DNA from: an uncultured Pseudomonadales bacterium
GTDB lineage: Bacteria; Pseudomonadota; Gammaproteobacteria; Pseudomonadales; Azotimanducaceae
Reading direction: 5' to 3'
DNA length: 64,000 bases
Assembly (NCBI GenBank): GCA_943787425.1
Contig: CALSMJ010000005.1
Span: 1-64,000 of the forward strand
The notes beneath the pieces were generated by a model. The model worked only from the letters and a program-made list of their open reading frames with translations. It made no database searches and was not told the origin of the DNA. Position numbers and translations under genes: made by a program. Positions 1-64,000 of this stretch are shown one piece after another (position 1 is the first letter of the stretch; every line of letters begins with the position of its first letter).

Positions 1-420
1 TGTCTGGTCGTTGCTGAGGATCAATTGGAAGCCCTCGGCCTCACCCCCAGCGCCTACTTGGTCGGCTGGGCTGCCGCCGGCTGCCATCCGGCAACCATGG
101 GCATTGGCCCGGTGCCGGCCGTTGAGAAGCTGTTCAACCGCACCGGCCTGGGTTTTGAGGATATGGATCTGGTTGAACTGAACGAAGCCTTTGCGTGTCA
201 GGTCTTGGCGGTGCTCAAAGGCTGGCGCTGGCACGATGATGACCGATTGAACGTCAATGGCTCCGGCATTTCCCTCGGTCACCCTATCGGCGCAACGGGC
301 GGTCGCATCCTCGCGGACATGCTGAGCGAACTGCACCGTCGCCAGGGCCGATATGCCCTTGAGACCATGTGCATCGGCGGCGGCCAGGGCATTGCCGCGA
401 TCTTTGAACGAGCGGCCTGA
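1..420 (+). CDS. Thiolase (acetyl-CoA acetyltransferase family), C-terminal part
   Basis: This is the last 139 residues of a thiolase whose start lies before the window; the frame is open from base 1. Thiolases cleave 3-ketoacyl-CoA to acetyl-CoA and a shortened acyl-CoA, or run the reverse condensation. Visible signatures are LVELNEAFACQ, the GSGISLGHPIGATGGR segment carrying the active-site His, and MCIGGGQGIA holding the catalytic Cys near the C-terminus. It stops 4 bp before an ATG at 425. The neighbouring ligases, crotonases and acyl-CoA dehydrogenases fit a role as the last step of a beta-oxidation-type pathway. The substrate chain cannot be read from this part. Confidence 0.93.
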   Translation, partial: CLVVAEDQLEALGLTPSAYLVGWAAAGCHPATMGIGPVPAVEKLFNRTGLGFEDMDLVELNEAFACQVLAVLKGWRWHDDDRLNVNGSGISLGHPIGATGGRILADMLSELHRRQGRYALETMCIGGGQGIAAIFERAA

Positions 421-471
421 TCCCATGACACCCGCCCACAGCGTCAGCGGACGAAGCACTAACGACTGCAG

Positions 472-1848
472 TTGACGCAACGCCCGGTCGTGCAAGCCCT
501 CTTGGCGCGCACTTCCCAGAAGGGCACCGTGCTACTCGGCACGCGCCGTCACCGAGCGCAGCGCAGGGATCTGGCGGTCTGATCAGATTCAAGCGCAAGT
601 CCTGGTTCGCCCCAAAACGACTGAGGAAGTCAGCTCCGCACTCCGGATCTGCCATGAACATCATCAAAGCGTCGTGCCGCATGGGGGCTTGACCGGCCTC
701 GTTGAGGGCGCGCTAACCCAACCTCTGGATATCGTGCTGTCAACGGAACGCCTTAACGTCATCGAAGAAATCTCAGCCAGCGAGCGCACGATGGTCGTTC
801 AAGCGGGCGTCATGCTCCAAAGCGTTCAGGAGGCCGCAGCCAGTGAGGGCTTGATGTTCCCGCTTGATTTAGGCAGTCGCGGCTCCTGCACCCTTGGCGG
901 CAACCTGTCGACCAATGCTGGCGGCAATCGCGTGATTCGCTATGGCATGGCCCGTGACATGGTGCTGGGGCTCGAAGCCGTGATGGCAGATGGCACCGTC
1001 ATCAGCAGCATGAACCGAATGATCAAGAACAATGCCGGCTATGATTTAAAGCAATGGTTCTTGGGGACCGAGGGCACCCTCGGCATCATTACCCGCGCCG
1101 TACTGCGCTGCCGCGAAGAAGTCACCACCGCGCCCACGGCGCTGGTCGCGATCAACTCCTTTGACGCCCTGGTTAGCGTTCTTAAAGCAGCTCGACCGCG
1201 GCCTTGCGGGCAACCTCTCGGCCTTTGAAGTGATGTGGCAGAACTTTTACCAACTGGTAACCCAACCGCCGGCGCCGAACCAACGCCCCCTTACCAGACG
1301 ATGCCGCCTACTATGTCTTGGTGGAAGCCATGGGCGCTGCCCAAGAGCAACTCGAAGCCATTCTTGAGCAGGCCCTTGAGGCCGAACTCATTGTGGACGC
1401 GGTGGTGTCGCAGTCGAGCCAACAAACCGATCAGCTCTGGGGGCTCCGAGATGATGTTGCCCAGGCCTTTCAATTTGCCCCCGTTTTTTTGTTCGATGTG
1501 AGCCTCAGACTGTCCGAGATGGCGCGTTATGTCGACGCGGTGAATGCAGGCCTCGCAGCGCGTTTTGACGCGCCTAAAAACTTTGTATTGGGACACGTGG
1601 GTGACGGTAACCTGCACTTTGCGATCGCCGTGGGCGGCGACAGCCGAGCACAGCGCGAAGGTGTTGAGGCGGCGGTTTACGAGCCCCTTAAAGCGATCCA
1701 AGGCTCGGTTTCGGCAGAACACGGCGTCGGCCTGGAGAAGAAACCTTATCTGCACTTCGTGCGTGACGACGCTGAGATTCAATTGATGCGCACGATCAAG
1801 GCTGCCATGGATCCCAGAGGCATTCTTAACCCCGGCAAGATTTTCTAA
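472..1848 (+). CDS. FAD-linked oxidase, GlcD/D-lactate dehydrogenase-like (three frameshifts)
   Basis: A flavoprotein of the FAD_binding_4 plus FAD-oxidase-C family, which oxidises 2-hydroxyacids such as glycolate or D-lactate. Visible parts are the PHGGLTGLVEGA FAD loop, SRGSCTLGGNLSTNAGG, LGTEGTLGIITRA, HVGDGNLHF and a C-terminal SAEHGVGLEKK...MRTIKAAMDPRGILNPGK. The coding frame shifts near 541 (an extra C after GGCACG), near 1191 (an extra A in TTAAAG) and near 1288 (an extra C in a C run). Removing these three bases gives a continuous protein of about 457 residues, the usual family length. The start is uncertain: TTG 472 is the frame-consistent choice, while ATG 425 meets a stop at 473-475. 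The exact hydroxyacid is unknown. Confidence 0.85.
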
Positions 1849-2259
1849 GACTGCGATTCCTGAGGGCGGTCGCCGAGGGCGGTCTGCCGAGGGTCGCTCA
1901 ACACTTCCTATACAGGCCTGTCTGTACTCGGCTGGCGATTCGCCGAGCGCCAAATCCCAATTCCAAAAACCGGCTTCAAACCAATACCCTGCCAGATAGG
2001 ACGCGCCAACTCATCTTTCCTTAATTCTCTGCGCAAACCGAATCACCGTCTCCAAGCCCACGGGCGCATACACCGCAGTCACCGAGACCCCTTATTGGGT
2101 TAGGCCATTCGGCCGAGATGGTTTATAACTAATCAAGCAGCCTTGCAGCACGCTGCTATCAGGTCTGTCACCGATCGCTCTAACCACAGAAGGGTTTTGG
2201 CAGCACAATAATAATAACGCCGGCGCGTAGCGACCAGCGTGACAACCGGGAATGTCCAG
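1849..2259. other. Intergenic, no gene seen
   Basis: No convincing gene. Bases 1861-1896 hold three close copies of a GAGGGCGGTC-like unit separated by a few bases, a minor tandem repeat. The last part should contain the promoter of the downstream transporter, but no clear -35/-10 pair stands out. Confidence 0.4.
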
Positions 2260-3723
2260 ATGACCTCGACAGCGACCTCAGCTAGCGTACTCGATAAGCG
2301 CACCATTTATTTTCATGGCTGCATCGGCCTCCCCCTTGCGGTCATCGGCTACCCGCTCTCGATTTGGATTCCCGCGCACTATTCGGGCGGCTTGGGCTTA
2401 TCACTGGCGGCAGTGGGAACCATCTTAATGCTGGCACGGTTTACCGATGTCATTACGGACCCGCTAATGGGCGAGTTGTCTGACCGTTGGCAAACGCGTT
2501 TTGGTCGCAGGAAGCCTTGGGTTGTGATCGGCGCGCCGCTCATGATGCTAGGGGTTTACAAGCTCTTCATCCCGCCTGAAGGGATCGGCATGCTGTATTT
2601 CTTGTTCTGGCTGACCTTGTTTTTCTTGGGCAGCACCATCATTGCGCTACCGCACAGGGCTTGGGGCGCTGAGCTGTCGCCAGACTATCACCAACGAAGC
2701 CGGGTCACCGCTGCGCGGGAGTTATTCGTATTGGCCGGGCTCATGGTCGCAGCTGCCGTCCCCATGATCATTGAAGTGATGGCGGATCGCGGCGGATCGG
2801 TCAGCCAAGTCTTTGGCGCGCTTTGGCGTGATGCAACCAGCGCCTTCACTGGTGAGATAATGAACGCCACCCCAGCGGACCGAGCGGCCCTGACGGGACC
2901 AGTACTTGCGGGTCTTGCCTTCGTCGTGATCGGCATCTTACCGATCTGCGTGTTTTTCGTTGTGACCTTCGTGAAAGAACCTGAACGCCACGAGAAATCA
3001 ACGGTGCCGCTACTTGAGGGTGCAAAGATCGTGTGGCGGAACGGCCCCATGCGCCGTGTACTTATGATTGCGCTGCTCGTTATTTTTGGTGAATCCTTTC
3101 GAAATGCCGTGTCGCTGTTTTTCATTCGCGACATCATTGGTATCCCAACCATTGGCGCGGCCTACTTCTTTTACTTTATTGCAGGCCTTGGCGCGATCCC
3201 GTTTTGGCTTTGGTTAGGCCGTAAAATCGGCAAGCACCGCGCGTTTTTATGCACCCTTGTAACCGTCGCCATGGTCAGCGGCATTAACTTTTTCTTGGAA
3301 AACGGCGATTACCTGCCCTTTTTCCTATTGTTCATTATTAAGGGTTTCTGCTTCGGCGGCCTACAGTTCTTACCGGTCGCGATGCTTGCGGATGTTGTCG
3401 ACGTCGATACCGCGCGCAGCGGCAATAAGCGCGCCGGTACTTATTTTGCGGTGCTGGGGTTGACCGAAAAACTGGCGATTGCCTTGGGGACGGGTATCTC
3501 GCTCAATGTCGTGGGCTTATTGGGTTTTGACCCCTCTGGCGGCATTGCCGGCAGCACGGACCTTGGCGTGCTCAGTCTTCGGATTGTGTACTGCGGCGGA
3601 CCGATTTTATTCTACGGCCTTGCCATGAAACTGATTTGGAACTATCCCTTAACACCACAGCGCCACCAGCAACTGCGCGAACGCATAGCGCGCCGCAATG
3701 CCCGGCTAGCCAAACTTGACTGA
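2260..3723 (+). CDS. MFS transporter, GPH (sugar/cation symporter-like) family
   Basis: A 487-residue inner-membrane carrier with about twelve hydrophobic helices. The segment RFTDVITDPLMGELSDR followed by RFGRRKPWVVIGAP is the loop 2-3 signature of the glycoside-pentoside-hexuronide:cation symporter family (MelB type). Family members import sugars or other organic solutes with a cation; marine relatives are often beside catabolic genes of unknown substrate, so the substrate is not assigned. I chose ATG 2260 (MTSTATSAS) over an in-frame GTG at 2239; neither has a strong ribosome site. It is followed by two inverted repeats. Confidence 0.85.
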   Translation: MTSTATSASVLDKRTIYFHGCIGLPLAVIGYPLSIWIPAHYSGGLGLSLAAVGTILMLARFTDVITDPLMGELSDRWQTRFGRRKPWVVIGAPLMMLGVYKLFIPPEGIGMLYFLFWLTLFFLGSTIIALPHRAWGAELSPDYHQRSRVTAARELFVLAGLMVAAAVPMIIEVMADRGGSVSQVFGALWRDATSAFTGEIMNATPADRAALTGPVLAGLAFVVIGILPICVFFVVTFVKEPERHEKSTVPLLEGAKIVWRNGPMRRVLMIALLVIFGESFRNAVSLFFIRDIIGIPTIGAAYFFYFIAGLGAIPFWLWLGRKIGKHRAFLCTLVTVAMVSGINFFLENGDYLPFFLLFIIKGFCFGGLQFLPVAMLADVVDVDTARSGNKRAGTYFAVLGLTEKLAIALGTGISLNVVGLLGFDPSGGIAGSTDLGVLSLRIVYCGGPILFYGLAMKLIWNYPLTPQRHQQLRERIARRNARLAKLD

Positions 3724-4083
3724 CATTAAAGGTCGCGCGGCGCGGGGGTTAACCCGATTTCGAGCACCCTTGGCCATTATCGAAAAAACGATTAGCGTCA
3801 CCTCAGTGACACGCGCCTTGAACCTTAAAGGCTCAAGGTGCGTCATCTGACGACCAGCAATCGGCGTCGGCGCGCATTGTCCTGAAGTTTAGGGGCCCCA
3901 GCGAGACATGATCGCGCTCGTCGTACTGATGATTGTGATCAACATCGACTGTCTCAGCGCACGGCAATTAACAAAACTCAAAGGCACTTTGTTATGTAAT
4001 AACACTCTGAGCGCTCGCCAGTCAGCGCGGGATTCCCGGAGCAACCAGCTAGGCAACGCGACCGTCAGCATCAGCGCGAGCGG
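3724..4083. other. Intergenic between convergent genes
   Basis: Apart from the inverted repeats at 3797-3843 I see no gene or RNA here. A 60-codon open frame on the minus strand (3889-4071) lacks a ribosome site and any family resemblance. Confidence 0.4.
3797..3843. repeat. Two adjacent inverted repeats downstream of the GPH transporter
   Basis: Bases 3797-3801 and 3806-3810 (GTCAC/GTGAC) form a 5-bp stem with a 4-nt loop. Immediately after, 3811-3821 pairs with 3833-3843 in an 11-position stem (ACGC...CCTTGA against TCAAGG...GCGT, one mismatch or wobble). There is no T-run on either side, so they are not textbook intrinsic terminators, although they could act as 3' stabilising structures for the transporter mRNA. 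Confidence 0.4.
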
Positions 4084-5880
4084 TTAAACGACCATCACAC
4101 TGGGATGATTTTCACCAAACAGTAACGCGACGTCGTCAGCTCGAAGCCTTTGAACCAAACCCTGATTAACATAACCTTTTTCCGTGATTTCACCATCACC
4201 GAGGCTGGGCGGGGTTGTGAGTAATGAAAACCGCTTGATCGACTGCGAGGACGCTGGGTTTTGCGCATTATGGGCCGCCAACCCAGCACAAATTTTAGCC
4301 ATCACCGCATCACTGGTGAATACGTCGGCCTCAACCCCCGCGACCAACTGTGAGCAGGCAGAGAGGTTCGGCCAGATCAACGCGGCGATGAAACTTTCAT
4401 TGATCCCGCAAATGACGACATCGCGCACCCAAGGCGCACAGGCTGCTACCAGTTGCGCGCGCAGGGTTCCCGCAGAGACCCAGGTGCCGGTCACCAATTT
4501 GAACTGTTCCGCGATTCGACCGGCAAAACGCAACCCTGCTTCGGGCCGCTTGGGGTCCGCAAAGGTCACGGCATCACCCATCTTAAAGAAGCCTTCTTCA
4601 TCAAAGGCCGCTCGCGTTTTATCGGGATCATTGAGATAACCCGGCGTTACCCCATCGGACTTCACTCGGACCTCATAGCGATCACCAACCGGTAGTAATT
4701 TAAACTCTGCACCGGGCATCGGCAAACCCACCACGGTTTGATCCTCACAGGGCCAATAGCGAGACAAACCAACCGCGACCTCGGTCGACATCAAGCTGGT
4801 TGACATCGCCCGACGAGCACCCTGATATTTGATGAGTAGCGCCTGCAGGCGCTCGTAGGTCGACTCAGGCATTGCCGCACTGCCGTAAGCCAGCGATGTC
4901 ACATGATCAAAAAACGTTTTGGCGAGCGTATCATCCTGTTCTAGCGCGTCGACCAGCATATTCCAGCCCAGGGGTGCGCCAGCATACGACGTCGGCTTCA
5001 CAACGGCCAAATTCGCCAGTGTCTTCTCGAATTCTCCCGGCACGGGCTTACCGTCATCAATGTAAATCGAGCCTCCAGCGTTCATCACGAACGACATCCG
5101 CAACACCCCTGCCCCTACGTGAGACCAGGGCATCCAGTCTAAGACTCTAGGCGGCGCGCCATCCGGTTCATCTTCGCCGAGGGCTGCACGCGCTGCCAGC
5201 ATCGTCGTGATCATGCCATGGGTATGTATCACGCCTTTGGGGCTGCCCGTTGAGCCCGAGGTAAACATATAGCGCGCGACAGTTGCACCACTGAACTCAG
5301 CGACTCTTTCGTCAACAAGTCGATCAGACACTTCGTTGCACACAAGTTCAAGTGCCATCGCGGATCCTAGTGCCTGACTGCCAAGCCAAATAACAGGCTT
5401 TTCAGCAAGCCCTGTCGCCACCAAGGCCCCTCGCTGAACAGTATAATTTTCGGACCAAACAAATTTCGGTTGCGCTGTTTCAAAGACCGCTTTTAGCTTG
5501 CCAAAGGCGGCTGGAACAGTCGCGTAATTATGACTGACCGGCACGTAGGGCACGCCAGCCAGGAGCGCCCCCCAAGCCACGACAAAATGCGCTCTAGACG
5601 CGCCAGATAGAATCATCAAAGGGGTCGATTGACTGCCACCCAGCCGGGTCAACTGGGCAGCAATCGCCTTGGCTTGTTGCGCTGCAGCGGCGTAGGTTAA
5701 TTCGACATAGCAACCCGATGCATCCTTTTCAGCAATCACCACTTGATTGCCGTAGCGGTTGCACCAGTCAAAAAAGCGCTCGGCCATCGATTGGTTGCTT
5801 GCTTCAACGGATAACGGACTTCTTAGATACAGAATCCCGCCTTGCTGGGTGTCAACGGCAACTTCTGGATTTCGAGCCAT
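4084..5880 (-). CDS. Feruloyl-CoA synthetase-like AMP-dependent ligase
   Basis: A 598-residue adenylate-forming enzyme that activates a carboxylic acid as acyl-AMP and then acyl-CoA. The ATP-binding motif YMFTSGSTGSPKGVIHTH lies near residue 200. DWMPWSHVGAG, MSTEVAVGLSRYWPC and the C-terminal GRIAEQFKLVTGTWVSAG are typical of the feruloyl-CoA synthetase branch rather than of long-chain acyl-CoA ligases. ATG 5880 is preferred over GTG 5895 because GGTGGAG sits about 8 nt upstream. In this setting it could start side-chain breakdown of phenylpropanoids or similar acids; the true acid is not shown by sequence. Confidence 0.85.
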   Translation of the reverse strand: MARNPEVAVDTQQGGILYLRSPLSVEASNQSMAERFFDWCNRYGNQVVIAEKDASGCYVELTYAAAAQQAKAIAAQLTRLGGSQSTPLMILSGASRAHFVVAWGALLAGVPYVPVSHNYATVPAAFGKLKAVFETAQPKFVWSENYTVQRGALVATGLAEKPVIWLGSQALGSAMALELVCNEVSDRLVDERVAEFSGATVARYMFTSGSTGSPKGVIHTHGMITTMLAARAALGEDEPDGAPPRVLDWMPWSHVGAGVLRMSFVMNAGGSIYIDDGKPVPGEFEKTLANLAVVKPTSYAGAPLGWNMLVDALEQDDTLAKTFFDHVTSLAYGSAAMPESTYERLQALLIKYQGARRAMSTSLMSTEVAVGLSRYWPCEDQTVVGLPMPGAEFKLLPVGDRYEVRVKSDGVTPGYLNDPDKTRAAFDEEGFFKMGDAVTFADPKRPEAGLRFAGRIAEQFKLVTGTWVSAGTLRAQLVAACAPWVRDVVICGINESFIAALIWPNLSACSQLVAGVEADVFTSDAVMAKICAGLAAHNAQNPASSQSIKRFSLLTTPPSLGDGEITEKGYVNQGLVQRLRADDVALLFGENHPSVMVV

Positions 5881-6186
5881 AAACAGAATCTCCACCAGGT
5901 TTAAATTAATGCATCAGCCTATCCGTCAAGTGGGGTGCAGCGCACGCGGATTCTTAAACAGAACACGGGGGCTACTAACCTTTGCACACGGCTTGGCTCC
6001 AAACTCACTAAGGCTGATTACCTACATTTCAGGTTGACTTTGGACCCTCTAAATTTCCGCAAACACACTAAGGCCCGCTGCCGTTGCGCGCGCCCGCCTT
6101 CTAAAACAAAAACACGTCCAAAAAATGATTTGCAGTGCAACGATGCAACCGCTATAAAAAATCTCTTCTGCGAATTGGAGCGACTT
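5881..6186. other. Divergent intergenic region
   Basis: The shared upstream region of the minus-strand ligase and the plus-strand small lipoprotein. It must hold both promoters. I see no operator-like palindrome or RNA structure that I would name. Confidence 0.4.
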
Positions 6187-6576
6187 GTGACTCTATCAAT
6201 CCCCACGCCAACACACCAGCGCGCCAAATTTTTTTTGGCACAGGCCCTGCTAACCTTCACGATGGCCTTGGTCCTAACCAGCTGCGCCAGCAACAGCGGA
6301 GGAGATAAGCCAGATGCCTCGCAAGCAACCCGTATCAGCACCGTTGAAACCAGTTCTGATTTAAGTGTCCGCAAAAACCCAGAGCCCGATCTATCCAAAG
6401 CGCAGGACCCAAGGCCACCAACCCTAATTTGCCATCGGGAGAAAGTACTAGGCAGTAATCGCTCGGTAAAAGTTTGTCGGACCAAGGCGCAGATTGAGAA
6501 TGAGCGCCAAGGCGCGAAGGTGATTGGCGGCAGAATCAGAAACGCAACCTCCGTGAGGCAGCGCGGCGTAGAATAA
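6187..6576 (+). CDS. Small lipoprotein of unknown function
   Basis: A 129-residue predicted lipoprotein. A basic start (THQRAKFF) leads into a hydrophobic stretch ending in the lipobox LTSC, with the lipidated Cys near residue 35. The mature part is polar, Pro- and Ser-rich, then carries LICHREKVLGSNRSVKVC, a short Cys-containing segment seen in many small proteobacterial lipoproteins, and ends basic. GTG 6187 is chosen because TTGGAG lies about 7 nt upstream and it gives a proper signal peptide; an ATG start is not available in frame. Residues after the lipobox are Ser, so outer-membrane sorting is likely. Function unknown. Confidence 0.65.
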   Translation: MTLSIPTPTHQRAKFFLAQALLTFTMALVLTSCASNSGGDKPDASQATRISTVETSSDLSVRKNPEPDLSKAQDPRPPTLICHREKVLGSNRSVKVCRTKAQIENERQGAKVIGGRIRNATSVRQRGVE

Positions 6577-6961
6577 CGATCATTGATCTGGAACGTGTTG
6601 AGGTCGATGCCACCTCAACCGCTCGGACTCATTTTTTCTGGCGCTGCTTTTTACGCCCAAAACAACTGTGGGTCCATAATGAAAAGAACAACGAGGCCTT
6701 GAACGCAAGCAACCATTCCTAGACGGCCGAACCGCTTGCGGACCTGTTCAAATGAGCGGCCAAGGGTCTCCAAACCCGCCAACAACAAAATCTTTGGCCG
6801 GAATAAGGTTCAAGGTTGTCCATTTTTGATCAATCCGTCGGCGCGGCACCCAAGACCAGTCATTATTGGCCCGACCCCGTTAAATTTATGCGATCGATTC
6901 ACCTTGCAAACAGGCAAAAAAAAGCCCGGCAAAACCGGGCTTCTTCAACTCAAGAATGACT
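6577..6961. other. Intergenic, terminator only
   Basis: No gene is supported between the small lipoprotein and the convergent TonB receptor. The only clear element is the terminator at 6914-6942. Confidence 0.4.
6914..6942 (-). terminator. Rho-independent terminator of the TonB receptor gene
   Basis: An 8-bp GC-rich stem, AAGCCCGG/CCGGGCTT with a short loop, is followed on the minus strand by seven T residues. It lies about 20 bp past the stop of the minus-strand receptor gene. Confidence 0.85.
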
Positions 6962-9900
6962 TTACTGCGGCATTCTAAACGTTATGTCTGCCTTGATCAT
7001 GCGGCCAAAGGCATTGTGCGTGAACGGATCATAATTGAGATCACCCCGTGCTGCAGGTGGATCTTCATCCGTTAGGTTCAACGCTGACAAACCAATGGTT
7101 AGATTATCGATCCCATTGAACAGATAATGCGCGTCGAGTGTAACTTGAGAGTCAACCGTTGCAAGCCACGGGTAGGCTGCCGTTGCACCCGTATCATCAT
7201 AATCGCCAATATACCGTGCGGCTAAGCTTGCGTAATGACTTTGCGTCTCAAAACTCACAGTCGCATTAAGCTTTAACTCTGGCTTAGACGTGAACGATGG
7301 TCCGGCATTGTAATTCAACTTACCCACCAGATCGCCACCCGTTGCCAATACAATCGCACCAGAGATATCCAGCTGATCGGCGCGCTCATATTCAAGAACG
7401 TAAGTCCCTTCAAGCGCCAAGCCAAGCGTACCCGGCAGCAAGTCTTCAATGCTGTATCGGATCGCAACATCAATACCCGAGGTCGTGATCTCCTCACCAT
7501 TTATGATGTTCACCGCAACGCGCTCAGTGGCACCCAAATTGGTATGTGCGGCAACTGGGAAGATGTGCGTTCGCAACTCGTTACAGGTCGCGCTATCGGT
7601 TGCTACGCCATCCGAGCCCGTACAACCATTACCGGCGTAGGCACCCAACAAAGAATTGAAGCCCTCTGTCTGGAATGAATCGTCAAACGTGAACGACCAC
7701 CAATCGACAGAGGCATACAAACCCTCATTCTGGTAAATGGCGCCAAAATTGGTCGACACTGCAGATTCAGAGGTCAAAGTCGGGTTACCGACCGTATCGA
7801 TCGCCTTAAACGCACTGGTATAACTGACATAGGACAATGCCGTACCGGTGCCTGCGAGGAAGCTCTGGGGTGGCCCACGGAAAGTTGTTGAAGCAGAGGC
7901 ACGAAGCGATAGGGTATCGCTTAATTCCCAGCTAACCGCAACCTTCGGATCGAGCGTGCTGCCGACGAAACCGCCGTAGTCTTCATATCGCAGGGCCGCT
8001 TGAATATTGAGGTCATCGGTCAACGGAATCGCGAGTTCACCGAACACACCGTAAATCGTCCGCTCGGTTGTCTCTTCGTCAGATGCCGCCAAGAACGCGG
8101 CAACCCCAGTGGGAGAGCTACAATTTGGCGAGAGTTGTGCGGTTGAAACTAACCCTAATGCGGCACTTGCTGGCAACGTATAAGGACAGGGGTTTAGTGC
8201 CCGGTCGGATAAGTCATTGAAGTCAGAATCATAGTACTCATTTCGAGACTGGGCACCAAAGGCATAACCGACGCTACCGCCGCCGACTTCCCAATTGGTT
8301 TCACCACTGAACACCGCCTGGAACACCAACAACTCGTTGGTTTGATTCCATTGTCGCTGTCCAATCAGCCACTTCAGCAAGGACTCAGAGTTTGCGACCT
8401 CGGCATTATAGTCTGGGTTACTGTTGCCATTCACAAATGATTGCGGCAAGGCTCTTGAGAACGGATTGTAGTACTCACAACCGTCCATGCCGGCGCCATC
8501 GAGCGCGTCAGCATCGGTAAACCCGTAAGTACCATCATCACCCATCGTTGTTGCTGGCAAATCGCAATTGGGGCCACCGAAGCCGCGCAGTGCCAAACCC
8601 ATGCGCTCCACAAACATGTCTTGACCGCCAATATCGCGGTTTCGCTTAGACCAGGACACACTCACATCATAACTGAGTTCATCATTGAACAGCTCGCCAT
8701 CAAGGCCAAGCACGAAGCGAGACGTTGCGGTAAACCGCCTGGCGGCTTCGGGCTCACCCGTTCCGAACGCGCCTAAGACCCCCATGGCTCGACTGACCGT
8801 AAAGGCCGTTGGGCTTCGACCGAGTGCTGCGGCCGCGTCAGCGCCGCCAACAATACTTGACACGCTCGCGCCTTCTGGCAAACCAGTGACATCCAGCGAT
8901 GAAATTGCCTGAGCTTCGGTGATCGACGCCGCACCACCGGCCGCGGTTAAACCATAGAATTCATTAAAATCAATGAAGCCAGGATGATTTGGCAGAATCA
9001 CTCGATCTGGACCGTACAAAGACTGCGGGGGGTAAGAAGGCGACGTTTTCCATTCAGGCAGATCGACTTCAGAATACATCGCTTCGACGTGCAGCCTGTG
9101 ATTGTCACTCAGGTCTAAATTGAATTCGGTAAAAACCTTAGTCTGTTCGGTCTCTTCAATCAGATTATCGAACCAACCATAGTTGAACCCACAAAGGCCG
9201 TTTCCGGTTCGCAATGCACCCAAGTTAGCACACTGTGGATCGTTGAAAACCTTCGTAAAAGAACCGCCGGCGGTCGTAAGAATCTGCTCCTGCGAGGTCC
9301 CATCGGCCAAGGTTACGTTAACGGGCACGGCTTGCCCCGCATTGACCCCTGCAAACCAAACATTGAGTCCTGGGTTACCAATTCCTGACCAACCTGCAAT
9401 GGGGTTCACGTCAGTGTTCACAAGCGCCCAATCTCGGGCTTTAATCGGCAACTCGCCTCGACCACCATGCTCTGCTGCAATCATGAAATTCCAATTATCG
9501 CGCGCGATACCCCATAGGGCATCGACCGAGTAATCACCGTCAGAGCCTTGAATGTCCTGGAAGGAGCCCCCGATTTCAAATCCCTCGTAACCACTTCGAG
9601 TAATGAAGTTCACCACGCCACCGATGGCGTCTGAACCATAAACTGCCGCGGCACCATCTTTCAACATTTCGACTCGGCCAATAGCATTCATCGGAAAGGC
9701 GTTAATATCAACACCCGCGCTTTCGGTTGCCACGTGTCGTCGGCCATTCACAAGCACTAGAGTTCTTGCCGCGCCCAAACCTCGTAGGTTGACCGTTGCG
9801 ACCCCTTCGTTGGCCTGGCCACCAGAGGTAAACTGGTTTGTCTCGCCCAAATTCGCCGCCGTCACACCTAAGTTTCGTACCATCTCGATAATGGACGGAG

Positions 9901-10096
9901 AGCCCATTTTTTCAAGATCAGCACTGGTGATGACGTCAATGGGAAGTTCGGCGTCTTCCGGTGATCCCTTGATATAGGACCCAGTAACCACTACCTCTTC
10001 AATTTGTTCTTCTGCCCAAGTCGTTGACACAAAAGCAACTGCCGTTACCATTGATACCAACGCCAAGAACCCTCTCTTAAGCGAGACTCTCAACAT
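6962..10096 (-). CDS. TonB-dependent outer-membrane receptor
   Basis: A 1044-residue TonB-dependent receptor. A signal peptide (to about residue 28) is followed by a TonB box (EEVVVTGS), the plug domain with VLVNGRRHV, VEMLKDGAAAVYGSDAIGGVVNFIT, and a long 22-strand-type barrel with DPKVAVSWELSDTLSLRAS and a C-terminal LTIGLSALNLTDEDPPAARG...TFRMPQ. Such proteins take up iron chelates, vitamins or oligomeric carbon substrates using TonB energy. The size over 1000 residues and the plug style are typical of carbon-substrate receptors of marine gammaproteobacteria, but the ligand is not known. A GGGG ribosome site precedes ATG 10096. Confidence 0.95.
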   Translation of the reverse strand: MLRVSLKRGFLALVSMVTAVAFVSTTWAEEQIEEVVVTGSYIKGSPEDAELPIDVITSADLEKMGSPSIIEMVRNLGVTAANLGETNQFTSGGQANEGVATVNLRGLGAARTLVLVNGRRHVATESAGVDINAFPMNAIGRVEMLKDGAAAVYGSDAIGGVVNFITRSGYEGFEIGGSFQDIQGSDGDYSVDALWGIARDNWNFMIAAEHGGRGELPIKARDWALVNTDVNPIAGWSGIGNPGLNVWFAGVNAGQAVPVNVTLADGTSQEQILTTAGGSFTKVFNDPQCANLGALRTGNGLCGFNYGWFDNLIEETEQTKVFTEFNLDLSDNHRLHVEAMYSEVDLPEWKTSPSYPPQSLYGPDRVILPNHPGFIDFNEFYGLTAAGGAASITEAQAISSLDVTGLPEGASVSSIVGGADAAAALGRSPTAFTVSRAMGVLGAFGTGEPEAARRFTATSRFVLGLDGELFNDELSYDVSVSWSKRNRDIGGQDMFVERMGLALRGFGGPNCDLPATTMGDDGTYGFTDADALDGAGMDGCEYYNPFSRALPQSFVNGNSNPDYNAEVANSESLLKWLIGQRQWNQTNELLVFQAVFSGETNWEVGGGSVGYAFGAQSRNEYYDSDFNDLSDRALNPCPYTLPASAALGLVSTAQLSPNCSSPTGVAAFLAASDEETTERTIYGVFGELAIPLTDDLNIQAALRYEDYGGFVGSTLDPKVAVSWELSDTLSLRASASTTFRGPPQSFLAGTGTALSYVSYTSAFKAIDTVGNPTLTSESAVSTNFGAIYQNEGLYASVDWWSFTFDDSFQTEGFNSLLGAYAGNGCTGSDGVATDSATCNELRTHIFPVAAHTNLGATERVAVNIINGEEITTSGIDVAIRYSIEDLLPGTLGLALEGTYVLEYERADQLDISGAIVLATGGDLVGKLNYNAGPSFTSKPELKLNATVSFETQSHYASLAARYIGDYDDTGATAAYPWLATVDSQVTLDAHYLFNGIDNLTIGLSALNLTDEDPPAARGDLNYDPFTHNAFGRMIKADITFRMPQ

Positions 10097-10490
10097 TTCA
10101 TTCCCCTTTAATGTTTATTGTCTGAGAAGATAGAGCGGATTTCGTTTTTTCGCAACCCTAACCGTGAAAGAAAAATTGTTTGCTACAGGAAGTTGAGCTG
10201 CACATCATGCAGTTCTGGTCTCAAATCACCTTACTAGAACTCTACAGACTCGGTGATGGCGATAACGCATGCTTTTTGCCTAGGCAAAACATATCGACGC
10301 AAAACGGCCTACACATCGGTAACACCGAAAGTTAAGTGACATAAATCAACCATCCCCAAACAAATTCCCCGGCCCGCTCAACAGCCTCGCGAAGCAGGGT
10401 GAAGACGCCTCTTTTAAAAGCCTGGTCATACGCGCCCGCAGGACCCACCTGATATCGGCCATCGCCGGACGCCCGCTTCCTCAAAAGCGC
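10097..10490. other. Intergenic, promoter region
   Basis: The region upstream of the TonB receptor and downstream of the cytochrome gene. It holds the promoter candidate at 10127-10155; the rest shows no gene. Confidence 0.4.
10127..10155 (-). promoter_or_regulatory. Possible sigma-70 promoter of the TonB receptor
   Basis: On the minus strand TTGCGA (10150-10155) and TATCTT (10127-10132) are separated by 17 bp and lie about 30 bp before the start codon. It was found by eye and the match is moderate. Confidence 0.35.
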
Positions 10491-12763
10491 TCACGGCTCG
10501 CGCTGCCAATGTTTTTGGAGCTGATCGATCTGAGGTGGCGCGCCAGTTGGGTATCGCGCCTTGATGCGACCAAGCGCCTCAACTCTTTTCCCCAAAGCAT
10601 CCATTAGGACCAGGTACGCATAAAAGAAATCGATCCGAGCTGGCGCCAGCGCACTCGCCTGGGCCAAGAACGGTTGGGCAGCCGCGTACGCCTTCAGCCG
10701 AATATGGGTCAGACCCGTGCTGTAATGCAGCATCGCCTCATTTGGTAGTCGCTCCAATCCATGCGCCAAAATGCTCAGGGCTTGGTCCTCACGGCCTTGT
10801 TGACGACGGACATCCGCCAAATTCAGATAACCGCCCACGAAATACGGGTCCTGCGCCACCGCCGCTTGTAACTCGGCGACAGCCCCAGACCAATCCCCTT
10901 GACGCATCTGGCGTTGCGCCCGCTGCAACCTGCCCTCACCCCGCCAAGCGATCTGACGCAGGCTGATGTCGGCCGCTGCCTGCATCGCATCCAGCGCCGT
11001 GGCATTGGCAGTCTCATTCAGCACGACAGTCTGATCTCCGCGCCCCCGAAGGTACTGAGCAGCAAGCCTTACGGCGAGCACCGGGTCACGCAGCAAACCC
11101 TTTTTGACCTCCGCCGACACTTCTACATTTGCAACGCTTGCAACCTCTACCGCACTCAGGCGAACCAGGGGCTCTGCGTGCGTCATTGCCGCGACCAACC
11201 ACGGTTCAGGAAAACGCTGAGCAGATTGCGGTAATGTTTTGAGTTGTGCTGCCTTCGTGATCGCAGGGAGGCTCTCATCCGCCAACATCGCTAAGACCTG
11301 CTCACTCGACGCGGTACTTGCCATTTCAATCATTGCCGGTGCTTGCCGAGCCTCAGCGACAAATTGTTCGGCCTCATCGAGCCCGAGATTCTGGCCGGTT
11401 ACAGCAAGGAAGTCGGTCCAACGGTCTTCGTGGCAGGACTGACAAACATCTCGGGTGTCGAGCGCTTGGCTAATGGGCGGGTTCGGCAGGCCAAAGCGAT
11501 GATCCCGACGGAAATCGACCCCCATGTACGTTTTCCCGGGCATATGGCAGGTGACGCATTGTGCGGCCTGGCTGCCCAGTGCATGACCATGATGTTGCGG
11601 CGTCTCATACGCTTTGGGTTGATGGCACGTTAAACACAGACCATTGCCTTGGACCTTGACCTCGGCGGTATGCGGGTCGTGACAGTCTTGGCACTGAACG
11701 CCGGCTTGGTACATCTTGCTTTGCAGAAAAGAGCCATAGACATAGACTTCTTCTTCTATCTGGCCGTCCGCCTGATAAAACGGCGGTATCACGGACTCCG
11801 GTCTGAACTGATCTAAGAAGGCGGCTTCCGGGTGAAACCCATCGGTTAGCGGCGTGCGCAAACTGTGGCACGCAAAACAGGTGTCCATCGCTGCAGGATC
11901 GCGCGGGGCGCCCTGCCAGTGCGCAATGCGCGCCTCGGGTGGACGAACCCACTGCCCCGCCTTCTGCCAGCTGGACCCGCTCCGGCGCACCATGAGTGCC
12001 TGATCGCACTCGGATTGTGACAAGCCAAACAATCTACATTGATCGCGTCAAAGCTGGAATTAAATAACTGCGTTGCGGGATCATAGCCCCGCCTAAAGCC
12101 TCGAGAATGACAGTCCGCACACATGCCGTTCCAGTTTTGGAGCGGCTGCCGCCAATCGAATCTTGCCATCCGATCGGGTCCGGCGAAGGATTCTAGATGA
12201 ATCCAGCGCTGCCCTCCGGCCGTTTCGGGTCGCGTATCATAGGCAAACGGCGCGACTTGCAAGCGGTCCTCTCCCAGCGCAATTAAGTATTGCTGCAAGG
12301 GTTCGTGACCAAACGTGTAACGCACCGTGAAACGCTGAAAATCGACCGCCCCTGCCTTGGTGTCCCGCAAGTGAATGTTGAACTGGGTTGGCCCAACGCC
12401 ATTGCTTGAACCTAGGACCGCTAGCTGCGTGAGCGCGACGTCAGCAGGCGCCCGATCGCTTTGATCAAACAGCCCCTCCAGGCCATCAAAGGAGACGGAC
12501 TCGCCCTGAAACGGCGCTTTTATAAAAGCGGCCTCTGGCGGGCGCATCGCCCAGGCATGATCGGAATCAGACCAGGCCGTAACCTGATCTTGATGACAAT
12601 TAACGCACGCGGCACTTGAGGCGAGCGCCGAGCCCAAGGGACTTACCAGAATCCCCCACAACAGGATCCCTAAACCGATCCGTTTGCTCCCAGCCGAGAT
12701 CCTTAGCGACTTTTGATGCGATTTCGAACTTGGTAAACACTTTAGTGACAGCAATCTAACCAC
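10491..12763 (-). CDS. Octahaem cytochrome c with C-terminal TPR domain (one frameshift)
   Basis: An exported multihaem cytochrome c of about 757 residues. Eight CxxCH haem sites are visible in order: CVNCH right after the signal peptide, CADCH, CLACH, then CFACH, CQDCH, CLTCH, CVTCH and CQSCH. After the haem part come HEAT-like helical segments and TPR-like repeats (GGYLNLADVRRQQGREDQALSIL). Family relatives are cytochrome c554-like, doubled-CxxCH electron carriers in the periplasm. The frame changes near 11995, between CLACHNPSAI and the KAGQWVRPPEARIAHW segment, apparently by one missing base. GTG 12763 with an AGGTGG site is the best start but is uncertain. The redox partner is unknown, and no cytoplasmic-membrane quinol oxidase gene is adjacent. 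Confidence 0.8.
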
Positions 12764-13044
12764 CCTAACCACCTGATTTGCGCTGGACCGTCTACATCCG
12801 AGTCCTGCCGGCGCCAAGACCAATGCGTGTTCCCCACTGCCCCAACCGATGCAGGGGTGCGCCATCCTATTCTGCAGTGCGGATATTGTTTGCAGCGGGC
12901 TACAAAGCGCGAAGACAACCCTAAGCGGCTTTCTCGAAAGCCTTCTTAAACGACGCACAAAACAAAGCCTACTTTCAGCAACCCTCATGCAAAACGTCGA
13001 GGAGTTGGCTAGACTCCTTGCATTACCCTCGAGGAGATCCTGCC

Positions 13045-13818
13045 ATGTCCCTACAGCTTCGACAAATTTGTTTGGTTGCGGCGCAGCTCGCGCCCGTGAT
13101 TTCAGATCTTACTCAAATTTTTGGCATCAAGCCCTGTTATGTTGATCCGGGGGTTGGCGTTTTCGGTTTAGAAAACACCCTAATGCCAATCGGCCGAAAC
13201 TTTCTGGAAGTGGTGGCGCCGATTCAGGCTGGCACCGCCGCGGGTCGATATCTTGATCGACGCGGTGGCGATGGCGGCTACATGGTCATAACGCAAGCCG
13301 ACAGCAAAGCCGCGCAACAAACTGCCAAGCAGCGCGCCCTCGACCAAGGCGTTCGAATCGCCCATGAAACCGAGCGCGATAACTGGCATCTGATCCAATT
13401 TCATCCCGGAGACTTACAAGCGGCCTTCCTTGAAATTGAAACCGATGCGCAGAATGATTTTAACGGCCATTGGATGCCCGTCGGCGGCACGGGTTGGGAG
13501 GCCCAGGTCGATCAGCATCGCACTCTGGATTTTTTGGGTGTTGAGCTGCAGTGTACGGACCCACAAGCCTTGGCTGAAAAATGGTCGGGGATCATCGGCG
13601 TCGCGCCAACTCACGCGAACAACGCGTGGCAGGTCGCACTCAATAACGCCCAGCTGAGCTTCATCGAATTAACCGACAATCGCGGCCCGGGCCTCTCCGG
13701 CATTCACCTGCGCGTCGCGGACAAACCTGGCATTCAGCGCGACGCGGCCGCTCGCGGCTGTTTGGTCACCGACTCAAGCGTGACCGTTGGGGGCGTACAC
13801 TGGCATCTGCACGCCTAG
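13045..13818 (+). CDS. VOC / glyoxalase-like domain protein
   Basis: A 257-residue cytosolic protein of the glyoxalase-like superfamily (vicinal oxygen chelate fold). The N-terminal half has LRQICLVAAQLAPVISDLTQIFGI and NFLEVVAPIQ, the C-terminal half DFLGVELQCTDPQALAEKW and LSFIELTDN, consistent with two paired VOC modules. Such proteins act as metal-dependent dioxygenases, isomerases or lyases; no specific reaction can be assigned. The start ATG 13045 is fixed by GAGGAG at 13031-13036. It stands alone, upstream of the convergent DUF7064-like gene. Confidence 0.75.
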   Translation: MSLQLRQICLVAAQLAPVISDLTQIFGIKPCYVDPGVGVFGLENTLMPIGRNFLEVVAPIQAGTAAGRYLDRRGGDGGYMVITQADSKAAQQTAKQRALDQGVRIAHETERDNWHLIQFHPGDLQAAFLEIETDAQNDFNGHWMPVGGTGWEAQVDQHRTLDFLGVELQCTDPQALAEKWSGIIGVAPTHANNAWQVALNNAQLSFIELTDNRGPGLSGIHLRVADKPGIQRDAAARGCLVTDSSVTVGGVHWHLHA

Positions 13819-13919
13819 TCCCTATCCTGGCTTGCTGACGAGGTTCGCCCAGAATAATTCGCGATGCGCCGCTTAACGTCACGGCCTGCTGAGCCTCAGG
13901 CCCTCAAAACAGATCCGTG

Positions 13920-14883
13920 CTAAGTCGCCTCTGGCGGTTGCGTTAAGTACTCACTCAGCCCATAACCCACGCGACCATCATCCAGCGTGTAGCGCGTCAT
14001 CCCTTCCCCAACATGGGTGTTTTGGCCACCGCGACGATTACGCAGTGGGATGTAGCCCATGACCTCACCGGTAATTTGGCGGTGACGGCCATCTTCTAGC
14101 GTGCAATCCACCAACAAACGCTCGATGAAACAAGCTGTCTGGCCGATAGTCTGTCGTAATTTGTGCGGACTCGATCCGGACCAAGGCGTCTCCTTGTTGA
14201 AACAAGCCGCGGCCAACGCCTTCACCATTGGCCGTAATAACCATCCCAAGATCGTCGCCAAAATTACCCGTTAGCCAGCGATAAGACGGCGTTGCCTGCC
14301 AAAATCGCGGACCCCAGGAGTGATCGCGTAATCCCCAGCCTGAAAAAGCAATCGGGTCCCCTGCGCCCAGCGTTAGATGACCTTGAACCTTCATATGTTG
14401 CTCAGTGTGCGAGCGGGCGAATTCATTGCCGTCACCCGGCTCGCCCACATGCCCATACAAGGGCCCAACCGCCTCATGCTCTAGGTCAATCACCAAGGTC
14501 TCCCGGGGATTGTTTTTGAAGGCCTGCCCCGGGTCCTGCATTTGCATTGGGTCGGTCATAAACAGGGCTGCGCCTTCATACCGCGTCCGCACTTTTTCGG
14601 CGGGCGTTAGGATCTCAATACTCAGCCCGCCAGCGTTCCAGGCATCGTTGTGCGTGATCTCAGGCTTTTTATAGTTGAAGTAAGCCGATCCATCCGGGTT
14701 CCAAACGATGACCGTCATTTCTGCGTAGCCTTCGTTCGCTCGGTTGCCAATCCGAACAAAGCCACCACGATTTTGAACCGGATCAAAAAAATTAAAATAC
14801 ACCGATTCATTAAAATTTGGCTCGGGGCCGAGTTCATGGGTGTAATCATCTTCGGGTTTGATATTGCCAATAATGCTGACCAT
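13920..14883 (-). CDS. DUF7064-like protein (one frameshift)
   Basis: A cytosolic protein of about 320 residues. It carries SGWGLRDHSWGPRFWQ near residue 200, a signature I associate with the DUF7064/DUF7065 pair of lipocalin-like, CrtC-related domains that often sit near acyl-CoA and steroid or terpenoid catabolic genes. The N-terminal part has EPNFNESVYFNFFDP. The coding frame shifts at about 14130-14165 by one extra base: upstream ends in AQITTDYR and downstream continues with ERLLVDCTLEDGRHRQITGEV. ATG 14883 has AGGAG just upstream. No enzymatic activity is established for the family to my knowledge. It is divergent to the acyl-CoA dehydrogenase pair. Confidence 0.65.
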
Positions 14884-15153
14884 AGGACGCTCCTGCATCG
14901 GGTTATGAAACGCTGTCGACGCGTGATGCTCGCGCCGAGCAGTCCGTAAAAAAAGACCGCACGACTAAACCTATCAGAATCAATACCCGGGCCGAAACCC
15001 CAAGAGGGCCAATGTAATCTCGAGCTGATCTCAGCGCGTAATGACAAACATGCCGGTACAGCCCTTTGCGCGCGCCTTTCGTGCTCTAGGTGTCTGAGTT
15101 CGGTACAATGAAGATCGATTTCCAACACAACCAACAGAACGAAGGAATCAACT

Positions 15154-16398
15154 ATGTCTGAATCTGAACGCAAAGACAGCCCCGAACAAGCGCAGTTTCG
15201 AAGCCAATGCCAAGCCTGGCTCGCGGACAATCACCCCGGCACACCGCCGGTCGCGATTCCCCAGGGCGCGCTCGAACTCAGCGATCCCGACGCCATGCAA
15301 TGGCTGCAGCAATGGCAAAAGGCTGCCTATGATGCCGGCATGATCGGCTGTGACTATCCCGTTGAAGTCGGCGGCGGCGGCAAAGAAGGCCACCAAATGA
15401 TCGCCAACCAAGAAATGCAGCGCGCCAAGACGCCCTACCTACCCAATATCATTGGAATGGGCATGGCCGCGCCCACCATCTTTTTCCACGCTCAAGACGA
15501 CGTCAAGGCAGAACTACTGCCCAAACTACTCTCTGGCGAGCACATCTGGTGCCAGGGCTTTTCCGAACCCGGCGCGGGTTCCGATCTGGCCAACCAGCAA
15601 ACCTTTGCAGAAAAAGATGGCGACAATTGGGTTATCAATGGTCATAAGGTCTGGACCTCGCTCGCCCACTTCGCCGACTGGATGATTCTGCTGTGCCGCA
15701 CCGACAAGAGCGACAAATACAATGGCCTGTCTTATTTTGTCGTACCCATCAAATCAGCCATCGGTAAGGGCGTGACGGTTCAACCGCTCATCAAGATGAC
15801 GGGGCAAACCGGCTTCAATGAGGTGCTCTTTGAAAACCTCGTGATCCCAGATCGGTATCGGCTTGATGCCGTCGGTGCCGGCTGGAAGGTCGCCATGACC
15901 ACCTTGGCCCACGAGCGCGGCGCCGGCCCCTTGGTCACCCCCGCCTCCGGCGGTATGGCAACCGAAGGCGAGACTGGGGTTTCGGTGAGTTCGGTTGGAT
16001 CCTTAATCGATCTTGCGCGTTCGCATCAGCGCCTAGGAAAAACCGCCGCAGATGATCCCGCACTTCGCGATGAGATTATCAAACTCATGATCCGGCGCGA
16101 GGCCATTCAACAAAACAATCGGCGCAGCGCGGTTGCTGCGTTAACCGACCATCCGATGCGCATTCCGCTGCAAAGCAAGTTGGTTAGCACCGAGTTCAAT
16201 CAGGACCTCGCGGAGGTCGCCTACCGCGTCGAAGGCGCCGCAAGCACCTTGAATCGGAACGACCCGAACGCCCCAGCTGGGGGCCAATGGCCTTTGGCGT
16301 ACATGAACAGTTTCGGGGTCACCATCGCAGCAGGCGCGAATGAAGTGCAGCGCAATATTTTAGGCGAGCGTGTGCTCGGCCTTCCCAAGTCTAAGTAG
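15154..16398 (+). CDS. Acyl-CoA dehydrogenase (first of a pair)
   Basis: A 414-residue flavoprotein that introduces a C2-C3 double bond into an acyl-CoA and passes electrons to ETF. Visible motifs are WCQGFSEPGAGSDLA (residues 132-146), INGHKVWTS (161-169) and FVVPI, with a C-terminal helical bundle ending in NEVQRNILGERVLGLP. The start ATG has GAAGGA upstream. The gene is followed 9 bp later by a second, sequence-divergent acyl-CoA dehydrogenase with its own ribosome site. In actinobacterial and proteobacterial steroid catabolism such adjacent pairs form alpha2beta2 heterotetramers; that is inference here. Confidence 0.93.
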   Translation: MSESERKDSPEQAQFRSQCQAWLADNHPGTPPVAIPQGALELSDPDAMQWLQQWQKAAYDAGMIGCDYPVEVGGGGKEGHQMIANQEMQRAKTPYLPNIIGMGMAAPTIFFHAQDDVKAELLPKLLSGEHIWCQGFSEPGAGSDLANQQTFAEKDGDNWVINGHKVWTSLAHFADWMILLCRTDKSDKYNGLSYFVVPIKSAIGKGVTVQPLIKMTGQTGFNEVLFENLVIPDRYRLDAVGAGWKVAMTTLAHERGAGPLVTPASGGMATEGETGVSVSSVGSLIDLARSHQRLGKTAADDPALRDEIIKLMIRREAIQQNNRRSAVAALTDHPMRIPLQSKLVSTEFNQDLAEVAYRVEGAASTLNRNDPNAPAGGQWPLAYMNSFGVTIAAGANEVQRNILGERVLGLPKSK

Positions 16399-16407
16399 GA
16401 GATCACA

Positions 16408-17550
16408 ATGGCTGAACAACCGAAAAATTTTGGCTTTGGCGAAGACGAAGTCATGCTCAGAGACTCGGCGCGCAAATTCTTAAGCGATCATTGTAGTAGC
16501 GACAAACTGCACCGTATGGTTGCCAGTGATTTCAACCTGGACCGCCCCAACGAGTGCCTCTGGGACCAAGCTCTCTGGCAGCAAATTGTAGACTTGGGCT
16601 GGGCCGCGGTGTGCGTGCCTGAAGCCGCAGGCGGCATCGGCATGCCGGCCGTTGCCGCCATTGCGCTCGCCGAAGAAGTAGGCCGCGCTGCCTTCCCGTC
16701 GCCGCTCATTGCGACCTTAAGTGCCACTTTTGTTCTGAACGCGTGCGACTCAGGGGCTGCAACCGCCGCGCTTACCGAAATCGCTGGCGGCAAAGCAACC
16801 GCGCTTGCGCTCACCAATACAGAGGGCAATTGGGACAGCGCAGCCACCGGCGTTCGCGTTAATGCCGACGGACGTTTGGAAGGCGTTGCGGCATTCGTGC
16901 AAGACGCGCGCAAATGTGCGCAGTTCGTTGTCAGCGCGCAAAGCGACGCAGGCGTTGGTTTGTATCTCGTCTCAGCGACCGCGGATGGACTGACCCTGAC
17001 ACCCGACAGCATCATTGACTTAACGCGAGATCAAGCACGGCTGACGTTCGAGCAGGTCGACGCAATAGAACTGGCAGCGCCCGGTACGGGTCATGCGGCC
17101 ATTGATGCGGCATTGCCTGGGCTGTTGTGTCTCGTTGCTGCCGATATGGTTGGCGCCGGCGAATGGCTTTTGCAAACGACCGTTGAATACGCCAAAACCC
17201 GCGTACAGTTCGATCGTCCTTTAGGGTTCTTTCAAGCGGTGAAGCATCCCCTTGTCAATGTCATGCTTCAGATCGACAACGCCAAATCGCTGACCTACAA
17301 CGCTGGCTGCGCCATCGATCACGACCCCGCTGAAGCCCTGCGTTTGGCGCGCATGGCAAAATCTGAAGCCAGCGACATGGCAGTCTTCAGCAGCAGTCGA
17401 GCCGTACAGTTTCATGGTGGCATTGGCTTTACTTGGGAGTGCTATGTGCACTTGTTCTTCAAGCGGCAAATGCACAACCAGGTGCTGTATGGGGATGCAA
17501 AATATCAGCGGGCCCTGCTCGCCGATCTGGTTATCGGTAAGGCAGCCTAA
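16408..17550 (+). CDS. Acyl-CoA dehydrogenase (second of a pair)
   Basis: A 380-residue acyl-CoA dehydrogenase family protein, start ATG preceded by TAGGAG. The C-terminal signature QFHGGIGFTWECYVHLFFKR lies near residues 333-352, and RVQFDRPLGFFQAVKHPL near 265. The N-terminal and middle domains are more degenerate than in the partner gene, with no clear counterpart of the partner's GSD loop, as expected for a subunit that shares its active site or FAD with another chain. The 9-bp spacing to the upstream gene implies co-transcription. Substrate unknown; a bulky side chain such as a steroid acyl-CoA is a reasonable guess. Confidence 0.9.
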   Translation: MAEQPKNFGFGEDEVMLRDSARKFLSDHCSSDKLHRMVASDFNLDRPNECLWDQALWQQIVDLGWAAVCVPEAAGGIGMPAVAAIALAEEVGRAAFPSPLIATLSATFVLNACDSGAATAALTEIAGGKATALALTNTEGNWDSAATGVRVNADGRLEGVAAFVQDARKCAQFVVSAQSDAGVGLYLVSATADGLTLTPDSIIDLTRDQARLTFEQVDAIELAAPGTGHAAIDAALPGLLCLVAADMVGAGEWLLQTTVEYAKTRVQFDRPLGFFQAVKHPLVNVMLQIDNAKSLTYNAGCAIDHDPAEALRLARMAKSEASDMAVFSSSRAVQFHGGIGFTWECYVHLFFKRQMHNQVLYGDAKYQRALLADLVIGKAA

Positions 17551-17775
17551 GCCCGCCGCAGCAGCTGGGCCCTGGTGCGCGCGATCAGCGCGCGGACCAT
17601 GGGCTGGTGAAATCATCGTGGGGCGCAAGGCCCCGCGGCGTCTTCACTCGAGGACGCGCTGCCTGTAACGCGCTCAGCCCTTCCTGATCCGAGCGGACGT
17701 GTCCCAAAACGCGAGCTTACGATCTCGGCCCGCCCCGGCCTTACAAAAACTTGAAAACTTGACCCCCGAGCGGTC

Positions 17776-18786
17776 TTAAGGCGCCTGCAGTCGATAGGCT
17801 CTTGCGGCCGTTCCACTGAAGACCGCCGTTTTTTCTGTCTCAGACAGGCCGAGCTGGCTCGCTATTTTTTTAAAAAAATTCCACAAGGTCCGATAAGAAA
17901 TACAATCTTTATCCACTGGGAAGTTGCTCTCAAACATACAACGCGCTGGACCGAAGGCTTCCAGTGCGTACTGATAGCGAGGCAATAAGGTCTCAAGGAA
18001 TCTGTCGGAGCCCCAGGGACTGTCGGTCTGATGCATGTGGTACGGCGGCTCCCAATCATCCACCCGCATTTGAGCGCCCCCTAACTTCATGACGGCATTG
18101 GGACAGGCCGCCACCGCGTCGATCGCCTTTCGCCAAGCCTTGATTTCATCCGCGTCGGCATCTGGGTCTATTCGGCCGCCTAAATGATTGACGATGACCG
18201 TGACGCCAGGATAGCGGTTTGCAAGATCCGCCAAGCGCGGCAAGCGGGTAAAATCGGGCGACCAATTGTCGTAGCTCAAGTCGTACTTCTCAAGTAGCGC
18301 AAACCCCGTAAGAAAGGTCTCGTTAAGGTCCGACGGAAAGGCGCTGCGAATTCCCCGAAAGTTCGAACTTGCAGCGAGATGCGACGTCAGCACCGCTTCG
18401 GCACCAGCGCCCAGCCTAAGGTCCGCCGTCGAGAAGATACCACTGCAGAGCCTAGTTGGGCCATACAGACCCGAACGACTCATGGCGGCAATACCGTTTA
18501 CAAACTCAGTCTCACCAATGCAGCGCATTGCTTTGGGCCCATCGGCACGATAAAACGCCCCACACTGCGCAAAAACCGTCTGCACAATGTTGTGACCGCT
18601 GTCTGAGATATCTCGGCTGATCTCCTCGCATAGGTAGACGGCTTGTCGAAAGCCCATGCCGTTACTACGCCGCAAATCCCAAAGATGATGATGCGGGTCA
18701 ATGATCGGCAGATTCGGCTCGAGGACCACCTCGGGTGTCTCTTTACCAATCCAGCCCTCTATGTCTGCGTTTTCAGCAATACTCAT
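17776..18786 (-). CDS. Amidohydrolase family protein (amidohydro_2, TIM barrel)
   Basis: A 336-residue metal-dependent hydrolase or decarboxylase of the Amidohydro_2 family. The metal-binding IDPHHHLWD lies at residues 29-37, a second ligand segment VIVNHLGG in the middle, and MFESNFPVDK near the C-terminus gives the usual conserved strand-loop. Relatives cleave lactones (2-pyrone-4,6-dicarboxylate hydrolase) or decarboxylate aromatics. ATG 18786 has a weak GGGGAG 14 nt upstream. A single gene; it faces the acyl-CoA dehydrogenases. The reaction is not predictable. Confidence 0.88.
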   Translation of the reverse strand: MSIAENADIEGWIGKETPEVVLEPNLPIIDPHHHLWDLRRSNGMGFRQAVYLCEEISRDISDSGHNIVQTVFAQCGAFYRADGPKAMRCIGETEFVNGIAAMSRSGLYGPTRLCSGIFSTADLRLGAGAEAVLTSHLAASSNFRGIRSAFPSDLNETFLTGFALLEKYDLSYDNWSPDFTRLPRLADLANRYPGVTVIVNHLGGRIDPDADADEIKAWRKAIDAVAACPNAVMKLGGAQMRVDDWEPPYHMHQTDSPWGSDRFLETLLPRYQYALEAFGPARCMFESNFPVDKDCISYRTLWNFFKKIASQLGLSETEKTAVFSGTAARAYRLQAP

Positions 18787-18915
18787 GTCGCGGCACTCCC
18801 CAGTTGCGTGTTCGAACAGCCATCGCCAAGAATAGAACCCTTTCCCCTATCCTATCTACCGAAAGCAACGTTTTCGTCGCTCGGCTGATTTATCCGCAGT
18901 TAAAACCCTGCGGAT

Positions 18916-19719
18916 TTACCTACCATGAAAAACCGGCGGCTTCTTCTCCACAAACGCCTTGGCAGCCGCTTTATGATCCTCGGTCATAAAACACCGCATC
19001 ATGTGCATGGCTTCACGATCAAACACGTCTGCGAGCGTCCCGTTTTGCGCTGTGTTCAAATTCTTTTTCATATACCCCACCGCAACCGTCGGCAGGTTGG
19101 CCAAGGTCTGGGCATAGGCTTTGGATTCCGCTTCAAACGCATCCGCAGAAGCCACTTTATTCACGAGCCCCATCGCGAAGGCTTCTGTCCCACTGATCAC
19201 ATCCGCCGTAAAGTACAGCTCGCGCGCCTTCGCCGCGCCCACAAGATACGGTAAGAAATAGGAGCCGCCGTAATCACCCGAGGCGCCAATTTTGGAAAAA
19301 GCCGTCGTAATTTTAGCCGTATCGAGGCAAAAACGAAGATCACAGGCTAAGGCAAGTGATAAACCAGCACCGGCTGCTGCGCCCGGAATAATCGCAAGCG
19401 TCGGCTTTGGCATCTCATGCAACCACCGTGACAGCTCCATGCCTTGCCTTAGATTGTGCACCCGCTCTTCAAGGGACGGGATCGTGCCGCCACCGCCGGC
19501 ATTGTCCGAGGCAAAGCCTTTAACATCGCCGCCCGAACAAAAAGCGCCGCCGGCACCCGTAAGCACAACGCACCGAACCGCTGGATCGGCCGCAACCCGC
19601 GGAATGGCCTCATTCAAGGCAGCCATCATGCTGCCGCTCATCGCGTTTCGAGCTTCAGGCCGATTCATGGTGAGGGTACATACCCCAGCGTCAAGGGTTT
19701 CGATTAAGTGGTCTGACAT
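18916..19719 (-). CDS. Enoyl-CoA hydratase/isomerase family protein
   Basis: A 267-residue crotonase. The oxyanion-hole segments GGAFCSGGDVKGFA (about 57-70) and IPGAAAGAGLSLALACDLR (about 108-126) are present. The region where classic hydratases carry their catalytic Glu reads GASGDYGGSYFLPYLVGAAK, without the PExxLG Glu, which suits an isomerase, dehydratase or hydrolase branch rather than a classical hydratase. The C-terminus ends in AFVEKKPPVF. ATG has GGAGG 7 nt upstream. Transcribed alone or with the downstream amidohydrolase (129 bp away). Confidence 0.9.
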   Translation of the reverse strand: MSDHLIETLDAGVCTLTMNRPEARNAMSGSMMAALNEAIPRVAADPAVRCVVLTGAGGAFCSGGDVKGFASDNAGGGGTIPSLEERVHNLRQGMELSRWLHEMPKPTLAIIPGAAAGAGLSLALACDLRFCLDTAKITTAFSKIGASGDYGGSYFLPYLVGAAKARELYFTADVISGTEAFAMGLVNKVASADAFEAESKAYAQTLANLPTVAVGYMKKNLNTAQNGTLADVFDREAMHMMRCFMTEDHKAAAKAFVEKKPPVFHGR

Positions 19720-20027
19720 AGTGCCTCCAATAGCTTGTTCAACCTTCGTTTGCCGACCAGCATACCGCGCTTTGTTTTAAAAATAACCCCCGCCAATCGC
19801 CGCTCGAAGACGCCTGCCTGAGCGACCCCAAACGATGAGAGCAAGGAACGGGCTGCTTTGGCTTGGACGTGGCATGACGTTGCGGCCAGGGCGTGGCGCG
19901 TCAACCGAGGCGTCTGACCGGCCGCTGCAGCGGACGGCAAGACGGCGGGCCTAGGGCTGACCTATGGTGCGGTTTACGTCCAGATCAGTGCGATCATGAC
20001 CCAGCAGGTCGTCTCAGCGCAGGCGAT
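19720..20027. other. Intergenic, no gene seen
   Basis: No supported gene between the crotonase and the exported methyltransferase. A 78-codon minus-strand frame (19704-19940) overlaps the crotonase start and has no family signal. Confidence 0.4.
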
Positions 20028-20756
20028 TTATTCGCCCGGTTTGGTGAAAATTAAAATGTGCTGTTGCGGCAAAACATCAAGCACGTCGGGCCCAGTGAAG
20101 CCAAGCGCGCGCATCTCTTTGCCGGCTTGTTGCGCCGTCATTTTATGCAGGCGCTTAATCGGCACTGACGCATCCTCGCCGCGGTATTCGACCAGCACCA
20201 ACTGTCCGCCCGGCTTCAAGGCGTCGAACAAACCTTGCCCCATCTCAAAAGGATGCGAGAACTCATGGTAGGCGTCGACGATGAAGGCAAGATCAATACT
20301 GTTTATAGCAAGATTCGGGCTCTCCACGCCGCCCAACACGGGTTCAACATTGGTTGTCCCAGATTGAACCATGCGACTTGAAATCATCGCCAGCATTTCG
20401 GGCTGAATATCGACGGCCAAAACGCGGCCCTGGGGCACCCGAGTCGCAACGGGAAAGCTGAAATAACCTGTGCCCGCGCCAATATCGGCGACGATGAAGT
20501 CAGGCTCCAGGGGCAGACTGGCGATCAGCAGGTCGGTACGCTCTTCTGAGCGCCGACTACCGCGCTCCAGCCACGAAGCCCCTTGATGGCCCATGACATG
20601 CGAGATTTGCCGACCCATATAGAATTTACCAATGCCATCTCGGTCTGGCGTAGCGATGCGATAGCGCGTCTCGGCAGGCGGGGCTGCAGCACAGACCGAA
20701 CTGATCACCAGTAAGATCAAACCGAGGCGCGTACCAACTTGCAGTGTGATGCTCAC
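20028..20756 (-). CDS. Class I SAM-dependent methyltransferase with an N-terminal signal peptide
   Basis: A 242-residue protein. Residues 8-24 (TRLGLILLVISSVCAAA) look like a cleavable Sec signal. The rest is a class I methyltransferase fold: motif I VADIGAGTGYFSFPVA at 89-104 (DIGAGTG at 91-97), an acidic VLAVDIQPEM strand, and LKPGGQLVLVEYRG as motif III. Its start overlaps the stop of the CIA30-family gene by 4 bp (ATGA), so the two are translationally coupled. The paradox is that S-adenosylmethionine is cytosolic, so an exported enzyme would lack cofactor; either the hydrophobic start is a membrane anchor or the fold has another role. Confidence 0.85.
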   Translation of the reverse strand: MSITLQVGTRLGLILLVISSVCAAAPPAETRYRIATPDRDGIGKFYMGRQISHVMGHQGASWLERGSRRSEERTDLLIASLPLEPDFIVADIGAGTGYFSFPVATRVPQGRVLAVDIQPEMLAMISSRMVQSGTTNVEPVLGGVESPNLAINSIDLAFIVDAYHEFSHPFEMGQGLFDALKPGGQLVLVEYRGEDASVPIKRLHKMTAQQAGKEMRALGFTGPDVLDVLPQQHILIFTKPGE

Positions 20757-21337
20757 GTTTGCAATAGATCGGATGAAACCGTCGCCACCTGCACGTCGAA
20801 CTCAATTGAGCTGACTTCAATCTCAAAGGCGCCATCCGTTCCATCTGCTAGGATCAAACCAATTCCCGCAATATCGGCTGCAGCCAAGGGCCCTTGATCC
20901 ATTCGTCGCCCCCGCCAGGACGCGTAAAAGTCGGGTATTTTGAGCTCAACGGTTTGCCACGCATCGGCCACGGTACGGAAGGCATGTTGGTATGAGACCC
21001 TTTGTCCAGCAGCGTACAATCGAATACTGTAAGTCCGGCCGTCGCCCTTCACAGTCAAGCGAACGCTTGTTGCGGCGGCCAGATCAAGATTCATCCGATC
21101 ACTACGCAAGGATGCAAAGCCGCCGCCATTCGTATTCAGGCGCCCACTAAAGTGCAGGGCCTCACCCACACGCTTTAGTTGGCTCGACGAGCGCCCCCCC
21201 ATTACCGTGTCGTTGACCACTTGCCAGCGCAGCTCAGGCGCTACGTTGTTTGGGCCCAACACCCGTACAGCGTCCGCCAGGGCGCCGCCGCTAGACATCA
21301 TCACCACCAGCGCGATGATTTTTAAACTGATTTTCAT
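20753..21337 (-). CDS. CIA30-family (NDUFAF1-like) exported protein
   Basis: A 194-residue protein with a signal peptide (MKISLKIIALVVMMSSGGALA) and a CIA30 domain. The diagnostic segment WQVVNDTVMGGRSSS lies at 38-52, followed by FSGRLNTNGGGFASLRS and a beta-sandwich ending in EIEVSSIEFDV. In mitochondria the family helps assemble respiratory complex I; in bacteria the function is unknown and the jelly-roll fold is thought to bind ligands or partners. It is the first gene of a two-gene unit with the exported methyltransferase. Confidence 0.85.
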   Translation of the reverse strand: MKISLKIIALVVMMSSGGALADAVRVLGPNNVAPELRWQVVNDTVMGGRSSSQLKRVGEALHFSGRLNTNGGGFASLRSDRMNLDLAAATSVRLTVKGDGRTYSIRLYAAGQRVSYQHAFRTVADAWQTVELKIPDFYASWRGRRMDQGPLAAADIAGIGLILADGTDGAFEIEVSSIEFDVQVATVSSDLLQT

Positions 21338-21927
21338 CCAAGGCCTACCCCGTTTTAACGGACAATTAATTGCATTTTATACGCGCTTGTGGCCGTCTCA
21401 TTCGCACCGACCCGCGCCGAGCGCCCTGCGATTGCACCCTCTATTACCGTCTATACGTCATTCGCTGCCAATCAGTTGACCGCACTGCGCGGATTGACTG
21501 GCACCGACGGCGCTCGCCAGTGATCCACGAACGGTCCAGTGTCTTAGTCCCGTGCTCAATCCCAATCGAACAAGCGCCTTTAAACCGTTGCGATGACGTT
21601 AGGCCATACGGAAGGACACGATGAGTTGTATAGGGCTCAGACAGGTCTTCAACCTGATGTTGTTGCCGCGCCACCGATTGCGCGGGTAGCAGTTTTAAGG
21701 GGCTGCCGCATTAAAGCGTTTGATGCAAGGTCGCGCCATCCCAAAATAGCGCCGCCCTGAAAAAGGGGTGCGGTTGGTGCCCCGTTATCCAGTCCCGGGC
21801 CGGTTAGCGGGTCGGTTAGCGGGCCTGACTAAAGTTTGCGGCGCCGATAACGGCAGGGCTTGCGCGACGCGACACAGCCGAGACAACGTTCACGATTTGT
21901 CGCGCGATTGCTCGAGGCAAAAAAAGA
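21338..21927. other. Long intergenic region, no gene seen
   Basis: About 590 bp between the CIA30 gene start and the SRP RNA 3' end. Open frames on both strands (21370-21624 plus, 21444-21674 minus) are antisense to each other, lack ribosome sites and resemble no family. I see no tRNA or RNase P-like core. Confidence 0.4.
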
Positions 21928-22028
21928 CCACCTTAGCCGCATCCCGGCACATAAAATCGAAGTTACCGTTGCTCCCTTCCGGGCCTGGCGGAGTTCACCT
22001 CTATTTATTGCGAGAGGACCAAGGTGGC
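21928..22028 (-). ncRNA. ffs: Signal recognition particle RNA, 4.5S type
   Basis: About 100 nt on the minus strand. The universally conserved SRP core, GCCAGGCCCGGAAGGGAGCA, lies in the apical hairpin and is flanked by partly complementary arms. The ends pair: CCACCTT at the 5' end (complement of 22021-22027) with AAGGTGG at the 3' end (complement of 21928-21934). A run of seven T follows (complement of 21919-21925), acting as terminator. It is the scaffold for Ffh in co-translational membrane targeting. Confidence 0.93.
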
Positions 22029-22198
22029 TTGCGAAGTATACTGGATTTCGCTGCCCTGAGCACCTATATCTCGGCCCTAGGTGACCCGGCTTCGAAGCCG
22101 ACTGCTGGGGCCTGCGCACTCGGCTAGGCACGTGAAACCGGTCAGCTTCTTATTTTTTCCCCAGCAAGAGACGCAAAAGCTTCTGACGCGCGCGCGTG

Positions 22199-22753
22199 TT
22201 ACGGCCAGTGCGCAAGCAATTCAGCTGAGATCGGTTTTGACGGCGTTTTGAGTCGACCCTCAACTTCACCGATATATAAAAACCCTGTGATCTGTTCATG
22301 GGCGACGAGACCAAGGCCCGCCTGCAGATGCTTACTGTAGGCCAAATCCCCGGTTCGCCAGATGGCGCCAAAGCCCCTGGCCCATGCCATCGAAGACATG
22401 TTTTGCAGCGCGATTCCAGCCGTCAGCAATTGCTCGATTTCAGGCACTTTGGGATGAGGGGTTGGCGAGGCGATCCCAACGATAATCATGGGCGCCCGCA
22501 GGGGCTTCAGCCGCAACTTATCGAGGGTTGTTACATCCGTATCCGGCGCGTCCGCCAACCTTGCTGCCACCATCAGCTCACCGAGCGCCGTGCGACCGTC
22601 TCCCGTTATCGCTAAAAAGCGATACGGCGACAGCTGCGCATGGTCTGGCGCGCGCTGGGCTGCCTGCACCATATCAGCAAGCAATGATGCGGGCACCGAA
22701 CCCGTGAGTCTCGGCGCCGAAACCCGACTCAATAGCGCATCCACTGCCTCCAT
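22199..22753 (-). CDS. Nitroreductase family protein (YdjA-like)
   Basis: A 184-residue FMN-dependent oxidoreductase, the same length as E. coli YdjA. Visible features are RAPDHAQLSPYRFLAITGDGR near residues 36-55 (FMN-binding), LRAPMIIVGIASP, GIALQNMSSMAWARGFGAIWRTG and a C-terminal GFLYIGEVEG. Members reduce nitro or quinone compounds with NAD(P)H. ATG 22753 is chosen because GGAGG lies 6 nt upstream; an upstream in-frame start is less likely. A single gene upstream of ffs on the same strand. Confidence 0.9.
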   Translation of the reverse strand: MEAVDALLSRVSAPRLTGSVPASLLADMVQAAQRAPDHAQLSPYRFLAITGDGRTALGELMVAARLADAPDTDVTTLDKLRLKPLRAPMIIVGIASPTPHPKVPEIEQLLTAGIALQNMSSMAWARGFGAIWRTGDLAYSKHLQAGLGLVAHEQITGFLYIGEVEGRLKTPSKPISAELLAHWP

Positions 22754-22928
22754 GGTGACCTCCTTCCTCTGATTGCCTGCCACGTGTGATTGTCTGCCGC
22801 GTGCCAATGGCGCGCAACCCCACGCGCCTGGCGCCAGACCTTAGTTTACCGGTTTTCGATATCAAGCAGGACACCGTTTCCGGGATCTCTTACAATAAGC
22901 GCCGGCAAACCCTTTGGCTCCAAACCTC

Positions 22929-23651
22929 ATGATTCACGACCATCGGCCGCTTTGGTTAAAAAATGGCTTTCAAGTCTTCGAGCGCTGGTACGGCAAGCAT
23001 TTCGTTGCGCCGCATTTTGCAAGCCTCGGTTCTGGTGCGCTGCTCATGAAACCTTGGAACATCGATGTCTTCGGCGCCGAGATTCGGATTGGCAACTTTC
23101 TTCACATGGTGACGGCGAAGGACCGCCGCGTTTCCCTGTCGACTTGGCACCTGGGTCAACAGCAAGGCCATATCGATATCGGCAATCATGTCTTGATTTG
23201 CCCCGGCGTTCGAATGGATTCCGCGAGCCGCATTACCATTGGCGATAACTGCATGCTGGCCGCGGGCAGTTATGTGACCGACGCCGATTGGCATGATCTG
23301 TACGATCGAACGAAACCGATTGGCACAACCCGGGCCGTGACCCTGCATGACAATGTTTGGCTTGGTGACGGGGCGACGGTCTGTAAGGGCGTCACCATCG
23401 GTGAGAACAGTATTATTGGCGCCGGCTCTGTGGTGGCAACGGATATTCCAGCAAACGTCATTGCCGCCGGCAATCCTGCGCAGGTGATCCGCAGCTTGGA
23501 TCCGGAACAAGTCTTGGTGCGACGCGAACAAATTTTTAAAAACCCAGCGGCGTTGGCCGAGCAAAACGCCAAGATCGACCAGTATGTGCTAGGGCCCAAC
23601 AGGTTCTTGGGTTGGGCGCGGGCCAAGCTCCGCCCAAAGCGCGGCGACTGA
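22929..23651 (+). CDS. Hexapeptide-repeat (LbH) acyltransferase
   Basis: A 240-residue left-handed beta-helix acyltransferase. Isoleucine-patch repeats run from about residue 78 to 180 (HIDIGNHVLICPGVRMDSAS, ITIGDNCMLAAGSYVTD, VTLHDNVWLGDGATVCKGVT, IGENSIIGAGSVVATD), ending in the VIAAGNPAQVIR motif of the CysE/LacA/LpxA superfamily. Such enzymes transfer acetyl or other acyl groups to sugars, serine or lipids. ATG 22929 is preferred over an upstream TTG. The basic C-terminus LRPKRGD could contact membranes. Acceptor unknown. Confidence 0.88.
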   Translation: MIHDHRPLWLKNGFQVFERWYGKHFVAPHFASLGSGALLMKPWNIDVFGAEIRIGNFLHMVTAKDRRVSLSTWHLGQQQGHIDIGNHVLICPGVRMDSASRITIGDNCMLAAGSYVTDADWHDLYDRTKPIGTTRAVTLHDNVWLGDGATVCKGVTIGENSIIGAGSVVATDIPANVIAAGNPAQVIRSLDPEQVLVRREQIFKNPAALAEQNAKIDQYVLGPNRFLGWARAKLRPKRGD

Positions 23652-23808
23652 ATTCATCCTTTACGGCCTAAGCGTTTTATGACCCAATCATTTCAGTCAG
23701 GCACTTTTGGATCTGTAAGTCGCTTCAGTCTGCCGTTTAAGGTGATGCCTTGCCAAACGAACCCCATGCCTGAGATGCTGTAGTCTGACCTTCAACAATC
23801 GACACGCT

Positions 23809-25146
23809 ATGACCGACTCGCAGCCCTACCCGCCCCGACGTTACGCCTGGTTCGTGGTCTTTGTCCTGATTCTTGCCTCGCTGATTGCCTTCATCGATCG
23901 GCAAGTGGTCGCCATTGTTGTCGGGCCCATGCAACAGGATTTGGGCGTGGGCGATACTGAAATCGGTTGGCTGTACGGCGTGTTTGCCCTGTTTTACGCC
24001 GCAGCTGCCTTGCCAATTGCAACCCTTGCCGACAAACGCAGCCGCAAACACATCATCGCCATCGGGATCTTTCTTTGGTCACTGCTGACGATTGCTTGTG
24101 GCCTCACCCGCAGCTATTGGCAGATTTTTTTGGCGCGTATTGGCGTGGGCATCGGCGAGGCGACGCTGACCCCAGCAACCACCTCGCTGATCGGAGACTA
24201 TTTCCCCCGAAAGCTGGTGCCATTGGCCTTAAGTATTTTTCAGGCCGGCCCCATCATCGGCACGGGCCTCGCTTTTATTATCGGCGGCTACGTGCTGAAT
24301 ATAGTGGAGTCCAGCGCGCCGATGACGCTACCTTTTTTCGGCGAATTAAAACCTTGGCAGCAAACCTTTGTCTATGTTGGTGTCCCAGGCCTGATCCTTG
24401 CCGTATTTTTTCTGGGCCTGAAAGAACCGATCCGACGGCTAACGCCGTCTGCTACCCGCCAAGGGTCAGATACCGAGCAATTGATTCAGTTTTACCGACA
24501 AAATGCGCGCACCATCACCTTTCATCACCTAGGCTTTGTATGCCTAGTCCTGACGGGCTACGCTTTTGTGTTTTGGTCGGTGACCTTCTTTGTCCGGGTT
24601 CACGGCTTATCGGCTGCGAGCGCGTCACAAACCTTTGGCTGGATTTTCGTGATTTTTGGGCCCCTGGGTCCCTTGGCGGTCGCGTGGTTTGCCGCGCATC
24701 GTCGTGCGCAAGGTCATTTGGATGCAAACATCACCGCGGGGATGATCGGCGGCTTGTTGACCATTCCCTGCATTTTATTGATCCAAGTCGCGCCGTCTGC
24801 CTTTTGGGCCTTCGTGTTCTATGCCCCGGCGCTCATGGCGGTCAATTCGCCCTTTGGCATCGCTGCCGGCTCATTGCCCGTTATTACGCCGCCCCACCTC
24901 AGGGCCCGGGTAGCCGCGGTTTATATGTTGACCGGCTCGGTCGGCATGATGTTCGGTCCGCCGCTGGCCGGCGCGTTCAACGAGTTTGTGTTTCCAGGCG
25001 CTGACGGGGTGCGATACTCCATGATCACCATGACCAGCTTCTTTGGCGTGCTGGGTGTGGTCCTGCTTTGGTTTGGACGAGCGCCTTATGCGATCTCGCT
25101 CGCGAATGCCGATCTTGAGGATAGTGATCAAACGGCACCGCTTTAA
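23809..25146 (+). CDS. MFS transporter, spinster-like
   Basis: A 445-residue, twelve-helix major facilitator carrier. Helix 1 contains IAFIDRQVVAIVVGPMQQD, and loop 2-3 LADKRSRKHIIAIGIFLWSL, followed by the GIGEATLTPATTSLIGDYFP motif typical of the spinster-like (Spns) branch common in aromatic-degrading bacteria. Substrates of bacterial members are mostly unknown lipophilic or aromatic acids. It lies downstream of the acyltransferase with 157 bp between. The ribosome site before the ATG is weak. Confidence 0.88.
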   Translation: MTDSQPYPPRRYAWFVVFVLILASLIAFIDRQVVAIVVGPMQQDLGVGDTEIGWLYGVFALFYAAAALPIATLADKRSRKHIIAIGIFLWSLLTIACGLTRSYWQIFLARIGVGIGEATLTPATTSLIGDYFPRKLVPLALSIFQAGPIIGTGLAFIIGGYVLNIVESSAPMTLPFFGELKPWQQTFVYVGVPGLILAVFFLGLKEPIRRLTPSATRQGSDTEQLIQFYRQNARTITFHHLGFVCLVLTGYAFVFWSVTFFVRVHGLSAASASQTFGWIFVIFGPLGPLAVAWFAAHRRAQGHLDANITAGMIGGLLTIPCILLIQVAPSAFWAFVFYAPALMAVNSPFGIAAGSLPVITPPHLRARVAAVYMLTGSVGMMFGPPLAGAFNEFVFPGADGVRYSMITMTSFFGVLGVVLLWFGRAPYAISLANADLEDSDQTAPL

Positions 25147-25298
25147 AACGCGTTCACGGCAACCTTATCTTGAACCGGACCCGAAAGCGGCGGGTTTATG
25201 TAAGTTAATCGCGCTAAAAAAGAGTTCATCAAAACCATCTTATTCAGACTGCCCATTCGTTAACCACTGCCGGCCTGTGCAGGCACCGCGTGCGCCCT

Positions 25299-26009
25299 CT
25301 AAACAGCGGGCGTCACTATATTTGCGACCACTTGACCGACGCCTTCGATGTGGCCCCTAAGGCAGTCGCCGGGCACCACTGGGCCAACCCCCTCTGGCGT
25401 ACCGGTATAAATCAGGTCCCCGGGCAGCAGTCGATAGTACCGAGACAGATCGGAGATCAACTCCGGCACCGACCAAATCATTAAGGACAGGTCAGACGAC
25501 TGCTTCATCGATTGATTCACGCTGAGCTCGATTGCGCCCTGTTGCAGCAGCGCACGCTCGTCTTTGACCACAATTGGTGAGATCACCGCCGCCTGCTCGA
25601 AATCTTTACCCAGGTCCCAAGGGTGGGCGTGATCCTTGGCGCGCTGCTGCAGATCCCGCCGGGTCATATCCAGTCCCGCCGCATAGCCGTAAACAAGATC
25701 GATGGCCGCCGCCTCTGAGACTTGAAACCCACCTGCCCCTAAGGCGACGACCAGCTCCATTTCGAAGTGATAGTTACTGGTTTCAGGCGGGTACGGAATT
25801 TCTGCTCCCGACTCGGCGATCGCGCTGGGGTGTTTATTGAAATAAAACGGTTGGGTTGTGGCCTTATCAACGGTCACACCCATCTCTGCCGCATGGGCAT
25901 GGTAGTTCCGGCCAACACAAAAAATACGATGCACGGGAAATCGTAGTTGGCTAGCTTGAATGGCCACCGTAACCGGCGGTTGCGACGCAAAACACAGTGT
26001 TTCCGTCAT
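25299..26009 (-). CDS. Fumarylacetoacetate hydrolase family protein
   Basis: A 236-residue FAH-domain enzyme that cleaves C-C bonds of, or decarboxylates, 3-keto-acid-like compounds in aromatic catabolism. The metal site is visible as FEMELVVAL (E83, E85) with D114 in GLDMTRRDLQ. K135 in DLGKDFEQAA and the C-terminal LLPGDLIYTGTPEGVGPV are the standard family motifs. The length matches the short single-domain branch (acylpyruvase/YcgM-like). A good AGAGGAG site precedes ATG 26009. Its direct substrate is unknown. Confidence 0.93.
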   Translation of the reverse strand: MTETLCFASQPPVTVAIQASQLRFPVHRIFCVGRNYHAHAAEMGVTVDKATTQPFYFNKHPSAIAESGAEIPYPPETSNYHFEMELVVALGAGGFQVSEAAAIDLVYGYAAGLDMTRRDLQQRAKDHAHPWDLGKDFEQAAVISPIVVKDERALLQQGAIELSVNQSMKQSSDLSLMIWSVPELISDLSRYYRLLPGDLIYTGTPEGVGPVVPGDCLRGHIEGVGQVVANIVTPAV

Positions 26010-26204
26010 CGGTTTGATCTCCTCTTGAAGTCGCCCTCAGCACCCACTGCCTGATCCCAACGAACCGTTTGCACTTGCCTTACAGCTTCGGCCTTCGATC
26101 TACAGCTTGCCCAAAATACTCGAGCCGTCAGCCACGGGCTTAATGCCGTCTACCCCACCGGCTTGAAGCAGGTCAGATTCCCTCAAAGCCGCGCCCAGCC
26201 ACGA

Positions 26205-27020
26205 CTATTGCCGATAATGCCGCACATAATCCCAATCGCGATAACCCAACACCCGCTCCGCATTAATATCGATCCCACCCCGTCGGGTAAACTCGGCGCG
26301 CACACCCAGCTTAGTGGGCTTGGCCGCTCGGTAGAGGTCCAGGAACAGGCGCTCGGCAACCTGCTCGGCAAATTCACCGTGTTCTCGATAGCTAAAGAGG
26401 TACTGCAATAAACCGGGCCGGGACAGTTGCGGTCCGGTCATGCGTAAAATGATGCGCGCAAAGTCGGGCTGGCCCGTCATTGGGCACAAGGATCTAAACA
26501 AATCTGAATAATAAGTGACTTCCACAACCTCTGATGACGCAAGCAATAAGGTGTCCGTGCTGTAACCACCCTCAGGCACGCCGACCGCCTCATCATCCAA
26601 ACAGTGAGCGGTTTCCAGTCGCGCGCTTAAAACGGAGGCCGGATTAGGATCCATGGGCCGCACCTGAACGGGTCCCTCACATGCTGCGGTTAGATCGCTC
26701 TGAAGACACTCGAGCACGGATTCATGGCTTGCAAAGCGGGTCCCGGCGAAACTGCCCAAGTACAGCTTCATCGATTTTGACTCAATGATCGCGGTCGAAT
26801 TGGCGGGAACTTCAATTTGCAAAACCTCTGCTGTCGGTTTGCCTGAGGGCGTCAGATAAGTGAACTCATAGGCATTCCAAAGGTCTCGCCCCGTAAAAGG
26901 CTCGGCATTTGATTCGATGCCCTGCTCCGCGCGTTGCGGCTGGCGGGCAATGGGAAACAGCAATCCCTTATCGTACTGATTGGTGTATTCCGTCGTGGCA
27001 CTACCCAGCTGCATATGTCC
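26205..27020 (-). CDS. queF: NADPH-dependent 7-cyano-7-deazaguanine reductase (preQ0 reductase)
   Basis: A 271-residue QueF of the long, duplicated YqcD/E. coli type. It reduces preQ0 to preQ1 in queuosine biosynthesis. The QueF motif ESKSMKLYLGSF is at 81-92; the catalytic Cys180 (SLCPMTGQPDF) forms the thioimide, with Asp187 as acid. The C-terminal RRGGIDINAERVL is the usual end. ATG 27020 has AAGAAGG upstream; an ATG at 27053 would extend it without support. It is divergent to a TonB receptor; no preQ1 riboswitch is seen. Confidence 0.96.
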   Translation of the reverse strand, partial: GHMQLGSATTEYTNQYDKGLLFPIARQPQRAEQGIESNAEPFTGRDLWNAYEFTYLTPSGKPTAEVLQIEVPANSTAIIESKSMKLYLGSFAGTRFASHESVLECLQSDLTAACEGPVQVRPMDPNPASVLSARLETAHCLDDEAVGVPEGGYSTDTLLLASSEVVEVTYYSDLFRSLCPMTGQPDFARIILRMTGPQLSRPGLLQYLFSYREHGEFAEQVAERLFLDLYRAAKPTKLGVRAEFTRRGGIDINAERVLGYRDWDYVRHYRQ

Positions 27021-27173
27021 CATAAAGCCCTTCTTGATGGTGTTTTGAATCAATGGCGTTGTAACGCGACCGGCGCGGCATCGATTTAGCGCAAAAACCG
27101 GACCAGACAGGACAACGACCCTCGAAGTACGCTACCCTTTGCGACAAATTAAACCTGCGTTGTGTGTCACTTT

Positions 27174-29211
27174 ATGAATTACCGATCCAGCCTTTTGCCG
27201 CCGCTTATTATGTTAGCAAGTTTATCTGCCACGGAGGTTGTCGCCAACCAGAGTCTGGCCTTGGAAGAAGTTGTTGTCACCGCTAATCGGGCTCAGGAGC
27301 CTTGGCTGGCCACGACCCGAACGGCAACGGTTGTCAATACTGAAACCATTGCGCAAACCCAAGCCGTGCACATTAACGAATTACTCGCCCGAGTTGCCGG
27401 CACCTGGATCAGCCGAGGCAACGGCCAAGAGCACTTAACGGCGGTGCGATCTCCCGTTCTGACTGGCGCAGGGGGTTGCGGCGCATTTTTAATGACCCAA
27501 GACAATGTACCGCTGCGCGCTTCGGGCTTTTGCAACGTGAATGAACTATTTGAGTCGGTCAGCGAACTGGCAGAGGCCGTTGAAGTGTTAAAAGGACCCG
27601 GTAGCGCAACCCACGGCTCCAATGCGCTGCATGGCTTGCTACAGATTCGAACGCCCAATCCTGGTGCCCAGCGCACGACAACCCAACTTGAAGCCGGACC
27701 CCATGGCTATACTCGACTGAAGCATTTATCCGTTCAGGCGCAGCTGGTGGTTGGCGTATCTGCGACGTCTGACGACGGCTACAAAACCGATTCGGGGTAC
27801 GGCCAACAAAAACTCCTACTGAAGCATCAACAGAACTTCGGCGCCTTTGAGGTCATCAACAGCCTCGCCGTCACCAACTTAAATCAAGAAACCTCAGGCT
27901 TTGTGCAAGGTATCGGCGCCTACCGGGATCCCGACTTCAAAAAACTCAATCCCAACCCAGAAGCCTTTCGAGACGTGCGCTCGGCGCGATTGATATCCGA
28001 TTGGCAGTCTGAATCGGGCAAATTAAGGATCACGCCCTTTCTGCGCTGGACCGACATGCGTTTTTTGCAGCATTTCCTACCCGGCCAACCCCTTGAGGAG
28101 AATGGTCATAGCAGCCTGGGATTGCAATCCAGCGCGGCGCTTACGAGCAACCTCACCGTAGGTTTCGACACGGAGCAAACCCGCGCCTTTTTAAAACAGA
28201 CCCAAACGGGCGAGACGCAAGGCAGTGCCTTTTTGGTCGGCACGATTCCCAGCGGCAAGCATTACGACTATGACGTAACGGCGACAATCGCCGCAGCGTT
28301 CGCCCAATATGACTGGCCGGTTTCTGAGGACCTGCTCGTCACCCTCGGGCTCAGAGCCGAACGCGTTGAATACGATTATGACAATCGCATGATCAGCGGT
28401 CGCACGAAAGACGATGGCACGACCTGCGGGTTTGGCGGTTGTCGCTACAATCGACCAGAAAGTCGATCGGATGCGTTCAACAATTTATCTCCGAAGCTGG
28501 GATTTAATTACGCTTTTGGTCAGCACAGGTTGTTTGGTCAGCTCTCTAAGGGCTTCAGAGCCCCTCAAGCAACCGAGTTATACCGGCTTCAGAATGGTCA
28601 AAACGTCGCTGATATCGACTCAGAAGCCCTCGACAGCTTGGAAGTTGGTCTTCGCGGGGCTACTGCTCGGCTTTCTTACCAATTGACCGGCTTTAGCATG
28701 AAAAAAGAAGGGTTCATCTTTCAAGACACCACCCGGGCCAATGTCGACAATGGTGAGACGCGACATCAAGGTGTTGAAATCGAGGGCCGCTTTGCACTGC
28801 GAGGATAACCTTGAGGTGTCAGCGAACTGGACGCTGGCTCGCCACCGCTACGACAACAACCCAGCGCTCTCGCGGGGGGTGATTCAAGGCAATGATATCG
28901 ATACCGCCCCAAGATCGATGGGCGGCCTGCAAGTGAATTGGGCGCCGACCGAGCGCGTGACCAGTGAACTCGAGTGGGTTCATATCGGACCCTACTTTAC
29001 CAACCCAGACAATACGAATCGTTATGACGGACATGATTTAATAAATCTGAGAGCCAATCTTGCACTCTCCAATGTCTGGCAGGGTTTTTTGCGCGTGACG
29101 AACCTGCTCGACACCGATTATGCTGAACGGGCAGATTATGCCTTTGGCAACGAACGATTTTTTGTCGGTGAACCCCGTGGGGTTTATATTGGATTTCGCC
29201 GCAGCAACTAA
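27174..29211 (+). CDS. TonB-dependent receptor (one frameshift)
   Basis: An outer-membrane receptor of about 678 residues. A signal peptide ending near VVANQ is followed by a TonB box [10 protein letters not shown], the plug with [20 protein letters not shown], and a barrel with [34 protein letters not shown] and a C-terminal [16 protein letters not shown]. Size and plug resemble siderophore or cobalamin receptors rather than the large carbon-substrate type. The frame shifts near 28800 by one extra base: EIEGRFAL upstream continues as [20 protein letters not shown]. Two Cys (GGCGAF, SGFCNV) in the plug are notable. The ligand is unknown. Confidence 0.88.
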
Positions 29212-29246
29212 GACGCGCATTACAAGAACATGATAGGAGAGATCAA

Positions 29247-30358
<1,112 letters not shown>

Positions 30359-30402
30359 TTGGAAAGATCCGCCATTACTGATGAAATTTGACCGTTTGCG
30401 AC

Positions 30403-30431
30403 TTGACGATTCAGCCTAAGATCAATATCAT
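30403..30431 (+). promoter_or_regulatory. tRNA operon promoter
   Basis: TTGACG (30403-30408) and TATCAT (30426-30431) have an exact 17-bp spacing and precede tRNA-Glu by about 20 bp. The bases after the -10 are GC-rich (TCGCGCCG), the discriminator type of stringently controlled stable-RNA promoters. Confidence 0.7.
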
Positions 30432-30452
30432 TCGCGCCGTCGGTTGTGTTCT

Positions 30453-30528
30453 GTCCCCTTCGTCTAGAGGCCTAGGACTCCAGGTTTTCATCCTGGCAAC
30501 AGGGGTTCGACTCCCCTAGGGGACGCCA
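30453..30528 (+). tRNA. tRNA-Glu (TTC)
   Basis: A 76-nt cloverleaf with CCA encoded. Acceptor GTCCCCT pairs with AGGGGAC, the anticodon stem CCAGG/CCTGG encloses TTTTCAT (anticodon TTC), and the T arm is AGGGGTTCGACTCCCCT. Very similar to E. coli tRNA-Glu. First gene of a two-tRNA transcript. Confidence 0.97.
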
Positions 30529-30602
30529 TCCGATCTGGTTGCCAACAAACCAGATATTGGTGTAAAAATGGTTCAAGGCAACGCGCCTTTAGCCTCAGCA
30601 AA

Positions 30603-30678
30603 GCGGGAATAGCTCAGTTGGTAGAGCGGTACCTTGCCAAGGTACAGGTCGCCAGTTCGAACCTGGTTTCCCGCTCCA
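30603..30678 (+). tRNA. tRNA-Gly (GCC)
   Basis: A 76-nt cloverleaf, CCA encoded. Acceptor GCGGGAA pairs with TTCCCGC, the anticodon loop has GCC (CCTTGCCAAGG), and the T arm is CCAGTTCGAACCTGG. Its last 16 nt (CTGGTTTCCCGCTCCA, 30663-30678) are the seed unit of the tandem array that follows. Confidence 0.97.
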
Positions 30679-31555
30679 AATACATGAAGCCCCTGCACCG
30701 TCAGGGGCTTTTTGTTCTTGGCACACCAGTTCTCAGCGAGCGTCGCACCGCTGGTTTCCCGCTCCAAACACAAAAAGCCCCTGCTCTGTCAGGGGTTTTT
30801 TGTTTATGGGACTTGGTCCTAGCATTATTAGCACAGTAGTTCTCAGCGAATGTCGCACCACTGGTTTCCCGCTCCAAACATAAGCCCCTGCTTTGTCAGG
30901 GTTTTTTGTTTATGGGACTTGGTCCTAGCATTATTAGCACAGCAGTTCTCAGCGAATGTCGCACCGCTGGTTTCCCGCTCCAAATACACTAAGCCCCTGC
31001 TCTGTCAGGGGTTTTTTGTTTATGGGACTTGGTCTAGCTTTTAGCACAGCAGTTCTCAGCGAATGTCGCACCACTGGTTTCCCGCTCCAAACACATAAAG
31101 CCCCTGCTTTGTCAGGGTTTTTTGTTTATGGGACTTGGTCATAGCATTATGAGCACAGCAGTTCTCAGCGAGCGTCGCACCGCTGGTTTCCCGCTCCAAA
31201 TACACAAAGCCCCTGCTCTGTCAGGGGTTTTTTGTTTATGGGACTTGGTCATAGCTTATTGCACAGCAGTTCTCAGCGAATGTCGCACCACTGGTTTCCC
31301 GCTCCAAATACATAAAGCCCCTGCTCTGTCAGGGGTTTTTTGTTTTTGCTACAGCAGTTCTCAGCGAGCGTCGCACCGCTGGTTTCCCGCTCCAAATACA
31401 TAAAGCCCCTGCTCTGTCAGGGATTTTTATTCTTGGCACAACCGGTCTCAGCGAGCGTCGCACGGCTGATATCCCGATCCGAGCACATTGAGACCATATA
31501 TGGTGGTGGTTTTTGTGTATGGTATCGCAGTCCTGAGCGTCTGATGCACCATGAG
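30663..31555 (+). repeat. Tandem array of tRNA-Gly 3' ends, each followed by a terminator hairpin
   Basis: The 16-nt tRNA-Gly end CTGGTTTCCCGCTCCA starts at 30663 (the tRNA itself) and recurs at 30751, 30861, 30967, 31074, 31183, 31291 and 31379 without a change in the first 15 bases, and in degenerate form at 31466. Spacings are 88, 110, 106, 107, 109, 108, 88 and 87 bp. Each unit then has the hairpin GCCCCTG...CAGGGG with a T-run, a phrase like GGGACTTGGTC, and TTCTCAGCGA(AT/GC)GTCGCACC leading to the next tRNA end. The layout is like the E. coli tyrT distal repeats (rtT RNA), which also start with the tRNA 3' end. Open frames across it change frame between units and are not genes. The degenerate ninth unit has a palindrome ACCATATATGGT before its T-run. 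Confidence 0.92.
30688..30714 (+). terminator. First Rho-independent terminator after tRNA-Gly
   Basis: AGCCCCTG (30688-30695) pairs with CAGGGGCT (30702-30709), loop of six, then a T-run. It lies 9 bp past the tRNA CCA and is repeated, with small changes, in each unit of the array. Confidence 0.88.
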
Positions 31556-31887
31556 TTCGGGCAGTGTAAACGGCAGGTGACCGCATGACGTCGATCGCGT
31601 TTCAAGATTATCTAATCGCGATTTGACCCCGGGCCCCTTAATGGCAGCGCCCTCTTTGACAATGTATTTATTGACCAAACGCTGCCTGAGACGCTAAGGC
31701 CGAAATCAATCCCAGAATGCGAAAACCCGCTAACGTACCTTAGTGATGCCCATCGTAAATCTAGCTTTTGGGTACGCCTTGCTGATGAAGTCACCAGAGT
31801 AATCAGCGTTCATCGCCCCCTTCTAATCTAAGCCCTTAAGTACTGGCAAGACAGCCAGAACCTCTAGACAGGGTGCCAACCGACGCT
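31556..31887. other. Region between tRNA array and outer-membrane protein gene
   Basis: No gene is assigned. A minus-strand open frame (31448-31678) starts MVNKYIVKEGAAIKGPGV and runs into the array; it has a weak coding look but no recognisable family. Could be a decayed gene next to the tRNA locus. Confidence 0.35.
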
Positions 31888-32979
31888 TCAAAAGGTGTAT
31901 AGCAGACCCGCGGACACCTGCGCGTAGGGATGTTCAAAAAACTTAGCCGTGCGCTGGTTATAGATCATCGGATCAAGCCCCAGAAGATAGTGCTGCGACA
32001 ACTCCGCCCGTCCAAACAGCGCCAGCGTTCCCAAGGGGTTGTACCAAATCGAAGCATTGAGCAGCGCGTTGGATTCATAATTGGGCACACCATCCAATTC
32101 CTCATAATCGGTTCGAGAAACCTTCAAAAATCCGATCTCACCCGTCAGCAACCATCGCGATCCTACTGGCACATTTAACCCAATATCATAACGAAGTGTT
32201 CTTTCTGACCAAGGCGCTTCTTGCGGAAACGTGCGCTTAAGCCGCGCGATGGTGTCGCCAAGAGGTTCGCCATTGAACCGAATGCCGAGCAGGAAGGGAT
32301 CATCCAACTCCAAAAAGGCAGATTGGGTCTCGGTATCGATCTCAGAATGCGAAAACCGCAACCGGTGCCAGAGGCTGATGCCATTCCCATATTGCTTTTT
32401 CAGCAGCAGACCTATGTGCCAACGATCTTCTTCAGCGGCGGTAACCACCGCAGGCTCAGCTTGACCCGTTTCTTGATCAGTGAAGGTAAGGTCTGCGCCA
32501 TCACAGGAGCCAACCGTGAGCCCTGAATAGGCATAGCATTCAACCCGAAGGTTATCTTGCGCCCGAGTGGCTAACCCTGCGAGCACTTGTAGACCATAAC
32601 CGGCGCGTTCAGGCAACTGCCATTGCACGAGCAATGCATCCCCTTGAACTGAAGATTCGACCTCAAACGGCTCTCGATCGCGCGAGGTGGCTGCGCTTGT
32701 AGCTTCACGCTGGTAGGACATCATCAGATTGTCCGTCGGCTTATAACCAACTGAGCCATAGACTGACGCCGCATCCTTAGGCTTAAACGTGCTGTTTAAT
32801 TTGCTCGCAAAATCAAAGACGTCGAGTGACTCGGAGAAATAAGCATAATCGAGCGCAACGTAGCCACGCTCAACCTCGCTCAGATCGAGCGTGGTGACCA
32901 AGGCAGACTGCTCCGCCCAACCAGGCTGACTCATAACAGTGCACAACAATACAGAAAACACCACTAGGAAACGACTCAT
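31888..32979 (-). CDS. Predicted outer-membrane beta-barrel protein of unknown function
   Basis: A 363-residue exported protein. The signal peptide MSRFLVVFSVLLCTVMSQPGWAEQ is clear. The rest alternates polar and hydrophobic residues in strands (GYVALDYAYFS, YGLQVLAGLATRAQD, WHIGLLLKKQYGNGISLWHRL, LLTGEIGFLKVS) and ends in AQVSAGLLYTF with a C-terminal Phe, the outer-membrane barrel signal. Two Cys (VECYAYSG, VGSCDG) may pair in a loop. No family is recognised. It is downstream of the large calcium-binding lipoprotein gene on the same strand, separated by a terminator. Confidence 0.75.
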   Translation of the reverse strand: MSRFLVVFSVLLCTVMSQPGWAEQSALVTTLDLSEVERGYVALDYAYFSESLDVFDFASKLNSTFKPKDAASVYGSVGYKPTDNLMMSYQREATSAATSRDREPFEVESSVQGDALLVQWQLPERAGYGLQVLAGLATRAQDNLRVECYAYSGLTVGSCDGADLTFTDQETGQAEPAVVTAAEEDRWHIGLLLKKQYGNGISLWHRLRFSHSEIDTETQSAFLELDDPFLLGIRFNGEPLGDTIARLKRTFPQEAPWSERTLRYDIGLNVPVGSRWLLTGEIGFLKVSRTDYEELDGVPNYESNALLNASIWYNPLGTLALFGRAELSQHYLLGLDPMIYNQRTAKFFEHPYAQVSAGLLYTF

Positions 32980-33038
32980 ACGACACCCATCACCCTCTCT
33001 TGATTTTATAGTTTAGCTCAGATGGTTAATTGCGAGGC

Positions 33039-33065
33039 AAAAAAAAGAGGCCGAAGCCTCTTTTT
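33039..33065 (-). terminator. Rho-independent terminator after the large lipoprotein gene
   Basis: The stem AGAGGC/GCCTCT with a CGAA loop (33046-33061) is followed on the minus strand by eight or more T. On the plus strand it is also followed by five T, so it may act both ways. It separates the large lipoprotein gene from the outer-membrane protein gene. Confidence 0.85.
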
Positions 33066-33078
33066 CTATGATCACCGA

Positions 33079-36000
33079 TTACTCGATGATGATTGTCCCT
33101 TCAACCCTATTGATGGGCACGCCACCATAGGTCAGGATATTGTCCACTGTCGCTGGCGCTTTGTCTCCCAACTCAGTGCCTGCTGCCAACACTTCGATCA
33201 CCAAATCAAACTTGCCCGCCTGCAACTCTACTGTTACCTCGCTATTCCTGCCTGCTAGGTTCAAGTCAAACAAACTGACCAGCTTCGCAGACAGCGTTGG
33301 CGGATAGATCCCTGGCAAGGAGATATCCAAGGTCTCTGCCGTCGACTCCAAAGTGAAGGTACAACCAGTTTGACAAACATTACTATCTGTCACAGTCACG
33401 TCCTGCGTCTGTGAAGGCACCGTAAAGTTACTGCCGTTATAACTTACATCAACCAAAGAGGCCATCGTCAGGTCACCGCCCGACACAGTCATTTTAAGTG
33501 CGAAAGCATCATTTAGTGTTGGCACATTCGCCATTTTAAACTGCAGTGCTGGTACCAGCGCATCAGAATTGCCGCTCAACAGGTCGTTGACGTGTGCCTT
33601 CTTTATGGCTTTGCTTGGACCAAAGTCGAATTCCAGCGTCTTGCCGTTGACCGCAGGGTGTAACCGGATCTTGTCAAGCGTCGGATAACTAACATGCAAC
33701 TCTACCGGGCTTGAGCTCATGGTCGACCAATCATCCACCATAACGTCGTACTTATCCATTGTGGTAGCCTGCTTCACCAACCGTAAGCGAGGCTTGAAGG
33801 CTGGTTAGCAACGCTGCGTTCTCTGCCCGACGGTAGTACAGCACTTCATCAGTGCCCTGATCGATCGTCACCATTACCGTGTAGTCACCAGCCTCGAAGA
33901 AACCCGCCAGATCAATCCCAGCAAACTCTGCACCCGTTTTAGTGGCCGCTGTGAACCAGTCAAGGATTCTAACCTCTAGCGTCGCCGGGAAGTTCTCAAA
34001 CGCCTTACTCTGGCTCAAAGTGATCATGTCCGAAGCACCGTTCGCACCAGTGACTGTCGCGATCGTACTACCTTTGGTGTAAGTCATCGACAAGCTCTGA
34101 GCAGGCACCGTGACGGCGACATCTCCACTTGCATCTGCACTCCAATTGGCGGTGATGCTACCGGTCAGCATGCGTTCTGAAGTCGACTGAACCGCATCAG
34201 CACCTTCAAGAAGGCTAATTGTAAGCTCCATGGCACCACTTTCACCCGATGCAGGCACACTGTTCATGGCCAGGAGTAATCTCGGCGCCATCCCGGTGCT
34301 ACCATTGCTATCGACTAAGTTCTTCAAATTAGAAAGGTCAACAACGTTGCCTGTGCCCATGGCAACCGACAACTTACCAGCCGTGCTCACCGTGGGTGAC
34401 AGACCGTAAACCACCGCCTTGTTGCTCATACCATCGACATAATCCAACAACCCAACTCGATGAAGGTTGAACCGACCAGGCACTTCACCCAAGGTCATGT
34501 TCGCTGTAATACCCGTGACGAGTACTTCTCCGCTCTTATAGAAAATGTTCCCTTTCTTGGCATCCTGAGTCAGGGTAACGCCAACATAATAGTCATCTGC
34601 CCCGTCGAAGAAGTTACCAAGGTTCAGGCCATTAAAGTCGGCAGCATCTTCATTGGCGGCCACAGCATTTGCGAACAACCCTAGCGCTCGGATTTCTAAC
34701 GACGCGGGCAGGTTCGAATAATTATCGCTCTTGTTCACGGTGAACATATCGGCTGCAAGGTTGGTGCTCTCTAATTCGTAACTAGTACTATCATGCTCGT
34801 ACGTCAGAGTTGCCTTTCTGCTAGCAGGAACAGATACCGTAATGTCAGTGCCATCAGACTTCCAGTCCATAGAAACCGAAGCAGTCAACTTGCGTTCACC
34901 GGCGTCGTGCGTTGCGTCGCCATCATCGTTTTCCATCAACATCAATTTCACCATGATTGTGCCTGATGTTCCTGCAACCGGTACTTGATCCATTGCAAGG
35001 ACCAAGCTCGGCGCCATTTCTGATCCAGTATCGCCGTCGACCAAATTCTTTAGATTCGATCGATCGATCACCACGCCATCTGCTAGAGCCAAAGATAGCA
35101 CTCCATCGCTGCCCATAGTTGCCGTTGTAGGATAAGTTGCCTTGCTTCTATCCTGATCCACATAATCAGAAATGCTAACGCTATTCAGCTTGAAGGCCGA
35201 AACCGAAAAGCTCGCATTGTCTGGGAATTCATCATCCCCATTGTCGACGCCGTCGCCATCTCGGTCTGCATCACAAACATTACCCAGGCCATCCTCATCC
35301 AAGTCTGCTTGGTCCTTGTTAGCAACTGCTGGGCAGTTATCCGCATTGTCGCCAATTAAATCCTTATCGGTATCTTTGCTTTCCGTTGCATCATCCGGAA
35401 ATTCATCATCTTCATTTAAGACCTTGTCACCATCTCGGTCTGCGTCACAAACATCACCAAACGTGTCTTTATCAAGGTTTGCCTGATCGGTGTTTGCTAT
35501 TGAGGGGCAGTTATCGACGTCATTCAGAACCGTGTCACCATCTTTATCGGTGTCACAAACGTCGCCTAGTGCGTCCTTGTCCAAGTTAGCCTGGTCTTTG
35601 TTCGCAATGAGCGGACAATTGTCAACGCCGTTGGCAATGGAGTCTCCATCCCTATCAGCATCGCAAACATCACCGGCGCCGTCTTTATCCGTATCAAGTT
35701 GATCCGCGTTGACGGTCACCGGACAGTTGTCAACCTTATCATTGGCCTTGTCGCCATCGGTATCGGCCAGCAAGGGGTCCGTGCCTTGCTTTATTTCATC
35801 GAGATCCGACACACCATCGTTGTCATCATCATCATCACAAACGTTACCCTGACCATCCTTATCCGTATCAAGCTGATCAGCGTTCGCATTGATCGGACAG
35901 TTGTCGACCTTATCGTTGGCCTTGTCACCATCCGTATCGGGGTTGAGTGGATCGGTACCCTGCTTTATTTCATCGAGATCCGATACACCGTCGTTATCAT

Positions 36001-37705
36001 CATCGAGATCCTTGTTATTCCCAATGCCGTCGCCATCGGTATCCACTGATTCTGTCGGGTCTCGTGGGAACGCATCTTCATTATCAGGTACACCATCACC
36101 ATCATCGTCCGTATCAATGACGTCCGGGATACCATCCTTATCTAAATCAGGCAGTGCCTCGGTGGTATTGGCTACAACCTCGGCCAAAATCACATCCACC
36201 GTAATCTCTTCAATCTTAACAATCTCAGCTACGACAACCGCTGCAATGTCGGCAGCAGAGCCGCCGGCATCAATTACTTCTTTGATCGCTGCAACCGTTT
36301 CAACCACCTGAGCGATGACAGTGTTTTCTGTCGCAATAACAATCGCCACACCCAGCTCACTCGTCGGGTTCACGCTTTCATCTGCAACCGCCGTGTTGAC
36401 GATCTCTACTTTTGAGGCGATCGCCGTAATTACAGCCTGGACCTGCGCGACTTTCGCCGCAGCTGCAACTGCAGCGTCTGCTTCTGAGCTACCTGCCGCA
36501 ATTGCCTCAGCCTTTGCTACTTCAAGGACTGTCTCTTCGATGACACTTTCGATGACATCGGCACTAGCGAGATTCACTTCGACTGGCAAGCCCGTTGCCA
36601 CCGACTCTGCAACCGCAACCACCGCTTTCTTAACAATCGCTTGCGAAACCGCCTCAACCGCCGATGCCAAAGCTGCAGCCGATTGCGCCGCAGTTTGCTC
36701 CCCCGTCGTTGTCGTTTTCGCGATACTCGCGGCGACTTTAATGATTGTTGCGACCTGCGTATTCACCCGTTGTATTGCTTGCGCAACGGCAGACGCGGCG
36801 ACCGCTTCCTCCGATGTTCCCGTATCTTGCGAACCGGCCCACGGGTCTATCGTCAAAGCCTCTTGAACACTAACGCCTCCTAACCCCAGCGCGACCAGCA
36901 CCGCTTCTTTTTCTTCTGCGGACTCAGCTGCGGCAATAATTGTCGTCAGAGGGGTCACGGCAACGGGTGGGAAAACTTGCTTAGCAGAACCGTCTGCATT
37001 TAAGACAGGCTTGCCTTCCTCGTCTAAAGCCGCAACCTGTGTTGGTAAATCAGCTGACAACTGAATGTTTTCAAGGACCTTGCCGGTGGCAATGTCGGTG
37101 CCCCCGATCGAGTAAAACTTTCCTGCGCAACCTTCGGTCAGTTCCAACTCTGTTTCCAGTTTGAAAAAGCCACTCTCATCGGAGGTTCCGGAAGGCTCTA
37201 TATAGGGCGCTGTTTTGTCCTGCGCCTTGTTACAATTCATGTCCACGTATACCGCGGCGCCCGAGACAGGACCATCGACCACTCGGCCATCAATTGCTGC
37301 GCCCTCTGCCACATTCGTAACCTTAACGGTCAACGTCACCGCGGCGCTTAGCGTGCCATTGGCCTCAACTCTTACCGAGTAGCTATTGCCGTCATCGAGA
37401 CTTCCCGCTGGCGATTCAAAATCCGGGGCTTCTTGGAAAGATAGCAGACCGTCTGCCGCTAACTCAAAGAGAGCGCCATCATCACCGCTTACCGCTAGCG
37501 TCCCGCCAGAGCTCGTAACCACTGCCACCTCGGTCGTATTCTCCTCAATACTGACCACCACGGGCTGCGTGCCCACCGTCACACCGTCAACGGACAGAAC
37601 CGGCGCAAAGCCGGCCGGGCCACCATCTTCGCCCCCGCCGCCACTACCACCGCCGCAGGACGCTATCAGCAGCGTGCTCAATACTAGGAAAACATTACGA
37701 ACCAT
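33079..37705 (-). CDS. Large calcium-binding lipoprotein with thrombospondin type 3 repeats (one frameshift)
   Basis: A surface lipoprotein of about 1541 residues. In order: lipobox LLIASC with a Gly-rich linker; a cadherin-like stretch (VVSIEENTTEVAVVTSSGG); a short beta module with GAAVYVDMNCNKAQD; about 250 residues of Ala/Val/Ile-rich helix (280-515); nine or more Asp-rich thrombospondin type 3 repeats (515-828, DTDGDKANDKVDNCP, VCDADRDGD), which bind calcium; then three copies of a ~230-residue domain (about 830-1070, 1071-1310 and 1311-end). The frame shifts near 33768 by one extra base (VGEAGYH then MDKYDVMVDDW). A GGAGA site precedes ATG 37705. The same C-terminal domain recurs in the gene at 41541-43473. 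Function is inferred only: an adhesive or envelope-attached surface protein. Confidence 0.8.
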
Positions 37706-38254
37706 TTTGAATCTCCGGAATTAAAAGGTTTCAGCTTGCGCGAGCTTGATTATTCGTCTTTTACACTCATTTTGGAAGCCTTATTACTAATGTATAATGT
37801 TAAAAAGACAAAGTAAAAGGATCCCAGAAATTTGAATCTATTCAAACTATCTCGCGCAGTCAACCGCTTTTTGATTCTACTGCAGCCGTAAATAATAATA
37901 AAAGCGAACCATTTCAGTTACATCCCGACGTTTCTCCAATCTCAGGCCGCAACGACACCGTTACACACAGTAGTCCCCAATGGTTGAAATTAGACATTCC
38001 ACTTAGCGAACTCGTCTGATCCAACAAGCCTCTAATTCGTCATAAAAAGTGTTTTTTATTGCGCTAAACCTTTCCCCAGGTCTCACCCAAGCCAGCCCTC
38101 TTCTCTCAATTCAAAAATACTCGAAGCATTGCCTGGCTGAACCGTTGAAGCTCAAGTTGCACTTTTACCCAACCAGGTTCAGGTGTCGTCCAACCTCCTG
38201 CTCGGACCAAATCCGGTGCCGAATGCAACGCAATCGCCGGAGTAAACCGCCGCA
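37706..38254. other. AT-rich intergenic region
   Basis: About 550 bp. The 37740-37820 part is AT-rich (TATAATG on the plus strand and TATACATTAGTAAT on the minus strand) and probably holds the large lipoprotein promoter. No gene is supported; a 101-codon plus frame overlaps the CPBP gene antisense. Confidence 0.4.
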
Positions 38255-38872
38255 TCAGTTTCTGCCGGCCGGGGGCGACGGCGTGTTGAGGAAGGTAAAG
38301 AAGAAGTGCACCAGAACAACCAACGAAAAATCATCCGTTACCTGCAGCAAGTGACTCAATCCCAGCCCCCCTAATAAAACGGCTAAGCAATTGATTGCGC
38401 GCCAACGCAGGGTCAAAAAATGTAGGCAAGCAAAGATCAGATTACTGATTATCACAGACGCTGGCCAAGACAGCACGTGTTGAAGCAACTGCGGCGCGAA
38501 CAACCGAAACACGAGTTCCTCAACAACGGAGATATACCCCAGATAGAGCAACCAGGTTAATTGCTTCCGATTGATATTGACGCCCTGCCAGCGCCAATAC
38601 GCCAAAAAAAAACCAAACAAAAAAAGCATTAGCCCTAGATGATGGGCGTTAACCCGAATCAACCCGTCATAGCCCATCGTTTGCCGCAAGCCATACGCGC
38701 TGCTTGGGCTGCCACTGTCTAAGACGATCCCCAACACGATCAAGATAGCGCACAGAACCCCAACGGTTAGGCCGTGGCGAATGAAAACCAATGCGAAGCT
38801 GTCGATCTCGACGCCGCTCGCTCCTGACGATCTTTGCAATCTTCCGTAACCAAACCGGCTTCTAGATTTCAT
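38255..38872 (-). CDS. CPBP-family intramembrane metalloprotease
   Basis: A 205-residue inner-membrane protein with about six helices. The Abi/CPBP motif 1 is VVEELVFRLFAP (E118, E119, R123), motif 2 is SNLIFACLHF (F147, H151), and a last helix carries VLVHFFF. These Glu and His residues make the membrane-embedded metal site of Rce1-like proteases; bacterial members have roles in bacteriocin self-immunity or protein processing. Start ATG 38872 has a GTGAGGA site. No obvious substrate gene is adjacent. Confidence 0.85.
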   Translation of the reverse strand: MKSRSRFGYGRLQRSSGASGVEIDSFALVFIRHGLTVGVLCAILIVLGIVLDSGSPSSAYGLRQTMGYDGLIRVNAHHLGLMLFLFGFFLAYWRWQGVNINRKQLTWLLYLGYISVVEELVFRLFAPQLLQHVLSWPASVIISNLIFACLHFLTLRWRAINCLAVLLGGLGLSHLLQVTDDFSLVVLVHFFFTFLNTPSPPAGRN

Positions 38873-39316
38873 CCAGCATCCTCACGGCTGGCTCGAAACG
38901 AAACCAGCGTTCTTTAAATTTGAAGCCACTGCAACGATGATGCCGATCCCGAAACGATCTCCGAAAATTAAAAACGGGCTTTTGAGAAGATCCGGAACAC
39001 AATGGCCTTTTATACAAGGCCAGCGAGAACTCGTTTTCAATGTCCGAAATCATGGCGTCGTGTTAGTCATTCTTGATTAAACAGCGTCCTGGGCTCTCCA
39101 GGAAAACGCCACATTAAACATTCGCGCCCTTTCTTAGCCATGCAAACTGCTTGGCGGCGCCGATAAGGATTAGGCGCTATTGTTTACCGCCCAGTCTTCT
39201 TTTTATGGCACAACTCGTAAGGCCCGACTAGGGCGCAACGCGTGTTTCAGCTATTTCCTGGGCCGGTCTTGGCCACCTGTTAACAACCCAATAGGCTGAT
39301 CCATGCAGCATTCGAA
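38873..39316. other. Intergenic, no supported gene
   Basis: A 63-codon minus frame (38862-39053), rich in Arg and Phe, overlaps the CPBP start by 11 bp. It has no family signal, and I do not call it. The rest is empty. Confidence 0.35.
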
Positions 39317-40537
39317 TCACTTTATACAATGTTCCCGTAAACTATCTCGGAAATCAGGCGCTGCGATCGCTATCAAAGCACTTATTCGATCGCGTTCATT
39401 CAGCGTCTTCACGCGCGCCACACCAAACTCCGTAACCACTATGTCGACATCGGTGCGCAGCGCAGTGACCAGTTCAACCTTTGGCACGATCCGAGATACC
39501 GTGCCTGATTTCGCTGTGGCGGTCATTGCAATGATCGAGCGCCCACCCTTGGAGACATTTGATGCGCGCATAAAGTCAACCGATCCACCGGTACCTGAAA
39601 TTTGTCGTCCGCCAACAACTTCCGAATTGATCTGTCCAAAAAGATCAACTTCAACCGCCGAGTTAATCGACACAAATTGATCTAGCTGTCGAATAATACT
39701 GACCTCGTGGGTGTAGTTAGCACCCCGAAATGTCACCGCCGGCGTTCGCGCCAACCAGTCATAAAAAGCCTGATTTCCCAATGCCATGCCGGTGACATGA
39801 AGACCTCGGTCAATGCTTTTGTTGGAACCCGTTATATTTCCTGATTCGATCAAGGCTTGTCCGCCTTGGTCTATCAACCCCCCGTGCAACCCCAAATCAG
39901 ACTTGTCAGTCAATTGCCTCAGAATTGCTGCCGGTATGGCGCCAATGCCTGTTTGTAAACAGTCTCCATCTTGGATTAACGCCGCCACGTGCTGGCCGAT
40001 TTGAATCGCCACATCATCAATGGGCGGCGTCACCATTTCAGTCAGCGACTGACTAGACTCAAACATCACATCGATACGGTTTGGATCGATCGCAAGTCCG
40101 CTTGCCGGCGCCACAAAGCCTCGATTGACTTCAAGAATGACGGTTTTAGCAGATTCTAAAACGGCGGCAGTGAAGTCCACATTCGGACCCATTCGGAGTA
40201 CGCCGTCCCGGTCATAACCACCCTGTAGCAAACAGACATCAATGCCTCGGCTCAAATAGTCAAATACCGAACGCATTTGCATCGGCAAAAAATGTACACG
40301 TTTAGGGTCAGCCGCCTTGGCAAGGGTTGAGGACATGAAAAAAGAAATGATCGATGCGGTGTCGTTAAGCGCGGTGAAATCGGTCGTATTCAAGCCCGGT
40401 AAGGGAAACTGAATAAAACTCAAATCAGGGGGCAAGTCGCTACTGGCGAGGTGCGCCAAAAGCGCCTTCGGTTCATTACTACTACCGGCAACGTAGACCC
40501 TTTGTCCTGCCCGAAAACAATCCAGCACGCTTTGCAT
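39317..40537 (-). CDS. Acetyl-CoA hydrolase/transferase family CoA-transferase
   Basis: A 406-residue class I CoA-transferase of the 4-hydroxybutyrate/acetyl-CoA hydrolase type. It moves CoA between short acyl groups. Visible are GDCLQTGIGAIPAAIL (about 210), LHGGLIDQGG, the catalytic-Glu segment INSAVEVDLFGQINSEVVGG and GTGGSVDFMRASNVSKGGRS. A AAGGGG site precedes ATG 40537. It lies downstream of the SDR gene on the same strand (135 bp between), so they may be transcribed together. The acyl donor is unknown. Confidence 0.92.
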   Translation of the reverse strand: MQSVLDCFRAGQRVYVAGSSNEPKALLAHLASSDLPPDLSFIQFPLPGLNTTDFTALNDTASIISFFMSSTLAKAADPKRVHFLPMQMRSVFDYLSRGIDVCLLQGGYDRDGVLRMGPNVDFTAAVLESAKTVILEVNRGFVAPASGLAIDPNRIDVMFESSQSLTEMVTPPIDDVAIQIGQHVAALIQDGDCLQTGIGAIPAAILRQLTDKSDLGLHGGLIDQGGQALIESGNITGSNKSIDRGLHVTGMALGNQAFYDWLARTPAVTFRGANYTHEVSIIRQLDQFVSINSAVEVDLFGQINSEVVGGRQISGTGGSVDFMRASNVSKGGRSIIAMTATAKSGTVSRIVPKVELVTALRTDVDIVVTEFGVARVKTLNERDRISALIAIAAPDFRDSLREHCIK

Positions 40538-40672
40538 TCACACACCCCTTTGGCGTCCAAACCCCCTTTGGGGCTCATCGAAGATTAAGTCTGAGCGTAA
40601 GCTCGTTCAGTTGCCCAATACAAAGCAAAACCCCGTCCAGGTTGCGACGACAAAACGACTCGATTGAAGACA

Positions 40673-41458
40673 TCAAATATGTCCGCTTGTACCACCATCG
40701 ACCTCAATTGCAGCGCCATTGACATACGATGCGGCATTCGATGCTAAAAAAATGATCATCGCAGCGACTTCTTCTGAGGTGCCGTAACGGCCGACGGGCA
40801 CACCACGGCCGTTTCTCATCAACACCTCTTCTTTGGTCGAGTCTGCCGCCACCGCAATCTCGGTTGCGGCGCGATCCCACATAGCGGTGTGAATGAGTCC
40901 GGGCAGGACCGAGTTCACCAACACGCCATCACTGCCGTATTTTCGGGCTAACGACTTTGCCATCGAAATCATCGCCGCTTTGGTAGCGCCATAATCGATT
41001 AACGCGGCATTGGGGTACTTTGCGGCGCCACTGGCGACCATGATCACCCTACCCCACTTTTGTTTACGCATCGCGGGTAAACAATGACGCGTGCATCGCA
41101 CAGCAGACAAAAGATTCAGTTCATGCAATGATTGCCATTCTGCATCCGTCATATACAAAAAGTTTCGCGAGGGCGAGGCGCCAACATTATTGATCAAAAT
41201 ATCCATGGCGCCAGTCGCGGTAGCCGCCGTCAGGAAATTTTGGGTTGAGACCCCATCCGCCAGGTCGGCGATAAAGCCCATAACGCTGCCAACGCCCTTT
41301 GGCTGATATTCAGCCAGCGCAGCAACCCCAGCTTCGCTTCGAGCACAAAAACTCACGTCAGCGCCATGGTCCGCAAGCAGCTTTACGACCGCCTCGCCAA
41401 TGCCCAAACTCGCTCCCGTGACCATCGCGCGCTTACCGCTCAGATCTAAATCGATCAC
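40673..41458 (-). CDS. SDR family oxidoreductase
   Basis: A 261-residue short-chain dehydrogenase/reductase. TGASLGIG near the N-terminus binds NAD(P), NNVGASPS follows at strand 4, the catalytic Ser is in MVASGAAKYPN, and YGATKAAMISMAKSLA provides YxxxK. The C-terminal VNGAAIEVDGGTSGHI is typical. GTG 41458 is chosen because AAGGAG lies just upstream; the longer reading frame starts in intergenic DNA. Likely an alcohol, ketone or acyl-CoA oxidoreductase working with the adjacent CoA-transferase. Substrate unknown. Confidence 0.92.
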   Translation of the reverse strand: MIDLDLSGKRAMVTGASLGIGEAVVKLLADHGADVSFCARSEAGVAALAEYQPKGVGSVMGFIADLADGVSTQNFLTAATATGAMDILINNVGASPSRNFLYMTDAEWQSLHELNLLSAVRCTRHCLPAMRKQKWGRVIMVASGAAKYPNAALIDYGATKAAMISMAKSLARKYGSDGVLVNSVLPGLIHTAMWDRAATEIAVAADSTKEEVLMRNGRGVPVGRYGTSEEVAAMIIFLASNAASYVNGAAIEVDGGTSGHI

Positions 41459-41540
41459 AGCATTCTCCTTTAAGGTTTTGTTCTCACTTGCCACATTAGG
41501 CCAGATCAAGGCCACTCGCGAGCCCCATCAAGTGCGACAA

Positions 41541-43473
41541 TCATCGCAATAAAAGCGTGCCTTCTAAAGCCGTAATGGTTTGCTGCTCATAGGATAGCAA
41601 ACCCGTGCGTCCGAAAAGCTCGATCCGAACATGAAAATCACCCGCCTTAAAAAAGGATTCCAAATAGGTATCAATATCGGCGGCGCTGGTGATTGGTAAC
41701 AGGCCCATCTGTAATCCGAGCAAACTGTTGTCTGTCATTGCCAGTCCCGTTACCGGCGAATCGACTAAGTTAATCTGCAAACGCTCGCACGCGCCCGCGT
41801 CGGTGCAGCTGGCATTATCAACCCGAGCAATAGAGGCGCCACCGGACACCTTAAAACTGCCAGTTGCGCTATCCGGTGTAAACTGTAGTGGCACCGAGAA
41901 CGTCACTTTGGCTTCAGATCCCGTGCGCACATTGTCATTACCTTGCGTCCAGGTCACACGATAGGTCAGATTTTCGGTTGATTGCGGCAAATTTGAGAAT
42001 TGCCCTATAGCAGATACCGCTTGGGTGGCGCTGGCGCGCGCAACCTGATCTTTTAAAACTTGACTGGCGATAAAGGCCCCGGACAGCGGCTCGAAACACA
42101 AAGCTGCTCCGCACAACGAGGTGAACAATCCTTGGGATATGGTCTTTAAGGTTAATGTTTCAGCCTGCAGATTCAGAACGTAACCCGACTCACTTTCAAC
42201 TCCTCCTGCATCAATATGAGATAAATTGAACCCGTCGCTCGCGCTTTGGGAGACATCGACGACTTTAATCTGCCCCTGGATCTGCTCAAAAGGCAGACCT
42301 TGATACCCTAAAAACACGGTTGATGCGCCGCTCGCCTGCGCGAGATCCACCGCCAAGTAATAATCGCTACCGTTATCGAAGTAGTTTGCCACCAGATCGT
42401 ACAATCCAGCGTCTCGCAACTTCGCCACCAGCGAATCATCGAACAATTCTAACAACTGAATCTCTAAGGCTAACGGGTAACCTGGAAACTCGGTCGGGAC
42501 GCGGGCCGTTAACAGCGTGGGCTGAACTGATTCGATCGTGTATTTCACCCGATAGGTGGTCGCCGTACCAACCTGTTCGTAATTCACAACTTGATCTTGA
42601 ACCGGCGCGGAAAATGTCACAAAACTGCCATCCGATGACCAGTCCATATCAAAACTGGTTTTAAATTCCCGTTCGCCGGCATCGACCGATGAATCAAACC
42701 CATCAATAAGCGATATCGCGAAGGTCAAGCTGCCGTTGGCGCCAGCTGCTGGCACCCGATCTAATAAAAACAACACGCGAGCGGATGCACCTTGCCGAGC
42801 ATCACCATTAATTGTCGCCTGAATATGACTGAGGTCGATCGCTGCGCCCTCTAAATCCAGCCCCAAAACGCCCCCTGACACGCCGGGCTTTAGTCCATAA
42901 AAAGTCGGCGAACTTCGACCATCGACATGATCCGACAACGCTATCGCCTGAGCATTAAACTGAGCGCCGCTTGAATAAGGTCGGTCTAGGATCCAATCCT
43001 CATTTGCATCCGCTAAGGGCTCACTGCCACCCGAGCCAGACAGAACGGCCTCAAGCTTCGTCTCAATGTTCGCTGCAAGTTTACGACTGGCCTGCGGTCC
43101 AATCGCGCCCTGAATCAAAGCGTCGCCTGAAAAACCAAATAAATATCGTATTACTAACAACCCATCTGTCAGGGCAAGCGCCTCTCCATCGCCGTCAATA
43201 TCAAGCAATGCCCGATTCGCTTCCAAATAGGCTTCAATCTCAGAGGACTCAGAACGCGCTCCCGCCACCAGCAATCGCGCCGTTGATCAAGGACGATCCT
43301 GAAAAACCAAACAAGTAGCGGATCACCAACAAACCATCCGTTAAAGGTTCTGCGTTTCCATCATCATCAATATCGAGATTAAAGCCAGTAGCCGGGGCAG
43401 CCAAACCGCACAACAGTGCAAGACCCAGCACCATTCGCCTAGGCAATGCGAAAAAGCGTCCATTTATTTTCAT
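41541..43473 (-). CDS. Secreted protein with two dockerin-like repeats and two copies of a shared novel domain (one frameshift)
   Basis: An exported protein of about 643 residues. After the signal peptide (MKINGRFFALPRRMVLGLALLCGLAAPATG) come two dockerin or EF-hand-like calcium repeats: DIDDDGNAEPLTDGLLVIRY and DIDGDGEALALTDGLLVIRY, each followed by LFGFSG. The frame shifts near 43258 by one extra base between them. Then two ~230-residue domains follow, which match those of the large lipoprotein at 33079-37705: shared features are LSDHVDG, YGLKP, the pattern AIDLSH, LDRVPAAGANGS, DAGEREFKTSFDMDW, DYYLAV and the closing EGTLLLR (compare EGTIIIE). There is no lipobox, so it is probably secreted or surface-attached. 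Confidence 0.75.
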
Positions 43474-43795
43474 TGACTCATCACTTTTTAGATTACGCTT
43501 GCTCGTGTTTGGTTACGCCTTGAGCGCTTGCTCAGAATCCCAACCCTTGACTGAGTATAACGGAGCCTTTTTGAATGACCAATCCGTGCGTTGCCCGCCA
43601 CGCTTTTGACTCACGAAAAAATGGCTCGGGTTACTCACGTTTTCTGACCGCATTGGCTCGCAATTGGAAAAATCTGGGCGTCACCAGCTCAGCGCCCAGC
43701 GCGCATAACCACACGAACTCGCGCTCAAGGCGCAGCCAATAGGCCCTGCTTCCCCTTATGTGTCGTGGCCAGAGGCCGCCTCTCGCTTGAACGAA
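43474..43795. other. Intergenic, no gene seen
   Basis: About 320 bp between two minus-strand genes. It should hold the promoter of the secreted protein gene. No gene, RNA or terminator is evident. Confidence 0.4.
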
Positions 43796-44761
43796 TCAGC
43801 GATCCACTACTTTGTGCGTCAGACTAAAGTAAGCGCGATTCAGCAGCCGTACTGGATCGCCCTGCACGTCGTCATACGCCTTTGTGATCCCCGCGTTCAA
43901 AATCGTTTCAAGCGACGCGCCCGCATTGATGAGCAGCATCATTTGCGAGCGAATATCTTTTAACATCGCGATGTAGTTCGCCAACCCTTCATAATTGGAG
44001 AGCGGACCGTGTCCCGGCACCACCACGGTATCCAAGTTAATCTCCGCAAGAGTTGCTTCACAAAAGGCAATAAGACCGTCGATGGAGCCACCATTACCCG
44101 CATCGATAAAGGGATAACCAGAATTATTATAGACATCGCCTAAATGCACGGCATTGTCTCCCCTAAAAATGACCGCCGTATCGCCCGTGGTATGGGCCGC
44201 GCCAAAGTGCATCAAATCGATCACCTGCCCGTTGAAATGAAATTGCATCTGGTCTTCAAAGGTCATTACCGGCAGCGCGGCCGGCGGATACGCTTTTTGA
44301 TCGTAAGCAATATCCACTAAATTGATCACTTGATCTTGGGTCATTTTTTCGCGGGAATTCGCTTGGGCCACGATCCACGCGCCATCTGGTCCTAAAAAGA
44401 GATTGCCGTCGGCATGGTCAAAATGCCAATGCGTGTTCACCGCAAAATCAACCTGATTGCCACCCAGATCTTTGATCGCCGCACGAATTTTATCGGCCAA
44501 TGCTGGAAACTGATCATCGACAACCAGGACGCCTTGGGCGCCAACACTGACCGCAATGTTACCGCCGGCACCGTAAAGCACGTAGAGCTGGTCACTGATT
44601 CGCTCCGAGGTGATTTCGGTGGCTTCAAAATCCCACTCAAAGGCCGCCGCAATTTCCGCCAGCCCGACCGGCGTCGGCACCGGCGGCCCAGAATGCGCGC
44701 GCCCCTGAGCGCTGACCAAAGCCATCATAATCATCAAACCCTGTACTAAAACCGTCTTCAT
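43796..44761 (-). CDS. Exported metallo-beta-lactamase-fold hydrolase
   Basis: A 321-residue periplasmic MBL-fold enzyme. Signal peptide MKTVLVQGLMIMMALVSAQG; the zinc motif THWHFDHADG gives H111, H113, D115 and H116; further ligands are in FGAAHTTGD, HLGDVY and VVPGHG. It resembles the quinoprotein relay / SoxH-like subgroup and not the resistance B1 enzymes, as it lacks the typical B1 Cys ligand. A strong AAGGGGG site precedes the ATG. Substrate unknown. Confidence 0.88.
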   Translation of the reverse strand: MKTVLVQGLMIMMALVSAQGRAHSGPPVPTPVGLAEIAAAFEWDFEATEITSERISDQLYVLYGAGGNIAVSVGAQGVLVVDDQFPALADKIRAAIKDLGGNQVDFAVNTHWHFDHADGNLFLGPDGAWIVAQANSREKMTQDQVINLVDIAYDQKAYPPAALPVMTFEDQMQFHFNGQVIDLMHFGAAHTTGDTAVIFRGDNAVHLGDVYNNSGYPFIDAGNGGSIDGLIAFCEATLAEINLDTVVVPGHGPLSNYEGLANYIAMLKDIRSQMMLLINAGASLETILNAGITKAYDDVQGDPVRLLNRAYFSLTHKVVDR

Positions 44762-45353
44762 CGTTTTTTACCCCCTTTCTTGATTAACGCGCGATTCACG
44801 ATCCAGCCAACACGACCCGATTGAATCTTAGCAACTCGAGTTGCCAGTTTGACTCAGCCTTCGGCAAGCGCCGGAATCAGAACATTTGACGCCTCCGGTC
44901 CCGCTCAGAAAAACAATCTGCAAAGCCTTGCGACTGACAACGACGCCAGCGCACGAACCAGAACCCTACCACACGCAGTCTCGCAGGTAATGACCGTGCG
45001 CTTGGTCTTTGGCCCTTTGCCGCACAGGTCGTCGCGCCTTGAGCCCGACGCGTCATGTCAACTGACAATTTAAGACCAACCCAAACCAACCTGTTCATGA
45101 CCTGATCATGGCGCGTCTCCGCCAGATTACCAATCTCGGGAACCTGGGAAGCTGCGCACGTTTGGTCTTCGTCACAAGGCTGCCGCGGAATTCGCCCGCC
45201 GAGCTTAATCTGGGCTTTCGGTCAGACGCTTGCCGACTGAGGGCGCTTCAAGCCGCGTCCTTTGATGGCTTGGCAGTGCCCCCGATCAGCTGATAGTCTC
45301 CCACTCCTCAAATCCATTTTTCGCGCCGTCCGAGCGGCAGATAAGGACCTTTT
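44762..45353. other. Long divergent intergenic region
   Basis: About 590 bp between the MBL gene and the efflux adaptor gene. Open frames on both strands are short and conflict with each other. No tRNA, riboswitch or regulator gene was found. Confidence 0.4.
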
Positions 45354-46411
45354 GTGCGCCTGAGATCCCGAACCACAATGATCCTAGGTCTCAGCTATTT
45401 GATTGCTGGCTGCGGTCAATCGGTGCCGGACGCGCTCGATGCGCCACCAGCCCGATTCGGCCGGCTTATGTCGCAACCGTCACAGAAAGCAGCGCCCCCA
45501 TACGGCACGTCTTTATCGGCAAGGTCGAGGCGGCACAACGGGTCGACCTATCCTTTGAAGTCGGTGGTCAAATCGCAGAGTTTGATCTGCGTGCCGGCGC
45601 TCAGGTCAGCCAAGGCCAAGTCATTGCAGCCCTCGACCCAGCCAACTTTATCCTGCAGCGGGATGCGGCCAAAGCACAACGTGCCCTCGCACAATCGGAT
45701 TTGAGTCGAAAGCAAAAACTCCTGAAGGATCAAGCGATTTCTGCTGCTTTGGTGGATGATGCCGCCAATGTTCTCAAACTACGCGACGCCCAATTTGCTC
45801 GCGCTGAGAAAGCCCTCGCGGATACGCGCTTAACAGCCCCATTCGACGGTCATCTCGCGATACGCTACCTCGATAATCATATGGCAGTCCAGGCGGGCGA
45901 GCCCGTCGTCCGTCTCAATGACCTAACCGAATTGTTTATTCAAATTAGCGTCCCAGAAAAACTTTTCGGCACACTCGGCTCGAGCGACATTGCATCGATC
46001 TATGCGACCCTTCCTGCCGCTGGCGACCGGCAGTTTCCGCTGACGTTGCGTGAATACGCCGGCGAAGCCAGCGCCGTGGCCCAAAGCTATCGCGTCACCT
46101 TTGCCATGGCGCCCGTTCCTGGCGTTCAGATCTTACCCGGCATGAATGCAACCGTTGTCGCAACACGCGCCGCATCGACCCCTGCGATTTGGATCCCGCT
46201 TGAGGCACTGGTGACAAGTCCGGAAGGCGATTTCCTCGTCTGGGTGATGGACGCTAAAACCGAGACCGTTGGCGCGCGCACGGTGACCCTGGGTGAAGCC
46301 GGGCCATTGGGCGTCAAGGTCTTGCAGGGGCTTACGCAAGGGGAAATCATTGTCACCGCCGGCGTTCAGCACCTCCGCGCGGGCGCCCGAATACGGCCCA
46401 TTACACCATGA
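45354..46411 (+). CDS. RND efflux periplasmic adaptor lipoprotein (one frameshift)
   Basis: A membrane-fusion protein of about 352 residues. The lipobox LIAGC lies near residue 17-21. Then come the lipoyl halves (KVEAAQRVDLSFEVGGQIAEF and TRLTAPFDGHLAIRYLDN), a short helical hairpin, and a beta-barrel with IPLEALVTSPEGDFLVWVMD. The frame changes near 45450, apparently by one missing base: upstream ends DALDAPPA, downstream reads PIRPAYVATVTESS. GTG 45354 has AAGGA upstream. It is followed 16 bp later by the RND pump gene; the two form the inner part of a tripartite exporter. Confidence 0.9.
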
Positions 46412-46427
46412 CCCAACCCGAGCTCTG

Positions 46428-49400
46428 ATGAACGCGATGCCAGCAAAAAGCCGCATTGCTGCTTGGGCAATCGATCATCCAATCTATCCTTGGATCGTTG
46501 CGTTGATTTGCCTCTTCGGTGGCTGGTGGGGCATCGAGACTGTGGGTCGACTCGAAGACCCGCCCTTTCCCATGAATTACGCCTACGTCATTACGACCTA
46601 CCCGGGCGCCAGTGCCATTGAGGTGGAAAACGAAGTCACCGACGTCATAGAAGCCGCCCTTCAAGAGCTGCCTTATCTTGAAAAAATGATTTCGAAATCG
46701 GTCCCCGGTCGATCCGAAGTCCAAGTCGAGATCTCTGATCGATTCAACAAAGACAGCCTGCCGCAGATCTGGGATGAGCTCCGGCGCCGCATCCAAGAAG
46801 CCCAGCTGCGCTTGCCCCCGACGGCTGGGACGCCGATTGTTGAAGATGATTTCGGCGACGTCTTTGGGATGTTCTATGCGGTGAGCGCGCGCGGTCAAAC
46901 GCCTCGGCAAATCAAACACCTCTCAAAATCCATCAGCAATCATCTGCTCAGTCTCGATGGGGTGGGTAAAATTCAACTCATGGGTCTGCCCAATGAGGCC
47001 GTTTTTTTAGAAATGAACCACGACGCCATGGTGCGTCTGGGACTCCCCCTTGGAGCAAGTGCTGAGTGCGATTTCAAGTCAAACCGGCGTCGCCAGCGAC
47101 GCCTCACTCGTTCTGAACAACCGTCGGACGGGCGTGAAGCTGCAAAGTGACTTCAGTTCCGTTGCGGCCTTGCAAGCTTTAAAAATTGGCCGGCCCGGCA
47201 CGACAGAGATTATTGCGCTGCGGGATATCGCAACCATCACCCGCGGTCCGGTAGAACAACCTTATGAAATCCTGCGCTTTAACGGCGAACCGGTGTTTAC
47301 CGTCGGCGTATCTGTGGAACCCGGTGAGAATGTGGTGGCGGTTGGCGAACGCGTCGACCAAGGAATTCAAAGCCTTGTCAGCACCCTCCCGGTCGGCGTC
47401 GAATTCCAACCCATCTATCGCCAACACAAGGTGGTTGATGCCTCGATCAGCACGTTTTTACGCAATCTCCTTGCGAGCATTGCAACGGTCATTTTAGCGC
47501 TCTGCGTTTTTATGGGCTGGCGCGCGGGCGCCGTGGTCGGCTCGATCCTCCTACTGACGGTCATGGGCACGCTCATGGTGATGGCCATTTACAATATCGA
47601 GCTGCAACGTATTTCCCTCGGCGCGCTGATGATCGCGATGGGTATGCTGGTCGACAACGCCATCGTCGTCGTGGAGGGCATGGTGATCGGGGTTCAGCGC
47701 GGCCTCAGCCCAAGGCAGGCGGCCGAGTCATCGGTCTCCAGAACCCAGTTTCCCCTACTCGGCGCCACAGTGATCGGCATCTTGGCCTTTGCGCCCATTG
47801 GCCTTTCGGATGATAAAACCGGCCATTTCCTCGCCTCGTTATTTCAAGTTGTCGGGATTTCACTCTTGCTAAGCTGGGTGCTGGCGATCGTCTTGGCGCC
47901 GCTGCTCGGGCATCTCCTGCTGCGCCCTGCCAAGGCGCAAGCCGAAGCCGAAATCTATCGAGGCTGGGCCTATGCGCCATACCGGGCGATTATTAGCCTC
48001 GGCTTACGGCAGGCCTGGCTTGGCATGCTGCTGATTTTGAGCATTACCTTGGCCTGTATTTGGGGCTTTGGACAGGTCAAACAAAGCTTCTTTCCGACCA
48101 ACAATACACCCATCTTTTTTGTGGACTTCTATCTACCGCAAGGCACCAGCATTGAAACCAATGAAGCCGAGATTACGAAATTTGAAAACCGTCTTCGTGG
48201 TATCGCGGCGGTCGAGGATATCACCACCTTTGTCGGCCGCGGCACCAGCCGATTTGCCGCCACGATTCAGCCAGAACAACCGAACCCAGCCTACAGCCAT
48301 CTATTGGTCCGGGTGGCATCGGTTTCAGATATGCAGCCCAGCATGACGGAGGCCCGGCGCTTAGCCTTTGAGCACTTCCCGAACGCGTCGGTTCAAGTTC
48401 GTCGTAGCGAGTTTAGCCCGAGCGGGCCTTTCAAAATGGAAGCGCGATTCACCGGACCCGATACCCGGGTCTTGCGCAAATTAGGTGAGCAGGCGCTGGC
48501 CATCTTTGCCCAGTTCGAGCATCGCGACTTACAGATTAATTGGCGGCAACCCGCACTGAAGCTTGCGCCCGAATTCAATGATCAGAATGCCGCGCGCGCC
48601 ATGGTCACCCGGCAGGATCTTGCCCTTGCACTGAGTTACGGCACCACCGGCATCCCAATTGCGCGGTTTCGAGATGAAGACATCACGCTGCCCGTCATTG
48701 CCCGGGCACCCTTGGTCGAACGAACGGATCTCCAGCGCATCTCCGATCGCACCATTTGGAGCCAAGGTCTGGGAGCCTTCGTGCCGGTTCGCCAGGTGCT
48801 CGATGGTTTTACCCTAACGACAGAGGAGACCATTCTTTATCGTCGCGATCGAGTGCCAACCCTCACGGCCGGCTCGAACCCACCCCTGGGCACGAATTTT
48901 ACGGCTGAGTTTGCCAAGGTTCAGCCGCTGGTAGAGGCCATGACCCTACCGGCAGGTTATGCCCTCACTTGGGGCGGCGAATACGAAGGCAGTCAAGAAG
49001 CACGAGAAACCTTAGGCCAGCGTATTCCCATCACCTTCGGCATTATGTTCTTTGTTACCATTTTATTGTTCGGTCGACTCAAGCAACCCATCATCATCTG
49101 GTTAACCGTGCCCATGACGGTTTGCGGCGTAGTCCTAAGCCTGCTGATTACCGATCTATCGTTTACCTTTCCATCGTTCTTAGGGTTTCTCAGCCTGTCT
49201 GGGATGCTCATCAAAAATTGCGTGGTGCTCGTTGATGAAATCGATCAGCGCGTTACGGAACTGGGCTTGACGCAAGAGGCGATTATTGCTGCCAGCGTCA
49301 GTCGCTTGCGACCGGTAATCTTAGCTGCGGGCACGACCATCGTCGGCATGTCGCCCTTGTTATCGGATGCCTTCTTTTTAGAGATGGCGGTCTGCATTAT

Positions 49401-49485
49401 GGGCGGGCTTGCCTTCTCGACCCTACTCATACTGTTTGCTATTCCGCTTTTATATTGGTTAATCCGGCCGCAACCGAGTCGCTAG
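46428..49485 (+). CDS. RND-family efflux pump, inner-membrane subunit (one frameshift)
   Basis: An AcrB-superfamily pump of about 1018 residues that exports compounds using the proton gradient. Visible are the first helix PWIVALICLFGGWW, the porter motif GASAIEVENEVTDVIE, the TM4 segment GMLVDNAIVVVEGM near residue 404 with Asp-Asn in place of the AcrB Asp-Asp pair, and the C-terminal LRPVILAAGTTIVGMSPLL. The frame shifts near 47062 by one extra G (CTTGGAG; expected LGLPLEQVLSAISSQTG). An outer-membrane TolC-like partner is not in the window. The last 4 bp overlap the convergent serine hydrolase gene. Confidence 0.93.
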
Positions 49486-50798
49486 ACCGCGTTTTTGGTG
49501 TCGGGCCATAAATCGCGCGGCTCAGAGTCTTTCCGAAACGGCCAAGGCGAATCCATTAATTGAATCAAACCCAAGGCCACCAGATCCGCTTCTGGGTCGA
49601 CCCAAAAAACCGTGCCGGCAGCACCACCCCAAAAATAGCTACCAATATTCGATTCCGGCTGCCAAGACGCGTCATCAATCACCACACTAAAGCCCAGTCC
49701 ATAGCCAAAACTGTCATCGGCCCAAACCGACCCATCCTTGGCACGCCCAGCACTTTGAAGTATCTCGGGTAGGTGATTCCGCGTCATCAGCTTCAGGGTT
49801 TTACTCTGCAGGATCCTTGCGCCCTCCAAAGCGCCCCCAAGGCGAAGCATGTCTGCAAAGCGCATAAAATCTTGCGCCGTTGAAACCAGCCCAGCACCGC
49901 CGGAAAAAAGCGTGACCTGATCAAAATTACTCATTGCATCCGTTTCAGCATTCAACCCCAAAGTCGGCACCGTGCCCCGAACCGGTTCCACGGTGCCCGT
50001 CGTTTTATTCCAAACATGATTATCAAGCAATCGAGCGCGCTGCGGCGTCGGGACTTCGAAATAGGTGTCCATCATTTTCAGCGGCTCAAAGATTGCCTGC
50101 TGGAGATAAATCGCGAGCGATTGACCAGACATTCTTTGAACAAGCAAACCGGTTAAATCGGAGGCGATCGAGTAGTGCCACCGAGCGCCCGGTTGGAACT
50201 TCAGCGGCAGCGTCGCAACCCGTCGAACCCACTCATCTAGATCCGCAGCACCCCAAAGATTGGCGGCGCGATAGGCCGCATCCAAGGGATCACTTAAATC
50301 AAATCCATAGGAAAAGCCCGCGGTGTGCGTCAGCAGGTGGCGCACAGTGATCGGCGTATCAACGGGCGACAGTGAGCCGTCATGGTTACGGACCCGCAAC
50401 CCTTGCAGTTCGGGTAACCAGCGCGTTACGGGGTCTGACAATCTAAAATGGCCTTGCTCATAGAGTTGCATGATGGCCACGGCGGTAATGGGTTTCGTCA
50501 TCGAATACATTCGATATAAATCCTTTTTCGAAAGCGGACGATTATCAGCAAGGGCGCGCTGGCCAACGACCGCCTCGAACGCCAACTGTCCGCCACGACG
50601 CACCATCAGATGCAGACCCGGAACCTGACCCTCAGCCACATAACGAGTCGCCAGCGCAGTGAGACGCTGTCGCGCCGCCGCAGAAAGCAACGGCTGCGCC
50701 ATCGGGTCCAATTCGACCGCATGCAGCTTCAAGCTAGCAAGCGGCCAAAGGGCCCATAGCACAACGAATCCGCAGCCAAGCGATCGAGCAAAACGCAT
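49482..50798 (-). CDS. Serine hydrolase, beta-lactamase class C / EstB family
   Basis: A 438-residue exported enzyme. Hydrophobic residues 8-20 form the signal peptide. SMTK (S99, K102) is the nucleophile motif, WHYSIASDLTG the Tyr motif, and WGGAAGTVFWVDPEADL the third box, as in EstB-type esterases rather than true AmpC (KTG is replaced). Such proteins cleave esters or peptides in the periplasm. ATG 50798 is chosen by GAGGAGG upstream. Its 3' end overlaps the RND pump gene convergently. Confidence 0.9.
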   Translation of the reverse strand: MRFARSLGCGFVVLWALWPLASLKLHAVELDPMAQPLLSAAARQRLTALATRYVAEGQVPGLHLMVRRGGQLAFEAVVGQRALADNRPLSKKDLYRMYSMTKPITAVAIMQLYEQGHFRLSDPVTRWLPELQGLRVRNHDGSLSPVDTPITVRHLLTHTAGFSYGFDLSDPLDAAYRAANLWGAADLDEWVRRVATLPLKFQPGARWHYSIASDLTGLLVQRMSGQSLAIYLQQAIFEPLKMMDTYFEVPTPQRARLLDNHVWNKTTGTVEPVRGTVPTLGLNAETDAMSNFDQVTLFSGGAGLVSTAQDFMRFADMLRLGGALEGARILQSKTLKLMTRNHLPEILQSAGRAKDGSVWADDSFGYGLGFSVVIDDASWQPESNIGSYFWGGAAGTVFWVDPEADLVALGLIQLMDSPWPFRKDSEPRDLWPDTKNAV

Positions 50799-50940
50799 GA
50801 ATAGACCTCCTCTTTGAGTGAACGCAATGCGACGCGCCAACCATCAAGCACTGATATCGTGCTCGGGTCAACGATTGCTGAGCCGCCATCGCGGGGGTCT
50901 TCGGTTACAATAACCAACTTTCATTTTATGGACCCCCCCA

Positions 50941-51777
50941 ATGACTGGACCGACGCATTGCTTTACCCCTGATTTGCTTAAAGGCAAACGCGCCCTCGTC
51001 ACCGGCGGTGGCACAGGCATTGGCCGCGCCATTGCCTTTGCACTGGCACAGGCGGGTGCTGATTTAATCCTCGCGGCAAGGCAACTGCCGGCGTTGCAGA
51101 CGACGGCAAAAGAGATCGAAACGGAAACCGGCCGGAACGTTTTAATCACCCAGGTTGATATTCGCAGCCTTGACAGCGTGCAAGCACTTGCTGAGTTTGT
51201 CGCCGAACACGGCACCCAAGTCGACATCCTCGTCAATAATGCCGGTGGACAATTCCCGCAGGCAGCAGAAAACTATAGCGCCAACGGTTGGCGAAGTATT
51301 ATCGATTTGAATCTGAACGGAACCTGGAATGTGACACAAGCCCTCGGCCAGCAAATGCTGAACGGCCATGGCGGGGTCATCTGTAACATCATCATGACCG
51401 TTGGCCGCGGCAATCCGGGCATTGCGCATTCGGGTGCTGCTCGGGCGGGCGTCGCTGAATTAACCCGCAGCCTGTCTTACGAATGGGGCCCAAAGGTTCG
51501 AATTAACTGTTTGGGCCCCGGCGCCATCATCACGCCGGGGATGGAAGCGACTTATGACGATGATGTTTTATCTGACATTGGCGAGACGCCCATTCCGCAA
51601 CCCGGAACGCCAGAGGACGTCGCCAATGGCGTCGTCTTCTTGGTTTCACCCGCAGGCCGCTTCATCACCGGCGAGACCCTCATGGTGGATGGTGGGGTGT
51701 CGCGCTATGGCTCGAATCAAGCACTTAAAGGTTCTGATTTCGGCCATCGAACCACGCCAGGCCCTGATTGGGTCTGA
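50941..51777 (+). CDS. SDR oxidoreductase, trans-2-enoyl-CoA reductase (PECR)-like
   Basis: A 278-residue SDR. The cofactor loop is TGGGTGIGRAIA, and NNAGGQFPQAAENYSANGW follows, both characteristic of the PECR/DECR branch that works on enoyl- or dienoyl-CoA. In place of the usual YxxxK it has HSGAARAGVAELTRSLSYEW, in which the Tyr position is Ser and Lys is Arg, the arrangement I recall from peroxisomal enoyl-CoA reductase. The C-terminus GETLMVDGGVSRYG is typical. Reaction is likely NADPH-dependent reduction of an acyl-CoA double bond. The ribosome site is weak. Confidence 0.85.
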   Translation: MTGPTHCFTPDLLKGKRALVTGGGTGIGRAIAFALAQAGADLILAARQLPALQTTAKEIETETGRNVLITQVDIRSLDSVQALAEFVAEHGTQVDILVNNAGGQFPQAAENYSANGWRSIIDLNLNGTWNVTQALGQQMLNGHGGVICNIIMTVGRGNPGIAHSGAARAGVAELTRSLSYEWGPKVRINCLGPGAIITPGMEATYDDDVLSDIGETPIPQPGTPEDVANGVVFLVSPAGRFITGETLMVDGGVSRYGSNQALKGSDFGHRTTPGPDWV

Positions 51778-51783
51778 TTGCCA

Positions 51784-53020
51784 CTAACTGTAGCGCACCT
51801 CAGTCACGGCATCGGTTCTGCCTGACCGAACCTGCGCTACGGCCCAGGTGAGATCGCTCAGGTACTGCGCAACGACGGTTTCATGAAAAGGTGACAGCAT
51901 TAAGTGTAGCGCTTTCGGTTGGGTGCACAAGACTGGTCACCCAACCGCGCTCAAACAGGCGTTTATACAGCGCAAAGATATCCAGTTCAGGATGACTGAA
52001 CGCCATGATGCCGAGCTTCGGCGTGCCCAGCACCTCGAACCCCAGTTCAGCCACGCCCGCTTCAATTCTTGCACGCGCTCGCGTAACCGATTGCTGTTTT
52101 TTCCGGTATCCCTCGATGCCAAGGTAATGCATCACAGCCCAAGCCGATGAAATCGCGCCACCCGGCCGAGTCCCTGCAAGCGTCGGCGTCACCATACGGC
52201 CGGCCGGCCAATCTTTTTGATCAAAGATCATGTGATCCCGAAGGGCTTCAGAGCGATAAAAAATAGTGCTCGCACCCTTTGCACAATAACCGTACTTGTG
52301 CAGATCCGCAGACAACGAGCCAACCCCAGATACCCGAAAATCCCAAGGCGGCAGGTCAACACCATTCATTTCAACAAATGGGGCGATGTATCCGCCAACA
52401 CACGCGTCCACATGCAGCCAAACATTACGCGCCGCAGCAAGCTCACCGAGCGCCGCAATCGGGTCAATCAGGCCATAGGGAAAACTGGGCGCGGATCCAA
52501 CCATCATCAAGGTGCTGTCATCGATTTGATCGGCCATGGCGCGCACATCCGCCAAATAATCGGGTCGCGTCGCAACCCGCCGGATTTCGATCGACATCAA
52601 CGCCGCCGCCTTATCGAAGGCAGGGTGCGCCGAATACGGCAGAACTAGGTTAAACGGTTCGGGCTGGCCCTGTGCTCGCGCATAATCCCGCGCCGCTTTC
52701 ACCGCCATTGTAATCGAGTCAGTGCCCCCGGACGTCATGTGCCCAACAGCCCCGTCGGGCGCATGCAGCAATGACAAGCCCATGCCCACCACTTCGGCTT
52801 CCATTTTTTTCAGCGATGGAAAGGCAGCCGGCCCCAAGCCATTTTCAGAGAGATATAACAGATAGCCTTGTTTTTGGACCTCGGTCACATCTTCCCCCGC
52901 GTTAAACACGTAGACCGCGGTTTTACCATCGCGCCACTGCACATCCCCACGGCCGCGCTCGATCATCTCTGTCTTCAACACTGAAAATGCTGTGCCGTGC
53001 TCCGGCATACCTTGCGTCAT
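51784..53020 (-). CDS. PLP-dependent lyase/decarboxylase, sphingosine-1-phosphate lyase-like (one frameshift)
   Basis: A group II PLP enzyme of about 411 residues. GHMTSGGTDSITMAVKAARDYAR binds the phosphate, HVDACVGGY carries the Asp that contacts the pyridine N, and SADLHKYGYCAKGAS holds the Schiff-base Lys. It resembles the sphinganine-1-phosphate aldolase/tyrosine decarboxylase group. The frame shifts near 51915 by one extra base; the upstream frame ends early at 51881, but the downstream frame continues LMLSPFHETVVAQYLSDL and ends AVTEVRYS at 51784. Substrate not known. A GAGG site precedes the ATG. Confidence 0.87.
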
Positions 53021-53194
53021 GGCGTCGCCTCTTACGCTTGATTAACCTTGATTGCGACATCATAGCCAGAACGCGGGGGAACCAGCTACCCCATGACACC
53101 GCACCAGGTTCATTGCGATCTGCCCCTTAGAACCTCGGCTAGGAATCTGCCGTCGAATCGATTAGCGTAATGAAAAAGCGATAAGGGCCTCAGC

Positions 53195-54430
53195 ATGACA
53201 GTCTGGTCAAACTTTCCCTCGAACGAAATCACTCGTCAGCCGTTACTTTTAATTGCCGCGTGCGTCGGGGTTATTTGTAGTTCGATTGTGCTGCCGTTTT
53301 ATACGATGGGCTTATTCGTGGTGCCCGTCACCCAAGAGTTCGGCTGGTCTCGATCTGAGTTTCAATTATCGCTTTTGTTCAGCACCGGCATGGGCGTGCT
53401 CACGTCCCCGCTCGTCGGGTTACTGATTCATCGCTTCGGCGCTCGAATTGTTGCGCTCTTTGGCCTTGCTGGCCTAAGCCTCGCTTTTTTAATACCGGCC
53501 TTCGCAACTGGGCAGCTTTGGCAATTTTATGCCGCCTATGCTGCCATGGCGCTTTTAGGCGCCGGCACGATTCCGGTAACTTGGACCACCGCTGTCACCA
53601 CCAACTTTCGTCGTCAGCGCGGTTTCGCGCTCGGGTTGGTGCTCAGCGGCACCGGACTCTGCGCCGTGCTGGTGCCGCCAGCAATCGCTTGGGTACTAAC
53701 CCATTATGGCTGGCGGGCGGGCTATATGACGCTCGCGCTGCTGCCGCTTGCGGTTGCTTGGCCCTTGGTTTTTCTCTACTTCAAGCCCGGACAAACGACG
53801 GCGCAGGATAACGTGGCAGCATCCAACGAGGATTGGGGTTTAACGCTGACCGAGGCGGTTTCAGGTTATCGATTTTGGGTTCTGCTTGCTTCTATCTTTC
53901 TGGTCTATATCGCGCAATCGGGTCTGGTACCCAATATGATTCCTGCGCTCACCGATACCGGCATTTCATCGGTCGATGCAGCCCAAACGATCAGTTTATT
54001 TGGCACTGCTGTGATCGTTGGCCGCTTGGTCATCGGATTCTGCGTGGATCGCTTCTGGGCGCCTGGGGTTGCTGCCATTGCCATCTCATTGCCGGTTTTA
54101 GGCTGCCTATTGCTCTGGTCGGATTTAACCCTTGTTAACGCTCAAATTGCGGCAATCTTATTGGGCTTTGCCGCCGGGGCAGAACTGGATTTGATGGCAT
54201 TCCTTGCAGCCACCTACTTTGGACCCAAACATTACGCCAAGATCTATGGGTTTTTGTATGCCGGGCTCGCGTCGGCATCGGGAATAGCCCCCGCCCTTTT
54301 TGCAGAACTTTACGAGATCACCCAGAGTTATCGCACCGGCTTTGCCTTGGGCGCGGTTGCTTTTACGGGCTCGGTCATGCTTGTCTTGTTACTCGGGCGT
54401 TACCCAAGCAAAGCACAACCCGCTAGCTAA
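53195..54430 (+). CDS. MFS transporter, monocarboxylate/OFA-like
   Basis: A 411-residue, twelve-helix carrier. The first helix region ends in FYTMGLFVVPVTQEFGWSRSEFQ, the signature of the MCT/oxalate-formate antiporter-like branch, followed by GLLIHRFGARIVALFG in loop 2-3 and RRQRGFALGLVLSGTGL. These carry monocarboxylates or related anions; the substrate is not known. AAGGG precedes ATG 53195. Its 3' end overlaps the acyl-CoA ligase gene by 8 bp on the opposite strand. Confidence 0.87.
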   Translation: MTVWSNFPSNEITRQPLLLIAACVGVICSSIVLPFYTMGLFVVPVTQEFGWSRSEFQLSLLFSTGMGVLTSPLVGLLIHRFGARIVALFGLAGLSLAFLIPAFATGQLWQFYAAYAAMALLGAGTIPVTWTTAVTTNFRRQRGFALGLVLSGTGLCAVLVPPAIAWVLTHYGWRAGYMTLALLPLAVAWPLVFLYFKPGQTTAQDNVAASNEDWGLTLTEAVSGYRFWVLLASIFLVYIAQSGLVPNMIPALTDTGISSVDAAQTISLFGTAVIVGRLVIGFCVDRFWAPGVAAIAISLPVLGCLLLWSDLTLVNAQIAAILLGFAAGAELDLMAFLAATYFGPKHYAKIYGFLYAGLASASGIAPALFAELYEITQSYRTGFALGAVAFTGSVMLVLLLGRYPSKAQPAS

Positions 54431-56006
54431 CCTCCGCGTCAAACCATTGCCGAAGCACAAACTTTTGGACCTTGGTCGCTGACATGGGCCAATCCTGCAC
54501 GACTCGAACATAACGCGGCATTTTAAAACTCGCGATCTTGCCCCGGCAGTACGCAATGAGCTCGTCTTCCGTGACCGATTGCCCGTCGTGACATTCAATA
54601 TAAGCAGCCGCGACTTCAGATAAGCGGTCATCTGGCACCCCAATAACTTGCGCCATTTTGACGCTCGGATGTTTTGAGATGAGCGATTCTATTTCGATCG
54701 CGGCGACATTCTCGCCCCCCACTTTCAACATGTCTTTGATCCTGCCGTGGAACTCGATCTCACCGCTTGCCCGCATCACGCAGAGATCGCCGGTTCGGAA
54801 CCAGCCATCCTGAAAGGCTTCCTTGTTCTTTTCAGGGGATTTGTAATAACCCTTGAAGATGGCATAGCCCCGAAGCCATATCTCGCCGCGCTCACCCGGC
54901 AAGCAGGGCGCCTGCGTTTCCGGATGCAGGATCTTCGCTTCCAAGCCCGGCATCGGTTTGCCGCAGGTGGTCACACGACTTTCAAGCGGTTCATCGGGGT
55001 GGTTGAACGCAAGTACCCCACCTGCCTCGGTCAGGCCATACGCGCCCGTTTGTATGGCTTGGGGAAAGGCGGCTTGAAACTGCCGAAGCACGTCCGGTGG
55101 CGCCACATTATTCAGTCGTTTGATTGCGGAGAGATCCCGAGTTTGAAAATCCGGATGAGCGATCAATGCCGCCGTGACCGTCGGAAAGGACGGAAACGCA
55201 ACGGTCGCCCGTTCGGCCTCTAGCATCGCAAGGCTTTCACCGGCGTCCATATGAACCATCGATAGCAAGGCAGCTCCGGCATCAATACAGCACAGCATCG
55301 GTAGGATCGAGGCCATATGGAACATCGGTAGCGGCGCCCAAAACCGGTCTTGATCGGTCAAGAAATAGCGGCTCTGGTTCATATTGATGCCGTTTTGAAC
55401 CAACATCTCATGATGCAGCGGACACCCTTTTGGGTGCGCCGTGGTGCCTGAGGTATACATCATAATCGCCGTATCTTCTGATGAAACCGCGCCAAGGATT
55501 TCAAGCACCGCCGCTTGATCAACGTTATCAGCCGCGGCTTCAAAGTCGGCTTGGGTCATAAAACCGTTCCGCTGCCCGCCTAACATCACCATCGCCTCTA
55601 GCCGCTCAGGATTTGAGAGCGCCTGGGCCTCGAGCAGGAGCCGCCCGAAGTCCGCATATTCGCTGATCAAATCATGGGTCACGATGAGTTTCAGTTCGGC
55701 ATTGCTCACAACGTACGCCAGTTCCGCCGGCTTATAGCGCGCATTCATTGGCACGGCGATAGCGCCCAAACACTGCAAGCCCAATAAGCACTCGATGTAC
55801 TCCGGACAATTGGCCATCAGCAAGCCAACATGATCGCCCCGGACAATGCCGCAGGCTTTAAAACTGGCCGCACGCGATAGCATGGCCGATTGCATCGAGG
55901 CGTAGGAGTGTCGGTGATCTGGGAAGACCAGAAAATCGGATGCAGGCCAACGCGCCGCGGCCGCGAGGAAGTAATCTGCAATCGTCGGGTTTTGTTGCGC
56001 ATTCAT
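54423..56006 (-). CDS. Acyl-CoA synthetase (AMP-forming), FadD-like
   Basis: A 527-residue acyl-CoA ligase. The P-loop motif is IMMYTSGTTAHPKGCPLHH near residue 170, A5 is GAYGLTEAGG, A7 is GWFRTGDLCVM and A10 is FKMPRYVRVVQDWPMSATK with the catalytic Lys. It differs from the other ligase at 4084-5880 and belongs to the FadD/CaiC-like group. It activates a fatty or aromatic acid. ATG 56006 (MNAQQNP) is preferred to an upstream start; its ribosome site is weak. Divergent to the LLM oxidoreductase. Confidence 0.92.
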   Translation of the reverse strand: MNAQQNPTIADYFLAAAARWPASDFLVFPDHRHSYASMQSAMLSRAASFKACGIVRGDHVGLLMANCPEYIECLLGLQCLGAIAVPMNARYKPAELAYVVSNAELKLIVTHDLISEYADFGRLLLEAQALSNPERLEAMVMLGGQRNGFMTQADFEAAADNVDQAAVLEILGAVSSEDTAIMMYTSGTTAHPKGCPLHHEMLVQNGINMNQSRYFLTDQDRFWAPLPMFHMASILPMLCCIDAGAALLSMVHMDAGESLAMLEAERATVAFPSFPTVTAALIAHPDFQTRDLSAIKRLNNVAPPDVLRQFQAAFPQAIQTGAYGLTEAGGVLAFNHPDEPLESRVTTCGKPMPGLEAKILHPETQAPCLPGERGEIWLRGYAIFKGYYKSPEKNKEAFQDGWFRTGDLCVMRASGEIEFHGRIKDMLKVGGENVAAIEIESLISKHPSVKMAQVIGVPDDRLSEVAAAYIECHDGQSVTEDELIAYCRGKIASFKMPRYVRVVQDWPMSATKVQKFVLRQWFDAEVS

Positions 56007-56244
56007 ATTTTTGACACACGTTAAAGCCAACTCAAATCATAAGCGGTCAGTCTGGGAATTACGAGGCTCGGCTTGGTTGTGCGCACGTGGCGCGCATCCG
56101 GGCACCTCAATCGGCCGGCCTGCAGGCCTTTAGTCAACACAGGAGCTGCGGCATTTGATAAGCTCCTACGCCAGCAAGATGTCGAGCCAGCGTTATGAAC
56201 GACTGCTCATTTCTGATTAAGCGAGGACCACTGAGGACCCTATC

Positions 56245-57147
56245 ATGAGATTTAGCTTCTGGCCTCGGCCAACCCATCCGTTTGCCACCACCTTTAACCT
56301 CGCACATCACGTCGAGAAAACCGGATGGGATGGCTTTTGGTTGGCGGATCACTTTATGCCGAACGCAGAGGACACCAGCGCACCTTGGCCCGAAGCCTTC
56401 ACAACGCTTGCGGCAATCGCTGCCAGCGTGCCACGAATTCGGCTCGGCTCATTGGTTGCCGGCAACACTTACCGCCACCCCGCCGTGCTCGCCAAAATGG
56501 CAGCGACGATCGATCATATTTGTAACGGTCGAATGGTTTTGGGTTTGGGGGCGGGCTGGCAGGAAAATGAACATCTAAAATATGGCCTGCCCTTTTATGA
56601 TGTCCCTGAACGCCTTGCACGACTCGAGGAGGCCTGCCAAGTCATCAAACAACTTTATGAGAACCCGGCAAGCAATTTTCCAGGCCGCTTCTACCGGTTA
56701 ACCGATGCACCCCTTGAACCCAAACCATTGCAAACCCGGTTGCCCTTACTGATCGGCGGCGGCGGCGAAAAAGTCACCTTAAGAATCACAGCGCAATATG
56801 CAGACGAATGGAATGTCTGGGGTACGGTTGCCACCTTAAAACATAAACTGGCCATCTTAGATGCGCACTGCGAGCGATTGGGACGCGATCCAAGCACCCT
56901 AAAGCGGACCGCGGTTGCTTTGGTGTTTTTAACAGACGATGACGCTTTCGCCGAAAAAATGCGCGGCAACACCCAGGCAAGCATCGCCGGCTCCGTTCAA
57001 GCGCTGCAAGATACCATCGGCGCCTACTGCGATCTCGGCGTCGATGAATTCATCGTTCCAGATTTTAATCTGGGCAATGACCCAATTGAGACCTTAGATC
57101 GCCTGATCAATGAGGTCTTTGCGCCATTTCACGGAACCATGCTTTAG
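56245..57147 (+). CDS. LLM-class (luciferase-like) flavin/F420-dependent oxidoreductase
   Basis: A 300-residue TIM-barrel oxidoreductase. GWDGFWLADHFMPN near residue 28, RLGSLVAGNTYRHPAVLAKMAATIDHICNGR, and LGLGAGWQENEH are the standard luciferase-like monooxygenase motifs. The pattern is that of subfamilies annotated as F420-dependent, but FMN use cannot be excluded. GAGGAC lies 6 nt before ATG 56245. The likely downstream partner, the carboxylesterase, starts 106 bp later. Confidence 0.9.
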   Translation: MRFSFWPRPTHPFATTFNLAHHVEKTGWDGFWLADHFMPNAEDTSAPWPEAFTTLAAIAASVPRIRLGSLVAGNTYRHPAVLAKMAATIDHICNGRMVLGLGAGWQENEHLKYGLPFYDVPERLARLEEACQVIKQLYENPASNFPGRFYRLTDAPLEPKPLQTRLPLLIGGGGEKVTLRITAQYADEWNVWGTVATLKHKLAILDAHCERLGRDPSTLKRTAVALVFLTDDDAFAEKMRGNTQASIAGSVQALQDTIGAYCDLGVDEFIVPDFNLGNDPIETLDRLINEVFAPFHGTML

Positions 57148-57253
57148 GCCGTTTATCCTGCTCGGTCGCTGCACGGTTCTTTTGAGCGCCGATGATTTGC
57201 GCTCAGGCCGGCAAACGCCTATAAAGATCGTCTACCCTGGGTTTGAGAACATT

Positions 57254-59089
57254 ATGGCAGCAAGAATTATAGCGCTCGCGATCCTGCTGCTCACCCTTGC
57301 AGCCTGTGATGCCATGGTCCATCAGCAAACCCAGCGCACAACCAGTTTTGGACCGGTCATCGGCACCCATGAAGGCAGCCTTTCAGTTTGGCGGGGCATT
57401 CCCTTTGCCCAACCCCCCATCGGCGCTTTGCGCTGGCGCGCGCCGCTGCCGCCCGTGCCTTGGACGGAAACCTTAACCGCACTTGAAAACGCCCCCGCAT
57501 GTTTTCAACGCGGTTTTTTTCAAGGCGATAACGAAGATCCCTTTAGCGGCGACGAGGATTGCCTTTATCTTAATATTTGGGCGCCAACGCAAACTGACTC
57601 TGATCAAGCCCTACCGGTCATGGTTTGGATTCACGGCGGCGCCAACACGCTGGGTTCGGCTGCCACTTATAATCCCAGTCATCTTGTTAACGAGCAGTCC
57701 GTGATCGTTGTCACCATTGCGTACCGACTTGCCTCATTCGGCTGGTTTCGCCATCCATCGCTGCGAGCGGGCCCCACAACGGCAATGGATGATTCTGGTA
57801 ATTTTGGCACCCTCGACACCATTGCAGCCCTGCGCTTTGTGCAAGACAACATCGCCGAGTTCGGCGGTGACCCAAGCAATGTCACAATCTTTGGCGAATC
57901 CGCTGGCGGACATAATGTCGCAGCCCTACTCGCGTCCCCGCTGGCTGATGGGCTATTCCACAAGGCCATTATCCAAAGTGGCATTGTCTCCGTCGCCAGT
58001 CTCAATGAAGCCGAAAGCGATTATCCAAGCGATGGCGTCTCGGGCACGATCAGCAGTCAAGAGATACTCTATCAATTGTTGATTAAGGACGGCATTGCGG
58101 AAGACTTGGCCGGGGCAAAGCGACATCTCGCTAACCTGACGAGCTCAGAAATAGCAGACTACTTGCGAGCGCAAACACCTGCGAATCTGCTGCAAGCCGA
58201 GCAAGCCGCGAACCCTCGGCAAGTAGGCATGACTCGGGTATTCCCGGATGGCGTCGTCGTCCGCTCCGACGGCATTGTTGGCGCGCTCAAGGATCCCGCT
58301 CGCACCCGGGTTCCCATTCTCGTGGGAACCAATCGCGATGAAACAAAGCTGTTTAATGCCATGGATCCCCATTTAGTGGAATGGGGCCAACCCGACGGCC
58401 TTTGGTCCTTCATCGACAGAATGCCGCTGACCATAAAGAACCCCGATTATTATCAGGCAATGAGTGAATACGGCAGTGATTTTTGGAAGCTCAGAGCAAC
58501 CGATGACGTCGCGCGCAGCCTCACCCAAAGCGAGCAGACCGTATTTGCTTACCGCTTTGATTGGGATGAATTACCAACCATTCAAGACCTGAATTACGCC
58601 GATCTACTGGGCGCGGCGCACGCGATGGAACTCCTATTTTTATTCCCAGCCGCCATGGCGCAAACCTTGGTTTCAAAGTTTGTGATTGGGGATGGCGCTG
58701 AAGCGGCGGAGCGCTTATCTCAGCAAATGCGCAACTACTGGGCCGCCTTTGCCTACACTGGCGACCCGAATCTAGGACTCCCCGCCCCGCAACCCACTTG
58801 GCCGGTCTGGCAAGCAGCAGACGGCGTCGAACGTTTCCTGATCCTCGACAGTGACAATGACCAAGGCATTATGACCAGTACAGCCGCACTGACTTTAAAG
58901 AGTCTGCTGACCAAGCTCGAACAAGACCCGCGCTTTGATTTAATGGGGCGCTGCCAAGCGCTTTACGGACTCACCTATCGAAATGGTGACAATATCGATT
59001 CTGCCGCCTGGGAGACGTTTGCGGCAGGACAATGCTTGGACCGGGATTATCAAACCGTTACACAGTTGCTTGAACGCCAAAGGTTTTAA
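57254..59089 (+). CDS. Carboxylesterase family (type B) lipoprotein
   Basis: A 611-residue esterase. The lipobox LAAC lies near residue 16-19, so the enzyme is membrane-anchored. The type B pattern includes VWRGIPFAQPP near 40, EDCLYLNIWAP, WIHGGA (oxyanion hole) and the nucleophile elbow FGESAGGHNVAALL near 213, an acid segment GTNRDE and a late GAAHAMEL with the His. It hydrolyses carboxyl esters outside the cytoplasm. ATG 57254 is chosen because it begins the lipoprotein signal. Substrate unknown. Confidence 0.92.
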   Translation: MAARIIALAILLLTLAACDAMVHQQTQRTTSFGPVIGTHEGSLSVWRGIPFAQPPIGALRWRAPLPPVPWTETLTALENAPACFQRGFFQGDNEDPFSGDEDCLYLNIWAPTQTDSDQALPVMVWIHGGANTLGSAATYNPSHLVNEQSVIVVTIAYRLASFGWFRHPSLRAGPTTAMDDSGNFGTLDTIAALRFVQDNIAEFGGDPSNVTIFGESAGGHNVAALLASPLADGLFHKAIIQSGIVSVASLNEAESDYPSDGVSGTISSQEILYQLLIKDGIAEDLAGAKRHLANLTSSEIADYLRAQTPANLLQAEQAANPRQVGMTRVFPDGVVVRSDGIVGALKDPARTRVPILVGTNRDETKLFNAMDPHLVEWGQPDGLWSFIDRMPLTIKNPDYYQAMSEYGSDFWKLRATDDVARSLTQSEQTVFAYRFDWDELPTIQDLNYADLLGAAHAMELLFLFPAAMAQTLVSKFVIGDGAEAAERLSQQMRNYWAAFAYTGDPNLGLPAPQPTWPVWQAADGVERFLILDSDNDQGIMTSTAALTLKSLLTKLEQDPRFDLMGRCQALYGLTYRNGDNIDSAAWETFAAGQCLDRDYQTVTQLLERQRF

Positions 59090-59100
59090 CCGCTACCGGG

Positions 59101-59880
59101 CTATTGGCCTTTGAACTTTGGCGCGCGCTTGGTTAGAAACGCATCGATACCCTCTTGTTTGTCCTGGGTTTGCAGTAACGCGCTTTGAGCGAACTTCTCC
59201 ATCGCCAAAGCCGACGCGGAACTCCCTTCCAGCCCCTGCTGGACCATTACCTTCATAAAATGTGGCACAAACGGCGCGAAACCGGCCAGATGATTGGCCA
59301 TTTTAGTGACTTCCCCAGTCAACGCGCTCGATTCAACAACCCGCGTGACCAACCCAATTTGTAGAGCGCGCTCAGCGGTAATGGGCTCGCCCATCAGCAA
59401 CATCTCCAACGCCCAGCCTTTACCAATGAGGCGCGGCAATCGCGCGGTCGCACCGCCACCTGGGATAATGCCGAGTTTGCCTTCAGGCGTTCCGAAGCGA
59501 CTGCTAGGTGAACACACTCTAAGATCACAGCCTAAGGCAACCTCCAGGCCACCCCCCATGCAAATACCGTCTATGGCGGCAATGGTGACTTTCGGTGATG
59601 CTTCAAGCTTCGCCGCGAGCCCCTGTACAATGGGCTCCATACCTTTTTTTAGATCCCGGTCTGCCACTTCATTCAAATCTGACCCTGCAGCAAAAGCACG
59701 GCCGCCTGCCCCCCAAAAACTGATCACCCGAATATCATCTTCACGCGCAAGCAGATCAAACGCCCGATTCAGCTCGTCTAGAACCTGCAAGGAAATAGCA
59801 TTGTGTTTCTCGGGTCGGTCAATCGTAATGACGCCCAATGGGGCGCGGCGTTCCAAACGAATGGTTTCAAAATCAGACAT
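59101..59880 (-). CDS. Enoyl-CoA hydratase/isomerase family protein
   Basis: A 259-residue crotonase. The oxyanion hole segments GRAFAAGSDLNEVA and IDGICMGGGLEVALGCDLRV are intact, and FGTPEGKLGIIPGGGATARL carries the catalytic Glu of true enoyl-CoA hydratases, in contrast to the other crotonase at 18916-19719. The C-terminus ends in FLTKRAPKFKG. The ribosome site before the ATG is weak. It stands downstream of the esterase on the opposite strand and probably hydrates a 2-enoyl-CoA in the pathways of this region. Confidence 0.93.
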   Translation of the reverse strand: MSDFETIRLERRAPLGVITIDRPEKHNAISLQVLDELNRAFDLLAREDDIRVISFWGAGGRAFAAGSDLNEVADRDLKKGMEPIVQGLAAKLEASPKVTIAAIDGICMGGGLEVALGCDLRVCSPSSRFGTPEGKLGIIPGGGATARLPRLIGKGWALEMLLMGEPITAERALQIGLVTRVVESSALTGEVTKMANHLAGFAPFVPHFMKVMVQQGLEGSSASALAMEKFAQSALLQTQDKQEGIDAFLTKRAPKFKGQ

Positions 59881-60087
59881 CGGGGATTCTTTTTTGACTC
59901 AGGTTTTCATAAACCGGCCGAGCTTAGCGCAAGCTGCCGGGCGTTACTAGGCGCACCGTTATTGCCCACAAGAGACCCTCTCGCATGGCGAGACAACTGA
60001 GTAATCCGCATCTGCCACCAAGGAGACGATCTGCGCCATCGCAGTCCGCTTTAACGCATGCCAGCCGCCTTAGGCACCTTCGAAGAA

Positions 60088-61878
60088 CTAGAAATTTTCT
60101 GGCACTTGGACCGCTTCCAATCCCATATAGCCCCAGCAAACCAAACCTGTTGCATCTTCGGCGCAGCTATAATTACCACCAACACTGACCTGTTTTGGAT
60201 TGTCCAACACAGGCACATCCAACTGACCTTGGGAATTCTTGCCCCAGCACTGAACGCCTGAGTCATCCAACGCGCAAGTATGTTCATAGCCAACGCTGAC
60301 ATCGGTTGGACGCACCAACGGCAGCGCCTGCGCTTGGCCGTGCTCATCATCGCCCCAACAAACGACCCCGGTATCATCGACGACACAATTATGGTTGCCC
60401 AATCCACTGCTGAGATATTTGGGATTCAGAAGCTCTGGGACGTCTGTTTGCCCGTACGCATTGGACCCCCAGCAGTGCACCCCGTCATCATCCAGCGCGC
60501 AGCTGTGATAAAGGCCTGCTGTGACCTGCCGTGGGTTACGTAACGTTGGTGGCACATCCGTTTGCCCATTAAAGTTCCAACCCCAACAATCCACCGTTGC
60601 GCCATCCAACAAGCAAGCATGTCGACCACCGGTTGCAATTTGAATTGGGTTGATGGTGAATGGCGCACTGGCTTGGTTACGCGAATTATCACCCCAACAA
60701 ACCACCCCTTCATCAGCGATTGCACAACTAAAATCGAAACCCGTGCTGACCTGCCGCGGATTGGTCAAGACGGGCACCGCCGTTTGGCCCGCATCATTAT
60801 CACCAAAGCACTCAACAACACCTGTTTTTAAATGGCAACTGTGCGTACTGCCTGTGCTGATGACGACCCCGCTTTGCGTCGCAGCGCGCAGCACTGGAAG
60901 ATCCTCTACATAATCCAACGGCCCTTTTTCCTCAATCAGCACCGGGCGTGGCCGTTTGAAATAATCATACAAGCTCACTGTTTCAGGTCGATCTGGCTCA
61001 ACCATACCGCCTACAAAAGCCATCTCATCGTCGTCATTCAAATAACTGCGCTTGCGACCCCAACAGACCAAGCCATCATCCCCCACAGCGCAGCTATGGC
61101 CACTGCCTAAGGCTAACATTCTGGGGTTTTTGATGTCTGGCACCAACAATTGATCTTGGTTGCCAAATCCCCAACACTTTACCTTTCCTGACGTGATCGC
61201 ACAGGTATGCAGGCCGCCAACCCCAATATCTGAAATCTCGGTAAACGGCGGCGCGATGCTTTCGCCAAAATCATTAGGCCCCCAGCAGATCAAACCTTCA
61301 CGGCTTGCTGCGCAAGCATGCGTACTCAACCGCAAGATCTCTAAGCCCTTAAACGCCGGAGGGTCAAGCGTGCCATCATGATCGGCGCCCCAACACTGCA
61401 GGCTTCCACCCGATAGCGCGCAAGTGAAGTCATCGCCCGCCGCAAGGGCCGTAACGTTTCCAAGGTTTGGCACGTTAAGCTGACCATAATCGTTCAAACC
61501 CCAGCAGCGCACCCCGTCATCGTCCAAGGCGCAGGCATGCCGGCTGCCAACCGAGACCTTAACCGGGTTTACCAGTTTCGGAATGTCCAACAATCCATCT
61601 GATTGCCGTCCCCAGCAACTTAAGCCTGCGTCTGAAATCGCGCACACAGTACCGCGGGCCCCGGCGCTTAATTCTCGGGCACCACTCAGCAGTGGCACAT
61701 CAAGCTGACCCACCGTGTTTTCACCGCCGCACTCAACGGCGCCGTCATCGATAACGCAGGTGTAATTGTTTCCTGCACTGACATGACTCACTTCCCCGAA
61801 GCTGACCGGCGCAAAGGCGATAAAGAAGAACAGCAGAAGAGACTGCTTCGATAACCGTTTTCTAAGCCGTTTAATCAT
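60088..61878 (-). CDS. Secreted RCC1-repeat protein, 14 blades in two blocks of seven
   Basis: A 596-residue exported protein. After the signal peptide (SLLLFFFIAFAPVSFG) come 14 repeats of about 37 residues with the pattern VSxGxxHxCALDDDGVxCWGxNxxGQxDVP, seven before and seven after a ~50-residue linker (about 280-330) rich in Pro, Glu and charged residues. Seven-bladed propellers are the RCC1 fold, so two propellers are likely. Almost every repeat has two Cys eight to ten residues apart, which suits disulfides in an extracytoplasmic protein. ATG 61878 has AGGGAAC upstream. RCC1-like bacterial proteins have unknown roles, perhaps binding ligands at the surface. Confidence 0.85.
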   Translation of the reverse strand: MIKRLRKRLSKQSLLLFFFIAFAPVSFGEVSHVSAGNNYTCVIDDGAVECGGENTVGQLDVPLLSGARELSAGARGTVCAISDAGLSCWGRQSDGLLDIPKLVNPVKVSVGSRHACALDDDGVRCWGLNDYGQLNVPNLGNVTALAAGDDFTCALSGGSLQCWGADHDGTLDPPAFKGLEILRLSTHACAASREGLICWGPNDFGESIAPPFTEISDIGVGGLHTCAITSGKVKCWGFGNQDQLLVPDIKNPRMLALGSGHSCAVGDDGLVCWGRKRSYLNDDDEMAFVGGMVEPDRPETVSLYDYFKRPRPVLIEEKGPLDYVEDLPVLRAATQSGVVISTGSTHSCHLKTGVVECFGDNDAGQTAVPVLTNPRQVSTGFDFSCAIADEGVVCWGDNSRNQASAPFTINPIQIATGGRHACLLDGATVDCWGWNFNGQTDVPPTLRNPRQVTAGLYHSCALDDDGVHCWGSNAYGQTDVPELLNPKYLSSGLGNHNCVVDDTGVVCWGDDEHGQAQALPLVRPTDVSVGYEHTCALDDSGVQCWGKNSQGQLDVPVLDNPKQVSVGGNYSCAEDATGLVCWGYMGLEAVQVPENF

Positions 61879-62042
61879 CTGTTCCCTGACATTCTTATTC
61901 CAAATCCGAAAGCCCAACGAGCCAGCGGTATTGTTTGACAGCACTTACCATTCCGTTCTGGCTCAAGCTCTGGTGCCTGGCGCTGTCTTTTATCCAGACT
62001 TTTTGACCTTGACGAGACCCTCGTTTCACGCCACATTTAACC

Positions 62043-63020
62043 ATGCCAATTTCGTTGACACCACAGCAAAATCAAGCGGGCGACCCGGATCTCGCCGCTC
62101 AGGGGTTTGGTCGCTTGAGTAAGACCCCGGCCCTTCAGTTTGATTTGAACACCCAATTTACGCGCGCGACCGAACATTTTGAACGATGGGGTTTCGTCGT
62201 CCTCGAGCACGCTCTTAAGAACCAAGAAATTAAGGCTTTAAATCAGTTTTTTGACGATAGTCAGCAACAACGGCCGGACTTATGGGGATTGGGTGCGCGA
62301 CGCAAACCACATCATCGAAACCAAGGCTTGATTTTGAGCCAGCCCTTACTCGACTTCCCCGAACTCGATCAGTATCTGCAGCATCCTGGCAGTTTTTCTT
62401 TGATCGCTGCGCTTTTGGGCGGCGCTGAGCACGTGCGATGGAGCGAGTTTAATTTCCGAGAAACACCGTTGAACGCGGGCCTGGGTACGATGAACTTTCA
62501 CCACGATGCCGTGTTGCCCGATCGTCATCTGCGCTCGCCCTACTTGCCTTGCGATTATCTTTGCAGCATTCACTATTTAACGCCTGTCACCGCCCTGAGC
62601 CCTGCTTTTTGTGTCGTACCCGGTAGTCATCGGTTTGAATCCCTGCGAGAAGCTTACGAAGCGATGGGCCCGGATTACGTTGAGCAACCCATCCATGGCC
62701 CAGCCGGCACCTGCATCCTTTACGACACCGCGTTATTCCACACCAGGCTTGATGGCAATGGTCGCGAAGGGCGCCGAACCTGGCACCAATATCACGCCAG
62801 AGGCGGGTTTTTAAGGAGCAGTTTGCCCACCACGTCGCGTTACATCCGAGCGCCTAGCCCGTCTCTTACTGACTGGAACCTTATTCCGCAGCGTTTAATT
62901 GAACATCCAGATCCAATGCTTCGGCGCTATTTTTCGCACTGGAATAGCGCCCAAGGGGAATGGGTTGCCAGCGGGTTTGCCCCGGAGGTGCGGGCCGCGA
63001 TGCCGCGGGGTGAAAGTTAA
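62043..63020 (+). CDS. Phytanoyl-CoA dioxygenase (PhyH) family protein
   Basis: A 325-residue Fe(II)/2-oxoglutarate dioxygenase-like protein. The metal ligands HxD are NFHHDAV (H153, D155), the distal His is in ALFHTRLDG (H233), and Arg 244/245 in GREGRR can bind 2-oxoglutarate. SEFNFRETPLN and FCVVPGSHRFESL fit the PhyH family. These hydroxylate acyl-CoAs or secondary metabolites. No ribosome site is obvious. Substrate unknown. Confidence 0.88.
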   Translation: MPISLTPQQNQAGDPDLAAQGFGRLSKTPALQFDLNTQFTRATEHFERWGFVVLEHALKNQEIKALNQFFDDSQQQRPDLWGLGARRKPHHRNQGLILSQPLLDFPELDQYLQHPGSFSLIAALLGGAEHVRWSEFNFRETPLNAGLGTMNFHHDAVLPDRHLRSPYLPCDYLCSIHYLTPVTALSPAFCVVPGSHRFESLREAYEAMGPDYVEQPIHGPAGTCILYDTALFHTRLDGNGREGRRTWHQYHARGGFLRSSLPTTSRYIRAPSPSLTDWNLIPQRLIEHPDPMLRRYFSHWNSAQGEWVASGFAPEVRAAMPRGES

Positions 63021-63072
63021 TTCCATACTGGATCCGCGCCGATCGCGCTTTTCTTATGATTTGGCCGCAACA

Positions 63073-63837
63073 TCACAATTTGGTTAGCTTAAAAACCTGC
63101 TCGGACGGATACGCCCTTGCCCACGCCCAAGCTATTGAGAAGCGGTCCGGCGCCATGACGGCCGGCGCCTGTATCTCCAAATAATCATCAACGCGAAACC
63201 CTTGTTCCTTGAACAATCGAAACCATTTCGACAGTGGTAAATTAAACTCAATACCGCCCGGATCGATGGCGGCCTCAGTCCAATCCATTCGGTGCAGATC
63301 AAAGTAGCTGCGCATCGTTGCATTTGTCACGGTCTCACCGTCATCGTCCGTACACACCATGGCCCAGGGCGAATGCCCGAGAAAAATTAACCGCCCACCA
63401 GGCACCAAGAGTCTTGCCGCCTCCGGAATCCATCGGAGTGGATCGCACCAAATTGCAGCACCATACTCACTGACTACAATATCTGCACAATGATTTGGTA
63501 ACGGCGTGGCTTCGGCATTGCTTTGAATAAAGGTAATCTTCGATTGAAACTGCGCCGCAAACCGCTGCGCCGTGGCCAATTGTTGAGACGATAAATCAAT
63601 GGCCGTGACAGCCGCCCCGCGTTGCTCAAACCAGCGCGAGACGTAACCGGTTCCACAGCCCAGCTCAACCACTGACCCGCCCGCAAGCCCACTCGGAATG
63701 AGCTGCAGCTCAGCTTCTGGCGTTTCCCAAATTCCCCAGTAGGGCCGATCAGCGCGCCATGCCGCCGCCCCGCGCTCGACCCATTCGGGAGCATAAGCGT
63801 CCCAAAACCGTTGGTTTTCAATTAGATGGTCAGTCAT
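63073..63837 (-). CDS. Class I SAM-dependent methyltransferase
   Basis: A 254-residue cytosolic methyltransferase. Motif I is VVELGCGTGYVSRWFEQRGA near residue 60; ITFIQSNAEATPLPNHCADIV gives motif II, and LLVPGGRLIFLGHSPWAM motif III. It looks like a UbiE/Methyltransf_11 or Methyltransf_25 member. ATG 63837 overlaps the stop of the upstream gene by 8 bp (63830-63837), so the two are coupled. Target unknown. Confidence 0.88.
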   Translation of the reverse strand: MTDHLIENQRFWDAYAPEWVERGAAAWRADRPYWGIWETPEAELQLIPSGLAGGSVVELGCGTGYVSRWFEQRGAAVTAIDLSSQQLATAQRFAAQFQSKITFIQSNAEATPLPNHCADIVVSEYGAAIWCDPLRWIPEAARLLVPGGRLIFLGHSPWAMVCTDDDGETVTNATMRSYFDLHRMDWTEAAIDPGGIEFNLPLSKWFRLFKEQGFRVDDYLEIQAPAVMAPDRFSIAWAWARAYPSEQVFKLTKL

Positions 63838-64000
63838 TAAAGGGCAATACAAAATCGACCGGCACCAGGGTACTGATCGAAAGTAACCCGGCCAAGCTGC
63901 GTAGGGTTTCGATGCCCGGGCCATAACCGAACTCGCTGACATCAATCTCGGCCTGACCCGATACCACCAGGTCGCCCATGGCATCTCGCGCAAGGGCCAT
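63830..64000 (-). CDS. C-terminal part of an unidentified protein (possibly YceI-like)
   Basis: A minus-strand frame open to the window edge, 56 residues ending in ISTLVPVDFVLPFND. GDLVVSGQAEIDVSEFGYGP vaguely resembles the end of YceI-like lipid-binding barrels, but this is weak. Its stop codon overlaps the methyltransferase start, showing operon structure. The 5' part is outside the window. Confidence 0.5.
   Translation of the reverse strand: MALARDAMGDLVVSGQAEIDVSEFGYGPGIETLRSLAGLLSISTLVPVDFVLPFND

What the first reader, a model, noticed from the sequence alone, without database searches (positions are those of the whole stretch)
30663..31555. Tandem array of tRNA-Gly 3' ends with a terminator in every unit
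Seen: the last 16 nt of tRNA-Gly recur seven more times, unchanged in at least the first 15 bases, plus one degenerate copy, at 88-110 bp spacing, and each is followed by a GC-rich hairpin with a T-run and by a conserved TTCTCAGCGA...GTCGCACC phrase. Known: the E. coli tyrT locus has three similar repeats that start with tRNA-Tyr 3' sequence and make rtT RNA. Inference: this is an independent and larger tRNA-tail array. It may produce a ladder of small RNAs, buffer read-through from a strong tRNA promoter, mimic a tRNA 3' end for processing enzymes, or offer many attachment-like sites for integrases.
Basis: partly seen in the sequence, partly recalled or inferred. Interest (0 to 1): 0.85.

Follow-up and report, generated by a model that had tools for sequence, protein, structure and literature searches.

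The report
Tandem tRNA-tail repeats behind tRNA-Gly
Behind a glycine tRNA gene this bacterium carries a row of short repeats, each ending in a copy of the tRNA's tail and followed by a transcription stop signal; it looks like an unusually long example of the tRNA-linked repeats known from E. coli, and similar repeats turn up in several other families of the same bacterial order.

Summary
After tRNA-Gly(GCC) (30603-30678) the last 16 nt of the tRNA recur 7 times exactly, plus one clearly decayed copy and one doubtful one, at 87-110 bp spacing; an intrinsic-terminator-like hairpin follows all 8 exact tails. By anatomy it is like the tRNA-linked repeats (TLRs) of E. coli, to which tyrT/rtT belongs, but with more units than the 1-5 per locus reported there and a terminator in every unit. 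It is not RtT. A same-genus MAG (G013) has a related array exactly at the CCA boundary; of 10 readable genus loci two show arrays, two are unresolved, six have none. Other tRNA-Gly-tail units, with a hairpin inserted in the T-loop, occur in at least 28 of 381 genomes of the order and in none of 293 class genomes; G507 has a 4-unit array with terminators. The window units do not match the model of those units, so that kinship is architectural. Most likely: readthrough from the tRNA promoter makes decreasing amounts of CCA-tailed RNAs, with the tail as processing signal; copy number changed by unequal recombination. Expression and function are untested. No tyrosine integrase was found on the contigs concerned.

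The parts
30403..30431 (+). candidate promoter of the tRNA-Glu/tRNA-Gly operon (TTGACG, 17 nt, TATCAT)
   Evidence: the only sigma-70-like site in 30300-31900; consensus match only, 1.1 expected in shuffles
30453..30528 (+). tRNA-Glu(TTC)
30603..30678 (+). tRNA-Gly(GCC), CCA encoded; parent of the tails
30679..30766 (+). unit 1 (short type, 88 bp): terminator 30686-30711, hairpin 30736-30746 (GCGA GCG TCGC), tail 30751-30766
30767..30876 (+). unit 2 (long type, 110 bp), tail 30861-30876
30877..30982 (+). unit 3 (long type, 106 bp), tail 30967-30982
30983..31089 (+). unit 4 (long type, 107 bp), tail 31074-31089
31090..31198 (+). unit 5 (long type, 109 bp), tail 31183-31198; the dimer of units 5-6 is closest to that of units 3-4
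31199..31306 (+). unit 6 (long type, 108 bp), tail 31291-31306
31307..31394 (+). unit 7 (short type, 88 bp), tail 31379-31394
31395..31481 (+). unit 8: terminator-like hairpin 31407-31422 present, tail decayed (31466-31481)
   Evidence: 57.8 bits, E 1.3e-13
31483..31575 (+). possible ninth, strongly decayed unit (68-79% to the other window units in pairwise alignment); doubtful
   Evidence: not found by model R1

Best explanation
This is a TLR-like locus of the tRNA-Glu/tRNA-Gly operon, amplified to 7 intact units plus 1-2 decaying ones. SHOWN: each intact unit runs from just after one CCA to the next CCA and consists of a terminator-like hairpin, a spacer, a small hairpin (GCGA-NNG-TCGC) and the last 16 nt of the parent tRNA. 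INFERRED: transcripts from the tRNA promoter mostly stop at the first terminator; readthrough yields steeply decreasing amounts of unit RNAs; the tail with CCA and the A-rich sequence after it is cut like a tRNA 3' end (RNase E type), releasing RNAs of roughly 90-110 nt whose level follows tRNA transcription. Copy number grew by unequal recombination between units. At usual terminator efficiencies the distal units would hardly be expressed, so extra copies are likely near-neutral or fail-safe terminators.
For: Anatomy. Published TLR description (tail identical to the 3' end of the upstream tRNA/rRNA) and RrB between T1 and T2, made by readthrough and processed, with RNase E suggested to recognise the tail: PMC8144298. 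Among fetched loci with tRNA-Gly-tail units (47 of 48 rows usable, the window included), units with another tRNA within 300 nt downstream lack a terminator in 19 of 20; the others have one in 15 of 27; Fisher p 0.0004, loci not phylogenetically independent. That fits units that are transcribed. Recombination: units 1 and 7 are both short and differ in 8 columns, the long units lie between them, and u3u4/u5u6 is the closest pair of dimers (11 differences, other pairs 14-57); TRF scores a 216-bp period above a 106-bp one (1089 against 1040). Conservation: intact units of G000 and G013 are 83-91% identical over ungapped columns, while fourfold sites of the neighbouring dehydrogenase are 43/138 identical.
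Against: No RNA data. Terminators are predictions, and T-run lengths may carry indel errors (neighbouring ORFs are frameshifted). Whole-unit folding is unremarkable for 5 of 8 units (z -0.40 to -1.04; the other three below -2.5). The hairpin GCGA/TCGC is invariant in window and G013 units, so it gives no covariation. The tail is 16 nt, shorter than the 18-19 of E. coli. In the G013 units seen the tail differs from its own tRNA at 2 of 16 positions, so exact identity is not required. Model R2 of the order-wide units finds nothing in G000. High unit conservation could also come from transfer between lineages. The T-arm 5' half upstream of the hairpin is not significant in window or G013 units (p 0.21-0.93).
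Confidence: 0.55

Rival explanations
1. Stack of terminators or neutral tandem repeat: the array only ensures that transcription of the tRNA operon stops, and copy number drifts by recombination.
For: A terminator-like hairpin after 8 of 8 exact tails. In G013 the flank beyond the array aligns to the sequence right after tRNA-Gly in G001, and by eye its terminator stem is less perfect than in G001, as if relieved of duty. Distal window units decay.
Against: Does not explain why phrase and tail are among the best-conserved parts between G000 and G013, nor why units without any terminator sit between tRNAs in other families.
Confidence: 0.25
2. Attachment-site array: tRNA-Gly tails are att sites, and the units are remnants or minimal non-autonomous elements accreted by a tRNA-Gly-specific integrase, in the manner of the ssrA islands of Dehalococcoides (PMC3146451, passages).
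For: In G013 the array sits exactly at the CCA boundary relative to G001 (flank alignment starts at the first base of both; score 113.5, null maximum 25.5 of 300). Patchy distribution in the genus. ICEclc-type elements use an 18-bp tRNA-Gly(GCC) tail ending TTTCCCGCTCCA (PMC7466150, passages). Ectopic tRNA-Gly 3' parts lie in G000, G010, G002 and G004.
Against: PF00589 matches: G000 on C4, C3, C1; G013 on C56, C162, C108; none on the contigs with the array. PF13356: none in G000, G013, G002, G010; present in G011 (C38) and G001 (C27), not on their tRNA-Glu/Gly contigs. Outside the array, G000 matches were tRNA genes and one tRNA-Gly 3' half with a similar terminator on C7. No viral contig with the unit phrase or two order-wide unit motifs. 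The dimer pattern fits recombination better. Serine integrases were not searched.
Confidence: 0.15
3. A trans-acting regulatory RNA (RrB-like binding of CsrA or Hfq, or a sponge) is the selected function.
For: RrA/B/F precedent (PMC8144298). In 36 order-wide units the inserted hairpin plus one extra pair has 96% of cells paired and 16 cells changed on both sides, against 89.4% and 4.4 in shuffles.
Against: Only 2 of the 5 pairs tested show changes on both sides, a number shuffles reach in 455 of 500. In the paper the 19 tRNA-operon TLRs of E. coli scored <0.01 for predicted CsrA affinity. Nothing of this was tested on window units.
Confidence: 0.1

Closest known systems
tRNA-linked repeats (TLRs) of E. 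coli K-12, including the rtT/tyrT repeats
   Same: Directly downstream of the parent tRNA, same strand; unit ends in a copy of the tRNA 3' end (13 directly adjacent units with 18-19 nt identity seen in the 11 E. coli regions examined); can be tandem; contains hairpins.
   Different: Parent is tRNA-Gly(GCC) in another order; 7-9 units against a reported 1-5 per locus; 16 nt identity; a terminator in every unit; no RF00391 match; units 88-110 bp against 175-178 bp for the tyr units (98-156 bp for the lys and arg units).
RrA/RrB/RrF (5S-linked TLRs between T1 and T2)
   Same: Terminator - unit - terminator order; tail identical to the 3' end of the preceding RNA.
   Different: rRNA, single unit; shown in the paper to be made, processed and bound by Hfq/CsrA; nothing of this is shown here.
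ssrA-island repeats of Dehalococcoides and ICEclc-type tRNA-Gly att sites
   Same: Direct repeats of an RNA gene 3' end downstream of the gene.
   Different: Those repeats bound kilobase islands, many with integrase genes; here spacing is about 100 bp, without genes.
4-unit array in G507 (L153), same order
   Same: tRNA-Gly-type tail, hairpin, and a terminator-like hairpin after each of four tails, tandem at 125-bp period.
   Different: Different unit sequence; hairpin CTGG-NNCG-CCAG at another place in the T-loop; two of the four tails carry a mismatch; first unit tail lies 295 bp after the tRNA tail.

Membership tests
tRNA-linked repeats (TLR) | in a tRNA/rRNA operon, immediately downstream of the gene, same orientation | tested here: met
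tRNA-linked repeats (TLR) | 18-19 bp at the 3' end identical to the 3' end of the upstream RNA gene | tested here: inconclusive
   exact identity over 16 nt, a little shorter than published; hence filed as TLR-like
tRNA-linked repeats (TLR) | transcribed with the operon and processed (shown for RrA/B/F only) | not testable with these tools
   no RNA data
RtT RNA (RF00391) | match to the covariance model | tested here: not met
   no match at E<=10 in 30400-31700; E. coli control 4 matches above gathering
order-wide T-loop-hairpin units (model R2) | match to the model built from 20 units | tested here: not met
   no match at E<=1e-4 in G000
order-wide T-loop-hairpin units (model R2) | 5' half of the parental T-arm directly upstream of the hairpin | tested here: inconclusive
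   CCAGTTC or CAGTTC in 6 of 7 window units, p 0.21-0.60; u2 0.93, G013 0.88; in other loci 17 of 36 units p<=0.01, uncorrected and not independent
attachment-site accretion | integrase gene at the locus | tested here: not met
   no PF00589 match on C5 or C7 of G000, nor on C121 or C17 of G013; serine integrases not searched
attachment-site accretion | boundary exactly at the RNA gene 3' end | tested here: met
   G013 against G001 flank; exact loss in G001 would look the same

The most novel reading that the evidence does not exclude
The units are minimal, gene-free mobile DNAs of about 70-125 bp that insert exactly at the 3' end of tRNA-Gly, each rebuilding the tRNA tail, using borrowed integrases. 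They have spread to tRNA-Gly loci across several families of the order, and tandem arrays such as this one are their accretion products.
Probability: 0.12. Interest if true: 0.8.

Novelty: new variant of a known kind. Interest (0 to 1): 0.5.

Why it matters
TLRs were first described in 1978 and, RrA/B/F apart, have no known function (PMC8144298). This locus and the order-wide units show a similar architecture behind another tRNA in other families, with a hairpin that covaries in part in the order-wide units, so comparative and experimental tests become possible outside Enterobacterales. The link between terminators and operon position gives a handle on whether the units act as RNA. If the mobile reading holds, it would be a remarkably small mobile unit.

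Tried and rejected
RtT by Rfam: rejected. Weak rimP-leader hits (best 26.4 bits, gathering 47): judged chance. Phage origin: no phage match, no viral contig with the unit phrase or two order-wide motifs. Three viral contigs with two 11-nt tails: one holds two full tRNA-Gly genes, two look unrelated. Plasmid-collection matches (167 records, 20 listed): those listed cover the tRNA part of the query. Downstream flank of the array in ten genus genomes: matched only G000 and, at a gene on another contig, G006, so arrays in G002 and G010 stay unproven. ORFs through the array: not followed, because unit lengths shift the frame. Related pairs G522/G472 and G453/G376 for an empty site: too diverged to decide. 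T-loop split in E. coli TLRs only partly borne out: of 13 directly adjacent units the four tyr ones gave p 0.006-0.052, two lys ones 0.09-0.12, the other seven >0.2 (48 genes examined; 30 rows because units behind intervening tRNAs are repeated; rrB not found by its criterion).

Counts to read with care. One search lists only the best matches, so 28 of 381 (45 nt or longer, at least 43 bits) is a lower bound; a 45-nt match at 39.7 bits in G561 was left out. Window-type, f40-type and f8-type units are not what R2 finds. In one search, 21 of 390 includes G000, and the place listed for G507 is two full tRNA-Gly genes. In one search the script may count tails of neighbouring tRNAs as units in a few loci (for example L118, L134). 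Its 48 rows come only from loci fetched; G013 was left out of the table because the contig ends. A1 holds 7 window and 2 G013 modules, and R1 scores these by construction. A2 took 20 of the 36 units printed (left out: f40 and f8 types, double-hairpin units, near-duplicates, one spurious). A3 dropped from A2 the three rows with other stem sequences (L046, L116, one L108), which MAFFT misaligned, and of the 20 new ones left out L135. Control results against: pairs with change on both sides 29/500 (A2) and 455/500 (A3), further pair types 500/500 in both; A4 93/500.

Full report
OBSERVATION. The window is bases 1-64000 of contig C5 of a 3.26-Mb, 8-contig genome, 93.7% complete. tRNA-Glu (30453-30528) and tRNA-Gly(GCC) (30603-30678) form the locus, with one promoter-like site upstream (30403-30431). 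The 16-nt tail CTGGTTTCCCGCTCCA occurs at the tRNA end and 7 more times without mismatch, all + strand. The decayed eighth copy is confirmed by a model of the other units (57.8 bits); a ninth is doubtful. Terminator-like hairpins follow 8 of 8 exact tails (scan). The phrase TCTCAGCGA-NN-GTCGCACC-N-CTG is intact in 7 of 7 units. The finding is real and not chance.

ANATOMY. Units are best cut from CCA to CCA: u1 and u7 are 88 bp, u2-u6 are 106-110 bp with an extra segment of about 22 nt. The order is terminator, spacer, hairpin GCGA-NNG-TCGC, tail. Whole-unit folding: 3 of 8 have z below -2.5, the other five lie between -0.40 and -1.04. u1 and u7 differ in 8 columns; the long ones form their own group. 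The dimer u3u4 is closest to u5u6 (11 differences, other dimer pairs 14-57), and TRF scores a 216-bp period above 106. This points to growth by unequal recombination inside the array, leaving older short units at the ends.

RELATIVES IN THE GENUS. Of 15 genus genomes including the window's, the tRNA-Glu/tRNA-Gly locus could be read in 10. An array is seen in 2 (G000, G013; in G013 both contigs break inside it and two differing units are visible). In 2 more (G002, G010) the contig ends in the first terminator or 6 nt after the tRNA, which suggests an unresolved repeat but proves nothing, and a search with the window's downstream flank found no partner contig. In 6 (G001, G004, G006, G007, G009, G011) there is no array. 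In G013 the sequence beyond the last tail aligns from its first base to the sequence directly after tRNA-Gly in G001 (210 identical of 306 columns; score 113.5, null maximum 25.5), and genes further downstream keep their order. So the array is an exact insertion there, or an exact loss in G001, at the CCA boundary. The same test against G011 (24.5, null maximum 24.0) and G004 (16.0, null maximum 28.0) was weak or negative. Intact units of G000 and G013 are 83-91% identical, although fourfold sites of the neighbouring dehydrogenase are only 43/138 identical. That means constraint or transfer; the two were not separated.

WIDER. A first model (R1) finds array units only in G000 and G013 among 206 family genomes at E<=1e-5 (G002, G063 and G004 match at 36-51 bits through tRNA tail plus terminator) and only in G000 among 390 order genomes, a sample without G013, at E<=1e-6. 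Looking instead for two 12-nt tRNA-Gly tails with 62-92 bases between them found 21 of 390 order genomes, 16 of 142 genera. One of the 21 is G000, and in one (G507) the place is two full tRNA-Gly genes. G164 in the family has one such unit. Reading these loci showed a pattern: real tRNA-Gly followed by one or more partial tRNA-Gly 3' ends, most with a hairpin such as CTGG-NNCG-CCAG in the T-loop. In 17 of 36 units tested the parental T-arm or further 5' tRNA sequence is recognisable at p<=0.01, uncorrected; in the rest it is weaker or absent. A second model (R2, 20 units) separates real tRNA-Gly (32-nt matches, about 36-41 bits) from inserted units (45 nt or longer, at least 43 bits): at least 28 of 381 order genomes in six families carry the latter, and none of 293 class genomes does (at least four of these belong to the order). 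Tandem cases: G507 has four units at 125-bp period with a terminator-like hairpin after each tail; G434 three at 78 bp, at a contig end without visible tRNA; G556 (L143) three; G496 (L129) two with terminators. Halomonas sp. PA16-9 carries one. In 17 such loci Rfam at E<=0.01 matched tRNAs and two unrelated families, none covering the units.

STRUCTURE EVIDENCE in these wider units. On 36 units 96.0% of cells pair against 89.4% in shuffles; 16 cells changed on both sides against 4.4; covariation 0.234 against 0.117, 0/500. But only one hairpin pair (U-A/C-G) and one extra pair outside it vary on both sides, a number that shuffles reach in 455/500, and two hairpin pairs never vary. The 20-unit set gives 94.8% and 8 cells against 2.9. 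The f40 set (5 units) has one compensatory case, 93/500, not significant. None of this is evidence on the window hairpin, which does not vary, and R2 does not match G000. The link between the window and these units is architecture and position, not proven descent.

TRANSCRIPTION LOGIC. Where another tRNA follows within 300 nt, units carry no terminator in 19 of 20 loci; where none follows, 15 of 27, the window included, have one (Fisher p 0.0004). Loci of one family are not independent. This is what is expected if the units are read through as part of tRNA operons.

KNOWN CLASS. PMC8144298 (introduction read whole, part 1 of 2 of the discussion, other passages) describes E. coli tRNA-linked repeats: 22 at ten loci, one to five each, 18-19 bp of their 3' end identical to the upstream tRNA/rRNA 3' end. 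RrA/B/F lie between T1 and T2 behind 5S, are made by readthrough, processed, and bind Hfq and CsrA. The authors suggest that RNase E recognises the repeated tail. An early claim for the tyrT repeat was withdrawn. E. coli control: tyr tails at 175- and 178-bp spacing, four RtT matches, 13 directly adjacent units in the regions I fetched. The window array resembles the class, with a shorter tail (16 nt), more units and a terminator per unit. My searches listed no report of TLRs outside Enterobacterales. In one search the phrase 'tRNA-linked repeats' occurred in one of ten papers listed, the one above; the library lacks most subscription journals.

MECHANISM. Most likely: readthrough, then cutting after CCA. 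With 87% termination, the value quoted for rrnB T1 in PMC8144298, unit k would be made at about 0.13 to the power k (0.13, 0.017, 0.0022 ...), so distal units matter little unless termination is weak. Array length itself is then probably a by-product of recombination. The attachment-site idea has in its favour the exact boundary and the known use of the tRNA-Gly tail by ICEclc-type elements (PMC7466150, passages); against it stand the absence of a tyrosine integrase on the contigs concerned and of array-unit copies elsewhere in the genome.

VERDICT. The unexpected gain is the order-wide set of tRNA-Gly tails with an interrupted T-loop.

Noticed in passing
G000:C7:58873-58948 (-), L063; G010:C15:592-675, L056: 3' half of tRNA-Gly with a terminator resembling the array terminator and, by eye, a TATAAT box upstream, beside an enoyl-CoA hydratase gene that lies downstream of tRNA-Gly in G006 (L058); looks like the scar of a rearrangement at tRNA-Gly.
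   Followed up: partly
L051 (G002:C178) 1616, 1806 and about 9964; L052 (G004:C100) 4520 and 4329: Decayed tRNA-Gly (and tRNA-Glu) copies lie beside a giant ORF that sits at different loci in the two genomes.
   Followed up: partly
window 27153-29208 and 29251-30321: TonB receptor and dehydrogenase ORFs are broken by frameshifts while relatives (for example L064) have longer single ORFs; possibly indel errors of the assembly.
   Followed up: no
window 33752-37705 (-), repeat 35685-36004: Large ORF with an internal 174-bp repeat and Asp-rich repeats, similar over 147 aa (42%) to the giant ORF near tRNA-Gly fragments in G002.
   Followed up: no
L123, L102 (G423): Full-length tRNA-Gly-like copies with an altered T-loop and, in some, changed anticodon loops in a large tRNA-Glu/tRNA-Gly array.
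   Followed up: no
L060 and L061 downstream of tRNA-Gly: By eye, sequences after tRNA-Gly in G001 and G011 share GTTGGACAC-like repeats and an ATG start that resemble the beginning of a tRNA-adjacent integrase gene (recalled motif, not tested).
   Followed up: no
PMC2658671, table passage: Salmonella comparison lists a 175-bp VNTR in rtT RNA and a 220-bp VNTR at a tRNA-Gly, i.e. copy-number change at such loci.
   Followed up: no
window 21928-22024 (-): Bacterial small SRP RNA (RF00169).
   Followed up: no
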